This document shows positions 1 to 49,508 of a stretch of DNA of 49,508 nt, piece after piece (position 1 is the first letter of the stretch; every line of letters starts with the position of its first letter). The position numbers and the translations under genes were made by a program. The stretch is from contig JAQUFE010000015.1 in the NCBI GenBank assembly GCA_028684815.1, forward strand, positions 1 through 49,508. Direction: 5' to 3'. The DNA comes from Sulfurimonas sp. (GTDB taxonomy: Bacteria > Campylobacterota > Campylobacteria > Campylobacterales > Sulfurimonadaceae). Under the pieces are notes generated by a model. The model was not told the DNA's origin and did not search any database. It saw only the letters and a program-made list of their open reading frames with translations.

Positions 1-1
1 A

Positions 2-244
2 TCAAAAGTGACGAGTATTAAAAAAGCATTCGGACACTTTATGCTAAAATACTGTTACAGAAAATATCTCTTTTTAAACTGTCCGAACTCAAACGACATG
101 GGTGTCCGGATACTCCGTTATATGCACAATATAGATGGTTTTAACCTTATAGCACGTAAAAAAGGTGTAAAATCTTGGATAAAGATGATAGAATCTTATA
201 AGATTTTACAAAAACTTAAAGAGTTATATATAGATTTCTTTTAG
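2..244 (+). CDS. C-terminal part of an unrecognised protein, or a small ORF
   Basis: The reading frame is open to the left edge of the window and ends in a stop 41 bases before queF. An internal GTG at position 8 could start a 78-residue protein, but there is no visible ribosome binding site before it, so this may equally be the tail of a longer gene. The product is basic and rich in Lys, Ile, Tyr and Leu, with no signal peptide and no motif I recognise. Codon use resembles that of the neighbouring genes. I do not assign a function. Coding status is moderately likely because the frame stays open and same-strand queF follows closely. Confidence 0.4.
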   Translation, partial: SKVTSIKKAFGHFMLKYCYRKYLFLNCPNSNDMGVRILRYMHNIDGFNLIARKKGVKSWIKMIESYKILQKLKELYIDFF

Positions 245-285
245 GGAAATTATATCTTTGAGATAAAAAAATAAGGAAAACAAAT

Positions 286-663
286 ATGAAATATGGTGAA
301 AAAATTGTAAATGAATTTGATGTAGAGAAAGATTTAGAAATATGGCCAAATCAATATAAAAGAAATTATCTTATAAAAATGACGCTTCCAGAATTTTCTT
401 GTTTGTGTCCTAGAAGTGGATATCCAGACTATGCAACTATATATTTGGAATATACTCCAGATGAATTTGTAGTAGAACTTAAAGCAATGAAGTTATATAT
501 AAACTCTTTTAGAGAGAGACACGTCTCTCATGAAAATAGTGCAAATGAGATATATGAGATGCTTGAGAGTAAAATAAAGCCTAAATACATGAAAATTGTA
601 GCCGATTATAATCCTCGTGGAAATGTTCATACAGTAATAGAAATAGATAGTTCAAAAATTTAA
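286..663 (+). CDS. queF: NADPH-dependent 7-cyano-7-deazaguanine reductase QueF
   Basis: This is the cytosolic enzyme that reduces the nitrile preQ0 to the aminomethyl compound preQ1 in queuosine biosynthesis, a tRNA wobble-base modification. The protein has 125 residues, the length of the short unimodular QueF type of the tunnel-fold family. Cys41, in the motif SCLCPRSGYPD, is the predicted thioimide-forming nucleophile, and Asp48 is the partner acid. The family NADPH-binding signature follows as ELKAMKLYINSFRERH at about 64-79, with His82-Glu83 for substrate binding. A GGA-type ribosome binding site lies 8-10 bases before the ATG. The unknown gene starting 16 bases downstream is probably co-transcribed. 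No other queuosine gene is visible in the window. Confidence 0.95.
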   Translation: MKYGEKIVNEFDVEKDLEIWPNQYKRNYLIKMTLPEFSCLCPRSGYPDYATIYLEYTPDEFVVELKAMKLYINSFRERHVSHENSANEIYEMLESKIKPKYMKIVADYNPRGNVHTVIEIDSSKI

Positions 664-679
664 TAGATAGAAGGTAGAT

Positions 680-1153
680 ATGTTTTCAAATATGTTAGGT
701 AAAATAGGAATCTCTACAAATGATGAAGAAAAGATGCATAATGAGTTAGTTGAGAGGATTTCTAAGATGAATCTAACAGATATGCGATCATATATTAATA
801 ATAGAATTTCAGATCTACCTGTAAGTGAAGATGGTTTAAAAGAGGTTTTAAAAAGACTTCTAGAAGTAGATGAAAAAACAGACAAGAGATATATAGATAT
901 AGAAGATATGGATAGTAAGATAAGAAAAGGGCTTGACTTAATAATAAATATTTTAGCCAATAAAAAAATCACAATAGAGGCTATAGAAGTGGCTATAGAG
1001 CTCTTTGAAGCCTCAAAAGAGATTATAGAAAAGTATGATAATGATAATAAGCAAATATATCACTCTAAGATAAGAGACTCTTTAAATAAAGCTATTGAAA
1101 CTATGAATATGAAGAGTGAGATTCAAAGAAAAATGGGAGTTATTGGTAGTTAG
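680..1153 (+). CDS. Uncharacterised helical cytosolic protein
   Basis: A 157-residue protein without signal peptide or membrane segments. It is rich in Glu, Lys, Ile and Asp, with long amphipathic stretches that suggest an almost wholly alpha-helical fold. I recognise no catalytic motif. A good AAGG ribosome binding site precedes the ATG, and the gene starts 16 bases after queF stops, so the two are probably one transcript. It converges on the CCA-adding enzyme gene, and the 3' ends overlap by 14 bases. Pairing with queF gives no clear functional hint. I expect a lineage-restricted conserved hypothetical, but that is inference. Confidence 0.75.
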   Translation: MFSNMLGKIGISTNDEEKMHNELVERISKMNLTDMRSYINNRISDLPVSEDGLKEVLKRLLEVDEKTDKRYIDIEDMDSKIRKGLDLIINILANKKITIEAIEVAIELFEASKEIIEKYDNDNKQIYHSKIRDSLNKAIETMNMKSEIQRKMGVIGS

Positions 1154-2402
1154 AAAGATAGTTTTTTAACCATTTTAACGCTTCATCTCTAGTAGAAAAT
1201 TCTTCTCTCATTTGAGCTTCGTAGCTCGCATCTAAAATATTTGAGAAGTCAGTTGATGGTTCTAGCCCTAACAAAATCAAGTCTCTTCCCATTAAAATAG
1301 CTCTTAATTTTTTATCTATTACTCCTAACTCTTTTGCTCTTAATTTTATAGCTTTTCCAGTGCCAAATAGAGCTTCATTTAAAATACAAAGATTTCTAAT
1401 ATTTACTAAGCTAGCTAGTTTGTAAATATCATAATTACTCAATTTATTATTTGTCCCATTAGAAGATAACTCTAAAAGTTTTGGGACAAACTGAAGAAGA
1501 ATTAAAACTTCTTTTAAGAGAAACTTATCATCACTCAAAGATATAACAAACTCTTCTGTTTTTATTTTATTAAACCTATAACAAAGAATAGCAAGCATCA
1601 AAATCTCATTAGTCTTAGCATTGGTAGTTTTCTTAGATGCAAATCTATCTAGTGCTTCCATAACAAGATGCCAATCATCTGGAGTTAGAAAATCTAAATT
1701 TTTAAAATATTTTAGTGCATCTAGTTCTCTTAAGAGTTTAAATCCAATAGAAGGTTTAGTAGATCTGAGTAAGATTTTTTTAATTTCTTCATAGACTCTC
1801 TCTTTTGGAAGTTCATGTAGTGCATCTTGTTTAATCATGTTAAAACATAGGTTAAACAGCTCTTTGTGCATGGCAAAATTATATCTTGAGCAAAAACCTA
1901 CAGCTCTTAAGACTCTAAGAGGGTCATCTACAAATGTCTCTGCATCAACCATTTTAAGGATTTTATTTTTTAAATCATCTAGTCCATTAAAGGGATCAAG
2001 TATAGTTTTACTCTCAACATCAAAACCAATAGCATTGATACTAAAGTCTCTTCTTCTTGCTGCATCTTTAAAGTTAAGTCCTTTATCTATTTTTATATCA
2101 AAGCCCAAATGTCCAGATGCTACTTTAGAATCAAGTCTAGGAAGAGTAAAATCTAAATCATAATTTTCCATCTTTAACTTACAAACTCCAAAACTCCTCC
2201 CGACTATATTTATTTCTCCAAACTCTTCTAAGATATTTTGCAACTCATCAAAACTATCTACATTATAAACTTCAATATCTATATCAATTGAGTCAAAACC
2301 TAGTAAAGTATCTCTAATATATCCACCAACTATAATGGCTTTTGCATTTTTTACTCTTAATTTGTCAAAGATTTTATCTAAAAAGTTTGGATAATCAATC
2401 AT
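1140..2402 (-). CDS. cca: CCA tRNA nucleotidyltransferase / poly(A) polymerase family
   Basis: A class II nucleotidyltransferase that builds or repairs the CCA 3' end of tRNA, or a related polyadenylating enzyme. The head domain carries the GGYIRD signature and the metal-binding pair as DIDIE at roughly residues 40-44. It is followed by the family block RRRDFSINAIGFD and the DDPLRVLRA nucleotide-selection helix. The C-terminal half is helical, as expected for the neck, body and tail. I chose the second ATG of the frame (420 residues) because AAGAGAAAA stands just before it. The first ATG, five codons upstream, has no such site. CCA-adding and A-adding enzymes cannot be told apart here. The 3' end overlaps the unknown gene downstream of queF. 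Confidence 0.9.
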   Translation of the reverse strand: MIDYPNFLDKIFDKLRVKNAKAIIVGGYIRDTLLGFDSIDIDIEVYNVDSFDELQNILEEFGEINIVGRSFGVCKLKMENYDLDFTLPRLDSKVASGHLGFDIKIDKGLNFKDAARRRDFSINAIGFDVESKTILDPFNGLDDLKNKILKMVDAETFVDDPLRVLRAVGFCSRYNFAMHKELFNLCFNMIKQDALHELPKERVYEEIKKILLRSTKPSIGFKLLRELDALKYFKNLDFLTPDDWHLVMEALDRFASKKTTNAKTNEILMLAILCYRFNKIKTEEFVISLSDDKFLLKEVLILLQFVPKLLELSSNGTNNKLSNYDIYKLASLVNIRNLCILNEALFGTGKAIKLRAKELGVIDKKLRAILMGRDLILLGLEPSTDFSNILDASYEAQMREEFSTRDEALKWLKNYLSNYQ

Positions 2403-2571
2403 ATTTTCTCTTATCATTTGGTTTTAGTAATTTTTCTTAAAACTAATATTATAGTAATAAATATCTATTTTAAGAGTATATTTTGAGATATTATAACAAT
2501 AAAATGATGATTTATTTTAGATACTTTAAATTTTACAAGAGTGATTGGTTAAAAATAAAGCTTTTTTTAGA

Positions 2572-2577
2572 TATAAT
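2572..2577 (+). promoter_or_regulatory. Probable -10 box of typA
   Basis: A perfect TATAAT preceded by a T-rich run (CTTTTTTTAG). This matches the housekeeping promoter style of this bacterial class, which uses T-rich upstream DNA rather than a fixed -35 box. It lies about 85 bases before the chosen typA start, leaving a leader of about 75-80 bases. Confidence 0.55.
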
Positions 2578-2661
2578 CGCGAAAATTTTTCCATCTCTAT
2601 AAAGAAGTTTCCTACTGCTTCTTTAATACTAAAATTTGGAAATATCAATGGAGAAAAATTG

Positions 2662-4470
2662 ATGCAAAAGATTAGAAATATTGCAGTTATTGCACACGTT
2701 GACCATGGTAAAACTACGATCGTTGATGGCTTGTTAGAACAATCAGGAACATATGGAACTCACGAACACCACGACGAACGTGCAATGGATAGCAATGCTA
2801 TAGAAAAAGAGAGAGGGATCACTATTCTTTCTAAAAACACGGCTATTCGTTATAAAGATTATAAGATTAATATTATCGACACTCCGGGCCACGCTGACTT
2901 TGGTGGAGAAGTTGAGCGTGTTCTTAAAATGGTTGATGGTGTTTTAGTTTTAGTTGATGCTTATGAAGGCGTTATGCCACAAACAAAGTTTGTTGTAAAA
3001 AAGATGTTAGCACTAGGTAAAAAACCTATTGTTGTTATAAACAAGATTGATAAACCTTCAGCTGAACCAGAACGCGTAGTTGATGAGATGTTTGACCTAT
3101 TTGCAGATATGGGTGCAACAGATGAGCAACAAGATTTCCCAGTTATCTATGCAGCAGCTCGTGATGGTATAGCAAAACTCAACATGGAAGATCCAGATGG
3201 AAATTTCGAGTGTATTTTTGAGACTATTTTAAAACATGTTCCTGAACCTGAGGGAGATAGAGATAACCACACACAAGCACAAGTTTTTACACTTGACTAT
3301 GATAACTATGTTGGCAAGATAGGAATTTCTCGTATATTTAATGGAATCATAAACAAAGGTGACAATGTTATGCTTGCTAAAGCTGATGGAGCACTTGTTA
3401 AGGGAAGAATTACTAAGCTTATAGGTTTCCACGGACTTAATCGTATGGAGATAGAACAAGCTGAAGCTGGAGATATCGTTGCATTTGCAGGACTTGAGAC
3501 AGTTGATGTTGGAGATACTATTTGTGATCCTTCAAATCCAGTTCCACTAGATCCTATGCATATTGAAGAACCAACTCTAACAGTTGTATTTTCTGTAAAT
3601 GACTCACCACTTGCTGGTCAAGAGGGTAAACACGTAACATCTAACAAAATAAAAGACCGCCTTGAGTCTGAGATGCAAACAAATGTTGCTATGAAGTTAG
3701 AAGTTGTAGGTGAGGGTAAATTTAAAGTTTCAGGTCGTGGTGAACTTCAAATCACAGTTTTAGCTGAAAACATGCGCCGTGAAGGTTATGAATTTGGTGT
3801 ATCTCGTCCTGAAGTTATTGTTAAAGATGTAGAAGGTGTTAAATGTGAGCCATTTGAACATCTAGTTATTGATGTGCCTGAAGAGTTAAGTGGTTCAGTT
3901 ATTGAGAGACTTGGTAAGAGAAAAGCTGAGATGAAGTCAATGTTACCAATGGGACAAGGCTTCCAGCGTATAGAGTTTGAAATACCAGCTCGTGCACTTA
4001 TAGGTTTTCGTGGTCAGTTTTTAACAGACACAAAAGGTGAGGGTGTAATGAACCACTCTTTCTTAGAGTTTCGTCCATATTCTGGAGGAGTTGAATCAAG
4101 AAGTTATGGCGCGCTAGTCTCTATGGAAAATGGAGAAACTCTATCTTTTTCACTCTTTGGTATTCAAGATCGTGGAGTTCTTTTTATTGGGCCACAAACT
4201 AAAGTTTATGAGGGAATGATTATTGGTGAGCACTCTCGCTCAAATGACTTAGCAGTAAACCCTATCAAAGGAAAAGCACAGTCAAACGTTCGTTCTTCTG
4301 GTGCAGATGAGGCTATTAAGCTTATCCCGCCAAGAGGTATGTCACTAGAACGTGCACTAGAGTGGATAGAAGATGATGAGCTTTTAGAGATAACTCCTCT
4401 AAATATTCGTATTCGTAAGAAGTATTTAACTGAAAGCGAAAGAAAAAGACATTCAAGAGGGGCTAAGTAG
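2662..4470 (+). CDS. typA: Translational GTPase TypA/BipA
   Basis: A ribosome-associated GTPase of the elongation factor G family involved in ribosome assembly and stress adaptation. The 602-residue length is typical. Motifs in order are the P-loop region AHVDHGKTT, the G3 motif [12 protein letters not shown], the G4 motif NKIDKP, then the beta-barrel domain II and the EF-G-like III/V domains. The conserved stretch [16 protein letters not shown] lies in the BipA-specific C-terminal domain. I start it at the ATG preceded by GGAGAAAAATTG. The frame runs open upstream to a TTG, but that extension has no homologous character and contains the probable promoter. It appears monocistronic: a repeat region and an oppositely oriented gene follow. 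Confidence 0.96.
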
Positions 4471-4514
4471 CCTCTTTAATCGCAGGGGACATACTATCTC
4501 CCTTGCAACCCACT

Positions 4515-4580
4515 TATCATGGAATACGCCATTGGTTAGCATACCTATATCATGGAGTATACCATTGGTTAGCATACCTA
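4515..4580. repeat. Two tandem copies of a 33-bp repeat
   Basis: Two adjacent 33-base units differ at only two positions. Each contains CCATTGGTTAGCATACC near its 3' end. A related sequence occurs in the opposite orientation at about 26691-26718, where it forms a GAATGC/GCATTC hairpin. The element lies between the convergent typA and PAS-GGDEF-EAL genes. It has no coding potential of its own and could serve as a transcript end structure. Confidence 0.85.
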
Positions 4581-4626
4581 TAAACTACAAAAAATTTATT
4601 TTTCCAGAACAACAAGATATCTTAAA

Positions 4627-6402
4627 TTAAAAGCGGCGTAAACACTCTGTCATATCTTCTACACACAGAGGCTGTGAATAGAAATAACCTTGTATAAAAT
4701 CACAACCATTTTCTAGCATAAATTTTTTTTGCCCCTCATTTTCAACTCCCTCAGCGATCACTGTAAGATTTAAATTTTGACATAGGCTTATAATTGTTTT
4801 TGAGATAGCTGCATCTTCATCATTGTGAGGCAAATCTTGTACAAAAGACCTATCTATCTTTAACTTATTAATTGGAAGGCTCTTAAGATATGAAAGGGAT
4901 GAATAACCAGTTCCAAAATCATCAACGGCTATAGATATTCCAAGTGCACTAATTTTTTTAAGTGCAGTAATAGACTTTTTTGGATTTTGCATGATTTGAC
5001 TCTCTATGAGTTCAAACTCTATCTCTTCATAATGGCATTCATAAGTGACTATTAGCTTTTGTAAAAAATCTAAAAAGTCTGCTTTTTCTAGCTGTTTAAT
5101 TGCTAGATTTAAGGAGAGCTTACCAGGATTTAATCCGCTATTACGCCACTTCTTAAACTGTGATAGTGCTTTTTTCATCACTATTCTATCTAGCTCCACA
5201 ATCATTCCAGTAGTCTCAGCAAGAGGTATAAATTTGTCAGGATAGATGATACCCATAGTAGGATGTTGCCACCTAACAAGAGCTTCCATACCTATTAGTT
5301 TGTTTTGTTTTGCATCTATTTGCGGCTGAAAATAGACAATCAATTCATCCTCTATAAGGGCTTTTTTTAGTGCAGTTTGCAAAAAAACTCTCTCAAAAGC
5401 TTTCTCTGTCATAGCCTCATCATAGAAAGAATAGGTATTTCTTCCATCACTTTTTGCCTTATACATCGCTGTGACAGCATTTTTTAAAAGAGACTCAGCA
5501 TTATCACCATCATTTGGGTAAACGGAGATGCCAACACTCATACTAATATATAAGATGTGAGTATCTATATATATAGGTGCACTTAAAGTTTGCATTTTTT
5601 TAGTAAGAAGTTCTGTAATGTTTTCAATATCATCGATATCGTTTAAAATTATGCCAAATTCATCTCCATCAAGCCTTGAGAGAGTGTCAGATATTCTCAT
5701 CTCTTTTTTGAGCCTTTTACTTAATTTTAGTAAAACCTTATCTCCAATATTGTGACCTAAAGACTCATTTATCTCTTTGAAGTGATCTAAATCTATAGAT
5801 AAGACTGCTATTTTTCTCTTATATCTTTGTGCTAGGTTTATAGATTGTTCTAATCTATCCATAAATAAAATGCGGTTTGGGAATGATGTGAGTAGATCAT
5901 AGTGTGCTTTATAATCTAACTCTTTTTTTTGCTCTTTTAATATTTTTAAGCTTTTTTGTAGTTTCTCTTGTGTTTTTTTAAGGTCTGTTATATCTCGTGC
6001 GGTACCAATAGTACCTATAATCTCTCCATCTGAATTATAAAAGGGTTCTTTATGTATTTCTAAAATTAAAAGTTTCCCTTTTATATTTGCAGATTCTTCT
6101 ATCTTTAGGGATTTTTTATTTTGTATAACATCTATATCAGAAATTTGACACAAACCCCCAAAAGTATGCCAATCTGGTATATTTTTATATTTTTTTTGCT
6201 CTCTTAGAGTAAAAAAATTGTCATTTTTCCCTATGGGTTCATTGATATCTTTTGCCAATAAAATTTTGTCACATAGGGCTTGATTTGCATAGATGTAGTT
6301 TCCTTGTAAATCTTTAACCCACAACAAGTCATTCAAGTTTTTAGTAAGTATTTTAAGTAACCCAAAACTATCAATATTAAAGTCCTTTAGCTCAAATGCC
6401 AT
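4627..6402 (-). CDS. PAS-GGDEF-EAL cyclic-di-GMP protein, probable phosphodiesterase
   Basis: A soluble 591-residue protein with no membrane segment. A PAS domain with its C-terminal PAC motif covers about residues 10-145, a short coiled linker follows, then GGDEF (about 165-335) and EAL (about 345-590). The GGDEF signature is altered to DGDEF, so cyclase activity is doubtful. This domain may instead bind GTP and activate the EAL domain, as known for other composite proteins. The EAL domain looks complete: EALVRW, the DDFGTGYSSLSYL loop and a downstream EGVE motif are all present. The expected activity is hydrolysis of cyclic di-GMP in response to a PAS-sensed signal. The start is the ATG with GGAG seven bases before it, ten codons inside the longest frame. 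Confidence 0.92.
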   Translation of the reverse strand: MAFELKDFNIDSFGLLKILTKNLNDLLWVKDLQGNYIYANQALCDKILLAKDINEPIGKNDNFFTLREQKKYKNIPDWHTFGGLCQISDIDVIQNKKSLKIEESANIKGKLLILEIHKEPFYNSDGEIIGTIGTARDITDLKKTQEKLQKSLKILKEQKKELDYKAHYDLLTSFPNRILFMDRLEQSINLAQRYKRKIAVLSIDLDHFKEINESLGHNIGDKVLLKLSKRLKKEMRISDTLSRLDGDEFGIILNDIDDIENITELLTKKMQTLSAPIYIDTHILYISMSVGISVYPNDGDNAESLLKNAVTAMYKAKSDGRNTYSFYDEAMTEKAFERVFLQTALKKALIEDELIVYFQPQIDAKQNKLIGMEALVRWQHPTMGIIYPDKFIPLAETTGMIVELDRIVMKKALSQFKKWRNSGLNPGKLSLNLAIKQLEKADFLDFLQKLIVTYECHYEEIEFELIESQIMQNPKKSITALKKISALGISIAVDDFGTGYSSLSYLKSLPINKLKIDRSFVQDLPHNDEDAAISKTIISLCQNLNLTVIAEGVENEGQKKFMLENGCDFIQGYFYSQPLCVEDMTECLRRF

Positions 6403-6470
6403 GAAATGTCTCCAAAATATCTTTAAAAACATTTTACAATAAAAATGATAAATGGTAAGAGAAATTTTAC

Positions 6471-7397
6471 TTAAAATCTTTTTTTATAGCTATGACAATA
6501 TGGAAGTGAACCTTTTTTCTTATAGTAGTTTTGATGAGATTCATCTGCTTTGTAAAATTCACTACTATCTAAAACCTTTGTAGCGATTTTGTAACCATTT
6601 GCTTCAAGCTCTGCTATTAGTTTTTCTATAATTTTCTTTTCATTTTCACTGCTTACAAAAACTGCAGAGAGATATTGTGAACCTATATCTGGGCCTTGTC
6701 CGTTTGTCTGGGTTGGATCATGTATCTCAAAAAAAGTCTTAGCAACTTGCTCATAAGAGATTTTATTTTTATCATATATAACTTCAACAGCTTCTAGATG
6801 CCCAGTTCTGCCACCTACAACTTCTCTATATCCAGGATTTTTTACATGTCCGCCCATAAAACCAGAGTGAACTTCTTTTACGCCATCGAGTTTTTCTAAG
6901 TAGTACTCAACCCCCCAAAAACATCCACCAGCAAAGTAAGCATAAGAGAGAGCTTCATCTTTTTTCTCTTTAGCCTCATCTAGTTTTATTGATATAGAAT
7001 TTACGCAGTGTCTAGTATTTTTAGGAGTTAATCCCTCGCCAAGGAAGACATGACCTAAGTGTCCGCCACAAGTTGCACAAACTATCTCAACTCGTCTTCC
7101 ATCAGCATCAGGTACTCTTTTTACTGCACCTTCAATTGCATCATCAAAACTAGGCCAGCCACAGTTTGAGTCAAACTTATCATTTGACTTGTAAAGTGGC
7201 GTATCACAAATCTTACAAGTGTAGATGCCATTTGATTTTTCATCTGTATATTTGCCACTAAATGGTCTCTCTGTACCTTTATGGATAAGCACTCTTTTTT
7301 CTTCATCACTAAGTTGTTCAACTCTCTTTTGATACGGTTCTAAATTCATTGCATTCATAGTCGTAATTAGCAGTATGAAAAATATAAAAAGCTTCAT
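6471..7397 (-). CDS. msrBA: Exported bifunctional methionine sulfoxide reductase, MsrB-MsrA fusion
   Basis: This enzyme repairs oxidised methionine of both stereochemistries, probably in the periplasm. An N-terminal signal peptide (MKLFIFFILLITTMNA) comes first. The MsrB domain has zinc-type CxxC pairs (CKIC, CATC) and the active-site block RHCVNSISI. The MsrA domain has the catalytic GGCFWG motif and the downstream family residues. In this fusion MsrB precedes MsrA and no thioredoxin domain is present, so an external periplasmic thiol reductant is needed. I start at the ATG that has GGAG six bases before it. The upstream start would put a non-signal tail before the hydrophobic segment. The 3' end lies 68 bases from the upstream end of the PAS-GGDEF-EAL gene, same strand. 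Confidence 0.94.
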   Translation of the reverse strand: MKLFIFFILLITTMNAMNLEPYQKRVEQLSDEEKRVLIHKGTERPFSGKYTDEKSNGIYTCKICDTPLYKSNDKFDSNCGWPSFDDAIEGAVKRVPDADGRRVEIVCATCGGHLGHVFLGEGLTPKNTRHCVNSISIKLDEAKEKKDEALSYAYFAGGCFWGVEYYLEKLDGVKEVHSGFMGGHVKNPGYREVVGGRTGHLEAVEVIYDKNKISYEQVAKTFFEIHDPTQTNGQGPDIGSQYLSAVFVSSENEKKIIEKLIAELEANGYKIATKVLDSSEFYKADESHQNYYKKKGSLPYCHSYKKRF

Positions 7398-7423
7398 ACG
7401 CATCTCCTTTACATTTATTTTAT

Positions 7424-7640
7424 CACGCCAAAGGAACAAGTCCCTTTGGCTACGTTAACACTTGGTTTCCTTCGGCAGGAAGCCCTCGGCACTGGTGCCT
7501 CTTGGATTTGTTACGCCAAAGGAACAAGTCCTTTTGGCTACGCTAATACCCAAAGGGTACTCCGTCGTGCGCGCTTGGCTTCCTTGCGATAGGAAGCCCT
7601 TGGCACTCTTGCCACTTGGATTTGTTACGCTCGAAGGAAC
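7424..7640. repeat. Two-unit structured intergenic repeat (hairpin element family)
   Basis: Two tandem units of about 88 and 114 bases, followed by the first bases of a third, fill most of this 392-base gene-free gap before nrdB. Each unit opens with an 11-bp stem, GCCAAAGGAAC with AA loop and GTCC(C/T)TTTGGC, at 7427-7450 and 7515-7538. A second hairpin follows (GGTTTCCT/AGGAAGCC, then GGCTTCCT/AGGAAGCC), and then a third (GGCAC/GTGCC, then TGGCA/TGCCA). The second unit carries an extra hairpin. Stem bases change in a compensating way between units. An inverted relative lies before flgE and partial ones before flgD and after flgE. The short open frames on both strands here follow the repeats and look spurious. 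Confidence 0.85.
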
Positions 7641-7752
7641 CATTATAAGAACTTAAATATTAAAATGACTCATAAAAATAGCTACAGTTTTTTGGCTCAA
7701 GCAAACATTTAGTTTATGATTTTAAATTTATCAAAACAAAATCTTGAGATGG

Positions 7753-7758
7753 TATAAT
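7753..7758 (+). promoter_or_regulatory. Probable extended -10 promoter of nrdB
   Basis: TGGTATAAT, a perfect -10 hexamer with the TGn extension, ends 31 bases before the nrdB start codon. It stands just after the repeat block, so nrdB expression need not depend on upstream transcription. Confidence 0.55.
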
Positions 7759-7789
7759 CATAAACTTTATTCAATATAAGTAGGACCAT

Positions 7790-8812
7790 ATGAAAAGAAA
7801 AAATATATATAATCCAGATTCAAAAGAAAATGTAAACGATAGAAAGGTCTTTGGCGGAGATCCAACGGGTATTTTTGAATTAAATAACATTAAGTATCAG
7901 TGGGCATATAATCTTTGGGAAGTGATGTTAAACAACACTTGGTTTCCAAAAGAAGTAGATATGACTCGTGATGTAAATGACTATAAAAATTTAACAGAAC
8001 ATGAAAAAGTAGCTTATGACAAGGCTCTTGCACAGCTTATATTTATGGACTCACTTCAAACTAACAACCTTATAGATAATGTAAATCCTTATGTTACATC
8101 TCCAGAGATAAATCTTATCCTTGTTCGTCAATCTTTTGAAGAGGCTCTTCACTCACAATCTTATGCGGTTATGGTTGATAGCATCTCAACGAATTCGGCT
8201 GAGATTTATGAGCTATGGCGTCGTGATATGATGCTAAAAGGTAAGAATGATGCTATTGCAAAAGTCTATCTTGAACTAGCAGCTAACCCAACTGAACACA
8301 ACTTTGTAAAAGCTTGTTTTGCTAACCAAATCCTAGAAGGTATCTACTTTTATAGTGGTTTTACATATATCTACACACTAGCGCGCTCTGGAAAGATGCT
8401 AGGAAGTGCCCAGATGATAAGATTTATCCAAAGAGATGAAGTGACGCACTTAGCCCTGTTTAAAAACCTTATAAACACCCTTAGAAAAGAGAGAGCAGAT
8501 CTCTTTACTCCTCAGCTAAAAGCAGAAGTTATAGAGATGTTCAAAGAAGCGGTTAAACTAGAGAGTGACTGGGGAAAATACATAACTCAAGGTCAAATTT
8601 TAGGACTAACAAACGACATAGTTGAGCAATATATTCAGTTCTTAGCAGATGATAGACTCGCATCTGTAGGTTTTGACAAGCTTTACAATGTTAGTAATCC
8701 TATAAAATGGGTAGATGACTTTGCAAAGTTTAACGACCAAAAAACTAACTTTTTTGAGGGAACTGTAACTAACTACTCAAAAGGCTCTCTAAGCTTTGAT
8801 GATGATTTTTAA
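7790..8812 (+). CDS. nrdB: Class I ribonucleotide reductase beta subunit NrdB
   Basis: The small, radical-generating subunit of aerobic ribonucleotide reductase. It carries the diiron site and tyrosyl radical needed by NrdA to make deoxyribonucleotides. The 340-residue length is normal. Predicted iron ligands are Asp87, Glu118, His121, Glu183, Glu217 and His220, and the radical tyrosine is Tyr125, four residues after the first His as in class Ia enzymes. The C-terminal tail ends in an acidic, aromatic stretch (SLSFDDDF) of the type that docks on the large subunit. nrdA is not in the window. A TATAAT lies 32 bases upstream. The genes that follow on the same strand are loosely spaced and may be co-transcribed. 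Confidence 0.97.
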
Positions 8813-8850
8813 ACACTTCGTTCACACTAAGTAAGATATAAAGGAAAAAA

Positions 8851-9357
8851 ATGCAAGGCATACGTAACTATGACAAAAAAAGACTCAGCACACTTCCAAG
8901 AAGTTTTTCAATGAAATATGTGTTCGTACTTCTGTTTATGTTGTTTGGAACACTTCATGCAAATGAGTACAAAGCTGTATTTGACTGTAGTTCAGGAGAT
9001 GCTAACTACATAAAAACTCGTATGTGGCTAATTGGTAAGACCATGAGCATGATAGAAAAGAGCGGAGATAAAGCGAACTTTGTCATCACACTTCATGGCT
9101 CATGTGTGCCTATGATTTCAAAAAACTATGATTTTATAGTCAAAGAGAAAGATGTAGCAAACACAAAACAAGCACAAGAATATCTTAGAGAATTAGCGCA
9201 AAAGAGAGGAGTTAAAGTTATTGCATGTGCAATGAGTTTGGCTTCAAATGCTATAGATAAAGAGGATGTACTTAAGTTTGTTCACATAACACCTAACAGT
9301 TTTATAGACACTATCGCTTATCAAAACAGCGGCTATGCTATTATGACATTTAAGTAA
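8851..9357 (+). CDS. Exported DsrE/DsrF-like (DUF1791-type) protein
   Basis: A 168-residue protein with an N-terminal hydrophobic segment (MKYVFVLLFMLFGTLHA), probably a cleaved signal peptide, so it acts in the periplasm. The mature part resembles the small DsrE/F-type alpha/beta fold linked to sulfur relay and redox proteins. It has cysteines in DCSSGD, GSCVPM and IACAMS, but no rhodanese loop. A strong AAGGA site precedes the first ATG, giving a basic 20-residue extension before the signal core. A start at the internal Met21 is possible and would fit a standard signal peptide better. It lies between nrdB and a b561-like membrane gene. The function is not established. Confidence 0.75.
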   Translation: MQGIRNYDKKRLSTLPRSFSMKYVFVLLFMLFGTLHANEYKAVFDCSSGDANYIKTRMWLIGKTMSMIEKSGDKANFVITLHGSCVPMISKNYDFIVKEKDVANTKQAQEYLRELAQKRGVKVIACAMSLASNAIDKEDVLKFVHITPNSFIDTIAYQNSGYAIMTFK

Positions 9358-9435
9358 ATTTAAAACTTAAAAACAGTGTAGTGAACTATTTAGAGGCTCT
9401 CTAAGCCTTGATAATTTTAATTTAGGAAAATATAA

Positions 9436-9927
9436 ATGCAAGTAAATTTTACAAAACTATATAGACTTTGGCATCTACTAACAGCTGTTAGTATTTTTGG
9501 TATCTTTATAACTTATTATGCAGGTTACAATCAAACACTCAACACTTGGTCAATGGCTATGTTAAACCTTCATACTATTTTTATAGGGATGCTTTTAGGT
9601 GGAGTTATAACTAGAGTATATATGGCATTAACTGGTATGAACGCTGTTCCACTTATGCATCTCATACGCGCAAAATCAGCATCACAAGTTGTAATAGCCA
9701 TAGGCTACATAGCGATGTGTACAGCACTTTTAATCACACTTGTTTGTGAAATGTACATACTCTTAGCACTAGATAATGTAGCTTTAACATGGGTTCACGA
9801 GCTTAGAAACAGTACTCAACCAATCTTCGTTTTGATGGTTATACTGCATATCGTTCATGTTGTTTATGAAAACAGAGTCAAAAAAACTGGTACGATAAAA
9901 AAACTCTTGATGGCAAGTGATAGCTAA
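9436..9927 (+). CDS. Cytochrome b561-like integral membrane protein
   Basis: A 163-residue protein with four predicted membrane helices at about 14-29, 41-60, 84-110 and 127-143. His13, His46, His138 and His141 lie in or next to the helices, which suits bis-His haem b ligation as in the cytochrome b561 / Ni-Fe hydrogenase b-subunit fold. That assignment rests on architecture rather than on a full motif. It would carry electrons across the inner membrane, possibly to or from the preceding exported DsrE-like protein. GGAAAATATAA precedes the ATG. It shares the strand with nrdB and pcm. Confidence 0.65.
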   Translation: MQVNFTKLYRLWHLLTAVSIFGIFITYYAGYNQTLNTWSMAMLNLHTIFIGMLLGGVITRVYMALTGMNAVPLMHLIRAKSASQVVIAIGYIAMCTALLITLVCEMYILLALDNVALTWVHELRNSTQPIFVLMVILHIVHVVYENRVKKTGTIKKLLMASDS

Positions 9928-9971
9928 GCCAAAGTGTTATAAGAATTTATATGGATGTAGGGATAAAATAG

Positions 9972-10610
9972 TTGGACAGAATAACAGCAACAAAAACGGC
10001 AAGATTAGCAGATGAGTGCCATCAGAAATTTGCACTAGATGCGAGAGTAAAAGATGCAATAGCAAATACTAACAGAGAGAAGTTTGTTCCAATGGGATTT
10101 AAACACAATGCCTACAAACTTGATGCGCTTCCGATGGGCTCAGCTCAGTGGATAAGTTCGCCACTCACAGTTGCAAAAATGACGCAATATTTAGAACCAA
10201 AAGGTGCAGACAGAGTTTTAGAGATAGGTTGTGGAAGTGGCTATCAAGCTGCAGTTTTATCGCATCTCTTTCGTGGTGTTTTTACCATAGAACGCATAGA
10301 ATCTCTGATGTTAGAAGCTAGAGTTCGCTTTAGAGAGCTCAAAATCGGAAACATCCACACAAGACTAGATGATGGTCAAAATGGCTGGATACAATATGCT
10401 CCATTTGATAGAATCCTCTTCTCAGCATCTACAAAAAAAATCCCTCAAAAACTCTTCGACCAGTTAGCTGATGGCGGAATTTTAATAGCTCCAATAGAAG
10501 TAGCTAACAAACAAATCATAACAAGTTATAAAAAAAATGGCACATCTATCCAAGTAAAAGAGCTAGAAGCATGTGACTTTGTACCTGTTCTTGATGGGGT
10601 TCAGAAGTAG
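9972..10610 (+). CDS. pcm: Protein-L-isoaspartate O-methyltransferase
   Basis: An S-adenosylmethionine-dependent enzyme that methylates L-isoaspartyl residues in aged proteins and starts their repair. It has 212 residues. The family block QWISSPLTVAKMTQYLEPKG precedes the SAM-binding motif VLEIGCGSGYQAAVL, followed by post-I TIERIE and the DDGQNGW motif. The start is an unusual TTG, supported by GGGAT nine bases upstream and by alignment of the N-terminal helix with the family. The next Met would remove a conserved part. A second family member with different sequence lies at the right of the window, next to an AmrS-type gene. Confidence 0.93.
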   Translation: MDRITATKTARLADECHQKFALDARVKDAIANTNREKFVPMGFKHNAYKLDALPMGSAQWISSPLTVAKMTQYLEPKGADRVLEIGCGSGYQAAVLSHLFRGVFTIERIESLMLEARVRFRELKIGNIHTRLDDGQNGWIQYAPFDRILFSASTKKIPQKLFDQLADGGILIAPIEVANKQIITSYKKNGTSIQVKELEACDFVPVLDGVQK

Positions 10611-10759
10611 TTTTAGCCTCAATCTTGCTAACTTTAAAGTAAGGTTTCATTAAAAACACGCCTATTAACTATACTTGTTTTATTGAGAGTTAGCATCTTC
10701 ATAAACTATTTAGAAGTTAATTATTGTAAAATAGCACTAATTTAAAAAGGGTGTAGTTT

Positions 10760-11587
10760 ATGGAAAATATGTACGGCATCAAATACTCAAAACCAGAAGT
10801 TACTCTACTTCAAGAGAGTGGCATCGGAGTGGCTGAAACGGCTGCTAGGACTTGTTATGACTCTTTTGCAAACAGTGAAAATGAGGCTATAAAGTTTATA
10901 GAAGATGCTATGCCAGATGCTACGATGTGCGAAGAGATAAATGATATAGAAGAGTCAAATCTTCTTGATGATTTGGCTTGGACATATTTTCATCATAGTA
11001 TCTTAGAACACGCAAATCTTAGTTTTTTAGTTCGTGGAACTTCAAGAGGAGTCCTTCAAGAACACGCCCGTCATCGCATCCAAGCCATAAGTGTAAGAAG
11101 TACTCGTTATACTATGAGCTCTATTATCAATGCATTTGTGGCTTCTTGTGGCGATAGAGAGTTTTTTATATCTAAGATTTTGGCTTTTGATATGTTTGTA
11201 ACTAGTGATAAGAGTTATAACAGACTTGAAATCTCAGCTATGTTTGATAAACTATCATATCAGCAAACAAAGGTTCCAGACTTTAATGAGATAGCCATAG
11301 CAAAAAGCTCTTTGGGATTTTTAGAAGAGTTTAAAAATAATCCAGATGCTATGTTTAAGGCGCTAGAGAGTGGTAAAAAAAAGAGAAATGTTGGAGATGC
11401 TTTTAAACACATCATCACTGACAATGTAAAAGTAGATATGGTAGTTACTTTTAATCTTAGAAGCCTAAAAAACTACTTCACTCTTAGAGATAGTGGAGCG
11501 GCCTTTTTTCAAATCCGCTGGTTAGCACAAGAGATGATGAGAGTTACACCTACAAAATATCTAAATCTTATAGTAAAGAAGAAGTAA
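10760..11587 (+). CDS. thyX: Flavin-dependent thymidylate synthase ThyX
   Basis: Makes dTMP from dUMP with methylene-tetrahydrofolate and FAD/NADPH, replacing ThyA. The protein has 275 residues. The defining RHRX7S motif is present as Arg104-His105-Arg106 with Ser114, followed by TRY. Downstream residues include the NLRSLKNYFTLR motif, conserved in the dUMP/FAD-binding half. The weak AAAGGG site and the ATG in GTTTATGG set the start. Together with nrdB upstream and dgt downstream it forms a deoxynucleotide-metabolism neighbourhood. A small lipoprotein gene begins two bases after its stop, so at least those two are co-transcribed. Confidence 0.95.
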   Translation: MENMYGIKYSKPEVTLLQESGIGVAETAARTCYDSFANSENEAIKFIEDAMPDATMCEEINDIEESNLLDDLAWTYFHHSILEHANLSFLVRGTSRGVLQEHARHRIQAISVRSTRYTMSSIINAFVASCGDREFFISKILAFDMFVTSDKSYNRLEISAMFDKLSYQQTKVPDFNEIAIAKSSLGFLEEFKNNPDAMFKALESGKKKRNVGDAFKHIITDNVKVDMVVTFNLRSLKNYFTLRDSGAAFFQIRWLAQEMMRVTPTKYLNLIVKKK

Positions 11588-11589
11588 AA

Positions 11590-11808
11590 ATGTATAAATA
11601 TTTAATCTTAATAGCACTTATTTTTAGCGGATGCTCAAACATGACATTTAATGCAAGTATGTGTGATCAAATAGCAAAAGAACCAAACAGCATCATGCCT
11701 CAAGAGTGCATAAAGTACAACGAGCAAGAAGCACAAAAAGCCTTTGATAACACGAAACACAATAAAGTCCAAAGCAAAGAAGATATAGTAGAGTTTAACA
11801 AAGAGTAG
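11590..11808 (+). CDS. Small lipoprotein of unknown function
   Basis: A 72-residue protein with a short signal sequence and a lipobox (IFSGC), which predicts lipidation on Cys15 and anchoring in the membrane facing the periplasm. The mature part is polar, with two further cysteines (SMCDQ and PQECIKY) that could form a disulfide. It starts two bases after thyX stops, and the next gene, a membrane diguanylate cyclase, starts two bases after its own stop, so all three look translationally coupled. No function can be read from the sequence. Confidence 0.8.
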   Translation: MYKYLILIALIFSGCSNMTFNASMCDQIAKEPNSIMPQECIKYNEQEAQKAFDNTKHNKVQSKEDIVEFNKE

Positions 11809-11810
11809 CC

Positions 11811-12974
11811 GTGAACCAATTCAAAGCTATCTCTTTAAACTTACTAATACCACTCTTTATAGCCGCACTTTTTGCGGTTATACTCTACTATGCACATAAG
11901 ATGCCAGAGATTCTTTTTGATATAGTAGTCTATCTTTTTTATGGACTTACTCTCTTAGTTATCTGGGTCTCATGGCACTTTAATCGCAACAGATTTATCT
12001 TTGTTATCATCCCTCTTATCTTGATTTATCTAGGGTTTGAATACTTTAGTGCTAAAAAAGCGACACTTCTGTTTTTATACGCATCTATGCTTTATCCTCT
12101 GCATCTAGTGCTTTTTTTGGTTTTTAAAGAGAGAGGACTCTTCTCTTTTTGGGGCATCTTAAAAGTAATCTTTGTAGCATCTGAGATAGCTTTAGTGCTA
12201 TATATACTCTACTATCCAAAGGAGAGTATAGAGGCTTATCTAAATGTAAAACTCTTTGCTGCAAATTTTTACCCATTAAAAGATCTCAGCATTGCTATTG
12301 GCATCTTTGTTTTATTTGTAATGTTAGCTTTGATTTTGTTTGGCAGATACCTGATGTATGCTACTTCTTTTTTCGCCCTTCTTTTGACTTTTTACGCAGG
12401 ACTTTACTTTTTAAAGACTCCACATGCAACTGAGGTAGCTTTTTTGGCATTTACGACTATTATCTTTGTGCTTTTGATTCGTGAATCTTACAGGCTCGCC
12501 TTTTATGATGAACTTACAGCTCTCCCAGGGCGTAGAGCGATGGTAGAAGATATGGCAAAGCTTGGAAGAAAGTACTCTTTGGCAATGTGTGATATAGATT
12601 TTTTCAAAAAGTTTAATGACACTTATGGACATGACACGGGTGATGAAGTTTTAAAGATGGTGGCATCTAAGTTTAAAGAGGTTAGTGGCGGAGGAAAAGC
12701 TTATAGATACGGAGGGGAGGAGTTTGTGATACTATTTCCATCTAAAGATACAAGCGAATCTTTTGCTCATGTAGATACCCTAAGACAGCAGATTGCAACT
12801 ACTCCTTTTAGTGTGAGAAATAAGAGTAGTACAAAAAAGATATATATAAATATCTCAGCTGGAGTTACTCAAAACTCACAAAAAGACAAGGATCCTTTTG
12901 CAGTTATGAAAAGAGCAGATGATGCACTCTACAAGGCTAAAAAAGCGGGAAGAAATCAGGTCATTAAAGGCTAA
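11811..12974 (+). CDS. Membrane-anchored diguanylate cyclase
   Basis: Synthesises cyclic di-GMP. About 215 N-terminal residues form seven or eight predicted membrane helices with no recognised ligand domain. The GGDEF domain starts at FYDELTALPGRRAM and contains the active GGEEF signature (YRYGGEEFVILF), plus the CDIDFFKKFND metal-binding segment and the C-terminal ADDALYKAKKAGRN helix. I see no RxxD inhibitory site four residues before the signature. The GTG start is two bases after the lipoprotein stop. The seven-helix sensor architecture is shared with several bacterial membrane receptors, but the ligand is unknown. Confidence 0.9.
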   Translation: MNQFKAISLNLLIPLFIAALFAVILYYAHKMPEILFDIVVYLFYGLTLLVIWVSWHFNRNRFIFVIIPLILIYLGFEYFSAKKATLLFLYASMLYPLHLVLFLVFKERGLFSFWGILKVIFVASEIALVLYILYYPKESIEAYLNVKLFAANFYPLKDLSIAIGIFVLFVMLALILFGRYLMYATSFFALLLTFYAGLYFLKTPHATEVAFLAFTTIIFVLLIRESYRLAFYDELTALPGRRAMVEDMAKLGRKYSLAMCDIDFFKKFNDTYGHDTGDEVLKMVASKFKEVSGGGKAYRYGGEEFVILFPSKDTSESFAHVDTLRQQIATTPFSVRNKSSTKKIYINISAGVTQNSQKDKDPFAVMKRADDALYKAKKAGRNQVIKG

Positions 12975-12988
12975 GAGGGCTATTTGGC

Positions 12989-12994
12989 TATAAT
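12989..12994 (+). promoter_or_regulatory. Probable -10 box for the PhnA-type gene and dgt
   Basis: TATAAT in the context GGCTATAATTGCG, 28 bases before the PhnA-type start codon. It is placed so that the PhnA-type gene and the overlapping dgt can be transcribed apart from the cyclase upstream. Confidence 0.5.
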
Positions 12995-13022
12995 TGCGAT
13001 ATTAATTTAAAAAGGTAAGAAT

Positions 13023-13589
13023 ATGAATTTAGAAAAAGAGTTACAAGATAGAAGTGGTGGTGTTTGTGAATTGTGCGGAAGTAGCGAGGGTTTAAGTGTT
13101 TTAGAAGTTGCGCCATCAGATGCAACTGCAAACACAGCTATCTATGTTTGTAGCAAATGTGCGCCGCAAATCCAAGATGCAAGCCTTTTAGATGAGGCAC
13201 ATCTAAACTGCCTAAATGACACTATGTGGAGCGAGACGCCTGTAGTTCAAGTCGTATCATATAGACTACTAAATGCTCTTGGTCGCCAAGATTTAGTAGA
13301 TATGATGTATATGGATGATGAGTTAAAAGCTTATGCTGATGCAGGTTTGGTTGATGCTAGTTCGGCTAACGAAACAGTTGTGCATAAAGATGCAAATGGT
13401 GTTGTTTTACAAACTGGGGATACTGTTGTAATCACAAAAGATTTAGATGTAAAAGGTACTACTTTTACTGCAAAAAGAGGAACAGCAGTTAGAAATATAG
13501 CCTTAGTTCACGACAATAGCGAGCTTATAGAGGGCCGTGTAAACGGTGTAAAGATTCAAATTCTAACAAAATTTTTGAAAAAATCTTAA
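13023..13589 (+). CDS. PhnA/YjdM-type zinc-ribbon protein
   Basis: A 188-residue soluble protein of the PhnA (alkylphosphonate uptake operon) family. The N-terminal zinc ribbon uses CELC and CSKC pairs at about residues 15-18 and 43-46. The C-terminal PhnA domain contains DANGVVLQTGDTVVITKDLDVKG and the KRGTAVRNI motif. The family name is historical, and a direct part in phosphonate breakdown is not established; no phosphonate genes are nearby. The stop codon overlaps the dgt start by one base (TAATG), so the pair is co-translated. That coupling to a dGTPase may be a better hint to its role than the name. Confidence 0.9.
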   Translation: MNLEKELQDRSGGVCELCGSSEGLSVLEVAPSDATANTAIYVCSKCAPQIQDASLLDEAHLNCLNDTMWSETPVVQVVSYRLLNALGRQDLVDMMYMDDELKAYADAGLVDASSANETVVHKDANGVVLQTGDTVVITKDLDVKGTTFTAKRGTAVRNIALVHDNSELIEGRVNGVKIQILTKFLKKS

Positions 13590-14686
13590 TGAAACCTTGC
13601 GAGCGATTTTACAAGATAGACAGGGATTTTAGAAATCCTTATGCTAGAGATAGAGATAGAATTATCCACTCAGGAAGTTTTAGAAAGCTAGAGTATAAAA
13701 CTCAAGTATTTTTAAACCAAGAGGGAGATTTTTTTAGAACACGTCTAACTCACTCCATAGAAGTCTCACAAATCGCTCGCTCTATAACTTCGCATCTAGG
13801 GCTAGATGAATCTTTAGCAGAAGCTATAGCTTTGGCTCATGACTTAGGACATACTCCCTTTGGACACATCGGAGGCGATACCTTAGATGAGTGTTTGAGA
13901 AAAGATGGTTTTAAAAATGGTTTTGAGCATAACTTTCAAAGTTTTAGAGTCGTCTCTTATTTAGAAAAGCGCTATAAAAATTTTGATGGGCTAAATCTAA
14001 CCTTTGCAACGCTAGAGGGAATTTTAAAACACTCTTATCCTTATAAAAAGAACTTTTTACCAGAGTGGATCGATGAGCAATTTAACCTTGATACTCATCC
14101 TTCTATTGAGGCTATGATAGTTGACCGTGCTGATGAGATAGCATATATGAGCCATGATATAGATGATGGCATAAACTCAGGGCTTATAGACTTTGATGAC
14201 TTAAGAGAGAGCGAGCTTATCGGGGAGATACTTCAAAAAGTAAAATCTGAGGGTATTTTAGAAGATGAAGATGAGATGTTTAGATACCGTTTTAGCTCGC
14301 ATCTTATAAACCATCTAGTTTACTCTCTACTAGATTACTCAAAAGGTAAGATAGAAAATGGCAAAGTACTAAGTGCAACGATTAGCTCAAAAGATGAGAT
14401 TCCAGTCGGTTTTGCGCCAGAGTTAGAAACAAAGATAAAAAAACTCAAAAAACTTCTATTTAATAAGCTCTATCAACATCAAAATATTGTTATAAAGATG
14501 TTTGCAGGCAAACAAGCCATTAGAGGACTCTATGGAGCTCTGATGCAAGAAGAGAAGATGCTACCAAAACTTTACTATAAGTCCTTAGATAAAAAACAAA
14601 AACATAGGGTTGTGGCTGATTACATCGCTAATATGAGCGATAGACACGCAATGAGTCTATATAATGAGATGTATGGAAAACTATAA
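13589..14686 (+). CDS. dgt: Deoxyguanosinetriphosphate triphosphohydrolase-like HD protein
   Basis: Hydrolyses dNTPs, classically dGTP, to the nucleoside and tripolyphosphate, which tunes the DNA precursor pool. The 365-residue length fits the shorter dGTPase-like subfamily. Metal ligands are the expected HD-domain set: His55 (RTRLTHS), His84-Asp85 (ALAHDLGHTPFGH) and a later Asp in VDRADEIAYMSHDID. The N-terminal YARDRDRIIHSGSFRKLEYKTQV block is typical of the family. The ATG overlaps the stop of the PhnA-type gene. A large hairpin lies about 80 bases after the stop. Confidence 0.93.
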   Translation: MKPCERFYKIDRDFRNPYARDRDRIIHSGSFRKLEYKTQVFLNQEGDFFRTRLTHSIEVSQIARSITSHLGLDESLAEAIALAHDLGHTPFGHIGGDTLDECLRKDGFKNGFEHNFQSFRVVSYLEKRYKNFDGLNLTFATLEGILKHSYPYKKNFLPEWIDEQFNLDTHPSIEAMIVDRADEIAYMSHDIDDGINSGLIDFDDLRESELIGEILQKVKSEGILEDEDEMFRYRFSSHLINHLVYSLLDYSKGKIENGKVLSATISSKDEIPVGFAPELETKIKKLKKLLFNKLYQHQNIVIKMFAGKQAIRGLYGALMQEEKMLPKLYYKSLDKKQKHRVVADYIANMSDRHAMSLYNEMYGKL

Positions 14687-14768
14687 GTAGAAGATTAAAT
14701 AAATAGTTAAACAAAAAATAAACTGTTCTCAACACTGTGTGGATTTTCAATAAAAGTGTGACTTTCAA

Positions 14769-14807
14769 ATCTTGTCTACGAGGTTGAAACCTCGCTTCCG
14801 ATAAGAT
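14769..14807. terminator. Long hairpin between dgt and the AAA ATPase gene
   Basis: An inner 7-bp stem CGAGGTT/AACCTCG with a two-base loop lies inside an outer 8-pair stem ATCTTGTC/GATAAGAT (one G-T pair). It lies between two convergent genes and so could end both transcripts. No clear T-run follows on either strand, so it could also be another intergenic repeat. Confidence 0.45.
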
Positions 14808-14837
14808 GTGGGGCTTTAAAATATCTCAGATTTTATT

Positions 14838-16028
14838 TTAGTATAAAAACCCAAATAGCCAGAGTGGGATTTTATTTTTAAATCCCATCTCTATCTCATC
14901 AGCTACTATAAAACTGTTATCTAAGTTTTTGATCTGATTGAAGCTTTTGTTTTTACCACCTATTTCAAATGTATATTTTTCATCTACTAAAAAATCACCA
15001 ACTTTTGGGTATGAAATGTCATGTTTTTCTCTCAACATATTTAAAAAAAACTGCTCTCTTATTGTGCCAACTTCATTGGAATGGCAATAGCTAAAACTTA
15101 AGTTTGGATTGTTTAGATATAGTTTTTGTGGTTTTGAGAAGATATTGTCGCCTTTGGCTTTAACTTCTAGAGTCATAAAAACATTTCCCATAGTAAGATA
15201 GTAGATGTAGTGATAAAGAGTGTTGCGATTAATACCAATCTTTTTAGATAGGTTGGTGATATTAAGCTCATAAGGCTTAGAGGCACAGATGAGATTTACA
15301 AGCTGTTTGAGTTTTTGAATATTTTGTGGTTCAATATTGAAAATAATAGGTAAGTCACTCTCTATAACGGTATTTACTGTCTCTTCTAGCTTGATATTGT
15401 AAGTTTTAGGGTTCTCAAAATAGTATGGATAGTAGCCAAACTGAAGATACTCTTTAAAGTATTCAAAAGGTTTTACCTCGCTGAGAATTTCATCCGCTAT
15501 GCCTATATGGTTTTTTAGTATGTCATCAAGGGAGTAACTTTGAAGTTTAATATCGAGCTTTAGCTCTAAAAACTCTCTAAAGGATAGACCATTAACTCTG
15601 TATAAAACAGCTCTACGACTTAAATCTGCCTTTTTATGCTCTAGTTGCAAGGCACTTGAACCACTAAAGATGACTTTTAAGTCTAAAAAATCATATATCT
15701 CCTTGAGCTCTTTTTCAAAATCTTTGTACTTATGTATCTCATCAATCGCTAGTACTTCGCCACCATTTTTTAAAAACTCTTCTGCTATGTCATAGAGTGA
15801 TAGTGAACTTGTGATGATACTATCAGCGCTAAAGTAGAGTATTTTACCTCTAGCAAGATCTAAAGAGTTAAGGTGCTGAATGATGAGTGTGGTTTTACCT
15901 ACACCTCTACTACCTAAAATTCCAAGCATCTTGTCGCTAAAATCAACACTATAGAAAAAGTATCTTTTATAAGGATAATCTTGTAGTTTTAGAATTTGAT
16001 AGGATTTTTTAAATAGTCTTTCTAGCAT
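14838..16028 (-). CDS. AAA family ATPase with DUF4143-type C-terminal domain
   Basis: A 396-residue protein of the AAA_14/DUF4143 class. The Walker A motif is GSRGVGKTT, Walker B is VLAIDEIHKY, and a sensor-like FSGSSALQ follows. The middle contains a winged-helix-like segment (LSKKIGINRNTLYHYIYYL), and the C-terminal part resembles the nuclease-like DUF4143 region with FEIGGKNKS. Such genes are common, often transferred between prokaryotes, and of unproven function. I use the ATG at the conserved LERLFKKS start. A TTG 18 codons upstream is possible but less likely. It has no same-strand partner: rpsU lies upstream in the same orientation, about 210 bases away, with a hairpin between. Confidence 0.8.
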   Translation of the reverse strand: MLERLFKKSYQILKLQDYPYKRYFFYSVDFSDKMLGILGSRGVGKTTLIIQHLNSLDLARGKILYFSADSIITSSLSLYDIAEEFLKNGGEVLAIDEIHKYKDFEKELKEIYDFLDLKVIFSGSSALQLEHKKADLSRRAVLYRVNGLSFREFLELKLDIKLQSYSLDDILKNHIGIADEILSEVKPFEYFKEYLQFGYYPYYFENPKTYNIKLEETVNTVIESDLPIIFNIEPQNIQKLKQLVNLICASKPYELNITNLSKKIGINRNTLYHYIYYLTMGNVFMTLEVKAKGDNIFSKPQKLYLNNPNLSFSYCHSNEVGTIREQFFLNMLREKHDISYPKVGDFLVDEKYTFEIGGKNKSFNQIKNLDNSFIVADEIEMGFKNKIPLWLFGFLY

Positions 16029-16182
16029 GAAATCTCTTTTGTATAGTTGATTAAGCAATATTGTATCATAATGCTTAATCAAATGTACATTTAGTTAGAT
16101 AAATAGTTTAAAGATAGCTGTAATTGTAATTTAGAAAGTTAGTAATTTTCGATGAGTGGTTATAAATGGGATAGAAATAGAA

Positions 16183-16213
16183 CTTTGAAGCAATGCTTAA
16201 GCACGCTTCAAAG
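16183..16213 (-). terminator. Probable rpsU terminator hairpin
   Basis: A perfect 9-bp stem CTTTGAAGC/GCTTCAAAG with a 13-base loop, followed in the rpsU direction by TTCTATTTCTAT. It begins about 27 bases after the rpsU stop codon. On the plus strand it is followed by CCCCATTTTTT, so it might act in both directions. Confidence 0.55.
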
Positions 16214-16239
16214 CCCCATTTTTTGGAGTTTGTGATTTG

Positions 16240-16452
16240 TTAGAGTCTAGACTCGTAGCGTCTCATCATATAAAGACGCTTAAGCATTTTCTTACGAGAT
16301 GCAATTTTGAACTTCTTACGCTTTTCTGTTTCAGTTTCATGGAAACGGCGAGCACGAGCTTCCGTAACGATTAAGTTACGGTCAGTCTGCTTCTTGAAAC
16401 GGCGGTAAGATGCATCAAAGTTATCATCACTGCGTAGTACGATACCTGGCAT
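16240..16452 (-). CDS. rpsU: 30S ribosomal protein S21
   Basis: The 70-residue, strongly basic S21 protein of the small ribosomal subunit, located near the anti-Shine-Dalgarno region and needed for efficient initiation. It has the classical MPGI start, the [12 protein letters not shown] region and the Arg/Lys-rich tail [31 protein letters not shown] leader gives the ribosome binding site. Although dnaG lies within 700 bases, the classical rpsU-dnaG operon is not kept here: dnaG is on the other strand and two very small genes lie between. Confidence 0.97.
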
Positions 16453-16585
16453 ATCACATCACCTACTTTCTTTTAAATTTTGGAATGTGGATTGTATCAT
16501 AATCTTTATAAAAAGTAGGTTTTAAGTAGTCTTTATCCTTATAAATACTCAATTTGAGTAATTTTTCGCCTTTTCTAGCTCTTTC

Positions 16586-16599
16586 TTGATATAAGTCAA
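16586..16599 (+). promoter_or_regulatory. FNR/CRP-family-like operator upstream of the 43-residue exported protein
   Basis: TTGATATAAGTCAA matches the TTGAT-N4-ATCAA palindrome of the FNR/CRP family at nine of ten positions. A possible -10 hexamer, TAAACT at 16622-16627, would place the box centre at about -41.5, the classical activating position. The -10 match itself is only moderate. Confidence 0.4.
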
Positions 16600-16680
16600 T
16601 GCCTGTTAACTCTAAATAGGATAAACTTTGTCTGATTTAAAAATACTAGAGCGTAATGCGTTCTTACCAAAGGATACAAA

Positions 16681-16812
16681 ATGAAAAAATTCATTTTTCT
16701 TATAGCGTTAACATTAGGTGCCCTTCAAGCGGACAACACAGTACACTACGATAAGGTAGATACTAAAGAGCCGATAAGCAAGCCTAACCACCCAAGTACA
16801 GATATTTACTAA
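16681..16812 (+). CDS. Very small exported protein (43 residues)
   Basis: An ATG with a good AAGGA site nine bases upstream opens a 43-codon gene. The first 17 residues (MKKFIFLIALTLGALQA) form a textbook signal peptide ending in an AQA-like cleavage site. This leaves a polar mature peptide of about 26 residues that contains His, Tyr, two Pro and several Lys and Asp residues and ends in STDIY. I do not recognise it. The upstream FNR-like box suggests control by oxygen or nitrogen-oxide level. A strong hairpin follows the stop codon. Its small size makes it easy to miss, but start context, signal peptide and terminator-like hairpin agree. Confidence 0.7.
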   Translation: MKKFIFLIALTLGALQADNTVHYDKVDTKEPISKPNHPSTDIY

Positions 16813-16833
16813 TCTGATCTTATTCTTCCTCCA

Positions 16834-16863
16834 GTTAAACAGATTCTTTTGAATCTGTTTAAC
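16834..16863 (+). terminator. Hairpin after the 43-residue gene
   Basis: A perfect 13-bp stem GTTAAACAGATTC/GAATCTGTTTAAC with a TTTT loop, 22 bases past the stop. No T-run follows on either strand, so termination strength is uncertain, but the perfect pairing and position support a transcript end. Confidence 0.6.
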
Positions 16864-16963
16864 ATAAAACTCCCCCTAACTTATAAATATAACTCCAATA
16901 TATAAAAATTATCACTATGAAATATGATAAAATTGCATCTAATATCAACATAGGAAACTAAAA

Positions 16964-17110
16964 ATGAGTGATAAAGCTTGTGATAATAAAAAATGTATAG
17001 ATAGTCCTAAATGTGCTCGTCATGAGTGGTGGCTCAAGGGTTCTAAAAATTTTAAAACTTTTAAGGGTACAGAGAAGAAAGGTTGCGGAAAATTTATATC
17101 AAAAAAGTAA
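16964..17110 (+). CDS. Small cysteine-rich cytosolic protein (48 residues)
   Basis: An ATG preceded by TAGGAAACTAAAA opens a 48-codon gene. The product is basic with four cysteines (CDNKKC, KCARHEWW, KGCGKF). The first pair-like spacing and the His near the third Cys could bind a metal, which is inference. There is no signal peptide. A TATGATAAAATT promoter-like sequence lies about 35 bases upstream. The gene ends 24 bases before dnaG, but dnaG seems to have its own promoter in that gap. I do not recognise a family. Confidence 0.65.
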   Translation: MSDKACDNKKCIDSPKCARHEWWLKGSKNFKTFKGTEKKGCGKFISKK

Positions 17111-17122
17111 GCCTATACTTGA

Positions 17123-17128
17123 TATAAT
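17123..17128 (+). promoter_or_regulatory. -10 box placed for leaderless dnaG mRNA
   Basis: TATAAT in TTGATATAATCC ends six bases before the dnaG ATG, so transcription would start at or very near the start codon. No ribosome binding site is visible before this ATG, which supports the leaderless reading. Confidence 0.5.
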
Positions 17129-17134
17129 CCTCTT

Positions 17135-18793
17135 ATGATTACACAAGACTCTATAGATGCGCTAAAATCCAGACTTGATATTGTTGATGTGGTTGGCTCT
17201 TATGTGGAGTTAAAAAGAGCTGGTGCAAACTTTAAAGCACCTTGTCCATTTCACGATGAAAATTCTCCCTCATTTGTTGTAAGCCCATCTAAGCAGATAT
17301 ACCACTGTTTTGGATGTGGGGCTGGCGGCGACAGCATCAAGTTTGTTATGGAGTATGAAAAACTAAACTACCCAGAAGCTCTTGAAAAACTAGCAGATAG
17401 TTATAACTTCACACTAACACACAGCAATAACAAACATAACAAACCTCGCTCACAGGTTATGGATAAACTTAGTGAGTGGTACCAAAATCTTTTAACTACA
17501 AGGCCAGATGCGCTGAGCTATTTAAAAGAGCGTGGCATCTATGAGAGTAGTGTAGAGAAGTTTGGTATCGGTTATGCACCTGATTCTAACTCTACTATAA
17601 ACTATATAAATTCACAAGGATTTTTACTTAGTGAAGCCATAGATATGGGAGTTGTGGGCTTTGATGGTGGAAGAAGTTTTGCTAGATTTATAGAGCGTAT
17701 AACTTTTCCTATCCACTCAGCGAATGGCTCTATTGTAGGTTTTGGTGGAAGAACTATAAGCGGACATCAAGCAAAATATGTAAACTCTCCAGAGACCCCA
17801 TACTATAATAAGTCTCGCCTTTTATACGCTTACCATCACGCCAAACAAACACTATATAAAACAAAAGAGATAATTATAACAGAGGGCTACCTCGATGTTA
17901 TAATGCTCCATCAAGCTGGATTTACTAATGCAGTTGCAACTCTTGGAACCGCACTAACTCCACAGCATCTACCACTTTTAAGAAAGGGAGAGCCAAGAGT
18001 TGTGATGGCTTATGATGGAGATAATGCAGGAAGAGCTGCTGCACTAAAGGCTTCAAAACTTCTTAGTGTTAGTGGTTTTAGAGGTGGAGTTATTATCTTT
18101 AGCGATGGAGAGGACCCAGCAGATATGGTGCAAAAAGGCGCTATAGATGAGCTAGCATCTATGATAAGGAAACCAAAACCTTTTATAGAGTTTGTTTTAG
18201 AGGAGTTGCTATCGCTTTATGATTTAAGAGATCCAAAAGCTAAAGAGGAGTGTATGCAAGAGGGTATGGCTTACCTAAAAACCCTCTCGCCAATACTACA
18301 AGAGGAGTATAAAACCTTTCTCGCATCTAGATTAGGTGGTTTGGGTGTTAGTCCATCTCTGCTGAAATTTTCACAAAACACAAAACAAAACAACGCACCT
18401 CTTATGCAAAAAAATAGTCATAAAGATATGTGGGAACTAACGCTTATAAAAACTGTTTTAGAGCATCCTGAGTTTATAGACCAAATCCTAGATGTTTTAG
18501 ATGCTTCACTTTTGCAGTTTCACTCAAGAGAGTTTATGTACGCACTCCAAGGAAGGGCAGATGATCCATCTTTGATGGCGATAGCAGTTGACAATGATAT
18601 ACAGGCTCTAAGAGATGAAGATGCTCTAAAGAGTGAGTTGCTACCTTTTTTACATAAATATTATGAGAGAGAGTGTAAAAATATAAAAATTCGCTCAGAT
18701 ATTACATTTGAGAAAAAAGCTTTTAAGATTCGCAAAATTCGTGATAAAATTGACAAACTCAAAAAAGGCGAATTAGTCGCTTTTAAATCATAA
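17135..18793 (+). CDS. dnaG: DNA primase DnaG
   Basis: Synthesises RNA primers for the replication fork. The protein has 552 residues. The N-terminal CHC2 zinc finger uses Cys37, His40, Cys58 and Cys61. The RNA polymerase core follows with the FGGRTI motif and the TOPRIM domain (TEGYLDVIMLHQAGF, then AYDGDNAGRAAA). The C-terminal helicase-binding region is short and diverged, as in related epsilonproteobacteria. The start is fixed by the conserved N-terminus (SIDALKSRLDIVDVVGSY). No ribosome binding site lies before it, and a -10 box sits immediately upstream, so the mRNA may be leaderless. Confidence 0.97.
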   Translation: MITQDSIDALKSRLDIVDVVGSYVELKRAGANFKAPCPFHDENSPSFVVSPSKQIYHCFGCGAGGDSIKFVMEYEKLNYPEALEKLADSYNFTLTHSNNKHNKPRSQVMDKLSEWYQNLLTTRPDALSYLKERGIYESSVEKFGIGYAPDSNSTINYINSQGFLLSEAIDMGVVGFDGGRSFARFIERITFPIHSANGSIVGFGGRTISGHQAKYVNSPETPYYNKSRLLYAYHHAKQTLYKTKEIIITEGYLDVIMLHQAGFTNAVATLGTALTPQHLPLLRKGEPRVVMAYDGDNAGRAAALKASKLLSVSGFRGGVIIFSDGEDPADMVQKGAIDELASMIRKPKPFIEFVLEELLSLYDLRDPKAKEECMQEGMAYLKTLSPILQEEYKTFLASRLGGLGVSPSLLKFSQNTKQNNAPLMQKNSHKDMWELTLIKTVLEHPEFIDQILDVLDASLLQFHSREFMYALQGRADDPSLMAIAVDNDIQALRDEDALKSELLPFLHKYYERECKNIKIRSDITFEKKAFKIRKIRDKIDKLKKGELVAFKS

Positions 18794-18801
18794 CAAGTTA
18801 T

Positions 18802-18807
18802 TATAAT
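18802..18807 (+). promoter_or_regulatory. Probable -10 box of the PP-loop gene
   Basis: TATAAT in GTTATTATAATGG, 31 bases before the ATG. It gives a leader long enough for the AAAAAGGTAG ribosome binding site. Confidence 0.5.
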
Positions 18808-18838
18808 GGTAGAATTATAAAAAGCAAAAAGGTAGTAT

Positions 18839-19816
18839 ATGAAAGCGATAGCACTCTTTAGCGGTGGACTCGACTCAACTTTGGCGATGAAGCTTATCTT
18901 AGACCAAGGCATAGAAGTCTTAGCCCTAAATATCTCTACGGGTTTTGGAAGTACAAAAGATAGACAAGAACATATGCAGAGTATGTGTGACCAAGTTGGT
19001 GCTGAGCTTATGATTATAGATATTGAGAGTGAATTTTTGCAAGATGTACTCTTTAGTCCAAAACATGGTTATGGAAAAAATTTCAACCCTTGTATAGATT
19101 GTCATGCGAAAATGTTTGCAGTTGCAAAGAGAATCATGGAAGCAGAGGGTGCAAGTTTTTTGATAAGTGGAGAGGTTTTAGGTCAACGTCCGATGAGTCA
19201 AAACAAAGATGCACTTCAGTTAGTCCTAAATGAAAGTAATTGCGATGGACTTCTTTTACGCCCAATGTCTGCAAAACTACTAGAGCCGACAATCGCTGAG
19301 ACAAAAGGTTGGGTAGATAGAGAGAAGTTAGAGGGCATAAGTGGGCGAAGTCGTGAGAGACAGCTTCAACTTGCAGGCGAGATAGGACTTGCTGACTTTG
19401 AGTCTCCTGGTGGTGGTTGTTTGCTTACAGATGAAAACTTTGGCAAGAAGATGCGAGACTTTATAAAATATGAGAAATTCGAGGTAAAAGATATTCCAGT
19501 TATGAAGTTTGGAAGGCATCTGCGCTTACCAGATGGAGCGAAGCTTGTTGTTGGAAGAAACAAAGATGAAAATGCTTACCTACAAGAGATAGACAACGAT
19601 AAGTTTTATCACATAAGAACTCTTGGGATTCCTGGACCTCACTCCTTGCTAAGTAAAAATGCGAGTGATGAGGATAAAGAGTTAGCTGCAAAAGTAATCT
19701 TGACTTATACTAAGGCTGATAAAGAGACTTCATACACACTTCTTTTTGATAAAGAAGAGTTGCAAAGCTCGCCATATAGCTCAAGGCAAGAGATAGAAGC
19801 TTTTACAATTTTGTAG
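18839..19816 (+). CDS. PP-loop ATP pyrophosphatase, tRNA thiolation (MnmA/ThiI)-like
   Basis: A 325-residue enzyme of the N-type ATP pyrophosphatase superfamily. The P-loop SGGLDST lies at residues 8-14, and a catalytic-type CIDC pair (Cys85, Cys88) sits in NPCIDCHAKMF. The region LISGEVLGQRPMSQ is typical of a MnmA-related branch that lacks the full tRNA-binding C-terminal domain of MnmA. A conserved PGGGCLLTD motif follows. Adenylation and sulfur transfer to a tRNA base is the most likely chemistry, but the substrate is not established. Other PP-loop roles cannot be excluded. The gene has its own promoter and a clear AAGGTAG ribosome binding site. Confidence 0.8.
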   Translation: MKAIALFSGGLDSTLAMKLILDQGIEVLALNISTGFGSTKDRQEHMQSMCDQVGAELMIIDIESEFLQDVLFSPKHGYGKNFNPCIDCHAKMFAVAKRIMEAEGASFLISGEVLGQRPMSQNKDALQLVLNESNCDGLLLRPMSAKLLEPTIAETKGWVDREKLEGISGRSRERQLQLAGEIGLADFESPGGGCLLTDENFGKKMRDFIKYEKFEVKDIPVMKFGRHLRLPDGAKLVVGRNKDENAYLQEIDNDKFYHIRTLGIPGPHSLLSKNASDEDKELAAKVILTYTKADKETSYTLLFDKEELQSSPYSSRQEIEAFTIL

Positions 19817-19869
19817 ATTAGGCTATACTACAAAGAGTTAAAAACTTGACTAAATTTAGGAGTTTTACT

Positions 19870-20280
19870 ATGGCTGGTATTCACTTTCAATTTGCAGACT
19901 TTAAACAACTACTTCGTTTAAATATTGGTATAGCTCAAAGGCTCGATGAAAACAGAGCTGAGAGTTTTACTCTACTCTACTGTGACTTCTCCAATGCTCC
20001 AAAAATTAATATTTTAGACACACTATCAGATACACTAAGAACATCTGATACCATTGCAAACTATAAAAAAGACTACTTTTTTGTTCTTCCATATACTGAT
20101 AAATATGGCGCAGAGATAGTAAAAAAACAGTTAGATGCAAAGGCTGGAGTTTTTTTAAACTCTTTTTTGATTAGTTATCCTGTTGATGGAGAAAACGCTG
20201 ATGAGCTTGTGTCAGTGCTTCAAAACAGTGTAAAACAGTTTTGTAAAAAGGATATAGACTACTTGGACATACTTGAGTAG
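19870..20280 (+). CDS. Diverged GGDEF-like single-domain protein
   Basis: A soluble 136-residue protein. Its layout follows the second half of a GGDEF domain: FTLLYCDFS at the position of the metal-binding strand, LRTSDTIANYKKDYFFVLPY where the signature GGDEF strand-turn-strand should be, and a final NSFLISYPVDGENADELVSVLQ as in the terminal helix region. The signature is replaced by KKDYF and the DxD-type metal site is lost, so catalysis is not expected. AGGAG seven bases before the ATG fixes this start; an upstream TTG is poorer. It converges with the small exported gene, with overlapping 3' ends. It could be a relic or a nucleotide-binding partner; family membership is inferred from pattern only. 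Confidence 0.65.
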   Translation: MAGIHFQFADFKQLLRLNIGIAQRLDENRAESFTLLYCDFSNAPKINILDTLSDTLRTSDTIANYKKDYFFVLPYTDKYGAEIVKKQLDAKAGVFLNSFLISYPVDGENADELVSVLQNSVKQFCKKDIDYLDILE

Positions 20281-20522
20281 TCAAATTTGTAAATCTTAGA
20301 ATTTTTGTAAAATTCTATAGCTTCTGATATCCTCTGCTCTTTATAGATCTTCTTATCGCAAACCAACCTGCACTTTACTTTAGGATTGTTTGCTGCTTCT
20401 TTTGCTTCTTTGCTCTGTTTTGTCTCAAAAGGAAGAAACTCAAATTTCTTGTCTTTTGGAGTATCAAACGGAGTTTGTGAAAAAAGAAGAGCTGGCAGGA
20501 TTAAAAAAAATATCTTTTTCAT
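20259..20522 (-). CDS. Small exported protein of unknown function
   Basis: An 87-residue protein with a signal peptide (MKKIFFLILPALLFSQ) and a polar mature region that includes CRLVC, two cysteines four apart, and a charged C-terminal helix with YKNSKIYKFDY. AAGG lies close before the ATG. An ATG nine codons upstream is possible but would place charged residues before the signal core. The gene is divergent from fliK and 3'-overlaps the GGDEF-like gene by 22 bases. The two cysteines suggest a disulfide in the periplasm. No family is recognised. Confidence 0.7.
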   Translation of the reverse strand: MKKIFFLILPALLFSQTPFDTPKDKKFEFLPFETKQSKEAKEAANNPKVKCRLVCDKKIYKEQRISEAIEFYKNSKIYKFDYSSMSK

Positions 20523-20570
20523 AAACCTTATATCGACAAAATTACACATATTTTAAATCCACTTTATCTC

Positions 20571-20588
20571 TTGGAATAGTTAATGCTT
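20571..20588 (+). promoter_or_regulatory. Sigma-54 promoter of the fliK operon
   Basis: TTGGAATAGTTAATGCTT has the invariant GG-N10-GC spacing of sigma-54 promoters (GG at 20573, GC at 20585) and lies about 40 bases before fliK. Sigma-54 control of middle flagellar genes is established for Campylobacter and Helicobacter. Confidence 0.75.
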
Positions 20589-20628
20589 TATAACTATAAA
20601 TCGCCCTAACAAAGGCAAGGAGTAAAAG

Positions 20629-22071
20629 ATGATTGTTGTAAATGCAAAGAGTGATGCCAAAGCATCATCTCCTCTTGCAACTCCAGATAAAGAGCCAAGC
20701 CTATCTTTCTCACAGCTCTTAAAAGGTGTTGTAACAAAAGACAAACCAGCAAATGGTGCAATAGTTTTATCGTTAGAAAATGAAAAACCATTAAATGTAG
20801 CCTCAAAAACAAGCTCTAAAAAAGAGTCACTCCTCTCTCTTTTAAAAGGCGATAAAGCTAAAGAGGGTGAACCTCCTACAAAGCTTGTAACTGAGCAAAA
20901 AGATGCCATAGAACTAAATCCAAAACTTACCCAGAATATGAGCCCTAAAGAGTTAAAAGCTTTAGTCTCAGATGCAAAAGAGTACTTAAAATCTAAAATA
21001 TTAGAGAGCGATGAGTACAAGAAATCGCAAGTAAAAGAGCTACCTACAACGCTAAAAGGCTTAGCTACTATGGCTAAAAACTTTGGTATAGATGTTTCAA
21101 AACTGAGTTTAGAAGAGGTTAGGGTTAAGCCAGATGCAAAGAGTGATGTTTTGCTAAAATCAAAGAGTTCTAAAATCGATGCAAAATCACAAAATACCAA
21201 CACCATAGGTAGTGAACAAAAAACACCGACAAAAGCAGAGATGCAAAATGTAGTGGAGGATAAAAAGTTAGATACTAAGTTAGATGCAAAGCTTACTAGT
21301 GAGATAACAAATAAAACACCTCTGTTTAAAGCTGCAGAGGCAAAAGAGCACTCAACCGAGCAGATAGTAGTAGCTAAGCAGTTTAAGATAGAGCAAAAAA
21401 CACCAAAAGAAAAAGCAGATGAAACATTAAAGTTACTTTTGCGAGGTGAAAAAGTTAAAGGTTCTACAAATCTTACAGCTGATTTCTCTGTGGCTACTGC
21501 TAAAGTTCTTGCTCCAACAGCAACAACAGATGTGACTAAAAACTTAGAGAGACTTTTACATGGTGAAACATCAATCAGCACAGAACAAAGCAACTCTAAC
21601 TCAAAGCTAGATGGGCTAGCTCTAAAAACAGATAGTTTAGAAGTGAAACTAAATGAAGCCAAGCAGATGATAAAGTACCTCTCTCAAGATGTAAAGACGG
21701 CTATAGAGGATTATAAATCTCCTTTTACAAGGATAAAAGTTCAGTTAAATCCACAAAGGCTCGGAGAAGTTGATCTTACAATAGTCCAAAGAGGTAAAAA
21801 TTTACATGTAAATATCAGCTCAAATAACACTGCAATCAACACGCTCTCAATGAATGCAAATGAGCTAAGAGTGCAGTTAAACAACAGTGGAATAAATAAT
21901 GCTTCACTTAACTTTAATAACTCTTCAGGAGGCGAGCAACAAGCTGCAAACCAGCAGCAAAATCGTCAAAATGAAAAAAGGGCTAATGAAGAGTATTCTT
22001 ATTTTGAAAACGAAGATAAAAATGAAGAGGTTTTAAGCTCTTTAGAAATCGTAGTTCCAAACTACGCATAA
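20629..22071 (+). CDS. fliK: Flagellar hook-length control protein FliK
   Basis: Secreted ruler that measures hook length and switches the export apparatus from rod/hook to filament proteins. The 480-residue protein has a long, disordered, Lys/Ser/Thr-rich N-terminal half with repeated LLRGEKVK and LLHGETS-like segments. The C-terminal Flg_hook domain, about 355-440, is well conserved, with FTRIKVQLNPQRLGEVDLTI and the region LRVQLNNSGINNASL. A Gln/Asn-rich tail follows. It starts a cluster with flgD and two hook-type genes and has a sigma-54 promoter immediately upstream. Confidence 0.92.
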   Translation: MIVVNAKSDAKASSPLATPDKEPSLSFSQLLKGVVTKDKPANGAIVLSLENEKPLNVASKTSSKKESLLSLLKGDKAKEGEPPTKLVTEQKDAIELNPKLTQNMSPKELKALVSDAKEYLKSKILESDEYKKSQVKELPTTLKGLATMAKNFGIDVSKLSLEEVRVKPDAKSDVLLKSKSSKIDAKSQNTNTIGSEQKTPTKAEMQNVVEDKKLDTKLDAKLTSEITNKTPLFKAAEAKEHSTEQIVVAKQFKIEQKTPKEKADETLKLLLRGEKVKGSTNLTADFSVATAKVLAPTATTDVTKNLERLLHGETSISTEQSNSNSKLDGLALKTDSLEVKLNEAKQMIKYLSQDVKTAIEDYKSPFTRIKVQLNPQRLGEVDLTIVQRGKNLHVNISSNNTAINTLSMNANELRVQLNNSGINNASLNFNNSSGGEQQAANQQQNRQNEKRANEEYSYFENEDKNEEVLSSLEIVVPNYA

Positions 22072-22072
22072 G

Positions 22073-22121
22073 TAAGGGACTTGTTCCTTTTACGGACAAA
22101 TAAGATGAAGGGCTCCTTCAT
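22073..22121 (+). repeat. Short copy of the hairpin element plus a second hairpin before flgD
   Basis: GGGACTTGTTCC lies inside an imperfect stem (GTAAGGGAC/GTTCCTTTTAC) of the same family as the elements before nrdB and flgE. After it, ATGAAGG/CCTTCAT with a GCT loop (22105-22121) is followed by TTTAT. A closely aligned leader precedes flgE. The second hairpin could act as a weak terminator between fliK and flgD. Confidence 0.65.
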
Positions 22122-22149
22122 TTTATGAAATAAAATTAAGGAGTATATT

Positions 22150-22845
22150 ATGGCAATCAATTCAGTAGGACAAAACTTAGCAACTCATGGTAGTGTAGAT
22201 AACACACCGGCAGTAAAAGATAAAACAATTCTGGGTAAAGATGACTTTATGAAGCTTCTCTTAGTGGAACTTCAACATCAGGATCCGACTGAGCCAATGG
22301 ATAGTGAGAAGATTTTATCTCAAACTTCTCAACTAGCTACTCTTGAGGCATCTGAGAATACTAACAAAGCTCTTGCAGATTTGGCAGCATCTCTTGGTGC
22401 ATCACAGCACTTCTCAACTATTGCTGCCATTGGTAAAACAGCGGACTTAGGAAGTAATGCTATAGCTCATGACAAAGGCTCAAGAAGTACTTTTGAAGTA
22501 TATTTTCCAGAAGATATAAAAGCTGGAACATTAGAAATCTTAAATAATGAAGGCAAAGTTGTTGGCACAGTAGATATCGATATGAAAGATAAAGAAGGAA
22601 ATGTGTTAGCTAAAAAAGATGCAGGCGTACATCAGTTTGACTGGGATGGGGTGTTAAGTAATGGAGCAAATGCAGAGAGCGGAATTTACTATGTAACTGC
22701 AAGTTACAAAAATGAATCAGGTGAAGCACTCACTACAAGACTTGGAACTTATCCTATAGAGGCGGTTAGGTTTGAAGGTGGTAAAGCACTTGTAAAAGTA
22801 GGCTCAAACTATGTTCCACTTGACGATATTAGAGAGGTTTATTAA
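22150..22845 (+). CDS. flgD: Flagellar hook capping protein FlgD
   Basis: Scaffold for hook polymerisation at the growing hook tip. The 231-residue length is typical. The N-terminal FlgD signature LGKDDFMKLLLVELQHQDPTEP (about 28-49) and the DSEKILSQTSQLATLE block are clear. The C-terminal half contains the Ig-like/tudor region, with GVHQFDWDGVLSNGANAESGIYYV. AAGGAG seven bases before the ATG sets the start. It follows fliK after a short leader with two hairpins and is followed closely by a hook-family gene, so the three form one operon. Confidence 0.95.
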   Translation: MAINSVGQNLATHGSVDNTPAVKDKTILGKDDFMKLLLVELQHQDPTEPMDSEKILSQTSQLATLEASENTNKALADLAASLGASQHFSTIAAIGKTADLGSNAIAHDKGSRSTFEVYFPEDIKAGTLEILNNEGKVVGTVDIDMKDKEGNVLAKKDAGVHQFDWDGVLSNGANAESGIYYVTASYKNESGEALTTRLGTYPIEAVRFEGGKALVKVGSNYVPLDDIREVY

Positions 22846-22850
22846 ACACC

Positions 22851-24110
22851 ATGATGACTCAAGCCTTTTATACAGGTGTATCTGGCTTAAAAACACACCA
22901 AACAGCGATAGATATAGTATCTGATAATATTGCAAATATCTCAACTATTGGTTTTCGCGGATATAGACCTGAGTTCTCATCTATCTTTGAAGAGACTCTA
23001 AATAGTACATCGGCAAAGCCTACCAATGACACTACCGGTTATGGTGTAATGCTAAGTACGGCTGCGATGGATAAAGGGCAAGGTAGCATCTTGCTCTCTG
23101 AAAATTCTACAGACCTAGCCATAGTTGGTAATGGTTGGTTTGGAGTATCTGGAAGTGCCCAGACAATGTACACAAGAGCTGGAAATTTTACCTTTGATGT
23201 AGATAGTGACCTAGTGACTCAAGATGGGCACTATGTTTTAGGAACATTGGGTAAAAACATAAATGATAATAACGAACTAACAACTATATTAGATGAAGTA
23301 AAACTAGGCGATATAGGTTCTCAAGATAAATTACGTTTTCCAAAGACTCTTACATATCCGCCAGAACCATCTACACAAGCAAAGTTTATGGGAAATATTG
23401 GGACTGAAGACGCGGTTCAAACTATAGGTACTAGCGTAGTTGATCCACAGAACAATAAAAACCATCTAAAGCTCTCTTTTACAAAGATAGATCCACAAAT
23501 CTTGCCTGGTAGCCAGTGGAATGTGGTAGCCACTACACAGACACTCGATGGCCAAACTATTTATGATACACAAACAGGGATAGTTGAGTTTAGTGAGAAT
23601 GGCGGGCTCATCTCAACCGACCTAACAACTATTGATAACAATGGCGCGCAAGTAGCTATAGATATGGGAAGTGGGTTTGATGGTGTTGTGGCTATTAGTA
23701 ATGTAGCTGTAAGCGCATCTAGCATCTCAGATGGAACAATAGGTGGAGACTTAGTAGGTTACAGTATTAACAAAAATGCTGAAGTTATTGCTACGTTTAC
23801 AAATGGGATGCAAAGTAGTGTGGGTAAAATCGCAGTATATCACTTTGTAAATGAACAAGGACTTGAGCGAGCTGGCGGAGCAAACTATTTCAAGAGTGAC
23901 AACAGTGGAGATCCACTCTTTTATAAAGATGCAAATGGAGAAAATATCATAGGAACAAATGTTATAAACTATAAGCTTGAGAACTCCAACGTAAGAATGG
24001 ATGTAGCACTAACAGACCTTATAATACTTCAAAAATCATACGATGCAAACGCTAAGTGCGTAACTACAGCAGACCAAATGATACAAAAAGCTCTACAGAT
24101 GCACAGATAA
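22851..24110 (+). CDS. Flagellar hook-basal body family protein (FlgE-like)
   Basis: A 419-residue axial protein with the conserved N-terminal motif SGLKTHQTAIDIVSDNIANIST and the C-terminal heptad region DLIILQKSYDANAKCVTTADQMIQKALQ, the signatures of rod, hook and distal-rod proteins. The middle D2 part contains ENSTDLAIVGNGWFGV. Its length is between FlgG and the large hook protein, and its position after flgD matches the FlgE-type gene of the Campylobacter fliK-flgD-flgE cluster. It may be a hook variant or a hook-junction protein. It starts five bases after flgD, with an ATGATG start. A perfect hairpin follows the stop. Confidence 0.85.
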   Translation: MMTQAFYTGVSGLKTHQTAIDIVSDNIANISTIGFRGYRPEFSSIFEETLNSTSAKPTNDTTGYGVMLSTAAMDKGQGSILLSENSTDLAIVGNGWFGVSGSAQTMYTRAGNFTFDVDSDLVTQDGHYVLGTLGKNINDNNELTTILDEVKLGDIGSQDKLRFPKTLTYPPEPSTQAKFMGNIGTEDAVQTIGTSVVDPQNNKNHLKLSFTKIDPQILPGSQWNVVATTQTLDGQTIYDTQTGIVEFSENGGLISTDLTTIDNNGAQVAIDMGSGFDGVVAISNVAVSASSISDGTIGGDLVGYSINKNAEVIATFTNGMQSSVGKIAVYHFVNEQGLERAGGANYFKSDNSGDPLFYKDANGENIIGTNVINYKLENSNVRMDVALTDLIILQKSYDANAKCVTTADQMIQKALQMHR

Positions 24111-24135
24111 CTTCTAGCTCTATAAGCTAGAAGTT
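24109..24135 (+). terminator. Hairpin overlapping the stop codon of the FlgE-like gene
   Basis: A perfect 11-bp stem AACTTCTAGCT/AGCTAGAAGTT with a five-base loop, beginning within the stop codon. No T-run follows. The 3' arm abuts the next sigma-54 promoter (its TT forms the promoter's first bases), so ending one transcript and starting the next share the same DNA. Confidence 0.6.
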
Positions 24136-24150
24136 GGAACATAAAATGCT
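24134..24150 (+). promoter_or_regulatory. Sigma-54 promoter of flgE
   Basis: TTGGAACATAAAATGCT has the exact GG-N10-GC spacing (GG at 24136, GC at 24148) and resembles the fliK promoter closely. It is about 210 bases before the flgE start, an unusually long leader that contains a structured repeat element. Confidence 0.75.
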
Positions 24151-24233
24151 ATCTATTCTTTAAGTAAAAAAAAGATTTTTGACTGAACAAATAGCAAGAA
24201 GAGAATCTTCTATATCTATCAAGTAAGTCAAAA

Positions 24234-24337
24234 GGCACAAGTTTCCTACCGAAGGAAACTCAAGCGCTAGCGTAGTAAAACGGACTTGTTCGTTTTGCGT
24301 GACAAATAGAATGGGATTAGGTTCCCTTAAATTTATA
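24234..24337 (+). repeat. Hairpin element in the flgE leader, inverted copy of the pre-nrdB element
   Basis: Reading on the minus strand, this aligns with the first unit of the pre-nrdB repeat over about 65 bases. Stem GTTTCCT/AGGAAAC lies at 24241-24259, a GCGCTAGCG core follows, and stem AAAACGGAC/GTTCGTTTT lies at 24277-24296. Stem bases differ from the pre-nrdB copy in a compensating way. Downstream bases up to 24337, with AATTTAT/ATAAATT, align with the flgD leader. Confidence 0.75.
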
Positions 24338-24358
24338 AAATAAATTAAAGGACATAAG

Positions 24359-26479
24359 ATGTTAAAATCACTATTTTCAGGTGTATCAGGACTACAATCG
24401 CACCAAATTGCGATGGACGTTGAGTCAAACAATATTGCAAACGTAAACACTGTAGGTTTTAAATATTCTCGTGCGAACTTTTCAGATCTTTTGGCTCAAA
24501 CACAAGCTATTGCTACTGCACCTCAAGGACAACTCGGCGGTAAAAACCCAGTCCAAGTTGGTCTTGGTGCTACTGTTAGCTCAATGACTCGCATCTTTTC
24601 ACAAGGTTCAGTCCAAAATTCCGATAAAAACACCGACGTTGCAATCCAAGGAGATGGTTTTTACATAGTCTCTCCAGATGGAGGAAACACTTATAAATAT
24701 ACTCGTGCTGGAGACTTTAAGTTTGATGCTAAAGGAAACTTCGTTGATAACAATGGTTTTGTAACTCAAGGGTGGCTAAGAGACCCAGTATCTGGTAAAG
24801 TTGATTCAACTGCACCTATTACAAATATCAACATACCGCCAGGACTTACAACCCCAGCTTCTGCTTCTCAAGAAGTAGTGCTAAAAGCAAACCTTAACTC
24901 AGGGCCTATTGTAGAGAGCATGTCTCCTGCTTATGAAGTAAAGTCTGGTGCTTCAAATGTTCAACCTGCAGCACTTGATGCAAATGGAAATCCAATAGTA
25001 TCAGGTAATGTAGGAGTAATGTTCAATGACTCAGGTGAAGCCTTCTCTCTTCAAGAGGGTCAAGGAGTGTGGGCATCATTTAAAAGCTCAGAAGTAACTA
25101 TGGGTGCAGTTGCAGCAAACGACCCTTTAGATATAACATTTACTGTTGATGCAGAGTTAGGTATAGTAGGTAATGCTGTAAATGTAACAGCTTTAGCAGG
25201 TGCGACTCCAGCTGAGACGGCTACTAACTATGTTGCAGCTATTAACGCCCAAAGCTATAAAACAGGTGTAACAGCATCTGTAGATGCGCTTAATGTTATC
25301 ACTCTAACAAATACAAATGCTTCAGATTCAGCTTCTCACAATATTAATATTACTGCTGTAGCTTCTGGCTCTGGAATGGCTGTAGCTTCGGATGTTACAG
25401 CATATAGATATCTATATAACAAAACTTCAGCTGCTGGTGCACCAGGCTCTGATAAAACTTTTACATCCATGGCGGATTTAAGAAAATGGCTTGAAGATGA
25501 AGCTCGTTCTCTGGGAACAAATCCCGCGAATAATGGCATATCTGTTAGTGTTAATAAACAAGGGAAATTTGAAATTCAAAATCCAAATAATACTGTAGAT
25601 GATTATGATATGAATCTTAAAATCACTGCATATACAAATAAGGGAGCTACTGTTGTAACTGAAAACACTCGTTTTACTAGAGCTATGGAAGCATTAAACT
25701 CAGTACTCCCAATGGCTAGTGGCGGAAAAGCTTTTTCACAGAGCTTTAATGCAGCAACACATTCAAGCTCTATAGATGTGTTTGACTCACTAGGTTCTAA
25801 ACATACGCTTAGAATGGAGTTTAGAAAGACTGAACTTGATCAATCAACTGGTAGTAAATGGAGCATGCTTGTAACTGTGCCACCCCCAGCAACAATTGAC
25901 ACTACTGCACCATATGATGAGAAGAAGGGTTCTGTTCGTTTTAACAACGATGGTTCACTATCAACTTATGATCCACCAAATATCTCTTTTAGTGGTAACA
26001 ATGGCTCGGCTTCAGACCAACAGATAAACCTTAGCTTTGGTACTGCAAACGCTTTTAATGGAATGACAAGTTTTGATAGTCGTTCAGCTACATCGGGGAT
26101 AAGCCAAGATGGTTATACTGGTGGAGATTTAGTTGGAATTAGGATAGACCAGAGTGGTACTTTAGTTGGGTCTTTCTCAAACGGTCGCTCTTTTGGTCTT
26201 GCACAGATTGCAATGGCGAAGTTTACGAATAACGAAGGTCTCTCAACTGAGGGTGGAAATATCTTTATCCAAACAGCGAACTCAGGGGATCCTATCATCG
26301 GAACTGCGGCGACTGCAGGGCGTGGATTTATCCAAGCGGCTGCACTTGAGGCGTCAAACGTTGACCTTTCACGTGCTCTGACTCAGCTCATTATCATCCA
26401 AAGAGGTTTCCAAGCAAATGGTAAAACCATTACAACCTCTGACCAACTTCTACAAACTCTCATAGGATTAAAACAATAA
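24359..26479 (+). CDS. flgE: Flagellar hook protein FlgE
   Basis: Main subunit of the flagellar hook. The 706-residue length fits the large hook proteins of this class. The N-terminal motif SGVSGLQSHQIAMDVESNNIANVNTVGF and the C-terminal heptad LTQLIIIQRGFQANGKTITTSDQLLQTLIGLK form the coiled core. The central part is enlarged: about residues 225-340 are Ala/Thr-rich and variable, probably the surface-exposed D3 domain. A sigma-54 promoter and a structured repeat precede it, and AAAGGA seven bases before the ATG sets the start. A terminator overlaps the stop codon. The gene differs from the FlgE-like gene just upstream, so the cluster carries two hook-type proteins. Confidence 0.93.
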   Translation: MLKSLFSGVSGLQSHQIAMDVESNNIANVNTVGFKYSRANFSDLLAQTQAIATAPQGQLGGKNPVQVGLGATVSSMTRIFSQGSVQNSDKNTDVAIQGDGFYIVSPDGGNTYKYTRAGDFKFDAKGNFVDNNGFVTQGWLRDPVSGKVDSTAPITNINIPPGLTTPASASQEVVLKANLNSGPIVESMSPAYEVKSGASNVQPAALDANGNPIVSGNVGVMFNDSGEAFSLQEGQGVWASFKSSEVTMGAVAANDPLDITFTVDAELGIVGNAVNVTALAGATPAETATNYVAAINAQSYKTGVTASVDALNVITLTNTNASDSASHNINITAVASGSGMAVASDVTAYRYLYNKTSAAGAPGSDKTFTSMADLRKWLEDEARSLGTNPANNGISVSVNKQGKFEIQNPNNTVDDYDMNLKITAYTNKGATVVTENTRFTRAMEALNSVLPMASGGKAFSQSFNAATHSSSIDVFDSLGSKHTLRMEFRKTELDQSTGSKWSMLVTVPPPATIDTTAPYDEKKGSVRFNNDGSLSTYDPPNISFSGNNGSASDQQINLSFGTANAFNGMTSFDSRSATSGISQDGYTGGDLVGIRIDQSGTLVGSFSNGRSFGLAQIAMAKFTNNEGLSTEGGNIFIQTANSGDPIIGTAATAGRGFIQAAALEASNVDLSRALTQLIIIQRGFQANGKTITTSDQLLQTLIGLKQ

Positions 26480-26495
26480 GTTTTAATCCTCTTTT
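26464..26495 (+). terminator. Rho-independent terminator of flgE
   Basis: A perfect 11-bp stem AGGATTAAAAC/GTTTTAATCCT with the five-base loop AATAA that contains the stop codon, followed by CTTTTGAT. Stem, loop and T-rich tail fit an intrinsic terminator; the 5' arm lies in the coding region. Confidence 0.75.
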
Positions 26496-26534
26496 GATAT
26501 AATTCTCCTTATAAAAGTTTAGTAATCTCTACTC

Positions 26535-26859
26535 ATTCCCACGCAGAGCGTGGGAACCAGAGTGCACTCCACCTTTTTCTGGCTCCCACGCTCTGCGTGG
26601 GAGTCTGTATATGCTACTCAAAGATATATGTGTTCCCACGCGGAGCGTGGGAACAAGAGTAAATCTGCCTTCACAGAAGGCTAGCTTTTAGGAATGCTAA
26701 CCAATGGCATTCTCCACGATGAGTCGCCTCAGCGGCGTGAGCGAGTAAAAGGGACTTTGTTCCTTTTACGGACTTTCTGGCTCCCATGCTCTGCGTGGGA
26801 GTCTGTATATGCTACTCAAAGATATATGTGTTCCCACGCAGAGCGTGGGAACAAGAGTA
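26535..26859. repeat. Array of REP-type palindromes with an 86-bp direct repeat
   Basis: Five palindromes with the core CCCACGC-NNN-GCGTGGG occur here: 26536-26556, 26583-26603, 26632-26654, 26781-26801 and 26830-26852. The flanking ends alternate between TTCCC and CTCCC types. One pair of them is carried in an 86-bp segment present twice (26576-26661 and 26774-26859, two mismatches). Between the copies lie a GCCTTC/GAAGGC hairpin, an inverted relative of the typA-end repeat (about 26691-26718) and a GTAAAAGGGAC/GTTCCTTTTAC copy of the nrdB/flgE element (26744-26769). The 441-base gap holds no gene. Confidence 0.9.
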
Positions 26860-26920
26860 TATGTGGGCGCTGAAGTGTAGTAAGAGTGACCAAACTAAAA
26901 AAACTAAGGAATTATCTCAG

Positions 26921-28084
26921 ATGCAATTCTCATCTCCTCTAAAATCAAACTCAAAAAAAGTAATGCTGTTAGGTTCTGGTGAACTTGGTCGTGAAGTGGC
27001 TATTGAAGCTCATAGATTAGGTCTTGAAGTCATAGCAGTTGATAGATATCCAAATGCACCAGCTCATCAAGTAGCTCACCGTTCTTATGTCGTAAATATG
27101 CAAAACAAAGATGCCCTCTTAGAGATTATAGAGCGTGAAAAACCAGACTATATCTTACCTGAAATTGAGGCTCTCTCTATAGATGCGCTCATTGAAGCAG
27201 AGGCGAGGGGTTACAATGTTATCCCAAATGCTTCAGCTGTACAAAAGACTATGAACCGTAAAAATATTCGTACATTTGCAGCAGAGACTTTAGGCTTAAA
27301 TACGGGAGCTTATGAGTTTGTAACTACTGAAGAGGGCTTAAGAGAAGCATCGCAAAGAATGGGCTATCCTTGTGTAGTTAAACCAGTTATGAGTTCATCA
27401 GGTCATGGACAAAGTGTGCTTAAATGCGAAGAAGATGTCTCAAAATCATGGGAGATTGCAAAAGAGGCAAGAGGAGATGCGAGTGAGCTTATCGTTGAAG
27501 CTTTTGTTGATTTTGACTATGAGATAACAATGCTAACTGCAAGAAATGGCAAAGAGACAGTTTTTTGTGAGCCGATAGGTCATGAGCAAAGAGATGGGGA
27601 TTATGTCTTTTCATGGCAACCAATGCAGATGAGTGAAGTTGCAAAGAGAAAATCTCAAGAGATGGCTAAGGTTATAACAGATGGACTTGGAGGTCGCGGG
27701 ATTTTTGGCGTTGAGCTATTTATAAAAGGTGATGAAGTCTATTTTAGCGAAGTTAGTCCCCGTCCTCATGACACTGGAATGGTAACACTTATCACACAGT
27801 CTCAAAGTGAATTTGCTCTGCATCTAAGAGCTGTTTTAGGGCTTCCTTTAGGATTTACCTTTTATGGAGAGGGTGCATCAGCGGCTTATAAATCACAAGC
27901 AGAAAACTTCAAACCAACTTTAGAGATAGATGATAGACTCTTTAGTGATAACTCATTTGTTAGAATCTTCTCAAAACCAGACACACACAAAGGGCGAAGA
28001 CTTGCAGTTGCTTTAGTTTACGATGAAGCAGAGGCAGCACTAAAAAAATCAAGAGAGCTTATAGAGCTAATAAAGGATGTTTAG
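26921..28084 (+). CDS. purT: Formate-dependent phosphoribosylglycinamide formyltransferase PurT
   Basis: Converts GAR to FGAR with formate and ATP in purine synthesis, an ATP-grasp enzyme. The 387-residue length matches the family. The N-terminal pre-ATP-grasp domain has [21 protein letters not shown]. The ATP-grasp core shows [35 protein letters not shown] and the C-terminal [15 protein letters not shown]. The frame is open far upstream into the palindrome array, but the homologous start is the ATG after AAGGAATTATCTCAG, which I use. A dehydrogenase gene starts at the base after its stop, so the two are co-transcribed. Confidence 0.96.
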
Positions 28085-29011
28085 ATGAAGATAGTTATCT
28101 TAGATGCACTAACTTTTGGTGATGCTAATTTGAGTGTTTTTAAAAGCTTGGGCGAAGTTGAAGTTTATGAATCAACAAGCCCTGAACAAACTCTCTTGCG
28201 CATAACAAACGCTACAGTTATAGTTACTAACAAAGTTGTTATAGATGCTGAACTTATGAGTGCAGCAACAAATTTAAAACTTATCTGCATAGCAGCTACT
28301 GGGACTAACAACATAGACCTTGAGGCTGCTGCTTCAAGAGGCATCGAGGTTAAAAATGTAGCTGGATACTCAACTAACTCAGTGGTACAGCACACTTTTT
28401 CTATGCTTTTTTATCTTCTAGGACACTCTAGATATTATGATGAGTATGTAAAAGATGGCTCATACACAAAGTCTCCTATCTTTACGCATCTACCAAAACC
28501 ATTTTTTGAGTTAAAGGGTAAAAAGTGGGGAATTATAGGGCTTGGAACTATTGGTCGAGGAGTTGCAAGCGTTGCATCTGCTTTTGGTGCAAAAGTTTGC
28601 TATCACTCAACAAGTGGGAAAAACCTTACAAGAGACTATCTACATGTAGATTTGCAAACACTCCTTGAGACTTGTGATGTTATCTCTATCCATGCGCCGC
28701 TCAATGAGCAGACTAAAAATCTACTCTCATATAAAGAGCTTAGTTTATGTAAAGATGGCTCAGTTATAGTAAATGTTGGCAGAGGCGGTATTATAGATGA
28801 AGATGCTGTGGCTAAGATAGTTGATGAGAGAGAGCTATACTTTGGGCTTGATGTACTAGAGAGAGAGCCGATGAGAGAGAATCATCCACTCTTAAGTGTG
28901 AAAAATGGAGAAAGACTCTTCATTACGCCACATATCGCTTGGGCATCTAACGAAGCTAGAGAGAAGCTTATAGAGTTAGTGGCTCAAAATATAAGAGACT
29001 CAGCTCTTTAA
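28085..29011 (+). CDS. D-2-hydroxyacid dehydrogenase (glycerate/hydroxypyruvate type)
   Basis: An NAD(P)-dependent oxidoreductase of the D-isomer-specific 2-hydroxyacid family. The 308-residue length is normal. The Rossmann motif GLGTIGRGVA is clear, and the catalytic set is present: Arg in VNVGRGGIIDE, Glu in VLEREPMRENHPL and His in FITPHIAWAS. An N-terminal catalytic-domain motif CIAATGTNNID matches the glycerate dehydrogenase subgroup, but the true substrate cannot be read from sequence. The ATG follows the purT stop directly, and a YqaA-type membrane gene follows 26 bases later. Confidence 0.9.
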   Translation: MKIVILDALTFGDANLSVFKSLGEVEVYESTSPEQTLLRITNATVIVTNKVVIDAELMSAATNLKLICIAATGTNNIDLEAAASRGIEVKNVAGYSTNSVVQHTFSMLFYLLGHSRYYDEYVKDGSYTKSPIFTHLPKPFFELKGKKWGIIGLGTIGRGVASVASAFGAKVCYHSTSGKNLTRDYLHVDLQTLLETCDVISIHAPLNEQTKNLLSYKELSLCKDGSVIVNVGRGGIIDEDAVAKIVDERELYFGLDVLEREPMRENHPLLSVKNGERLFITPHIAWASNEAREKLIELVAQNIRDSAL

Positions 29012-29037
29012 CACAAGAGTGTTAGCGGAGCTTTTTT

Positions 29038-29442
29038 ATGAGTGAGTTAGCACTCTTTTTATCTGCATTCCTTGGGGCTACACTGCTTCCCTTGTCATCT
29101 GAGGTCGCATTTGTTGCGGCTCTTGCATCTGGTATGAATCCACTTAGTGCAATCTTCTTTGCATCTTGTGGAAATCTCTTAGCCATCATTCTAAACTACT
29201 GGTTTGGCTACTGGCTCTATGATAAAACAAAAACAAAGTTAAACTCTTCAAAAACAGGAACTAAAAGTTTAGAGTATGGACACAAATATGGCTACTTTAT
29301 ACTTCTGTTTTCATGGCTTCCTGTTATTGGCGATCCACTAACACTTGTAGCTGGTGTTTTAAGACTTAGGTTTGTTTGGTTTGTTATAGTCGCTGGAGGT
29401 TTAAGGGTTTTAAGATACTACCTTCTAACTCTTGTGGTATAA
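29038..29442 (+). CDS. YqaA/DedA-type membrane protein (VTT domain)
   Basis: A 134-residue inner-membrane protein of the SNARE-associated/VTT domain superfamily, close to YqaA. It has four or five predicted membrane segments and the family's central NYWFGYWL and LFSWLPVIGDPLTLVAGVL motifs. The latter includes the conserved Pro and Asp seen in lipid-scramblase-like DedA proteins. A transport or envelope-lipid role is inferred from the superfamily. GGAG seven bases upstream fixes the ATG. The stop codon overlaps a -10 box of the following kinase. Confidence 0.85.
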   Translation: MSELALFLSAFLGATLLPLSSEVAFVAALASGMNPLSAIFFASCGNLLAIILNYWFGYWLYDKTKTKLNSSKTGTKSLEYGHKYGYFILLFSWLPVIGDPLTLVAGVLRLRFVWFVIVAGGLRVLRYYLLTLVV

Positions 29443-29443
29443 T
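29438..29443 (+). promoter_or_regulatory. -10 box over the YqaA stop codon, for a leaderless kinase mRNA
   Basis: TGGTATAAT: the hexamer overlaps the stop codon of the upstream gene and ends seven bases before the kinase ATG. No ribosome binding site precedes this ATG, so the transcript may start at the start codon. Confidence 0.45.
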
Positions 29444-29450
29444 AAAAACT

Positions 29451-32045
29451 ATGAAAATCACACTTCTTATAGCTCTTCTTAGCACTCTTTTATTTGCCAC
29501 TACCAAACCGATGGATAAAGTATCACTTCAACTTATGTGGGTTGATCAGTTTCAGTTTGCAGGCTACTATATGGCAAAAGAGAAGGGCTTTTATAAAGAA
29601 GCAGGGCTTGATGTAGAGATAAAAAAATTTAGAAAAAAGATGAATACTGTAAATGAGGTTATGAGCTCTAGAGCTACTTATGGCATCGGACGCTCAAGCC
29701 TTATAAGATCTCGCTCTGATGGCGAAAAGGTAGTCTTACTCTTAGCAATATTTCAATCTTCCCCCTTTGCACTAATTGGCACTGATATAACAAATATCAA
29801 GAGTATAAAAGACTTTAAAGGCAAAAAAATCATGCTAACTAGGGATGCTTCTGATGCAGCTTCCATCCGTGCTATGATAATGTCAAGTGGGATTAAAGAG
29901 AAAGATATTGTGATACTAGAACATAGTTTTAACTTTAACGATCTTCTAGATGCTAAGGTTGACTTATATGCTGGATATACAACAAATGAGACATATAACT
30001 TACAAGAAAAAAACATCCCTTATAGAATTTTTTCCCCAAAAGATGAGGGTTTTGACTTCTATAGTGACATACTCTTTACATCCCAAAAAGAGCTAGATGA
30101 AAACCCTAAAAGATTAGAAAAATTTATAGATGCCTCACTTAAGGGTTGGAGATATGCCTTTGAAAATATAGAAGAGAGTATAAAGTTAGTGCATGAAAAG
30201 TACAACAGCTCAAACAAAAGTATAGAGGCACTAAGATATGAGGCAAATGAGCTAAGAAAACTAGCTTTCGTAGATGGTGTTAAATTTGGTGAGATAAGTG
30301 AGGAGAGAGTTACTCGGATATATGATATATATAAAATTCTTGGACTTGCTAAAGATAGGATAGATATGGATGAGTTTATCTTTAACAAAAACTCAAATAC
30401 CTTAAGTGCGAGTGAATATGCCTATCTAAGAGATAAAAAAGAAATAACTCTCTGCACGATACCTTCATTTTTGCCATATAGTGCTATTAAAGATGGTGAA
30501 GTAGAGGGTATTGGTTCTGGCGTTTTAGACATCATATCAGAGAGTGTTCCGATAAACTTTAAGCTTATGAAAACTAAATCATGGCAAGAGACACTCTCTT
30601 TAGCTAAAGAGGGCAAATGTGATTTTTTACCAATAGTAGAAAACACAGAGTCAAGGAGAGAGTATTTAGATTTTACGACTCCTTATTTTATGGACTCGAT
30701 GGTCATCATAACTGATGATAGGAAAAATTATATCTTAGATATCCATAGCGTCTTTGATAAAGAGTTTAGTGTAGCAGAGGGTTACTCCTTTATAGAGAGC
30801 ATAAGAAAAAAATATCCAGAGTTAAAACTTCATATAGTACCTACAAGAAAAGAGGGTTTTATGGGTGTGCAAAGTGGCAAATATTATGGTCATATAGATG
30901 CCATGATGGCAGCAGCTTACTACATGCAAAACAACTCAAAGTCAAATCTTAAAATATCTGGGCAGTTTGAAGAGGAAATTAAGATTAGTTTTGGAGTTAA
31001 AAAAGGTGATGAAGTACTCCTTAGTATATTTCAAAAGATTGCAAATGAGTTAAAGCTAAAAGATATACAGAGGGTTTTAAATGACTGGGTATCTATAAAC
31101 TACACAACAACACCAGACCACTCTTATCTCAAAAATATCTTGCTAATTACTTTTGCCATAGCCTTGATATTTGCATATAGACACCATCTGCTTAAGAGAA
31201 AAAACAAGGAACTCCACACACTCCAAAGTCAACTTGTAAGACTAAATAAATCATTAGAGACAAAGGTGGCTGACGCAGTTAATGATGTTTTGAAAAAAGA
31301 TGCCTATCTGCTGCATCAATCTCGTTTGGCTCAAATGGGAGAGATGCTAAGTATGATAGCACATCAGTGGAAGCAACCACTTAGTTCTATATCTTCGATG
31401 CAAATTGCGATTAGGATGGCGATAGAGCTTGAGAGATTTGACCTTAGCGATAAGCAACAAAGAGAGGAGTTTATAGAGTTTGTTCACCAAAAGCTAGATA
31501 AAATAGCGGCAAATACTCAAAATCTAAGTCAAACTATCTCAAATTTTAGTGACTTTTATAAGCCAAACAAAAGAGCAGAGATACGAAAGCTTGATGAAGT
31601 TGTTATGAAAGCTTGTAGCCTTGTAGAAGACAATATGGATGCAAACAACATAAGCATAAGTATGAGCTTACACTCAGATGCAACAGTAAGGCTTCATGAA
31701 AATGAGTTTATGCAAGTTATACTAAATCTTTTAAATAACGCAAAAGACCAGTTGATAGAAAAGCGTATCAAAGATGCTCAGATTAAGCTAAAGAGTTATG
31801 ATGAAAATGGAGTTGTAGTTTTAGAGATTAGTGATAATGCTTTGGGGATTGATGAGACTATTATTGAGAGTATTTTTGATCCATACTTCTCTACGAAATT
31901 AGAGAAAAACGGTACAGGTTTGGGGCTCTATATGTCAAAGCAGATCATAGAAGAGTATCATGATGGAATTATTAGCGTAAAAAATGTAAGAGGTGGTGCT
32001 CTCTTTACAATAAAGCTAGAAGTAGAGGATAACTATGCGAAGTGA
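29451..32045 (+). CDS. Sensor histidine kinase with tandem solute-binding-type domains (NMT1 and SBP3-like)
   Basis: An 864-residue transmembrane sensor kinase. A signal peptide (MKITLLIALLSTLLFATT) leads to an NMT1/THI5-like periplasmic domain (LMWVDQFQFAGYYMAKEKGFYKEAGLDVEI, about 24-290). A second SBP_bac_3-like domain follows (TLCTIPSFLPYSAIKDGEVEGIGSG, about 330-560). One membrane helix near residue 565 precedes a coiled segment. The HisKA domain has a phospho-accepting His in SMIAHQWKQPLSSI, and HATPase shows the N box NLLNNAKDQL, an altered G1 box DNALGI and GTGLGLYM. It probably senses a small solute. No response regulator lies next to it. Its 3' end overlaps sdhA by 11 bases. Confidence 0.9.
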   Translation: MKITLLIALLSTLLFATTKPMDKVSLQLMWVDQFQFAGYYMAKEKGFYKEAGLDVEIKKFRKKMNTVNEVMSSRATYGIGRSSLIRSRSDGEKVVLLLAIFQSSPFALIGTDITNIKSIKDFKGKKIMLTRDASDAASIRAMIMSSGIKEKDIVILEHSFNFNDLLDAKVDLYAGYTTNETYNLQEKNIPYRIFSPKDEGFDFYSDILFTSQKELDENPKRLEKFIDASLKGWRYAFENIEESIKLVHEKYNSSNKSIEALRYEANELRKLAFVDGVKFGEISEERVTRIYDIYKILGLAKDRIDMDEFIFNKNSNTLSASEYAYLRDKKEITLCTIPSFLPYSAIKDGEVEGIGSGVLDIISESVPINFKLMKTKSWQETLSLAKEGKCDFLPIVENTESRREYLDFTTPYFMDSMVIITDDRKNYILDIHSVFDKEFSVAEGYSFIESIRKKYPELKLHIVPTRKEGFMGVQSGKYYGHIDAMMAAAYYMQNNSKSNLKISGQFEEEIKISFGVKKGDEVLLSIFQKIANELKLKDIQRVLNDWVSINYTTTPDHSYLKNILLITFAIALIFAYRHHLLKRKNKELHTLQSQLVRLNKSLETKVADAVNDVLKKDAYLLHQSRLAQMGEMLSMIAHQWKQPLSSISSMQIAIRMAIELERFDLSDKQQREEFIEFVHQKLDKIAANTQNLSQTISNFSDFYKPNKRAEIRKLDEVVMKACSLVEDNMDANNISISMSLHSDATVRLHENEFMQVILNLLNNAKDQLIEKRIKDAQIKLKSYDENGVVVLEISDNALGIDETIIESIFDPYFSTKLEKNGTGLGLYMSKQIIEEYHDGIISVKNVRGGALFTIKLEVEDNYAK

Positions 32046-33654
32046 TGTTTTAATAATAGGAGCAGGTGGGGCAGGTTTAGTAGCTGCAATAAACGCTCAC
32101 GAGAGTGGTGCTAAGGTTAGAGTTATAACAAAAGAGTATCCAACAAGAAGCCAGACCTGTATGGCTCAAGGCGGTATAAATGCAGCTTTGGGAAATGCAA
32201 GCGATGATAGTGTAGAAGCGCATGTACAAAACACTCTAAAGTCAGCTCACGGCATTGCAAATGAAGATGCGGTTAGGCATCTATGTGAGAGCGCGCCAGA
32301 TGCAGTTGAGTGGCTTGATAGCATCGGAGTATGTTTCTCAAGGACAAAAGATGCAAAGATAGCTCAAAGAACTCTAGGAGGCGCTTCAGCTCCAAGAGCT
32401 TGCTATGCTAAGGACTATACAGGACTCAAAATCTTGCACACTCTTTATGATAGATGCAACGCTCTTGGCATCGAGATGCTAAGTGAGAGATATCTTCTAA
32501 ATCTTGTAACGCATAAACCGACAAGCTCAGATGCATATATAGGTGGTGCTACTTTTTTAAATATAAGAAGTGGAGAAGTTGAGAGTTACGAAGCCGCAGC
32601 TGTAATAGTAGCAACTGGTGGCTACTCTCGCATCTATGACAAACACTCCACAAACTCAACAAGTTCAACTGGAGATGGCCAAGCCGCGTGCCTTAGAGCT
32701 GGAGCGAGACTTAGTGATATGGAGTTTGTTCAGTTTCATCCAACTGCTCTAAAAGGCTCATCCATCCTAATCTCAGAGAGTGCAAGGGGAGCTGGGGGCT
32801 ATCTTTTAAACTCAAAAGGCGAGAGATTTACCAATGAGTTGGCACCTCGTGATGAGGTGGCTCGTGCCATAAACGAGGAGATTCAAAAGGGCGAGGGTGT
32901 CTTTTTAGACATTCGTCACTTAGGTGAAGAGTTTATAGATAGAGAGCTTCCACAAGAGAGAAAGCTTGCAAAACTCTATGAAAATATAGACCCAGTTTAT
33001 GAGATTATTCCTATAAAATCAGTTGCACACTACACTATGGGTGGCATAGAAGTAGATAAAAATTCACAAACAAACATAGAAGGACTTTTTGCTGTTGGAG
33101 AGTGCGCAAACCACAGAGTTCACGGTGCAAACAGACTAGGTGGAAACTCTCTTTTAGAGCTTGTTGTGTTTGGAAAGCAGGCTGGAGTAAATGCCGCAAA
33201 GTATGCAAAAATATTTGATAAAACCATAGAAACAAAAGAGCAAGTAAAGAGAGATGAAGAGTTTTTAAAGAGAGTAAAAGAGTTTTCAAATGAGATAGGT
33301 TTTTATGAAAAAAGAGAGTTTATTGGAGATGTTTTTTATAATAATGTTGGCATCTCAAGAGATGCTAAGGGTTTAAAAGAGGCTCTAGATGCAGTTTATA
33401 AAATCCAAAAAGAGATGCCAATGATGGGTCCAAAAGATAGATCTAAAATCTATAACACTAACTTAGTGGAGTTTTTAGAGTTTGTAAATATGATCGAACT
33501 TTGTGAGAGTGTTTTAGTGTGTGCAATTGAGAGAAAAGAGAGTAGAGGTGCGCACTATAGAAGTGATATGCTAGAACAAAATGATGAAAAGTACAAAGCT
33601 CACACCATTGCATACGAAGAAAATGGTACGCTTTTTACAGACTTTGCGGAGTAA
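32035..33654 (+). CDS. sdhA: Succinate dehydrogenase/fumarate reductase flavoprotein subunit
   Basis: A 539-residue FAD-linked subunit. The N-terminal dinucleotide motif VLIIGAGGAGLVAAI is followed by TRSQTCMAQGGINAALGN, the catalytic FHPT and RGAGGYLLN segments, HYTMGGIEVD and the HGANRLGGNSLLE motif. The residue that covalently binds FAD in SdhA/FrdA (His in RSHT) is Gln40 here (RSQT), so FAD is probably non-covalent. There is no Tat or other signal peptide, so the subunit is cytoplasmic. L-aspartate oxidase belongs to the same superfamily, but the tight pairing with an FeS subunit three bases downstream argues for Sdh/Frd. Its start overlaps the kinase gene. Confidence 0.88.
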   Translation: MRSDVLIIGAGGAGLVAAINAHESGAKVRVITKEYPTRSQTCMAQGGINAALGNASDDSVEAHVQNTLKSAHGIANEDAVRHLCESAPDAVEWLDSIGVCFSRTKDAKIAQRTLGGASAPRACYAKDYTGLKILHTLYDRCNALGIEMLSERYLLNLVTHKPTSSDAYIGGATFLNIRSGEVESYEAAAVIVATGGYSRIYDKHSTNSTSSTGDGQAACLRAGARLSDMEFVQFHPTALKGSSILISESARGAGGYLLNSKGERFTNELAPRDEVARAINEEIQKGEGVFLDIRHLGEEFIDRELPQERKLAKLYENIDPVYEIIPIKSVAHYTMGGIEVDKNSQTNIEGLFAVGECANHRVHGANRLGGNSLLELVVFGKQAGVNAAKYAKIFDKTIETKEQVKRDEEFLKRVKEFSNEIGFYEKREFIGDVFYNNVGISRDAKGLKEALDAVYKIQKEMPMMGPKDRSKIYNTNLVEFLEFVNMIELCESVLVCAIERKESRGAHYRSDMLEQNDEKYKAHTIAYEENGTLFTDFAE

Positions 33655-33657
33655 GAG

Positions 33658-34392
33658 ATGAAGATTAAAATAGCCAGATATATGGGCAAAGAAGTAACTC
33701 AAAAGGAAGATATCGAGTATGAAGTAAGCCTTAGTGATGCTACGCTCTTAGAGGTTTTAAATGAGATAAAGACAAAGCAAGATGCAACGCTTTCATACTC
33801 AAGTGGCTGTAGAAGCAGCATCTGTGGTAGTTGTTCTATGAGAGTAAATGGCAGAGAGGTTTTAGCCTGTGCTTATAAAGTAAAAGATGGCGACTTTGTA
33901 GAGCCTATGAAAAACTCACCTCTTATTCGTGACTTGGTTGTAGATATGGACAGAGCTTATGAGTTTAATGCAAAAGCAAAAGCGTGGCAAAGCTCTATAA
34001 AAAAAGGTGTAAGACTAAGCCAAGAAAATCAGATGCTAAATGAACTTCAAAGCGACTGCATCTTGTGTGGTTCTTGCTATAGTGTTTGCCCAGTTTATGC
34101 GGTAAATGATGAATTTTTAGGACCCTTTGCACTAACTCGCGTTTGGAAATATATTAGTGATAAAAGAGAGAGTGAGCCACAAAGTAAGATAGACGCTATC
34201 CAAACTAACGGTGTTTGGGATTGTACTCTTTGTAATGAGTGCACACTTGTTTGTCCGCAAGGAATATCTAGTAAAACAGATATAGAAAAACTCCGCATAA
34301 GAAGTGTTGCATCAGGATATAGTGATCCTAGTTTTGCAACTTCATTTGGTTCATTTGGAGGAGCTTCGTTTGATGGAAGTCCTAGTTTTTAA
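33658..34392 (+). CDS. sdhB: Succinate dehydrogenase/fumarate reductase iron-sulfur subunit
   Basis: A 244-residue electron-transfer subunit. Cys51, Cys56, Cys59 and Cys71 bind the [2Fe-2S] cluster. The C-terminal half has two full CxxCxxCxxxCP motifs, Cys134/137/140/144 and Cys189/192/195/199. Cys192 replaces the Val of the E. coli FrdB [3Fe-4S] site, so a [4Fe-4S] cluster is expected instead, as in the archaeal/Campylobacter-type enzymes. The last 20 residues are an odd Ser/Gly/Phe-rich tail. The membrane partner (SdhC/D or CCG-domain SdhE/MfrE) is missing: a minus-strand gene ends inside the last four bases. The quinone-reactive partner must be encoded elsewhere. Confidence 0.93.
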   Translation: MKIKIARYMGKEVTQKEDIEYEVSLSDATLLEVLNEIKTKQDATLSYSSGCRSSICGSCSMRVNGREVLACAYKVKDGDFVEPMKNSPLIRDLVVDMDRAYEFNAKAKAWQSSIKKGVRLSQENQMLNELQSDCILCGSCYSVCPVYAVNDEFLGPFALTRVWKYISDKRESEPQSKIDAIQTNGVWDCTLCNECTLVCPQGISSKTDIEKLRIRSVASGYSDPSFATSFGSFGGASFDGSPSF

Positions 34393-35861
34393 GCGTATCT
34401 GATGCAGTCTCTTCCTGCATCTTTTGCCTCATAGAGAAGCTCATCTGCTCGTTTAAAGACTTCATCCATCTTGTGGGGTTCATCTATCATGGTTACGCCA
34501 AAGCTACAAGTTAATTTTATGTTTTTACAAAAAAGGTTAGAGCAGGTCTTCTCTTTTATTTTTTGTGTTATTTTGACTGCATTTTCAAGGTTTCGCGTTC
34601 TTAAAACTATAGCAAACTCTTCACCACCCCATCTAGCAAAAAGGTCATCAGCTCTCAAATCTTTTTTTATAATGCTTGTTAGCTCTTTTAGTATTGCATC
34701 TCCGGTATCGTGACCATAAGTGTCATTTATCTTTTTAAAGTGACCTATATCAAAAAAGATGAGAGCGTATTCATTTGGGATAGTTACTCTTTTTTGTAAG
34801 AAATTATTTAACGAAGCTCTGTTATTTATGCCTGTTAGTGTATCTGTCTCAACTTCTACTTCTAGTTTACTAATGTTACTGTGATCTTTTTTGAGACTGT
34901 TTGAGTATTTTGTAAAGATGATATATATCAGGATGAAACATACTAAAAGTATAAGAAAGTTTAAGATATTTACTAAGATGATAGAGTCTCTGTTTTCTAT
35001 AACCTTTTGCGTAATGTCTTTTGCAATTAATATTTTGGCTAACATCTCGCCTTTGTAATCATCAAGACATAAGTCATTAAAGAGAATATAAGTCCTATCT
35101 TCAATCTCTACTATCTGCGACTGTTTATCAAGGTCAACACTCTCTTTTAGCTTGTTAAAAAAATAGTTTTTAGAAATAATAGAAAATTCTCCTAACTCCT
35201 CATAATCTGTTTGAGTTTGAAGATGCTCTAAACTAGAAGTTTTCACTAAAACCTGCGCCTCGGCACCGAGTAATGAACTCATACAAGATGCAAAGTATAG
35301 AGGCCTTATACCAAACTCTATAACGCCTAAATGTTCATCATCTCTAGTTATAAAGGGAAGAGAGATGCGATAGTTTATACCATTTTTACCAGTTTCAAAC
35401 CCAAAATGAACTTTTTTATCTATGTTTGTTTGCTTAATTATGGGACGAATATCTGTTAAATCATCATCATAACTCGCAGGTTTATGCATCCTAAGTATAG
35501 ATATATTTAGCGTGTCATGTAGATGCATAATATGAAGATTTGAGTTAAACTCTTGCAATTTTAAGTAGTTTTTTTCAAGTTTGTTATATAGCAGTTTCCT
35601 ATCTCTGTGCTTTATGGGCTCATAAATATCTTGCATATTTGTAAATGCAAACCCCACAGAGGTATATTTCTCTTCTAGGTTTGAGATAAGGTTTTTGTAC
35701 TGCAAGAGAGTATTTTTATGAAGTTCTTGCATCTGTACATCAATCATCGAGCGATGGTGTTTCACATCATAGTAACCCCTAGAGATGAGTGCTAAAAAAA
35801 AGATAAACCCAATTAGCAATAGATATCTATTTTTTAACTTATTTGAGTAATTTGAATACAT
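34389..35861 (-). CDS. dCache_3-type diguanylate cyclase
   Basis: A 490-residue membrane-bound cyclase. A helix at about 12-29 and a second at about 297-317 bracket a periplasmic double-Cache domain. The NLHIMHLHDTLNISILRMHKP segment is typical of the dCache_3 type that detects small ligands. The GGDEF domain has DTLTGINNRASL, FFDIGHFKKINDTYGHDTGD and the intact GGEEF signature (RWGGEEFAIVL), so cyclic di-GMP synthesis is likely. No ribosome binding site is obvious before the ATG. It converges on sdhB with a four-base overlap and is divergent from yajQ, a cyclic-di-GMP-binding family gene. Confidence 0.9.
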   Translation of the reverse strand: MYSNYSNKLKNRYLLLIGFIFFLALISRGYYDVKHHRSMIDVQMQELHKNTLLQYKNLISNLEEKYTSVGFAFTNMQDIYEPIKHRDRKLLYNKLEKNYLKLQEFNSNLHIMHLHDTLNISILRMHKPASYDDDLTDIRPIIKQTNIDKKVHFGFETGKNGINYRISLPFITRDDEHLGVIEFGIRPLYFASCMSSLLGAEAQVLVKTSSLEHLQTQTDYEELGEFSIISKNYFFNKLKESVDLDKQSQIVEIEDRTYILFNDLCLDDYKGEMLAKILIAKDITQKVIENRDSIILVNILNFLILLVCFILIYIIFTKYSNSLKKDHSNISKLEVEVETDTLTGINNRASLNNFLQKRVTIPNEYALIFFDIGHFKKINDTYGHDTGDAILKELTSIIKKDLRADDLFARWGGEEFAIVLRTRNLENAVKITQKIKEKTCSNLFCKNIKLTCSFGVTMIDEPHKMDEVFKRADELLYEAKDAGRDCIRYA

Positions 35862-35914
35862 GTTTAAAATATATCATACGAATATAGTATTTACTTATAA
35901 AACTATAAAACTTT

Positions 35915-35941
35915 TATAACATAGTCTCGTTATGTTATAAT
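35915..35941. promoter_or_regulatory. Dyad overlapping the yajQ promoter
   Basis: A perfect 9-bp inverted repeat TATAACATA/TATGTTATA with seven bases between, whose right arm overlaps the -10 box TATAAT (35936-35941) for yajQ. It is in the divergent space with the cyclase. It could be an operator, or two back-to-back promoter-like boxes; both readings fit. Confidence 0.45.
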
Positions 35942-35971
35942 AAGTGTTATTATTTTTTAAAAAGGCTTATG

Positions 35972-36469
35972 ATGGCAAAAGAATACTCATTTGATATAAG
36001 TGCAAAGATAGATATGCAAAACTTCAAAAACGCTATAAATATGGCGGATAAAGAGGTTGCTAACCGTTATGATTTCAAAGGCACGTCTTATGAAATTAAC
36101 TACAGAGAAAAAGATAAACTACTTGTTCTTATAGCATCAAGTGATAACAAACTTGACGCTCTAAAAGATATAGTTATAGCGAAACTCTTAAGGCAAGACC
36201 TCTCATCAAAGGTTTTAGAAGAGCTAAAGACTGAAGACTCTTCAGGCAATAACCGCAAAATGACTTTTAAAATAGTTGACTATATAGAGTCAAAAGAGGC
36301 AAAAAAGATAACCGCTGAGATAAAAAAGCTAAAACTCAAGGTAAATGCTCAGATAGAAGGAGATGCCATCAGAGTTAAAGGTAAAAGCCTTGATGAGTTG
36401 CAAAAAGTTATAAGTGAGATTCGATCACAAGAGTGGGAAGCTCCTTTAGTGTTTGAAAATATGAGATAA
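35972..36469 (+). CDS. yajQ: YajQ-family cyclic-di-GMP-binding protein
   Basis: A 165-residue protein of the YajQ/DUF520 family, members of which bind cyclic di-GMP and nucleotides and act as regulators. The fold's first motif EYSFDISAKIDMQNFKNAI and the block NRYDFKG are clear, and the second RRM-like half ends in the QEWEAPLVFEN tail. The second of two adjacent ATGs is chosen because AAGG stands at a better distance from it. The following HTH gene starts ten bases after its stop, so the two are co-transcribed. Its divergent neighbour is a diguanylate cyclase, which fits a local cyclic-di-GMP circuit, but this link is inference. Confidence 0.95.
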   Translation: MAKEYSFDISAKIDMQNFKNAINMADKEVANRYDFKGTSYEINYREKDKLLVLIASSDNKLDALKDIVIAKLLRQDLSSKVLEELKTEDSSGNNRKMTFKIVDYIESKEAKKITAEIKKLKLKVNAQIEGDAIRVKGKSLDELQKVISEIRSQEWEAPLVFENMR

Positions 36470-36479
36470 GGAAGAAGTT

Positions 36480-37139
36480 ATGTCAAAGATGAGTGTAGCA
36501 GATGCCGCCACAAAACTAGGGATTTCAAAAGAGGCGATACATAACCGTATAAGAAGAGGTTCACTAGAGAGCGTGGTAGAAGATGGCGTAAAGTATGTCT
36601 TGCTAGACTCAGATGCGGCTAACAAACAAACGGCAAAACAAACACCCAGACATACTAACAAAAGAATAACACAACAAAATGATGATAAGTACTATAAGTT
36701 ACTAGAAGACCAAAACGAGAGACTTAGACAAAAAGTCGATAGACTTGAGGGTGAGACAAAATCCCTAAGAGAGCAAAAAGAGCAGATGCTAATAGATGAG
36801 AGAGTCAGGATAGAGAAGATTTACAAAGATAAAGATGAGCAGTTAAAAAATATACTCAATGCAATTTCATCTAAATTTTTACAAAACACTTTAAAAGAAG
36901 AGCTAATTATAGAGAGTGAAGAGCTTGTAGAAGCAGAGCTAGAAGTTGATGAAGAAAGTTCAAGCCTTATCTCTTTAAAAAGCTACCTCAAAGAGAGTAG
37001 CTTTAGTGAAAAAAAGCTTAAAAAACTCAAACAAAAGTTTAAAAGAGCAGCTAAAGAAGATGATGAAAGATTCCAAACCATTGGCAAAAAGCACTATCTT
37101 GACACTTCAAAATATGACTATAGCGATCTTTTAAGCTAG
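36480..37139 (+). CDS. HTH-coiled-coil protein, probable DNA-binding
   Basis: A 219-residue cytosolic protein. The first 50 residues form a MerR/excisionase-like helix-turn-helix (SVADAATKLGISKEAIHNRIRRGSL, then a wing VVEDGVKYVLL). Residues about 70-125 are a predicted coiled coil rich in Lys, Glu and Arg. The C-terminal part is acidic and then basic (SEKKLKKLKQKFKRAAKEDD), ending in a conserved-looking YSDLLS tail. There is no effector domain. It begins ten bases after yajQ with a GGAAGAAG ribosome binding site. A role as a regulator or nucleoid-type protein is inferred. Confidence 0.75.
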   Translation: MSKMSVADAATKLGISKEAIHNRIRRGSLESVVEDGVKYVLLDSDAANKQTAKQTPRHTNKRITQQNDDKYYKLLEDQNERLRQKVDRLEGETKSLREQKEQMLIDERVRIEKIYKDKDEQLKNILNAISSKFLQNTLKEELIIESEELVEAELEVDEESSSLISLKSYLKESSFSEKKLKKLKQKFKRAAKEDDERFQTIGKKHYLDTSKYDYSDLLS

Positions 37140-37189
37140 TAGCTCTCTACTCTTATTTGTAGGATTGCTACACATAAAACATCTTAAAA

Positions 37190-39013
37190 CTAGAGCGATA
37201 TGTAAAAGCAGGTTCCAACTCCTAGCTCGCTCTCAACTGAGATTTCTCCTCTATGAAGCTCTGTTACGATTTTATGTGTGATAGCGAGTCCTAGTCCTGT
37301 TCCTTTTATCACATTAGTTTGGGCATTTTTACCCTGTTTAAATGGCGTAAAAAGTGCATCTACATCTTCTTTGTCCATTCCTTCTCCATAGTCACAAATA
37401 CCAAAAATATGTTTACTTCCTTGCATCTTGTGCGTTATATCTATAGCGCTATCTTCTTTAGAGAATTTTACAGCATTTGAGATGATGTTGATGAGTGCTT
37501 GTTTTAATAGTTGTTTATCAGCAAAGATAGTTGCATCTTCATCTATTTCAAACATATTTAGAGTGATGGACTTCTCTAGCATCTGTGCTTCACACATCAC
37601 AATGGCCTCTAAAAATGTTTCTTTTATCTTTATATCACTTGGATGAGCTAGCATCTTATTTTCATCCATCTTAGAGAAGTCAAGTATGGAGTTTACTAGA
37701 GTTAAAAGATTCTCACCTGAGATATGTATCTTTTTTACATACTCTTTGTTTTTATCATCTAGGGTGTCTCGTCTTAGTAAAATTTGAGAAAAACCTATAA
37801 TTGCATTTAGTGGAGTTCTAAGTTCATGTGACATATTTGCTAAAAATCGTCCCTTAGATTTCTCAGCTCTGTTAGCTTCATCTATCGCAATATGTAGATT
37901 TGTTGTGTCATAACGGATGGATAAAAACTCCTCTATCTCATCTTTGTCATTTAAGATAGGCACAATTGTTGCAAAAACATAGTAGATTCTTCCATCTTTT
38001 GCTCTGTTTTTGATATCTCCTTGCCAAACTTGTTTACTTAGTATTGTCTTCCACAAATCTTTAAAAACCTCTTTTGGAGTATCTTCGTGCTTAACAATAG
38101 AGTGAGACTTCCCAAGTAGTTCATCCTCGTCATAACCAGATATCTCAATAAAAGCATCATTTACATAAGTTATCTTTCCTTTTTTGTCCGCCTTACTTAC
38201 GATAGCACCCAAATCAACAGCTCTTTTATACTCTGAGAGCAGCTTATTTTTATAGCTATATTTCTCTTGCAGATTTGTATGTGTGTTTTGGAGTTTTTTG
38301 TTTTTAAAGAAGCTAACTAAAAAGTAGTAAATAGTTAAAATTATGAAGTTTAGCAAGATAAATAAAATAATATTTGTAGTTAGTGTTTGCCCAGATTTTT
38401 GGGAGCTAGAGAGCGGTAGGGTAACTTCTATAACACCTCTAGCATCTCCAATCTTCCAATCGTTTTTTGGGGTATCAGCGCGAGTGTTATGACACTCAAC
38501 ACAAGCCTTCTCAGACATAAAGTCAGCAAAAGCAGCCCTAAACATAAGCCTGCCATCAACAAAATCTTCTCTAGCGTATGGCTCATTAGGATGTTCTAAT
38601 ATAGACCTTAAAGACTCTTTTTGAAACTCATCCAATTCTCTTTTAGCTCTGTTTGCAAAAGGATATGCGCTATAGAGTTCTACACGCATATCTACCTTTG
38701 AAGTGAAAAGCTTAGCTAAGTCATGCATAACAGTAGCAGGAAGAGGTATAGTGTCATTTTTATCTTTATGATCAAAATCTATCTTCAAATCACTATGATC
38801 TTTGATTTTGGTGAGTATATCATCAGTGTAGTAGGCTCTAAAAATCCGTATATACTCAGCAAATCTTTGAGCCTCAAAAAATGCATTTTCTTTCTCTTGC
38901 TCTTTTGAGAGATGAGGGACTAGATATAAGATTCCTAAAAGCATAACAGCGGCTGTTATGATGATGGGAATTACTAAGATGTCTTTAAATATCTTTTTAA
39001 AAAAACTATTCAC
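37190..39013 (-). CDS. Tll0287-like (CxxCH haem) PAS sensor histidine kinase
   Basis: A 607-residue membrane kinase. Two helices (about 12-33 and 213-236) bracket a periplasmic DUF3365/Tll0287-like domain with the haem c motif Cys171-Val-Glu-Cys174-His175. A PAS domain with AIVSKADKKGKITYVND follows, then HisKA with the His in LANMSHELRTPLNAI and a complete HATPase with GTGLGLAIT. It most likely senses redox or a gas ligand through a c-type haem. The start is GTG with GAGG six bases upstream, overlapping the stop of the preceding kinase gene by eight bases. It is the last gene of the four-gene operon and has no receiver of its own. Confidence 0.9.
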   Translation of the reverse strand: MNSFFKKIFKDILVIPIIITAAVMLLGILYLVPHLSKEQEKENAFFEAQRFAEYIRIFRAYYTDDILTKIKDHSDLKIDFDHKDKNDTIPLPATVMHDLAKLFTSKVDMRVELYSAYPFANRAKRELDEFQKESLRSILEHPNEPYAREDFVDGRLMFRAAFADFMSEKACVECHNTRADTPKNDWKIGDARGVIEVTLPLSSSQKSGQTLTTNIILFILLNFIILTIYYFLVSFFKNKKLQNTHTNLQEKYSYKNKLLSEYKRAVDLGAIVSKADKKGKITYVNDAFIEISGYDEDELLGKSHSIVKHEDTPKEVFKDLWKTILSKQVWQGDIKNRAKDGRIYYVFATIVPILNDKDEIEEFLSIRYDTTNLHIAIDEANRAEKSKGRFLANMSHELRTPLNAIIGFSQILLRRDTLDDKNKEYVKKIHISGENLLTLVNSILDFSKMDENKMLAHPSDIKIKETFLEAIVMCEAQMLEKSITLNMFEIDEDATIFADKQLLKQALINIISNAVKFSKEDSAIDITHKMQGSKHIFGICDYGEGMDKEDVDALFTPFKQGKNAQTNVIKGTGLGLAITHKIVTELHRGEISVESELGVGTCFYISL

Positions 39014-41333
39014 TAAAAGCCTCGCCCTTTATAGATGCACAGATGTGACTAATGTTGCTTTTATTTAAGATGCCCTCTAAGTTCGTAGAGCCTGAGAGAG
39101 ATGAAGAGATAGTTATTTCATCTTCGGCTGAGATAACAATAGTAGGAATCTCAATGGACTCCTCGTCCATAAACTCTAAAACTTCTGAGCTGATGCCATC
39201 TGTAAGAAAAAAATCTAAAATCAAAAAGTCATACTTGTTGTTTAAAAGTAGGCTTTTGGCTTTGTTTACACTATCTGTAAAGGTGAGGTTTACGCTACTT
39301 CTAAGATGCTCAGCGAGAATCTTTTGGTAGCTCACTGAGTCTTCGACTATAAGTGCAACCCTTGCATCTTTAGGAGCTTCGTTTATGCTATATGTGTGTG
39401 ATTCCATCATTGGCGTTGGCATGTTCACAAAGAAACTACTTCCCTCGCCTAGCTTACTCTCAACCCATATATTACCCTTATGCAACTCTTCGATTATTTT
39501 TTTGGATATCATAAGACCAAGACCTGTTCCTTGTTGGAGCTTTTGGTAATCGCCATCTATCTGAGAAAAAGCTTGAAATAGTTTAGCTATAGATTCCGTG
39601 GACAAACCTATGCCGTTATCTTTTACTTCAAACTCATACATCTGTTTACTCGCATCGTAGGTAATATTGAGACTAACATCTCCGCCATTGTTAGTAAACT
39701 TTATAGCATTTGTTAGTAGGTTTATAAGGACTTGTTTGAAAAGCTTTGCATCTATGTAGAGGTTTAGCGAGATGATTTTTGGCATCTTAAGGTTGATGCT
39801 TTTTTCTTGCGCTAGAGGCTGTACTAGAGTTGAGACTTCACTTATAACACTAGAGATATTGCTAAGTTTAGGATTAAACTGCATCTTTCCAGCTTCTAGT
39901 TTTGCAAAGTCTAAAATAGTGTTTACAAGGTCTAGTAAGTTTTTACCAGCTATATGAATCTTGCCCACATAGTCCTTTATATTTTCAGGTGTATCTTTTT
40001 TCATCATAATGATTTGTGAAAAACCTGTTATTGCATTTAACGGAGTTCTCAGTTCATGCGACATATTTGCTAAAAATATATCTTTTGATTTGTTAGCATT
40101 TTCGGCTTTATCGGCAAAAGTAATAAGTGAAGACTCTCTCTCTTTTGCACAGAAGTGAAGATCTAAAACTTCTATGAGAATGCTTAGCATCTCATAAACA
40201 TAGTCATTTGTGCAGTCTGATTTTAGTCTTACTCCCAAATAGATATTTTTAGCAGAGTGCCTTAGCATCTTTACAATGTTATAGCTATCATCTGCTTGTG
40301 TGTGATGGTCTAGGTAAATATCATCTATTGCCCATTGGAACTCAAGGAAGGTTTTTTGTAAAACACTTTTAAACATCTTGTCAAAATTATCAAAATACTC
40401 TTTTTTATGAAAAAGTTCAGTAATGTTTTTCATAGATTTGATACCTGCATTTAAAGCTATATGCCCATCTTTTATGGAATCATGCAGTGATTTGTCTAGT
40501 ACTGTTTTTAACTCTTTTGTGATGTTTGAGATATTGTTTTTATGGCTTTGCATCTGAGTTTTATTATCTTCTTGTGCTGCTTTTTTAAAATCTACAAACT
40601 CTTGATGCCAACTCTCATGCAGAGATGCAGCGTATGGTAGCTCGTTGCCTAAGATATACTCATACTTTTCATCACTTTTTAAAACATCCAAAATCTTCCC
40701 AAAGGCACATTTTTTTGGGTCTTCTTGAATCTTTAGAGTATTTTTTATAGCATCTTGTGCATCTTGTGCGGCATCTATCTTCTTCATATTTTGTTTGTGA
40801 TACTCAAAGCCTACATAGAGCTCATTTTGTGCATTAAAGCCTTTTAGATTCTGAATGGAGTCGGTGTAGATTTTGTTTTTTTGTATATAGTAGCCATCAT
40901 TCATTATATGCTCTACAAATCTAAGTATTTTTTTGATAAGACATTTATGATGATCTACAAACTCATTTACCTTTGCTAGCTTTTTTAAAACCTCATTTAT
41001 GGCTAAAAATCCATGGGTGACTTTTGCGGGGTCTAGTTTTATGGAGAAGTGGATGGAGCCAATGAAGTGGATTCTATCTATATAGGACTCATCTATAGGG
41101 GCAGTTAGTACAAAAGCAACAAACTCCTTCATATTTTTTACAAGTCTGTTAACATCTGCGTGAGCTAAGTAGATGGAGAGTTTGGGATTGTTTAGTAGAT
41201 AATTTTTAACAAAATCATCAACAACGATAGAAGAGATAGAGTGAGCAAACTCATGAAAAATAGCTCTTGATTCAAGGTCTTCTTTAGAGATTAGGAAGTT
41301 AGCCAACAACTCATCTATTTGTGCTTGTGTCAT
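39006..41333 (-). CDS. Globin-coupled CZB hybrid histidine kinase-receiver
   Basis: A soluble 775-residue hybrid kinase. The N-terminal 150 residues resemble protoglobin, with proximal His95 in RIHFIGSIHFSIKLDP. A CZB zinc-binding domain follows, with His179, Cys209, His239 and His243; the His-Cys gap of 30 and the final HxxxH match the E. coli DgcZ spacing. A helical segment leads to HisKA (His426 in LANMSHELRTPLNAI), HATPase (GTGLGLMIS) and a C-terminal receiver with LILDFFL. Haem-based gas sensing combined with zinc/oxidant sensing is inferred. The ATG has AAGG eight bases upstream. Longer starts would overlap the upstream receiver gene. The kinase core is closely related to that of the following gene. 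Confidence 0.88.
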   Translation of the reverse strand: MTQAQIDELLANFLISKEDLESRAIFHEFAHSISSIVVDDFVKNYLLNNPKLSIYLAHADVNRLVKNMKEFVAFVLTAPIDESYIDRIHFIGSIHFSIKLDPAKVTHGFLAINEVLKKLAKVNEFVDHHKCLIKKILRFVEHIMNDGYYIQKNKIYTDSIQNLKGFNAQNELYVGFEYHKQNMKKIDAAQDAQDAIKNTLKIQEDPKKCAFGKILDVLKSDEKYEYILGNELPYAASLHESWHQEFVDFKKAAQEDNKTQMQSHKNNISNITKELKTVLDKSLHDSIKDGHIALNAGIKSMKNITELFHKKEYFDNFDKMFKSVLQKTFLEFQWAIDDIYLDHHTQADDSYNIVKMLRHSAKNIYLGVRLKSDCTNDYVYEMLSILIEVLDLHFCAKERESSLITFADKAENANKSKDIFLANMSHELRTPLNAITGFSQIIMMKKDTPENIKDYVGKIHIAGKNLLDLVNTILDFAKLEAGKMQFNPKLSNISSVISEVSTLVQPLAQEKSINLKMPKIISLNLYIDAKLFKQVLINLLTNAIKFTNNGGDVSLNITYDASKQMYEFEVKDNGIGLSTESIAKLFQAFSQIDGDYQKLQQGTGLGLMISKKIIEELHKGNIWVESKLGEGSSFFVNMPTPMMESHTYSINEAPKDARVALIVEDSVSYQKILAEHLRSSVNLTFTDSVNKAKSLLLNNKYDFLILDFFLTDGISSEVLEFMDEESIEIPTIVISAEDEITISSSLSGSTNLEGILNKSNISHICASIKGEAFSE

Positions 41334-41343
41334 TTTGTATGCC

Positions 41344-41700
41344 TTAAATGTATTTTTGCAGAGTACTCTCAAGTTCATTCATATCTATGGGCTTAGATAT
41401 GTAGTCATCAAATCCGTGCATTAGCATCTTCTCTCTATCTCCAGAGACTGCAAGTGCAGTGACAGCTATAATGGGTTTTGTGTAGTTGTACCTTTTTCTT
41501 AAGATATCGTGAAGCTCAAAACCATTTATCTCAGGCATATCAATATCACTTAAAATTAAACCATAACTTGAAATATCAAGCTCAAAGAGATCTTTTGCAC
41601 TCTCATAAGTCTCGATGCTTACACCTTCAAAAAGTATCTCGACCATATCATTTAAAACCATTCTGTTTAGTTCATTGTCATCTACGAAGAGTATCTTCAT
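41344..41700 (-). CDS. Stand-alone response regulator receiver
   Basis: A 118-residue CheY-type protein with only a receiver domain. The acid pair is DD at residues 7-8, the phospho-accepting residue is Asp52 (LSDIDMP), followed by Thr81 (AVTA) and Lys103 (SKP). No output domain is present, so it may be a phosphate sink or carrier between the two hybrid/sensor kinases and the HD-GYP regulator. It overlaps the HD-GYP gene by four bases (ATGA), and the globin kinase starts ten bases after its stop, which shows a tight operon. Confidence 0.93.
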   Translation of the reverse strand: MKILFVDDNELNRMVLNDMVEILFEGVSIETYESAKDLFELDISSYGLILSDIDMPEINGFELHDILRKRYNYTKPIIAVTALAVSGDREKMLMHGFDDYISKPIDMNELESTLQKYI

Positions 41701-42803
41701 TGTCTTTGCTCTAAAGGTTTTATATCACAGTCGGTAAGCTCTTCGTCTAGGTACATCTCTTTGATTTTTAAAAATTCATCTAAGTTATTTAAAAAAAGTG
41801 TTATGAGAAGTGGATCAAAGTGAGTGCCTGAATCTTGTTTCATAATGTTTAAAACTTTATCAAGAGGCATTGCTTCTTTGTAGCATCTCTTTGAGCTTAG
41901 TGCATCAAAAACATCGGCGATAGCGATAATTCTCGCATATAAATGAATATCTTTGCCACTTAGCCCACTTGGATAACCAGAACCATTCCATTTTTCATGA
42001 TGTTGCAGGGCAATGATGCGACCTGCATTAATAACAGGAAATCTCTCAGCGCCATCTAATATCTTAGCCCCAATAACAGAGTGCTGCTTCATGACTTCAA
42101 ACTCGTGAGGCTCAAATCTACCAGGCTTTAGTAAAATTTTATCAGGAATGCCAACTTTGCCAATATCGTGGAGTGGTGCAGCATATAATACAAGCTCACA
42201 CTCTTCTTTGTCTAAGCCGTAGAGTCTTGCTAAGAGTTCAGAATAGTGGCTCATTCTTTTAATATGCCCACCAGTTTCTAAGTCTCTAAACTCACTAGCA
42301 CGACCGAGTCTAAAGGAGATTTCATACTCAGTCTCTTTTGAGAGGGTTAGCGCTTTTTGAAGCTCTGCCGTTCTGAGCTGTACCTGCTTTTCTAATATCT
42401 CGGTTTGGTTTATTATCTGCTCATGGTAGCGGTTTAATTTTGCATAGTTTAGAGTCCTTGCACATAGCACTTCTATGTCGTAAGGCTTACCTATAAAATC
42501 ACTTGCACCTAGCCTTAGCGCTTCGCTCTCTCTTTCTGTGTTTGCAGTTACCATAAGTATAGGAAGTAGTTTTAGTTTTGGATTTTGTTTGATTATCTTT
42601 AGAGCTTCTATCCCGTCCATGGACGGCATACATATATCTAAGAGAACTACATCAAACTTCTGTTGCTCTAAGAGCTCAAGCGCCTCTTTTGCATTTACAG
42701 CGTTTGTGATTTTGACATTTGTGTACTCTAAAAATGCAGCTTCTATCAAGTCAAGATTAAAAGGCTCATCATCTACAGCAAGAATTGAAAAATTGTCTAG
42801 CAT
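41697..42803 (-). CDS. HD-GYP response regulator (cyclic-di-GMP phosphodiesterase)
   Basis: A 368-residue cytosolic regulator. The receiver (about 1-120) has Asp56 in LLDICMP as the phosphorylation site and the KP lysine at about 106-107. A coiled linker leads to an HD-GYP domain with His212-Asp213 (HDIGKVGIPD) and HHEKWNGSGYP at about 268-278. The intact HD and GYP motifs predict active hydrolysis of cyclic di-GMP. The ATG with GGAG five bases before it is chosen over a start 33 codons upstream. It is the first gene of the operon with a receiver and two sensor kinases, so it is the likely output. Confidence 0.94.
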   Translation of the reverse strand: MLDNFSILAVDDEPFNLDLIEAAFLEYTNVKITNAVNAKEALELLEQQKFDVVLLDICMPSMDGIEALKIIKQNPKLKLLPILMVTANTERESEALRLGASDFIGKPYDIEVLCARTLNYAKLNRYHEQIINQTEILEKQVQLRTAELQKALTLSKETEYEISFRLGRASEFRDLETGGHIKRMSHYSELLARLYGLDKEECELVLYAAPLHDIGKVGIPDKILLKPGRFEPHEFEVMKQHSVIGAKILDGAERFPVINAGRIIALQHHEKWNGSGYPSGLSGKDIHLYARIIAIADVFDALSSKRCYKEAMPLDKVLNIMKQDSGTHFDPLLITLFLNNLDEFLKIKEMYLDEELTDCDIKPLEQRQ

Positions 42804-42957
42804 TTGTACTCCAAAATATACTTTTGCTAATTTTACATCACAGTTACTATGCTTTAGCTTATTTCTAGCTTTGGGTTTACTAAGAGGGAGTTGTAAAAAC
42901 ATAACTCTTTAGAGTAGATTTAGTAACAAAAAGGTAAAATCACACTCTCTAAAAAAT

Positions 42958-43045
42958 GGACAGTTGGGAGAGTGGCCGAATCCGCTACCTTGGAAAGGTA
43001 GTGTAGGGTAACCTACCGTGAGTTCGAATCTCACACTGTCCACCA
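42958..43045 (+). tRNA. tRNA-Ser (anticodon GGA)
   Basis: A complete 88-base tRNA with a long variable arm. The acceptor stem is GGACAGT/ACTGTCC, followed by the encoded ACCA end. The anticodon stem CTACC/GGTAG encloses the loop TTGGAAA, giving anticodon GGA for serine. The variable arm (GTAGG/CCTAC-type) and GTTCGAATC T-loop are typical. It lies on the plus strand, divergent from the signalling operon, and a GGTAAAAT promoter-like box lies about 15 bases upstream. Confidence 0.95.
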
Positions 43046-43254
43046 GAAGCGTTGTGAAGCCCTATTTTGCGAGGTTTTAAGAATTAAATTAGTTGAAAAT
43101 ACTAAAAAGCTTTAAAATTTGTACCAATTTAGACACAACTGGCATCTTATCCCTTTCTGCCCATCACTCACTATTAGCACCTTCAAGTCACTCTTAAGAA
43201 ATATATCTATACAATAGTTCCATCATCAATTAACTTGTTATGCAAGGATAAAAA

Positions 43255-43497
43255 ATGGATTTAATACTTTTACAATCATTCTTACTCTGGTGCTCTCTTA
43301 TAAACATTTCTATACTTCTGATATGGTTTGCCATGTTTGTAGTGGCTTATGAATCTATCTATAATTTACATAACAGATGGTTTAAAATATCATACGAAAC
43401 ATTTGACTCTATTCACTACGGAGCGATGGGATTTTGGAAGCTAACTGTTTTCTTTTTTAATCTTGTGCCATATATCGTTTTACGAATTATTGCGTAA
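43255..43497 (+). CDS. Small membrane protein, DUF6868-like
   Basis: An 80-residue protein with two predicted membrane helices at about 12-33 and 58-79. It fits the DUF6868 pattern: WCSLINISILLIW, YNLHNRWFKISYETFDSIHYGAMGFWK and FNLVPYIVLRI. The function is unknown. Good spacing of AAGGA before the ATG supports the start, and a TATACAAT box lies upstream. It is about 210 bases after the tRNA-Ser gene, with a spacer lacking other genes, and just before the zeta-toxin-like gene. Confidence 0.8.
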   Translation: MDLILLQSFLLWCSLINISILLIWFAMFVVAYESIYNLHNRWFKISYETFDSIHYGAMGFWKLTVFFFNLVPYIVLRIIA

Positions 43498-43514
43498 AAT
43501 ATTTATGGGTTTGG

Positions 43515-43520
43515 TATAAT
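43515..43520 (+). promoter_or_regulatory. Extended -10 promoter of the zeta-toxin-like pair
   Basis: TTTGGTATAAT: TGn plus a perfect TATAAT, 34 bases before the TTG start of the zeta-like gene, which has an excellent ribosome binding site. Confidence 0.55.
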
Positions 43521-43554
43521 AACTTTCAAGACAAGAGGGAAAAAGGAGTCTGTT

Positions 43555-44118
43555 TTGCAAAGAAAAATTCTTTACATAATAGCAGGGGCAAATGGAAGTG
43601 GAAAGACAACTTTTGCAATGAGTTTTTCTGAATTGGAAAATATCAAGTTCATTAATGCAGATGAGATAGCTAAAAAATATGATCCTAAAGATATTCAAAA
43701 ATATAAAATCAGAGCTGGAAAAGAGTTTTTTAAAGAGTTGGCATTTTCATTAAATAGTGATGATAGTTTTATTATTGAAACTACACTATCTGGTAAATAT
43801 TTGATAAAAGTAATTCAAGAGGCTAAAAAGAAAGGTTTTGAAGTAAGTCTGTTTTATTTATTTTTGGGAACAGAAAATGAAAATATTTATAGAGTTCAAA
43901 ATAGAGTCTTAAACGGCGGACATAGTGTGCCCGTAGAGGATATTGTTAGAAGATACCATAGAAGCAGAAGCCTATTTTACAACACATACAAAGATTTAGT
44001 TGATAATTGGATGGTGTTTTTTAATGGTGATGATAAATTTGAGCTTATCGCTACGAATAAAGATATAATAGATGAATTGATGTTTCAAACTTTATTAAAA
44101 GGAGTAAACAGTGACTGA
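43555..44118 (+). CDS. Zeta-toxin-like P-loop kinase
   Basis: A 187-residue ATPase of the zeta-toxin/AAA class. Walker A GANGSGKTT is at about residues 11-19, followed by INADEIAKKYDP, with the base-like Asp, and the ETTLSGK segment. The later motif NGGHSVPVEDIVRRYHRS is typical of the chromosomal zeta-type group. Some zeta toxins phosphorylate UDP-GlcNAc, but the substrate here is unproven. The start is TTG with AAGGAG six or seven bases upstream. Its stop overlaps the start of a 66-residue gene by eight bases, so they form a coupled pair resembling a toxin-antitoxin module. Confidence 0.85.
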   Translation: MQRKILYIIAGANGSGKTTFAMSFSELENIKFINADEIAKKYDPKDIQKYKIRAGKEFFKELAFSLNSDDSFIIETTLSGKYLIKVIQEAKKKGFEVSLFYLFLGTENENIYRVQNRVLNGGHSVPVEDIVRRYHRSRSLFYNTYKDLVDNWMVFFNGDDKFELIATNKDIIDELMFQTLLKGVNSD

Positions 44119-44311
44119 ATTGGATAAAAAATTTATTAAAATCGCAATTGAATCTGCAAGAGAAGCACAAAAAAATAGCTTAGAAAATGGTATAGCTAAT
44201 GTCTATAGCAAAAATAATCAAATATTTTTTCAACTACCCGATGGCACCATTACACAAAGAGTTCCCAAAGAGTATCAGTCAACTGCAGATACAATAAAAG
44301 GGCTTAAATAG
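44111..44311 (+). CDS. Small partner of the zeta-like kinase, possible antitoxin
   Basis: A 66-residue cytosolic protein that starts with GTG inside the end of the zeta-like gene. The first half is helical (TELDKKFIKIAIESAREAQKNSLENG), and the second resembles a small beta-rich tail (YSKNNQIFFQLPDGTITQRVPKEY). I do not recognise a defined antitoxin family. Coupling to a zeta-like kinase, with an eight-base overlap, suggests it modulates that protein, but the order is kinase first, unlike the classical epsilon-zeta order. Confidence 0.7.
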   Translation: MTELDKKFIKIAIESAREAQKNSLENGIANVYSKNNQIFFQLPDGTITQRVPKEYQSTADTIKGLK

Positions 44312-44408
44312 GAGCTGTAAGATATCAGTTTTCTTATTTAATTTTGTTTTGTATATTGCTTTGGGGATGGTTGCTTAAAATATTTTTTACTATTTTTAAG
44401 GAGAAAAT

Positions 44409-45038
44409 ATGATTGAGAGGGATTTTAAAGAAGCTAATAACAACATGGTTGATTATCTTATAGATGTTGGTGTACTTCGTTCAAGCAGGATTATAGAAGC
44501 TTTTAGAAATATTGACAGAGCTGATTTTGTAGTCGATAGAAACTCTGAAAATATTTATGAGGATTATCCTCTTGGCATAGGCAACAAGCAGACAATCTCT
44601 CAACCTAGAACTGTGGCTATGATGCTTGAGATGCTCTCGCCAAATGAGGCGGACAATATTTTAGATATAGGAAGCGGCTCTGGATGGACAACGGCGCTTT
44701 TGGCTTATATTGTAGGTGGTAGTGGTTCTGTTGTTGGAGTTGAGAGAGTTAGAGAGCTTGTAGAGTTTGGAAGCGCTAATCTAAAAAAATACAAATTTAA
44801 AAATGCTAAGATAGTCGAAGCTGGGGATGAGCTTGGCATCCCTACAGAGAAATTTGACCGCATCTTAGTCTCTGCCGCTGCGGATGAGCTCCCACATGAG
44901 TTGATAGAGCAGTTGAAACCTAGTGCAAAATTAATTATCCCTATCAAAAGTTCTATTTTTGAGATTACAAAAAAAGAGGACGGAAGCTTTGAATCTAACG
45001 AGCACTACGGTTTTACCTTCGTTCCGCTAATTTATTGA
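44409..45038 (+). CDS. Pcm-family methyltransferase, second copy
   Basis: A 209-residue SAM-dependent methyltransferase of the protein-L-isoaspartate family. It has the QTISQPRTVAMMLEML block, SAM motif ILDIGSGSGWTTALLAYIVGG and the following VVGVERV. The sequence differs strongly from the pcm gene near 10 kb, so this is a paralogue or a horizontally acquired copy, and its exact substrate is open. It starts with AAGGAG seven bases upstream of an ATG. An AmrS-type radical SAM gene follows 39 bases later; the same pairing is worth testing in relatives. Confidence 0.85.
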   Translation: MIERDFKEANNNMVDYLIDVGVLRSSRIIEAFRNIDRADFVVDRNSENIYEDYPLGIGNKQTISQPRTVAMMLEMLSPNEADNILDIGSGSGWTTALLAYIVGGSGSVVGVERVRELVEFGSANLKKYKFKNAKIVEAGDELGIPTEKFDRILVSAAADELPHELIEQLKPSAKLIIPIKSSIFEITKKEDGSFESNEHYGFTFVPLIY

Positions 45039-45077
45039 TAAGCTTAAGTTTCATTTTATAAAATTAAGGAGCAAAAA

Positions 45078-46103
45078 ATGTCACAAACAGCATGGCTTAG
45101 TAAAAAACTCTCTAGTGGGAAAATTTTGTGTCAAGCGTGTGCACATGTGTGTAAGCTTGATGAGGGTGAGTATGGCATCTGTGGGGTGAGAAAGGTTGAA
45201 GATGGCGAGCTGAAACTTCTGGTTTATGGACTAGCTGCTGCGGTAAATATTGACCCAGTAGAGAAAAAGCCGATGTTTCACTTTTTGCCAAAGAGTAGAG
45301 TCTTCTCAGTAGGAACAGTAGGATGTAATCTCTCCTGTCAATTTTGTCAAAACTTCGATATATCACAATCTCCAAAAGAGCCTCCTCACAAGATAGCAGG
45401 TCGTGAATTTCCGCCACAAAAAATTGTAGAAGCGGCGCTTGAGCATGGTTGTGAGTCTATCGCCTATACCTATAATGAGCCGATAGTGTTTTTTGAATAT
45501 ACCTATGACACCGCAAAACTTGCACACGCAAAAGGCATAAAAAACATCTATGTCACAAGTGGCTATGAGACAAAAAAAGCTATAGATTTGCTTGAGCCTT
45601 ATCTGGATGGGATGAACATAGATATTAAAGCTTTTAGGGATGAATTTTACCAAGAGATTTGCGGTGCAAGGCTAAAGCCTGTACTTGAAGCGGTAAAGTA
45701 TGCTCATGAAAAAGGGATTTGGATAGAGATAACAACGCTTCTTATTCCTGGTAAAAATGATTCTGATGAGGAGATAAGAGATATAGCAAAGTTTATAGCA
45801 AGTCTTGATAGATCTATACCGTGGCATCTCTCAGCATTTCATCCAACCTATAAGATGCTAGATGTTCCTCGAACTCCAGAATCAACTCTACTTCGTGCTT
45901 ACAAGATTGGTCAAGAAGAGGGGTTGAAATATCTCTATATCGGCAATGTTGATAATGGGGATTATGAATCTACCTATTGCCCAAGTTGTAAAAATAGAGT
46001 TATTGATAGAAGTGGTAATATTGGACAATGTGTAACAAATGAGCTTGACGGAGATGGTAAGTGCCCACATTGTGGCTACTCCCTAGAGGGAGTGTGGCAT
46101 TAG
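45078..46103 (+). CDS. amrS: AmmeMemoRadiSam-type radical SAM enzyme AmrS
   Basis: A 341-residue radical SAM enzyme. The N-terminal zinc-like cysteines are Cys18, 21, 25 and 35 (LCQACAHVC, GICGVR). The [4Fe-4S] triad is Cys83, Cys87, Cys90 in CNLSCQFCQN. Further conserved family blocks are AYTYNEPIVFFEY, NIYVTSGYE and IEITTLLIPGKNDSDEEI. The C-terminal CPSCKNR and CPHCGYS motifs probably bind zinc. The AmmeMemoRadiSam partners are not in the window, and the substrate is not established. The last four bases overlap the stop of the oppositely oriented RND pump gene. Confidence 0.9.
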   Translation: MSQTAWLSKKLSSGKILCQACAHVCKLDEGEYGICGVRKVEDGELKLLVYGLAAAVNIDPVEKKPMFHFLPKSRVFSVGTVGCNLSCQFCQNFDISQSPKEPPHKIAGREFPPQKIVEAALEHGCESIAYTYNEPIVFFEYTYDTAKLAHAKGIKNIYVTSGYETKKAIDLLEPYLDGMNIDIKAFRDEFYQEICGARLKPVLEAVKYAHEKGIWIEITTLLIPGKNDSDEEIRDIAKFIASLDRSIPWHLSAFHPTYKMLDVPRTPESTLLRAYKIGQEEGLKYLYIGNVDNGDYESTYCPSCKNRVIDRSGNIGQCVTNELDGDGKCPHCGYSLEGVWH

Positions 46104-49100
46104 TCTTTGATATCTTTTTCTTGTACTTTGTCTCTTATCTTTGAGACTAAGATATAAAAAAGAGGGATAAAGAGTATTGCTAGAAATGTTGCTGCTAGCA
46201 TCCCACCGATAACTCCTGTTCCTATGGAGTGACGGCTCGCTGCTCCTGCACCACTGCTTATCGCTAAAGGAATAACACCTATAGTAAAGGCTAAAGAGGT
46301 CATGATAATCGGACGCAAACGAACTTTAGCAGCGTCAAGCACAGCATCAACTAGCTTCATCCCTTGCTTTCTTTTTTGCATTGCAAACTCAACTATCAAG
46401 ATAGCATTTTTAGCACTAAGCCCCGCTAAAACAAGTATCCCTATCTGGAAGTAGATATCATTCTCAAGACCTCTTAAATGGTTGGCAATAGCGGCTCCAA
46501 GAATAGCAAAGGGAACAGAGAGGATAACTGCTATTGGCATAAGCCATCTCTCATATTGAGCCGCAAGTATTAGGTACAAGAAGATGATGCCAAAGATAAA
46601 TGCTAGGTTTCCAGCACTTGTTATCTGCTTCTCTTGATATGCTGTGCCTATCCAGCTTATGCTATAACCCTCTGGAAGAACCTCATTTGAGACCTCTTCT
46701 ATAACCCTCAAGGCATCTCCTGAGCTGTATCCTAAAGCTGCTTGACCTGAGACTTTTGCAGCGTTAAAGAGGTTAAATCTCTCTACCAAATCAGCTCCAA
46801 AGCTTTGCTTTAGTGTTACAAATGAGCTAAGAGGAATCATCTCTCCCTTTGCACTTCTAACAAAGATTTTCTCTAAATCTGCAGGGTTTTTTCTAAAAGA
46901 CTCTTGAGCTTGCATGTTTACCATATAGGTTCTACCTAAGAGGTTAAAATCATTTACATAAAAACTTCCAAAAGTTGCATTTAGTGTTTGGTAGATTTCA
47001 TCAATATTTACGCCTTTTGATTTTGCTTTTGCAGTGTCTAGTTCTATGCTGTATTTAGGAATAGAGGTGTTTAGTGTAGTTCTCATCCCCTCTAACTCTG
47101 GTCTAGCATTTGCCTTTTGGATAATCTCATTTACATACTTTTGTAAATCATGTAGGCTAGCTCCTGTTCTGTTTTGAACATACATCTCAAATCCGCCAGA
47201 TATTCCCATCCCTCTAATTGGAGGAGGAACAATACCAAAAGAGAAACCATCACTTGTTTGTGAGAGTTTTTTACTTATGTTTGAAGCGATGTAGGCTGCA
47301 CTTTGAGTTGGTCCTTCTCTCTCATCCCAAGGTTGAAGTTTTAAAATAGTAGCTGCAGCATTTGTTCTATTTGCACCTGTTGCAAAGTCAATCCCGATAA
47401 ACTGAATAATATTTTTTATATTTTGTCTATCTTTAGAAGCTATATCATAGACCTCTGAAGCGAGAGCTTCTGTTCTTTGTAGTGACGATGCTGGAGGGTT
47501 GTAGCTAAATACAAAAACAGTCCCTTTATCTTCGATTGGAACGAGTCCAGTTTTTAGACTTGTAAAGAGGTCAAATGTTATATAGAGAAGTCCGCCAAAA
47601 AGTAGCATGCTTAAAAAAGCGTAGCGGATAGTTAGCTTTAGCGCGTTTGAATAACCTCTTGTTGCAGCTTCAAAAAAGCTGTTAAACCATTTGAAAAAGT
47701 ATTTTGGCTCTTTATGTGTCGGCTTTAAGAGTAGGGCACACATTGCAGGTGTAAGAGTAAGTGCTACAAGTCCTGAGATAGCCAGAGAGATAACGATGGT
47801 TACGGCAAACTGTCTATACATCTCTCCACTAAGACCTCCTAAAAATGCGACTGGAAGAAAAACAGCTGAGAGCACTAAAACGATGGCAATAAGAGCGCCA
47901 GATACCTCTTGCATAGCTTTTATAGAAGCATCCCTTGGAGTGAGCCCCTCTTTTATGTGCCTCTCAACATTTTCTATAACAATAATTGCATCATCAACAA
48001 CTATCCCGATGGCTAAAACAAGCCCAAAAAGAGTGAGTAGGTTGATACTAAAGCCAAGCACATACATACCAGCAAAAGCACCAATGATAGATACAGGAAC
48101 GGCTAAAAGAGGGATAAGCGTAGCTCTAATATTTTGCAAAAACAAAAATATGATAAGGGCTACTAAGATGATGGCTTCTATAAAGGTCTTAATAACCTCA
48201 TTTATCGATATCTCAACAAAGTCAGTAATATCATAAGGGATGATATATGTAACATCTTCAACGAAGTCTTTACTTATGTCCTCTATGACTTTACGAACCT
48301 CTCTTGCTGTCTCTATGGCATTTGCGCCACTTTGTAAAAATATAGCAACTGGTACTGCAGGAGAGCCATTAATCTTGTTTTCTCTATCATAGTTTTGAGA
48401 GCCAAGCTCTATCGTCGCTACATCTTTAAGTTTTAGTGAGCTTCCATCTTCATTGGCTTTTATGATAATCTCTGAGAATTGTGATGGTTCATTAAATCTT
48501 TGCGGTGTCTCTATGGTGTAGGTAAACATCTCTTTGTTTGAGATCGGATTTGAGGAGAGTTTTCCAGCAGCATATTGCTCATTTTGTTCTCTTATTGATT
48601 TTACTAAATCGCTAACAGTCAGAGAGTATTTTTTAAGTTTTGAAGGATCTATCCAGACTCTCATTGAGTAGTCTTTGGCACCATAGATAACTACATCACC
48701 AATCCCCTTAACCCTCTTTAAATCATCTACTATATTTAACAGAGCATAGTTTGATAAAAAGCTAACATCTCGAGTCTGTTTTGGAGAGCTTAAGATGATG
48801 ACTTGAAGCATATCAGGGGAACGCTCATATACTCTAACACCCTGTCTTTGAACCTGTTCAGGTAGTCTTGAGAGAGCTGCTTGGACACGATTGTTTACAT
48901 CTATCTTTGCGTCATCAGGATCTGTTCCAACTTCAAAAAATATACTTATACTAAGTGAGCCATTATCAGCAGCGATAGAGCTCATATAGATCATATCTTT
49001 AGCGCCATTTATCTGCTCTTCAAGAGGGGCTGCAACAGTCTTTGAGATAGTCTCAGCACTTGCACCTTGATAAGAAGCGGTCACTACAATCTGTGGCGGA

Positions 49101-49219
49101 ATAACTCTAGGATACTCTCCAATAGGTAAAGAGCGCATAGCGATAACACCAGCCAAAACGATAAGTATCGAGATAACAGATGCAAAAACGGGTCTCTTTA
49201 TAAAAAAATTAGAAAACAT
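46100..49219 (-). CDS. RND multidrug efflux pump inner-membrane subunit (AcrB/CmeB type)
   Basis: A 1039-residue proton-driven trimeric pump of the HAE1 family. It has twelve membrane helices and two large periplasmic loops. The N-terminus is MFSNFFIKRPVFASV, and the TM4 motif GIVVDDAIIVIENVERH carries the proton-relay Asp pair. TM10 carries the matching Lys in GLSAKNAILIVEFA. Its length and organisation match the AcrB/MexB/CmeB group. The upstream gene for the periplasmic adaptor ends at the base before this ATG. The outer-membrane channel gene is not in the window. Specific substrates cannot be inferred. Confidence 0.96.
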   Translation of the reverse strand: MFSNFFIKRPVFASVISILIVLAGVIAMRSLPIGEYPRVIPPQIVVTASYQGASAETISKTVAAPLEEQINGAKDMIYMSSIAADNGSLSISIFFEVGTDPDDAKIDVNNRVQAALSRLPEQVQRQGVRVYERSPDMLQVIILSSPKQTRDVSFLSNYALLNIVDDLKRVKGIGDVVIYGAKDYSMRVWIDPSKLKKYSLTVSDLVKSIREQNEQYAAGKLSSNPISNKEMFTYTIETPQRFNEPSQFSEIIIKANEDGSSLKLKDVATIELGSQNYDRENKINGSPAVPVAIFLQSGANAIETAREVRKVIEDISKDFVEDVTYIIPYDITDFVEISINEVIKTFIEAIILVALIIFLFLQNIRATLIPLLAVPVSIIGAFAGMYVLGFSINLLTLFGLVLAIGIVVDDAIIVIENVERHIKEGLTPRDASIKAMQEVSGALIAIVLVLSAVFLPVAFLGGLSGEMYRQFAVTIVISLAISGLVALTLTPAMCALLLKPTHKEPKYFFKWFNSFFEAATRGYSNALKLTIRYAFLSMLLFGGLLYITFDLFTSLKTGLVPIEDKGTVFVFSYNPPASSLQRTEALASEVYDIASKDRQNIKNIIQFIGIDFATGANRTNAAATILKLQPWDEREGPTQSAAYIASNISKKLSQTSDGFSFGIVPPPIRGMGISGGFEMYVQNRTGASLHDLQKYVNEIIQKANARPELEGMRTTLNTSIPKYSIELDTAKAKSKGVNIDEIYQTLNATFGSFYVNDFNLLGRTYMVNMQAQESFRKNPADLEKIFVRSAKGEMIPLSSFVTLKQSFGADLVERFNLFNAAKVSGQAALGYSSGDALRVIEEVSNEVLPEGYSISWIGTAYQEKQITSAGNLAFIFGIIFLYLILAAQYERWLMPIAVILSVPFAILGAAIANHLRGLENDIYFQIGILVLAGLSAKNAILIVEFAMQKRKQGMKLVDAVLDAAKVRLRPIIMTSLAFTIGVIPLAISSGAGAASRHSIGTGVIGGMLAATFLAILFIPLFYILVSKIRDKVQEKDIKD

Positions 49220-49508
49220 CTAGTTACCCTTTTGGATTGTAACTTTTGAGTTTGGTCTTAGCTTTGCGATATTGTTTATAACAATCATCTCACCCTCTTC
49301 AATCCCATCTTCTACATAAGCGATACCGTCTTGCACCTGCACGCTATTTATCGGTTTCATAGATGCTACTCCATCTTTTATAACATAAACAACAGTTGCA
49401 TCTTGAGTTTTGATAAGAGCTTTTTGAGGGACTTTTGCAACACGATCATAGCTGAGTCCAGCGATCTCTACCTCTGCATAAGAGCCAACTATGAGTTCAT
49501 TGTTTTTG
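49220..49508 (-). CDS. RND pump periplasmic adaptor (AcrA/CmeA type), C-terminal part
   Basis: The C-terminal 95 residues of a membrane fusion protein, running off the right edge. Recognisable elements are the barrel and membrane-proximal strands with VPQKALIKTQDATVVYVIKDG and the terminal GEMIVINNIAKLRPNSKVTI. It stops one base before the RND pump gene, so the pair forms an operon in the usual adaptor-then-pump order. The N-terminal lipobox or signal region and the hairpin domain lie outside the window. Confidence 0.92.
   Translation of the reverse strand, partial: KNNELIVGSYAEVEIAGLSYDRVAKVPQKALIKTQDATVVYVIKDGVASMKPINSVQVQDGIAYVEDGIEEGEMIVINNIAKLRPNSKVTIQKGN

Follow-up and report, generated by a model that had tools for sequence, protein, structure and literature searches.

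A candidate anchorless two-subunit fumarate reductase without the covalent-FAD histidine in Campylobacterota

Introduction

The window analysed here, the whole stretch of 49,508 nucleotides from a Sulfurimonas sp. assembly, carries two adjacent genes that resemble the catalytic subunits of succinate dehydrogenases and fumarate reductases. No gene for a membrane-anchoring third subunit accompanies them. The locus raises the question in which direction such a pair would work, where its electrons would come from and what it does in the cell. As far as a limited search of the literature goes, fumarate reduction in the reductive TCA (rTCA) cycle of Campylobacterota from vents and sulfidic waters, and the donor that drives it, appear to be biochemically unsettled.

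Results

A complex II-type pair with no anchor gene beside it

The two genes lie on the forward strand:

32035..33654, + strand: sdhA/frdA-like flavoprotein subunit, 539 aa (TIGR01812, 581 bits, curated cut-off 567.3)
33658..34392, + strand: sdhB/frdB-like iron-sulfur subunit, 244 aa (TIGR00384, 184 bits, cut-off 88)

Their products belong to the complex II superfamily. SdhA has the flavoprotein fold (mean pLDDT of the AlphaFold2 model, 89.8) and keeps the dicarboxylate-site residues H235, T237, E248, R272, H332 and R367, six catalytic residues that are invariant in the 56 readable SdhA proteins of the pair. SdhB is of the three-cluster type, and its nearest solved relative, by alignment as well as by Foldseek with the SdhB model, is E. 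coli FrdB. No signal or twin-arginine sequence is visible at the N-terminus of SdhA.

The first-pass annotation had noted that the third subunit is missing from the locus, and our survey bears this out. The gene 3' of sdhB encodes a diguanylate cyclase on the opposite strand (34389-35861, - strand), and no third subunit adjoins the pair in the window, in 30 loci of nearer relatives or in 19 distant loci, a few of them cut by contig ends and one (L155) with sdhA and sdhB lying apart. The conserved neighbours of the pair are purT, a D-2-hydroxyacid dehydrogenase, a VTT membrane protein, a sensor kinase, yajQ and a coiled-coil gene. The VTT protein was considered as an anchor and rejected, as its domain belongs to a known, unrelated family and it is not found beside the pair in other families. 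Several families keep the dehydrogenase-like gene (28085-29011 here) upstream of the pair, and it is the most lasting neighbour beyond the genus. The sensor-kinase gene (29376-32045) encodes NMT1/THI5-like and family 3 solute-binding domains and shares 11 bases with the start of sdhA; in 10 of 30 loci a relative of it precedes the pair. Both observations hint that the kinase and the pair are co-transcribed.

Loss of the FAD histidine

One position of SdhA stands out:

32152..32154, + strand: codon of Gln40, at the covalent-FAD histidine site (Gln in 52, His in 0 of 56 SdhA proteins of the pair)

The site reads YPTRSQTCMAQGG, and Gln40 aligns to the histidine of E. coli FrdA (YPMRSHT) and of M. 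smegmatis SdhA (YPTRSHT), a residue that is usual, though not universal, in complex II. The four SdhA proteins of the pair that do not have Gln carry Asn (2), Gly (1) or Ala (1). The substitution proposed in the first-pass annotation is therefore real. Its further proposal, that FAD is bound non-covalently and the enzyme biased towards fumarate reduction, is well supported as a prediction by this fixed loss taken together with published work. Fumarate reduction without succinate oxidation is seen in relatives whose FAD is non-covalent, and the covalent bond raises the potential of FAD (PMC9557727; PMC2680327). Loss of the histidine is already known from MFR, whose A86H variant acquired covalent FAD (PMC2680327). 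Outside the clade of the pair, an SdhA from Peregrinibacteria (L094:5983-7674) likewise has RSQTCMAQGG, perhaps an independent loss.

The iron-sulfur subunit and its tail

Two features of SdhB were followed:

34231..34233, + strand: codon of Cys192, fourth cysteine of the third cluster, at the position of FrdB Val207 (invariant in 25 orthologues; FrdB alignment)
34339..34389, + strand: Gly/Phe/Ser-rich disordered tail, codons 228-244, ending FDGSPSF (pLDDT below 50; Phe-terminated in 25 of 25)

Alignment of SdhB GVWDCTLCNECTLVCP to E. coli FrdB GVWSCTFVGYCSEVCP places Cys192 at the Val207 position, as had been claimed, and none of the cysteines of SdhB, Cys192 among them, varies across the 25 sequences. 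From the cysteines we predict one [2Fe-2S] and two [4Fe-4S] clusters. The suggestion that the third site has become a [4Fe-4S] cluster appears likely to hold, but the feature is not unusual: the SdhB of an sdhABE operon in the same genome has the same extra cysteine (CVKCFEC), and we dropped it as a special feature of the pair. The pattern is characteristic of E-type enzymes (PMC2680327), and by its sequence the SdhB of the pair shares with SdhABE/MFR the extra cysteine for a second [4Fe-4S] cluster.

The C-terminal tail (residues 228-244) is modelled by AlphaFold2 as disordered, and yet its end is conserved, often as FDGSPSF or a near variant, while distant SdhB orthologues have endings of the F(D/N)PN type. 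Its composition is absent from the 56 listed non-pair SdhB entries, some of them duplicates. It should be noted, however, that nine of these 56 do end in Phe, so it is the Gly/Phe-rich make-up and not the terminal Phe alone that is distinctive. Such a conserved flexible tail may be a docking site for an electron donor. In a genome of family f5, an orphan SdhB-like protein (L148:7423-8154) has a Gly-rich, Phe-ended tail and no adjoining flavoprotein of its own; that genome also has a separate SdhA (RSHT)-SdhB-CCG operon.

Relative to the nearest orthologue, dN/dS is about 0.15 for SdhA and about 0.12 for SdhB. With these values, an FAD histidine in none of 56 proteins and four third-cluster cysteines that are invariant in 25, the features of the pair exceed what chance would give.

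Other SdhA-like genes and possible partners

The genome encodes three SdhA-like proteins: that of the pair, that of the sdhABE operon on contig C93 and one on C53 that resembles aspartate oxidase and that we take as L-aspartate oxidase from its distance and its FKCNS motif. The C93 operon is complete, with its own SdhA (RSHS, histidine kept), its own SdhB and an SdhE with two CCG domains. Its sdhA gene (L009:12614-14553) is broken by an assembly gap, seen as a run of N. The cell thus does have a third subunit, though one encoded in a different operon. Across the 71 genomes with the pair, SdhE is missing in nine, eight of them with FrdC, and FrdC itself is absent from 49; neither can therefore be an obligatory partner. 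One genome in 110 contigs (G103) has neither, for which its assembly may be the cause. A CCG iron-sulfur protein encoded on contig C49 was rejected as a specific partner: of the 298 genomes surveyed in the phylum, 258 have it, whether or not they carry the pair. Its relative in family f10 (e.g. G340:C1:448457-449728) is part of an open frame of ~880-890 aa, and the match contains one stop; a fusion or a frame boundary may explain this.

Distribution and link to ATP-citrate lyase

Orthologues of the pair are present in most genomes sampled from the genus and across Campylobacterota, and among the best 80 matches of a scan with one genome per species the members of the pair clade came from this phylum only. 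In a quick SdhA tree with some long branches, the SdhA proteins of the pair group into a single clade (SH-aLRT 98) that excludes both the SdhABE flavoproteins of Campylobacterota and those of other phyla. Genome G155 was dropped from the set of pair genomes because its matches are an orphan SdhB and an SdhA with RSHT, accompanied by an SdhB and a CCG gene of its own. Judged from these sequences, loss of the FAD histidine in an anchorless pair is a trait of the lineage. Most carbon-fixing relatives have the pair together with a separate membrane-type enzyme.

The pair tends to occur with ATP-citrate lyase. Among 298 genomes of the phylum, 61 have both, 10 only the pair, 14 only the lyase and 213 neither (Fisher p 6e-39, with genomes counted as independent of phylogeny). 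The exceptions are clustered: the pair is found without the lyase in seven genomes of family f7 (probably Arcobacteraceae), in G278 and G390 and in the genome studied here, and the lyase without the pair mainly in family f5 and part of f10. In families f1, f4, f8, f9, f11 and f13, 58 genomes have both, two (this one included) only the pair and one only the lyase. We did not find ATP-citrate lyase in this genome, a 101-contig assembly that is 96% complete, whereas both subunits are present in its nearest relative, G069. For these reasons a role in the rTCA cycle is likely in the family as a whole, but for this organism it is less certain.

Discussion

It appears that the pair is probably a cytoplasmic, anchorless two-subunit fumarate reductase, which would work mainly from fumarate to succinate with a low-potential soluble donor and would serve the rTCA cycle. 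FAD would be held non-covalently and its potential lowered. A lowered potential would suit a donor more reducing than menaquinol, which points to a soluble carrier such as ferredoxin, flavodoxin or some reductase. The carrier would dock near the last [4Fe-4S] cluster, perhaps on the Phe-terminated tail of SdhB. In the lineage as a whole the main role would be the fumarate to succinate step of the rTCA cycle, and quinone-linked chemistry would be left to a separate SdhABE or FrdABC complex. In our search for the donor we found no candidate; the C49 protein, which we checked, is not specific.

The first-pass annotation had left the choice between an unlinked or unusual quinone-reactive partner and a soluble acceptor. 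An unlinked SdhE does exist, on C93, and the pair could be an E-type (SdhABE/MFR-like) enzyme that borrows it and reacts with menaquinone. The presence of SdhE in 62 of the 71 pair genomes and the E-type cysteine pattern of the pair SdhB speak for such borrowing, which we nevertheless consider unlikely: in nine pair genomes SdhE has no match and in G278 a distant one only, SdhE belongs to an operon that supplies A and B subunits of its own, and the pair SdhB (244 aa) does not have the C-terminal extension of the sdhABE SdhB (326 aa). The nine genomes without SdhE make a soluble partner a better fit than a shared anchor. Another candidate is an unlinked partner of a new kind, either quinone-reactive or a membrane protein, which the SdhB tail might recruit. 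It would account for the conservation of that tail despite its disorder and for the fact that no known anchor is obligatory. We regard it as improbable, however, since no candidate was found (the C49 CCG protein is near-universal across the phylum, irrespective of the pair) and a lowered FAD potential would, judging from PMC9557727, suit a low-potential donor better than menaquinol.

There is also the possibility that the pair has another role, such as supplying succinate for biosynthesis or redox balance in a branched TCA cycle, with the link to the rTCA cycle due to shared ancestry. The absence of the lyase from this assembly agrees with it, as do nine further pair genomes without the lyase, seven of them in one family. 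Against it stands the near-complete co-occurrence in the six families named above (58 with both, two with the pair only, one with the lyase only), and we hold this role to be unlikely. The soluble, rTCA-linked fumarate reductase remains our preferred reading, and it can be taken one step further. Quite tentatively, and with more doubt than belief, we propose a quinone-independent class of fumarate reductases in autotrophic Campylobacterota, in which the disordered Phe-terminated SdhB tail would dock a specific soluble donor and the rTCA step would be driven one way without a membrane.

Neither the clade-wide loss of the FAD histidine in an anchorless enzyme nor the conserved SdhB tail was found in a limited search of the literature. 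A single residue and the presence of an anchor distinguish two enzymes of one cell, with a direction and a location predicted for each, and the conserved tail offers a handle for finding the donor.

Among known systems, E. coli quinol:fumarate reductase FrdAB has the same catalytic residues as the pair, but its FAD histidine in FrdA, Val207 in FrdB and FrdCD anchor have no counterpart here. The CoM/CoB thiol:fumarate reductase TfrAB is, like the pair, a two-gene enzyme of soluble type with related A and B subunits (NF004900 and NF004898 are matched). The TfrB model has 488 positions, however, and SdhB of the pair matches only its first part; the HdrB-like CCG part of TfrB is absent from this protein of 244 aa, which has no CCG domain. 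SdhABE/MFR of Wolinella and Campylobacter also lacks the FAD histidine (Ala86 in Wolinella) and has the pattern for a second [4Fe-4S] cluster (PMC2680327). Non-covalent FAD and fumarate reduction only, which are reported for MFR (PMC2680327), are predicted for the pair. Unlike the pair, MFR has SdhE, Tat export and a longer SdhB (PMC2680327), and linked SdhE with CCG domains was found neither in the window nor in the orthologous loci. The pair scores far below the cut-offs of the NCBIfam MFR equivalogs (A, 448.4 of 1100 bits; B, 151.4 of 600 bits) and forms a clade separate from the Campylobacterota SdhABE.

A close likeness is with a two-subunit anchorless enzyme of Sulfurimonas denitrificans, for which a cytoplasmic location and a role in the rTCA cycle were proposed (Sievert 2008, via PMC4674564); a similar two-subunit enzyme was reported for a related genome (PMC4674564). 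In the excerpt of PMC4674564 that concerns it, the S. denitrificans enzyme has two subunits, no anchor and the place of a second copy beside a three-subunit complex, as the pair does, and its FAD site, cysteine pattern and tail go unmentioned. Going by that excerpt, the S. denitrificans enzyme and the pair probably belong to the same enzyme family.
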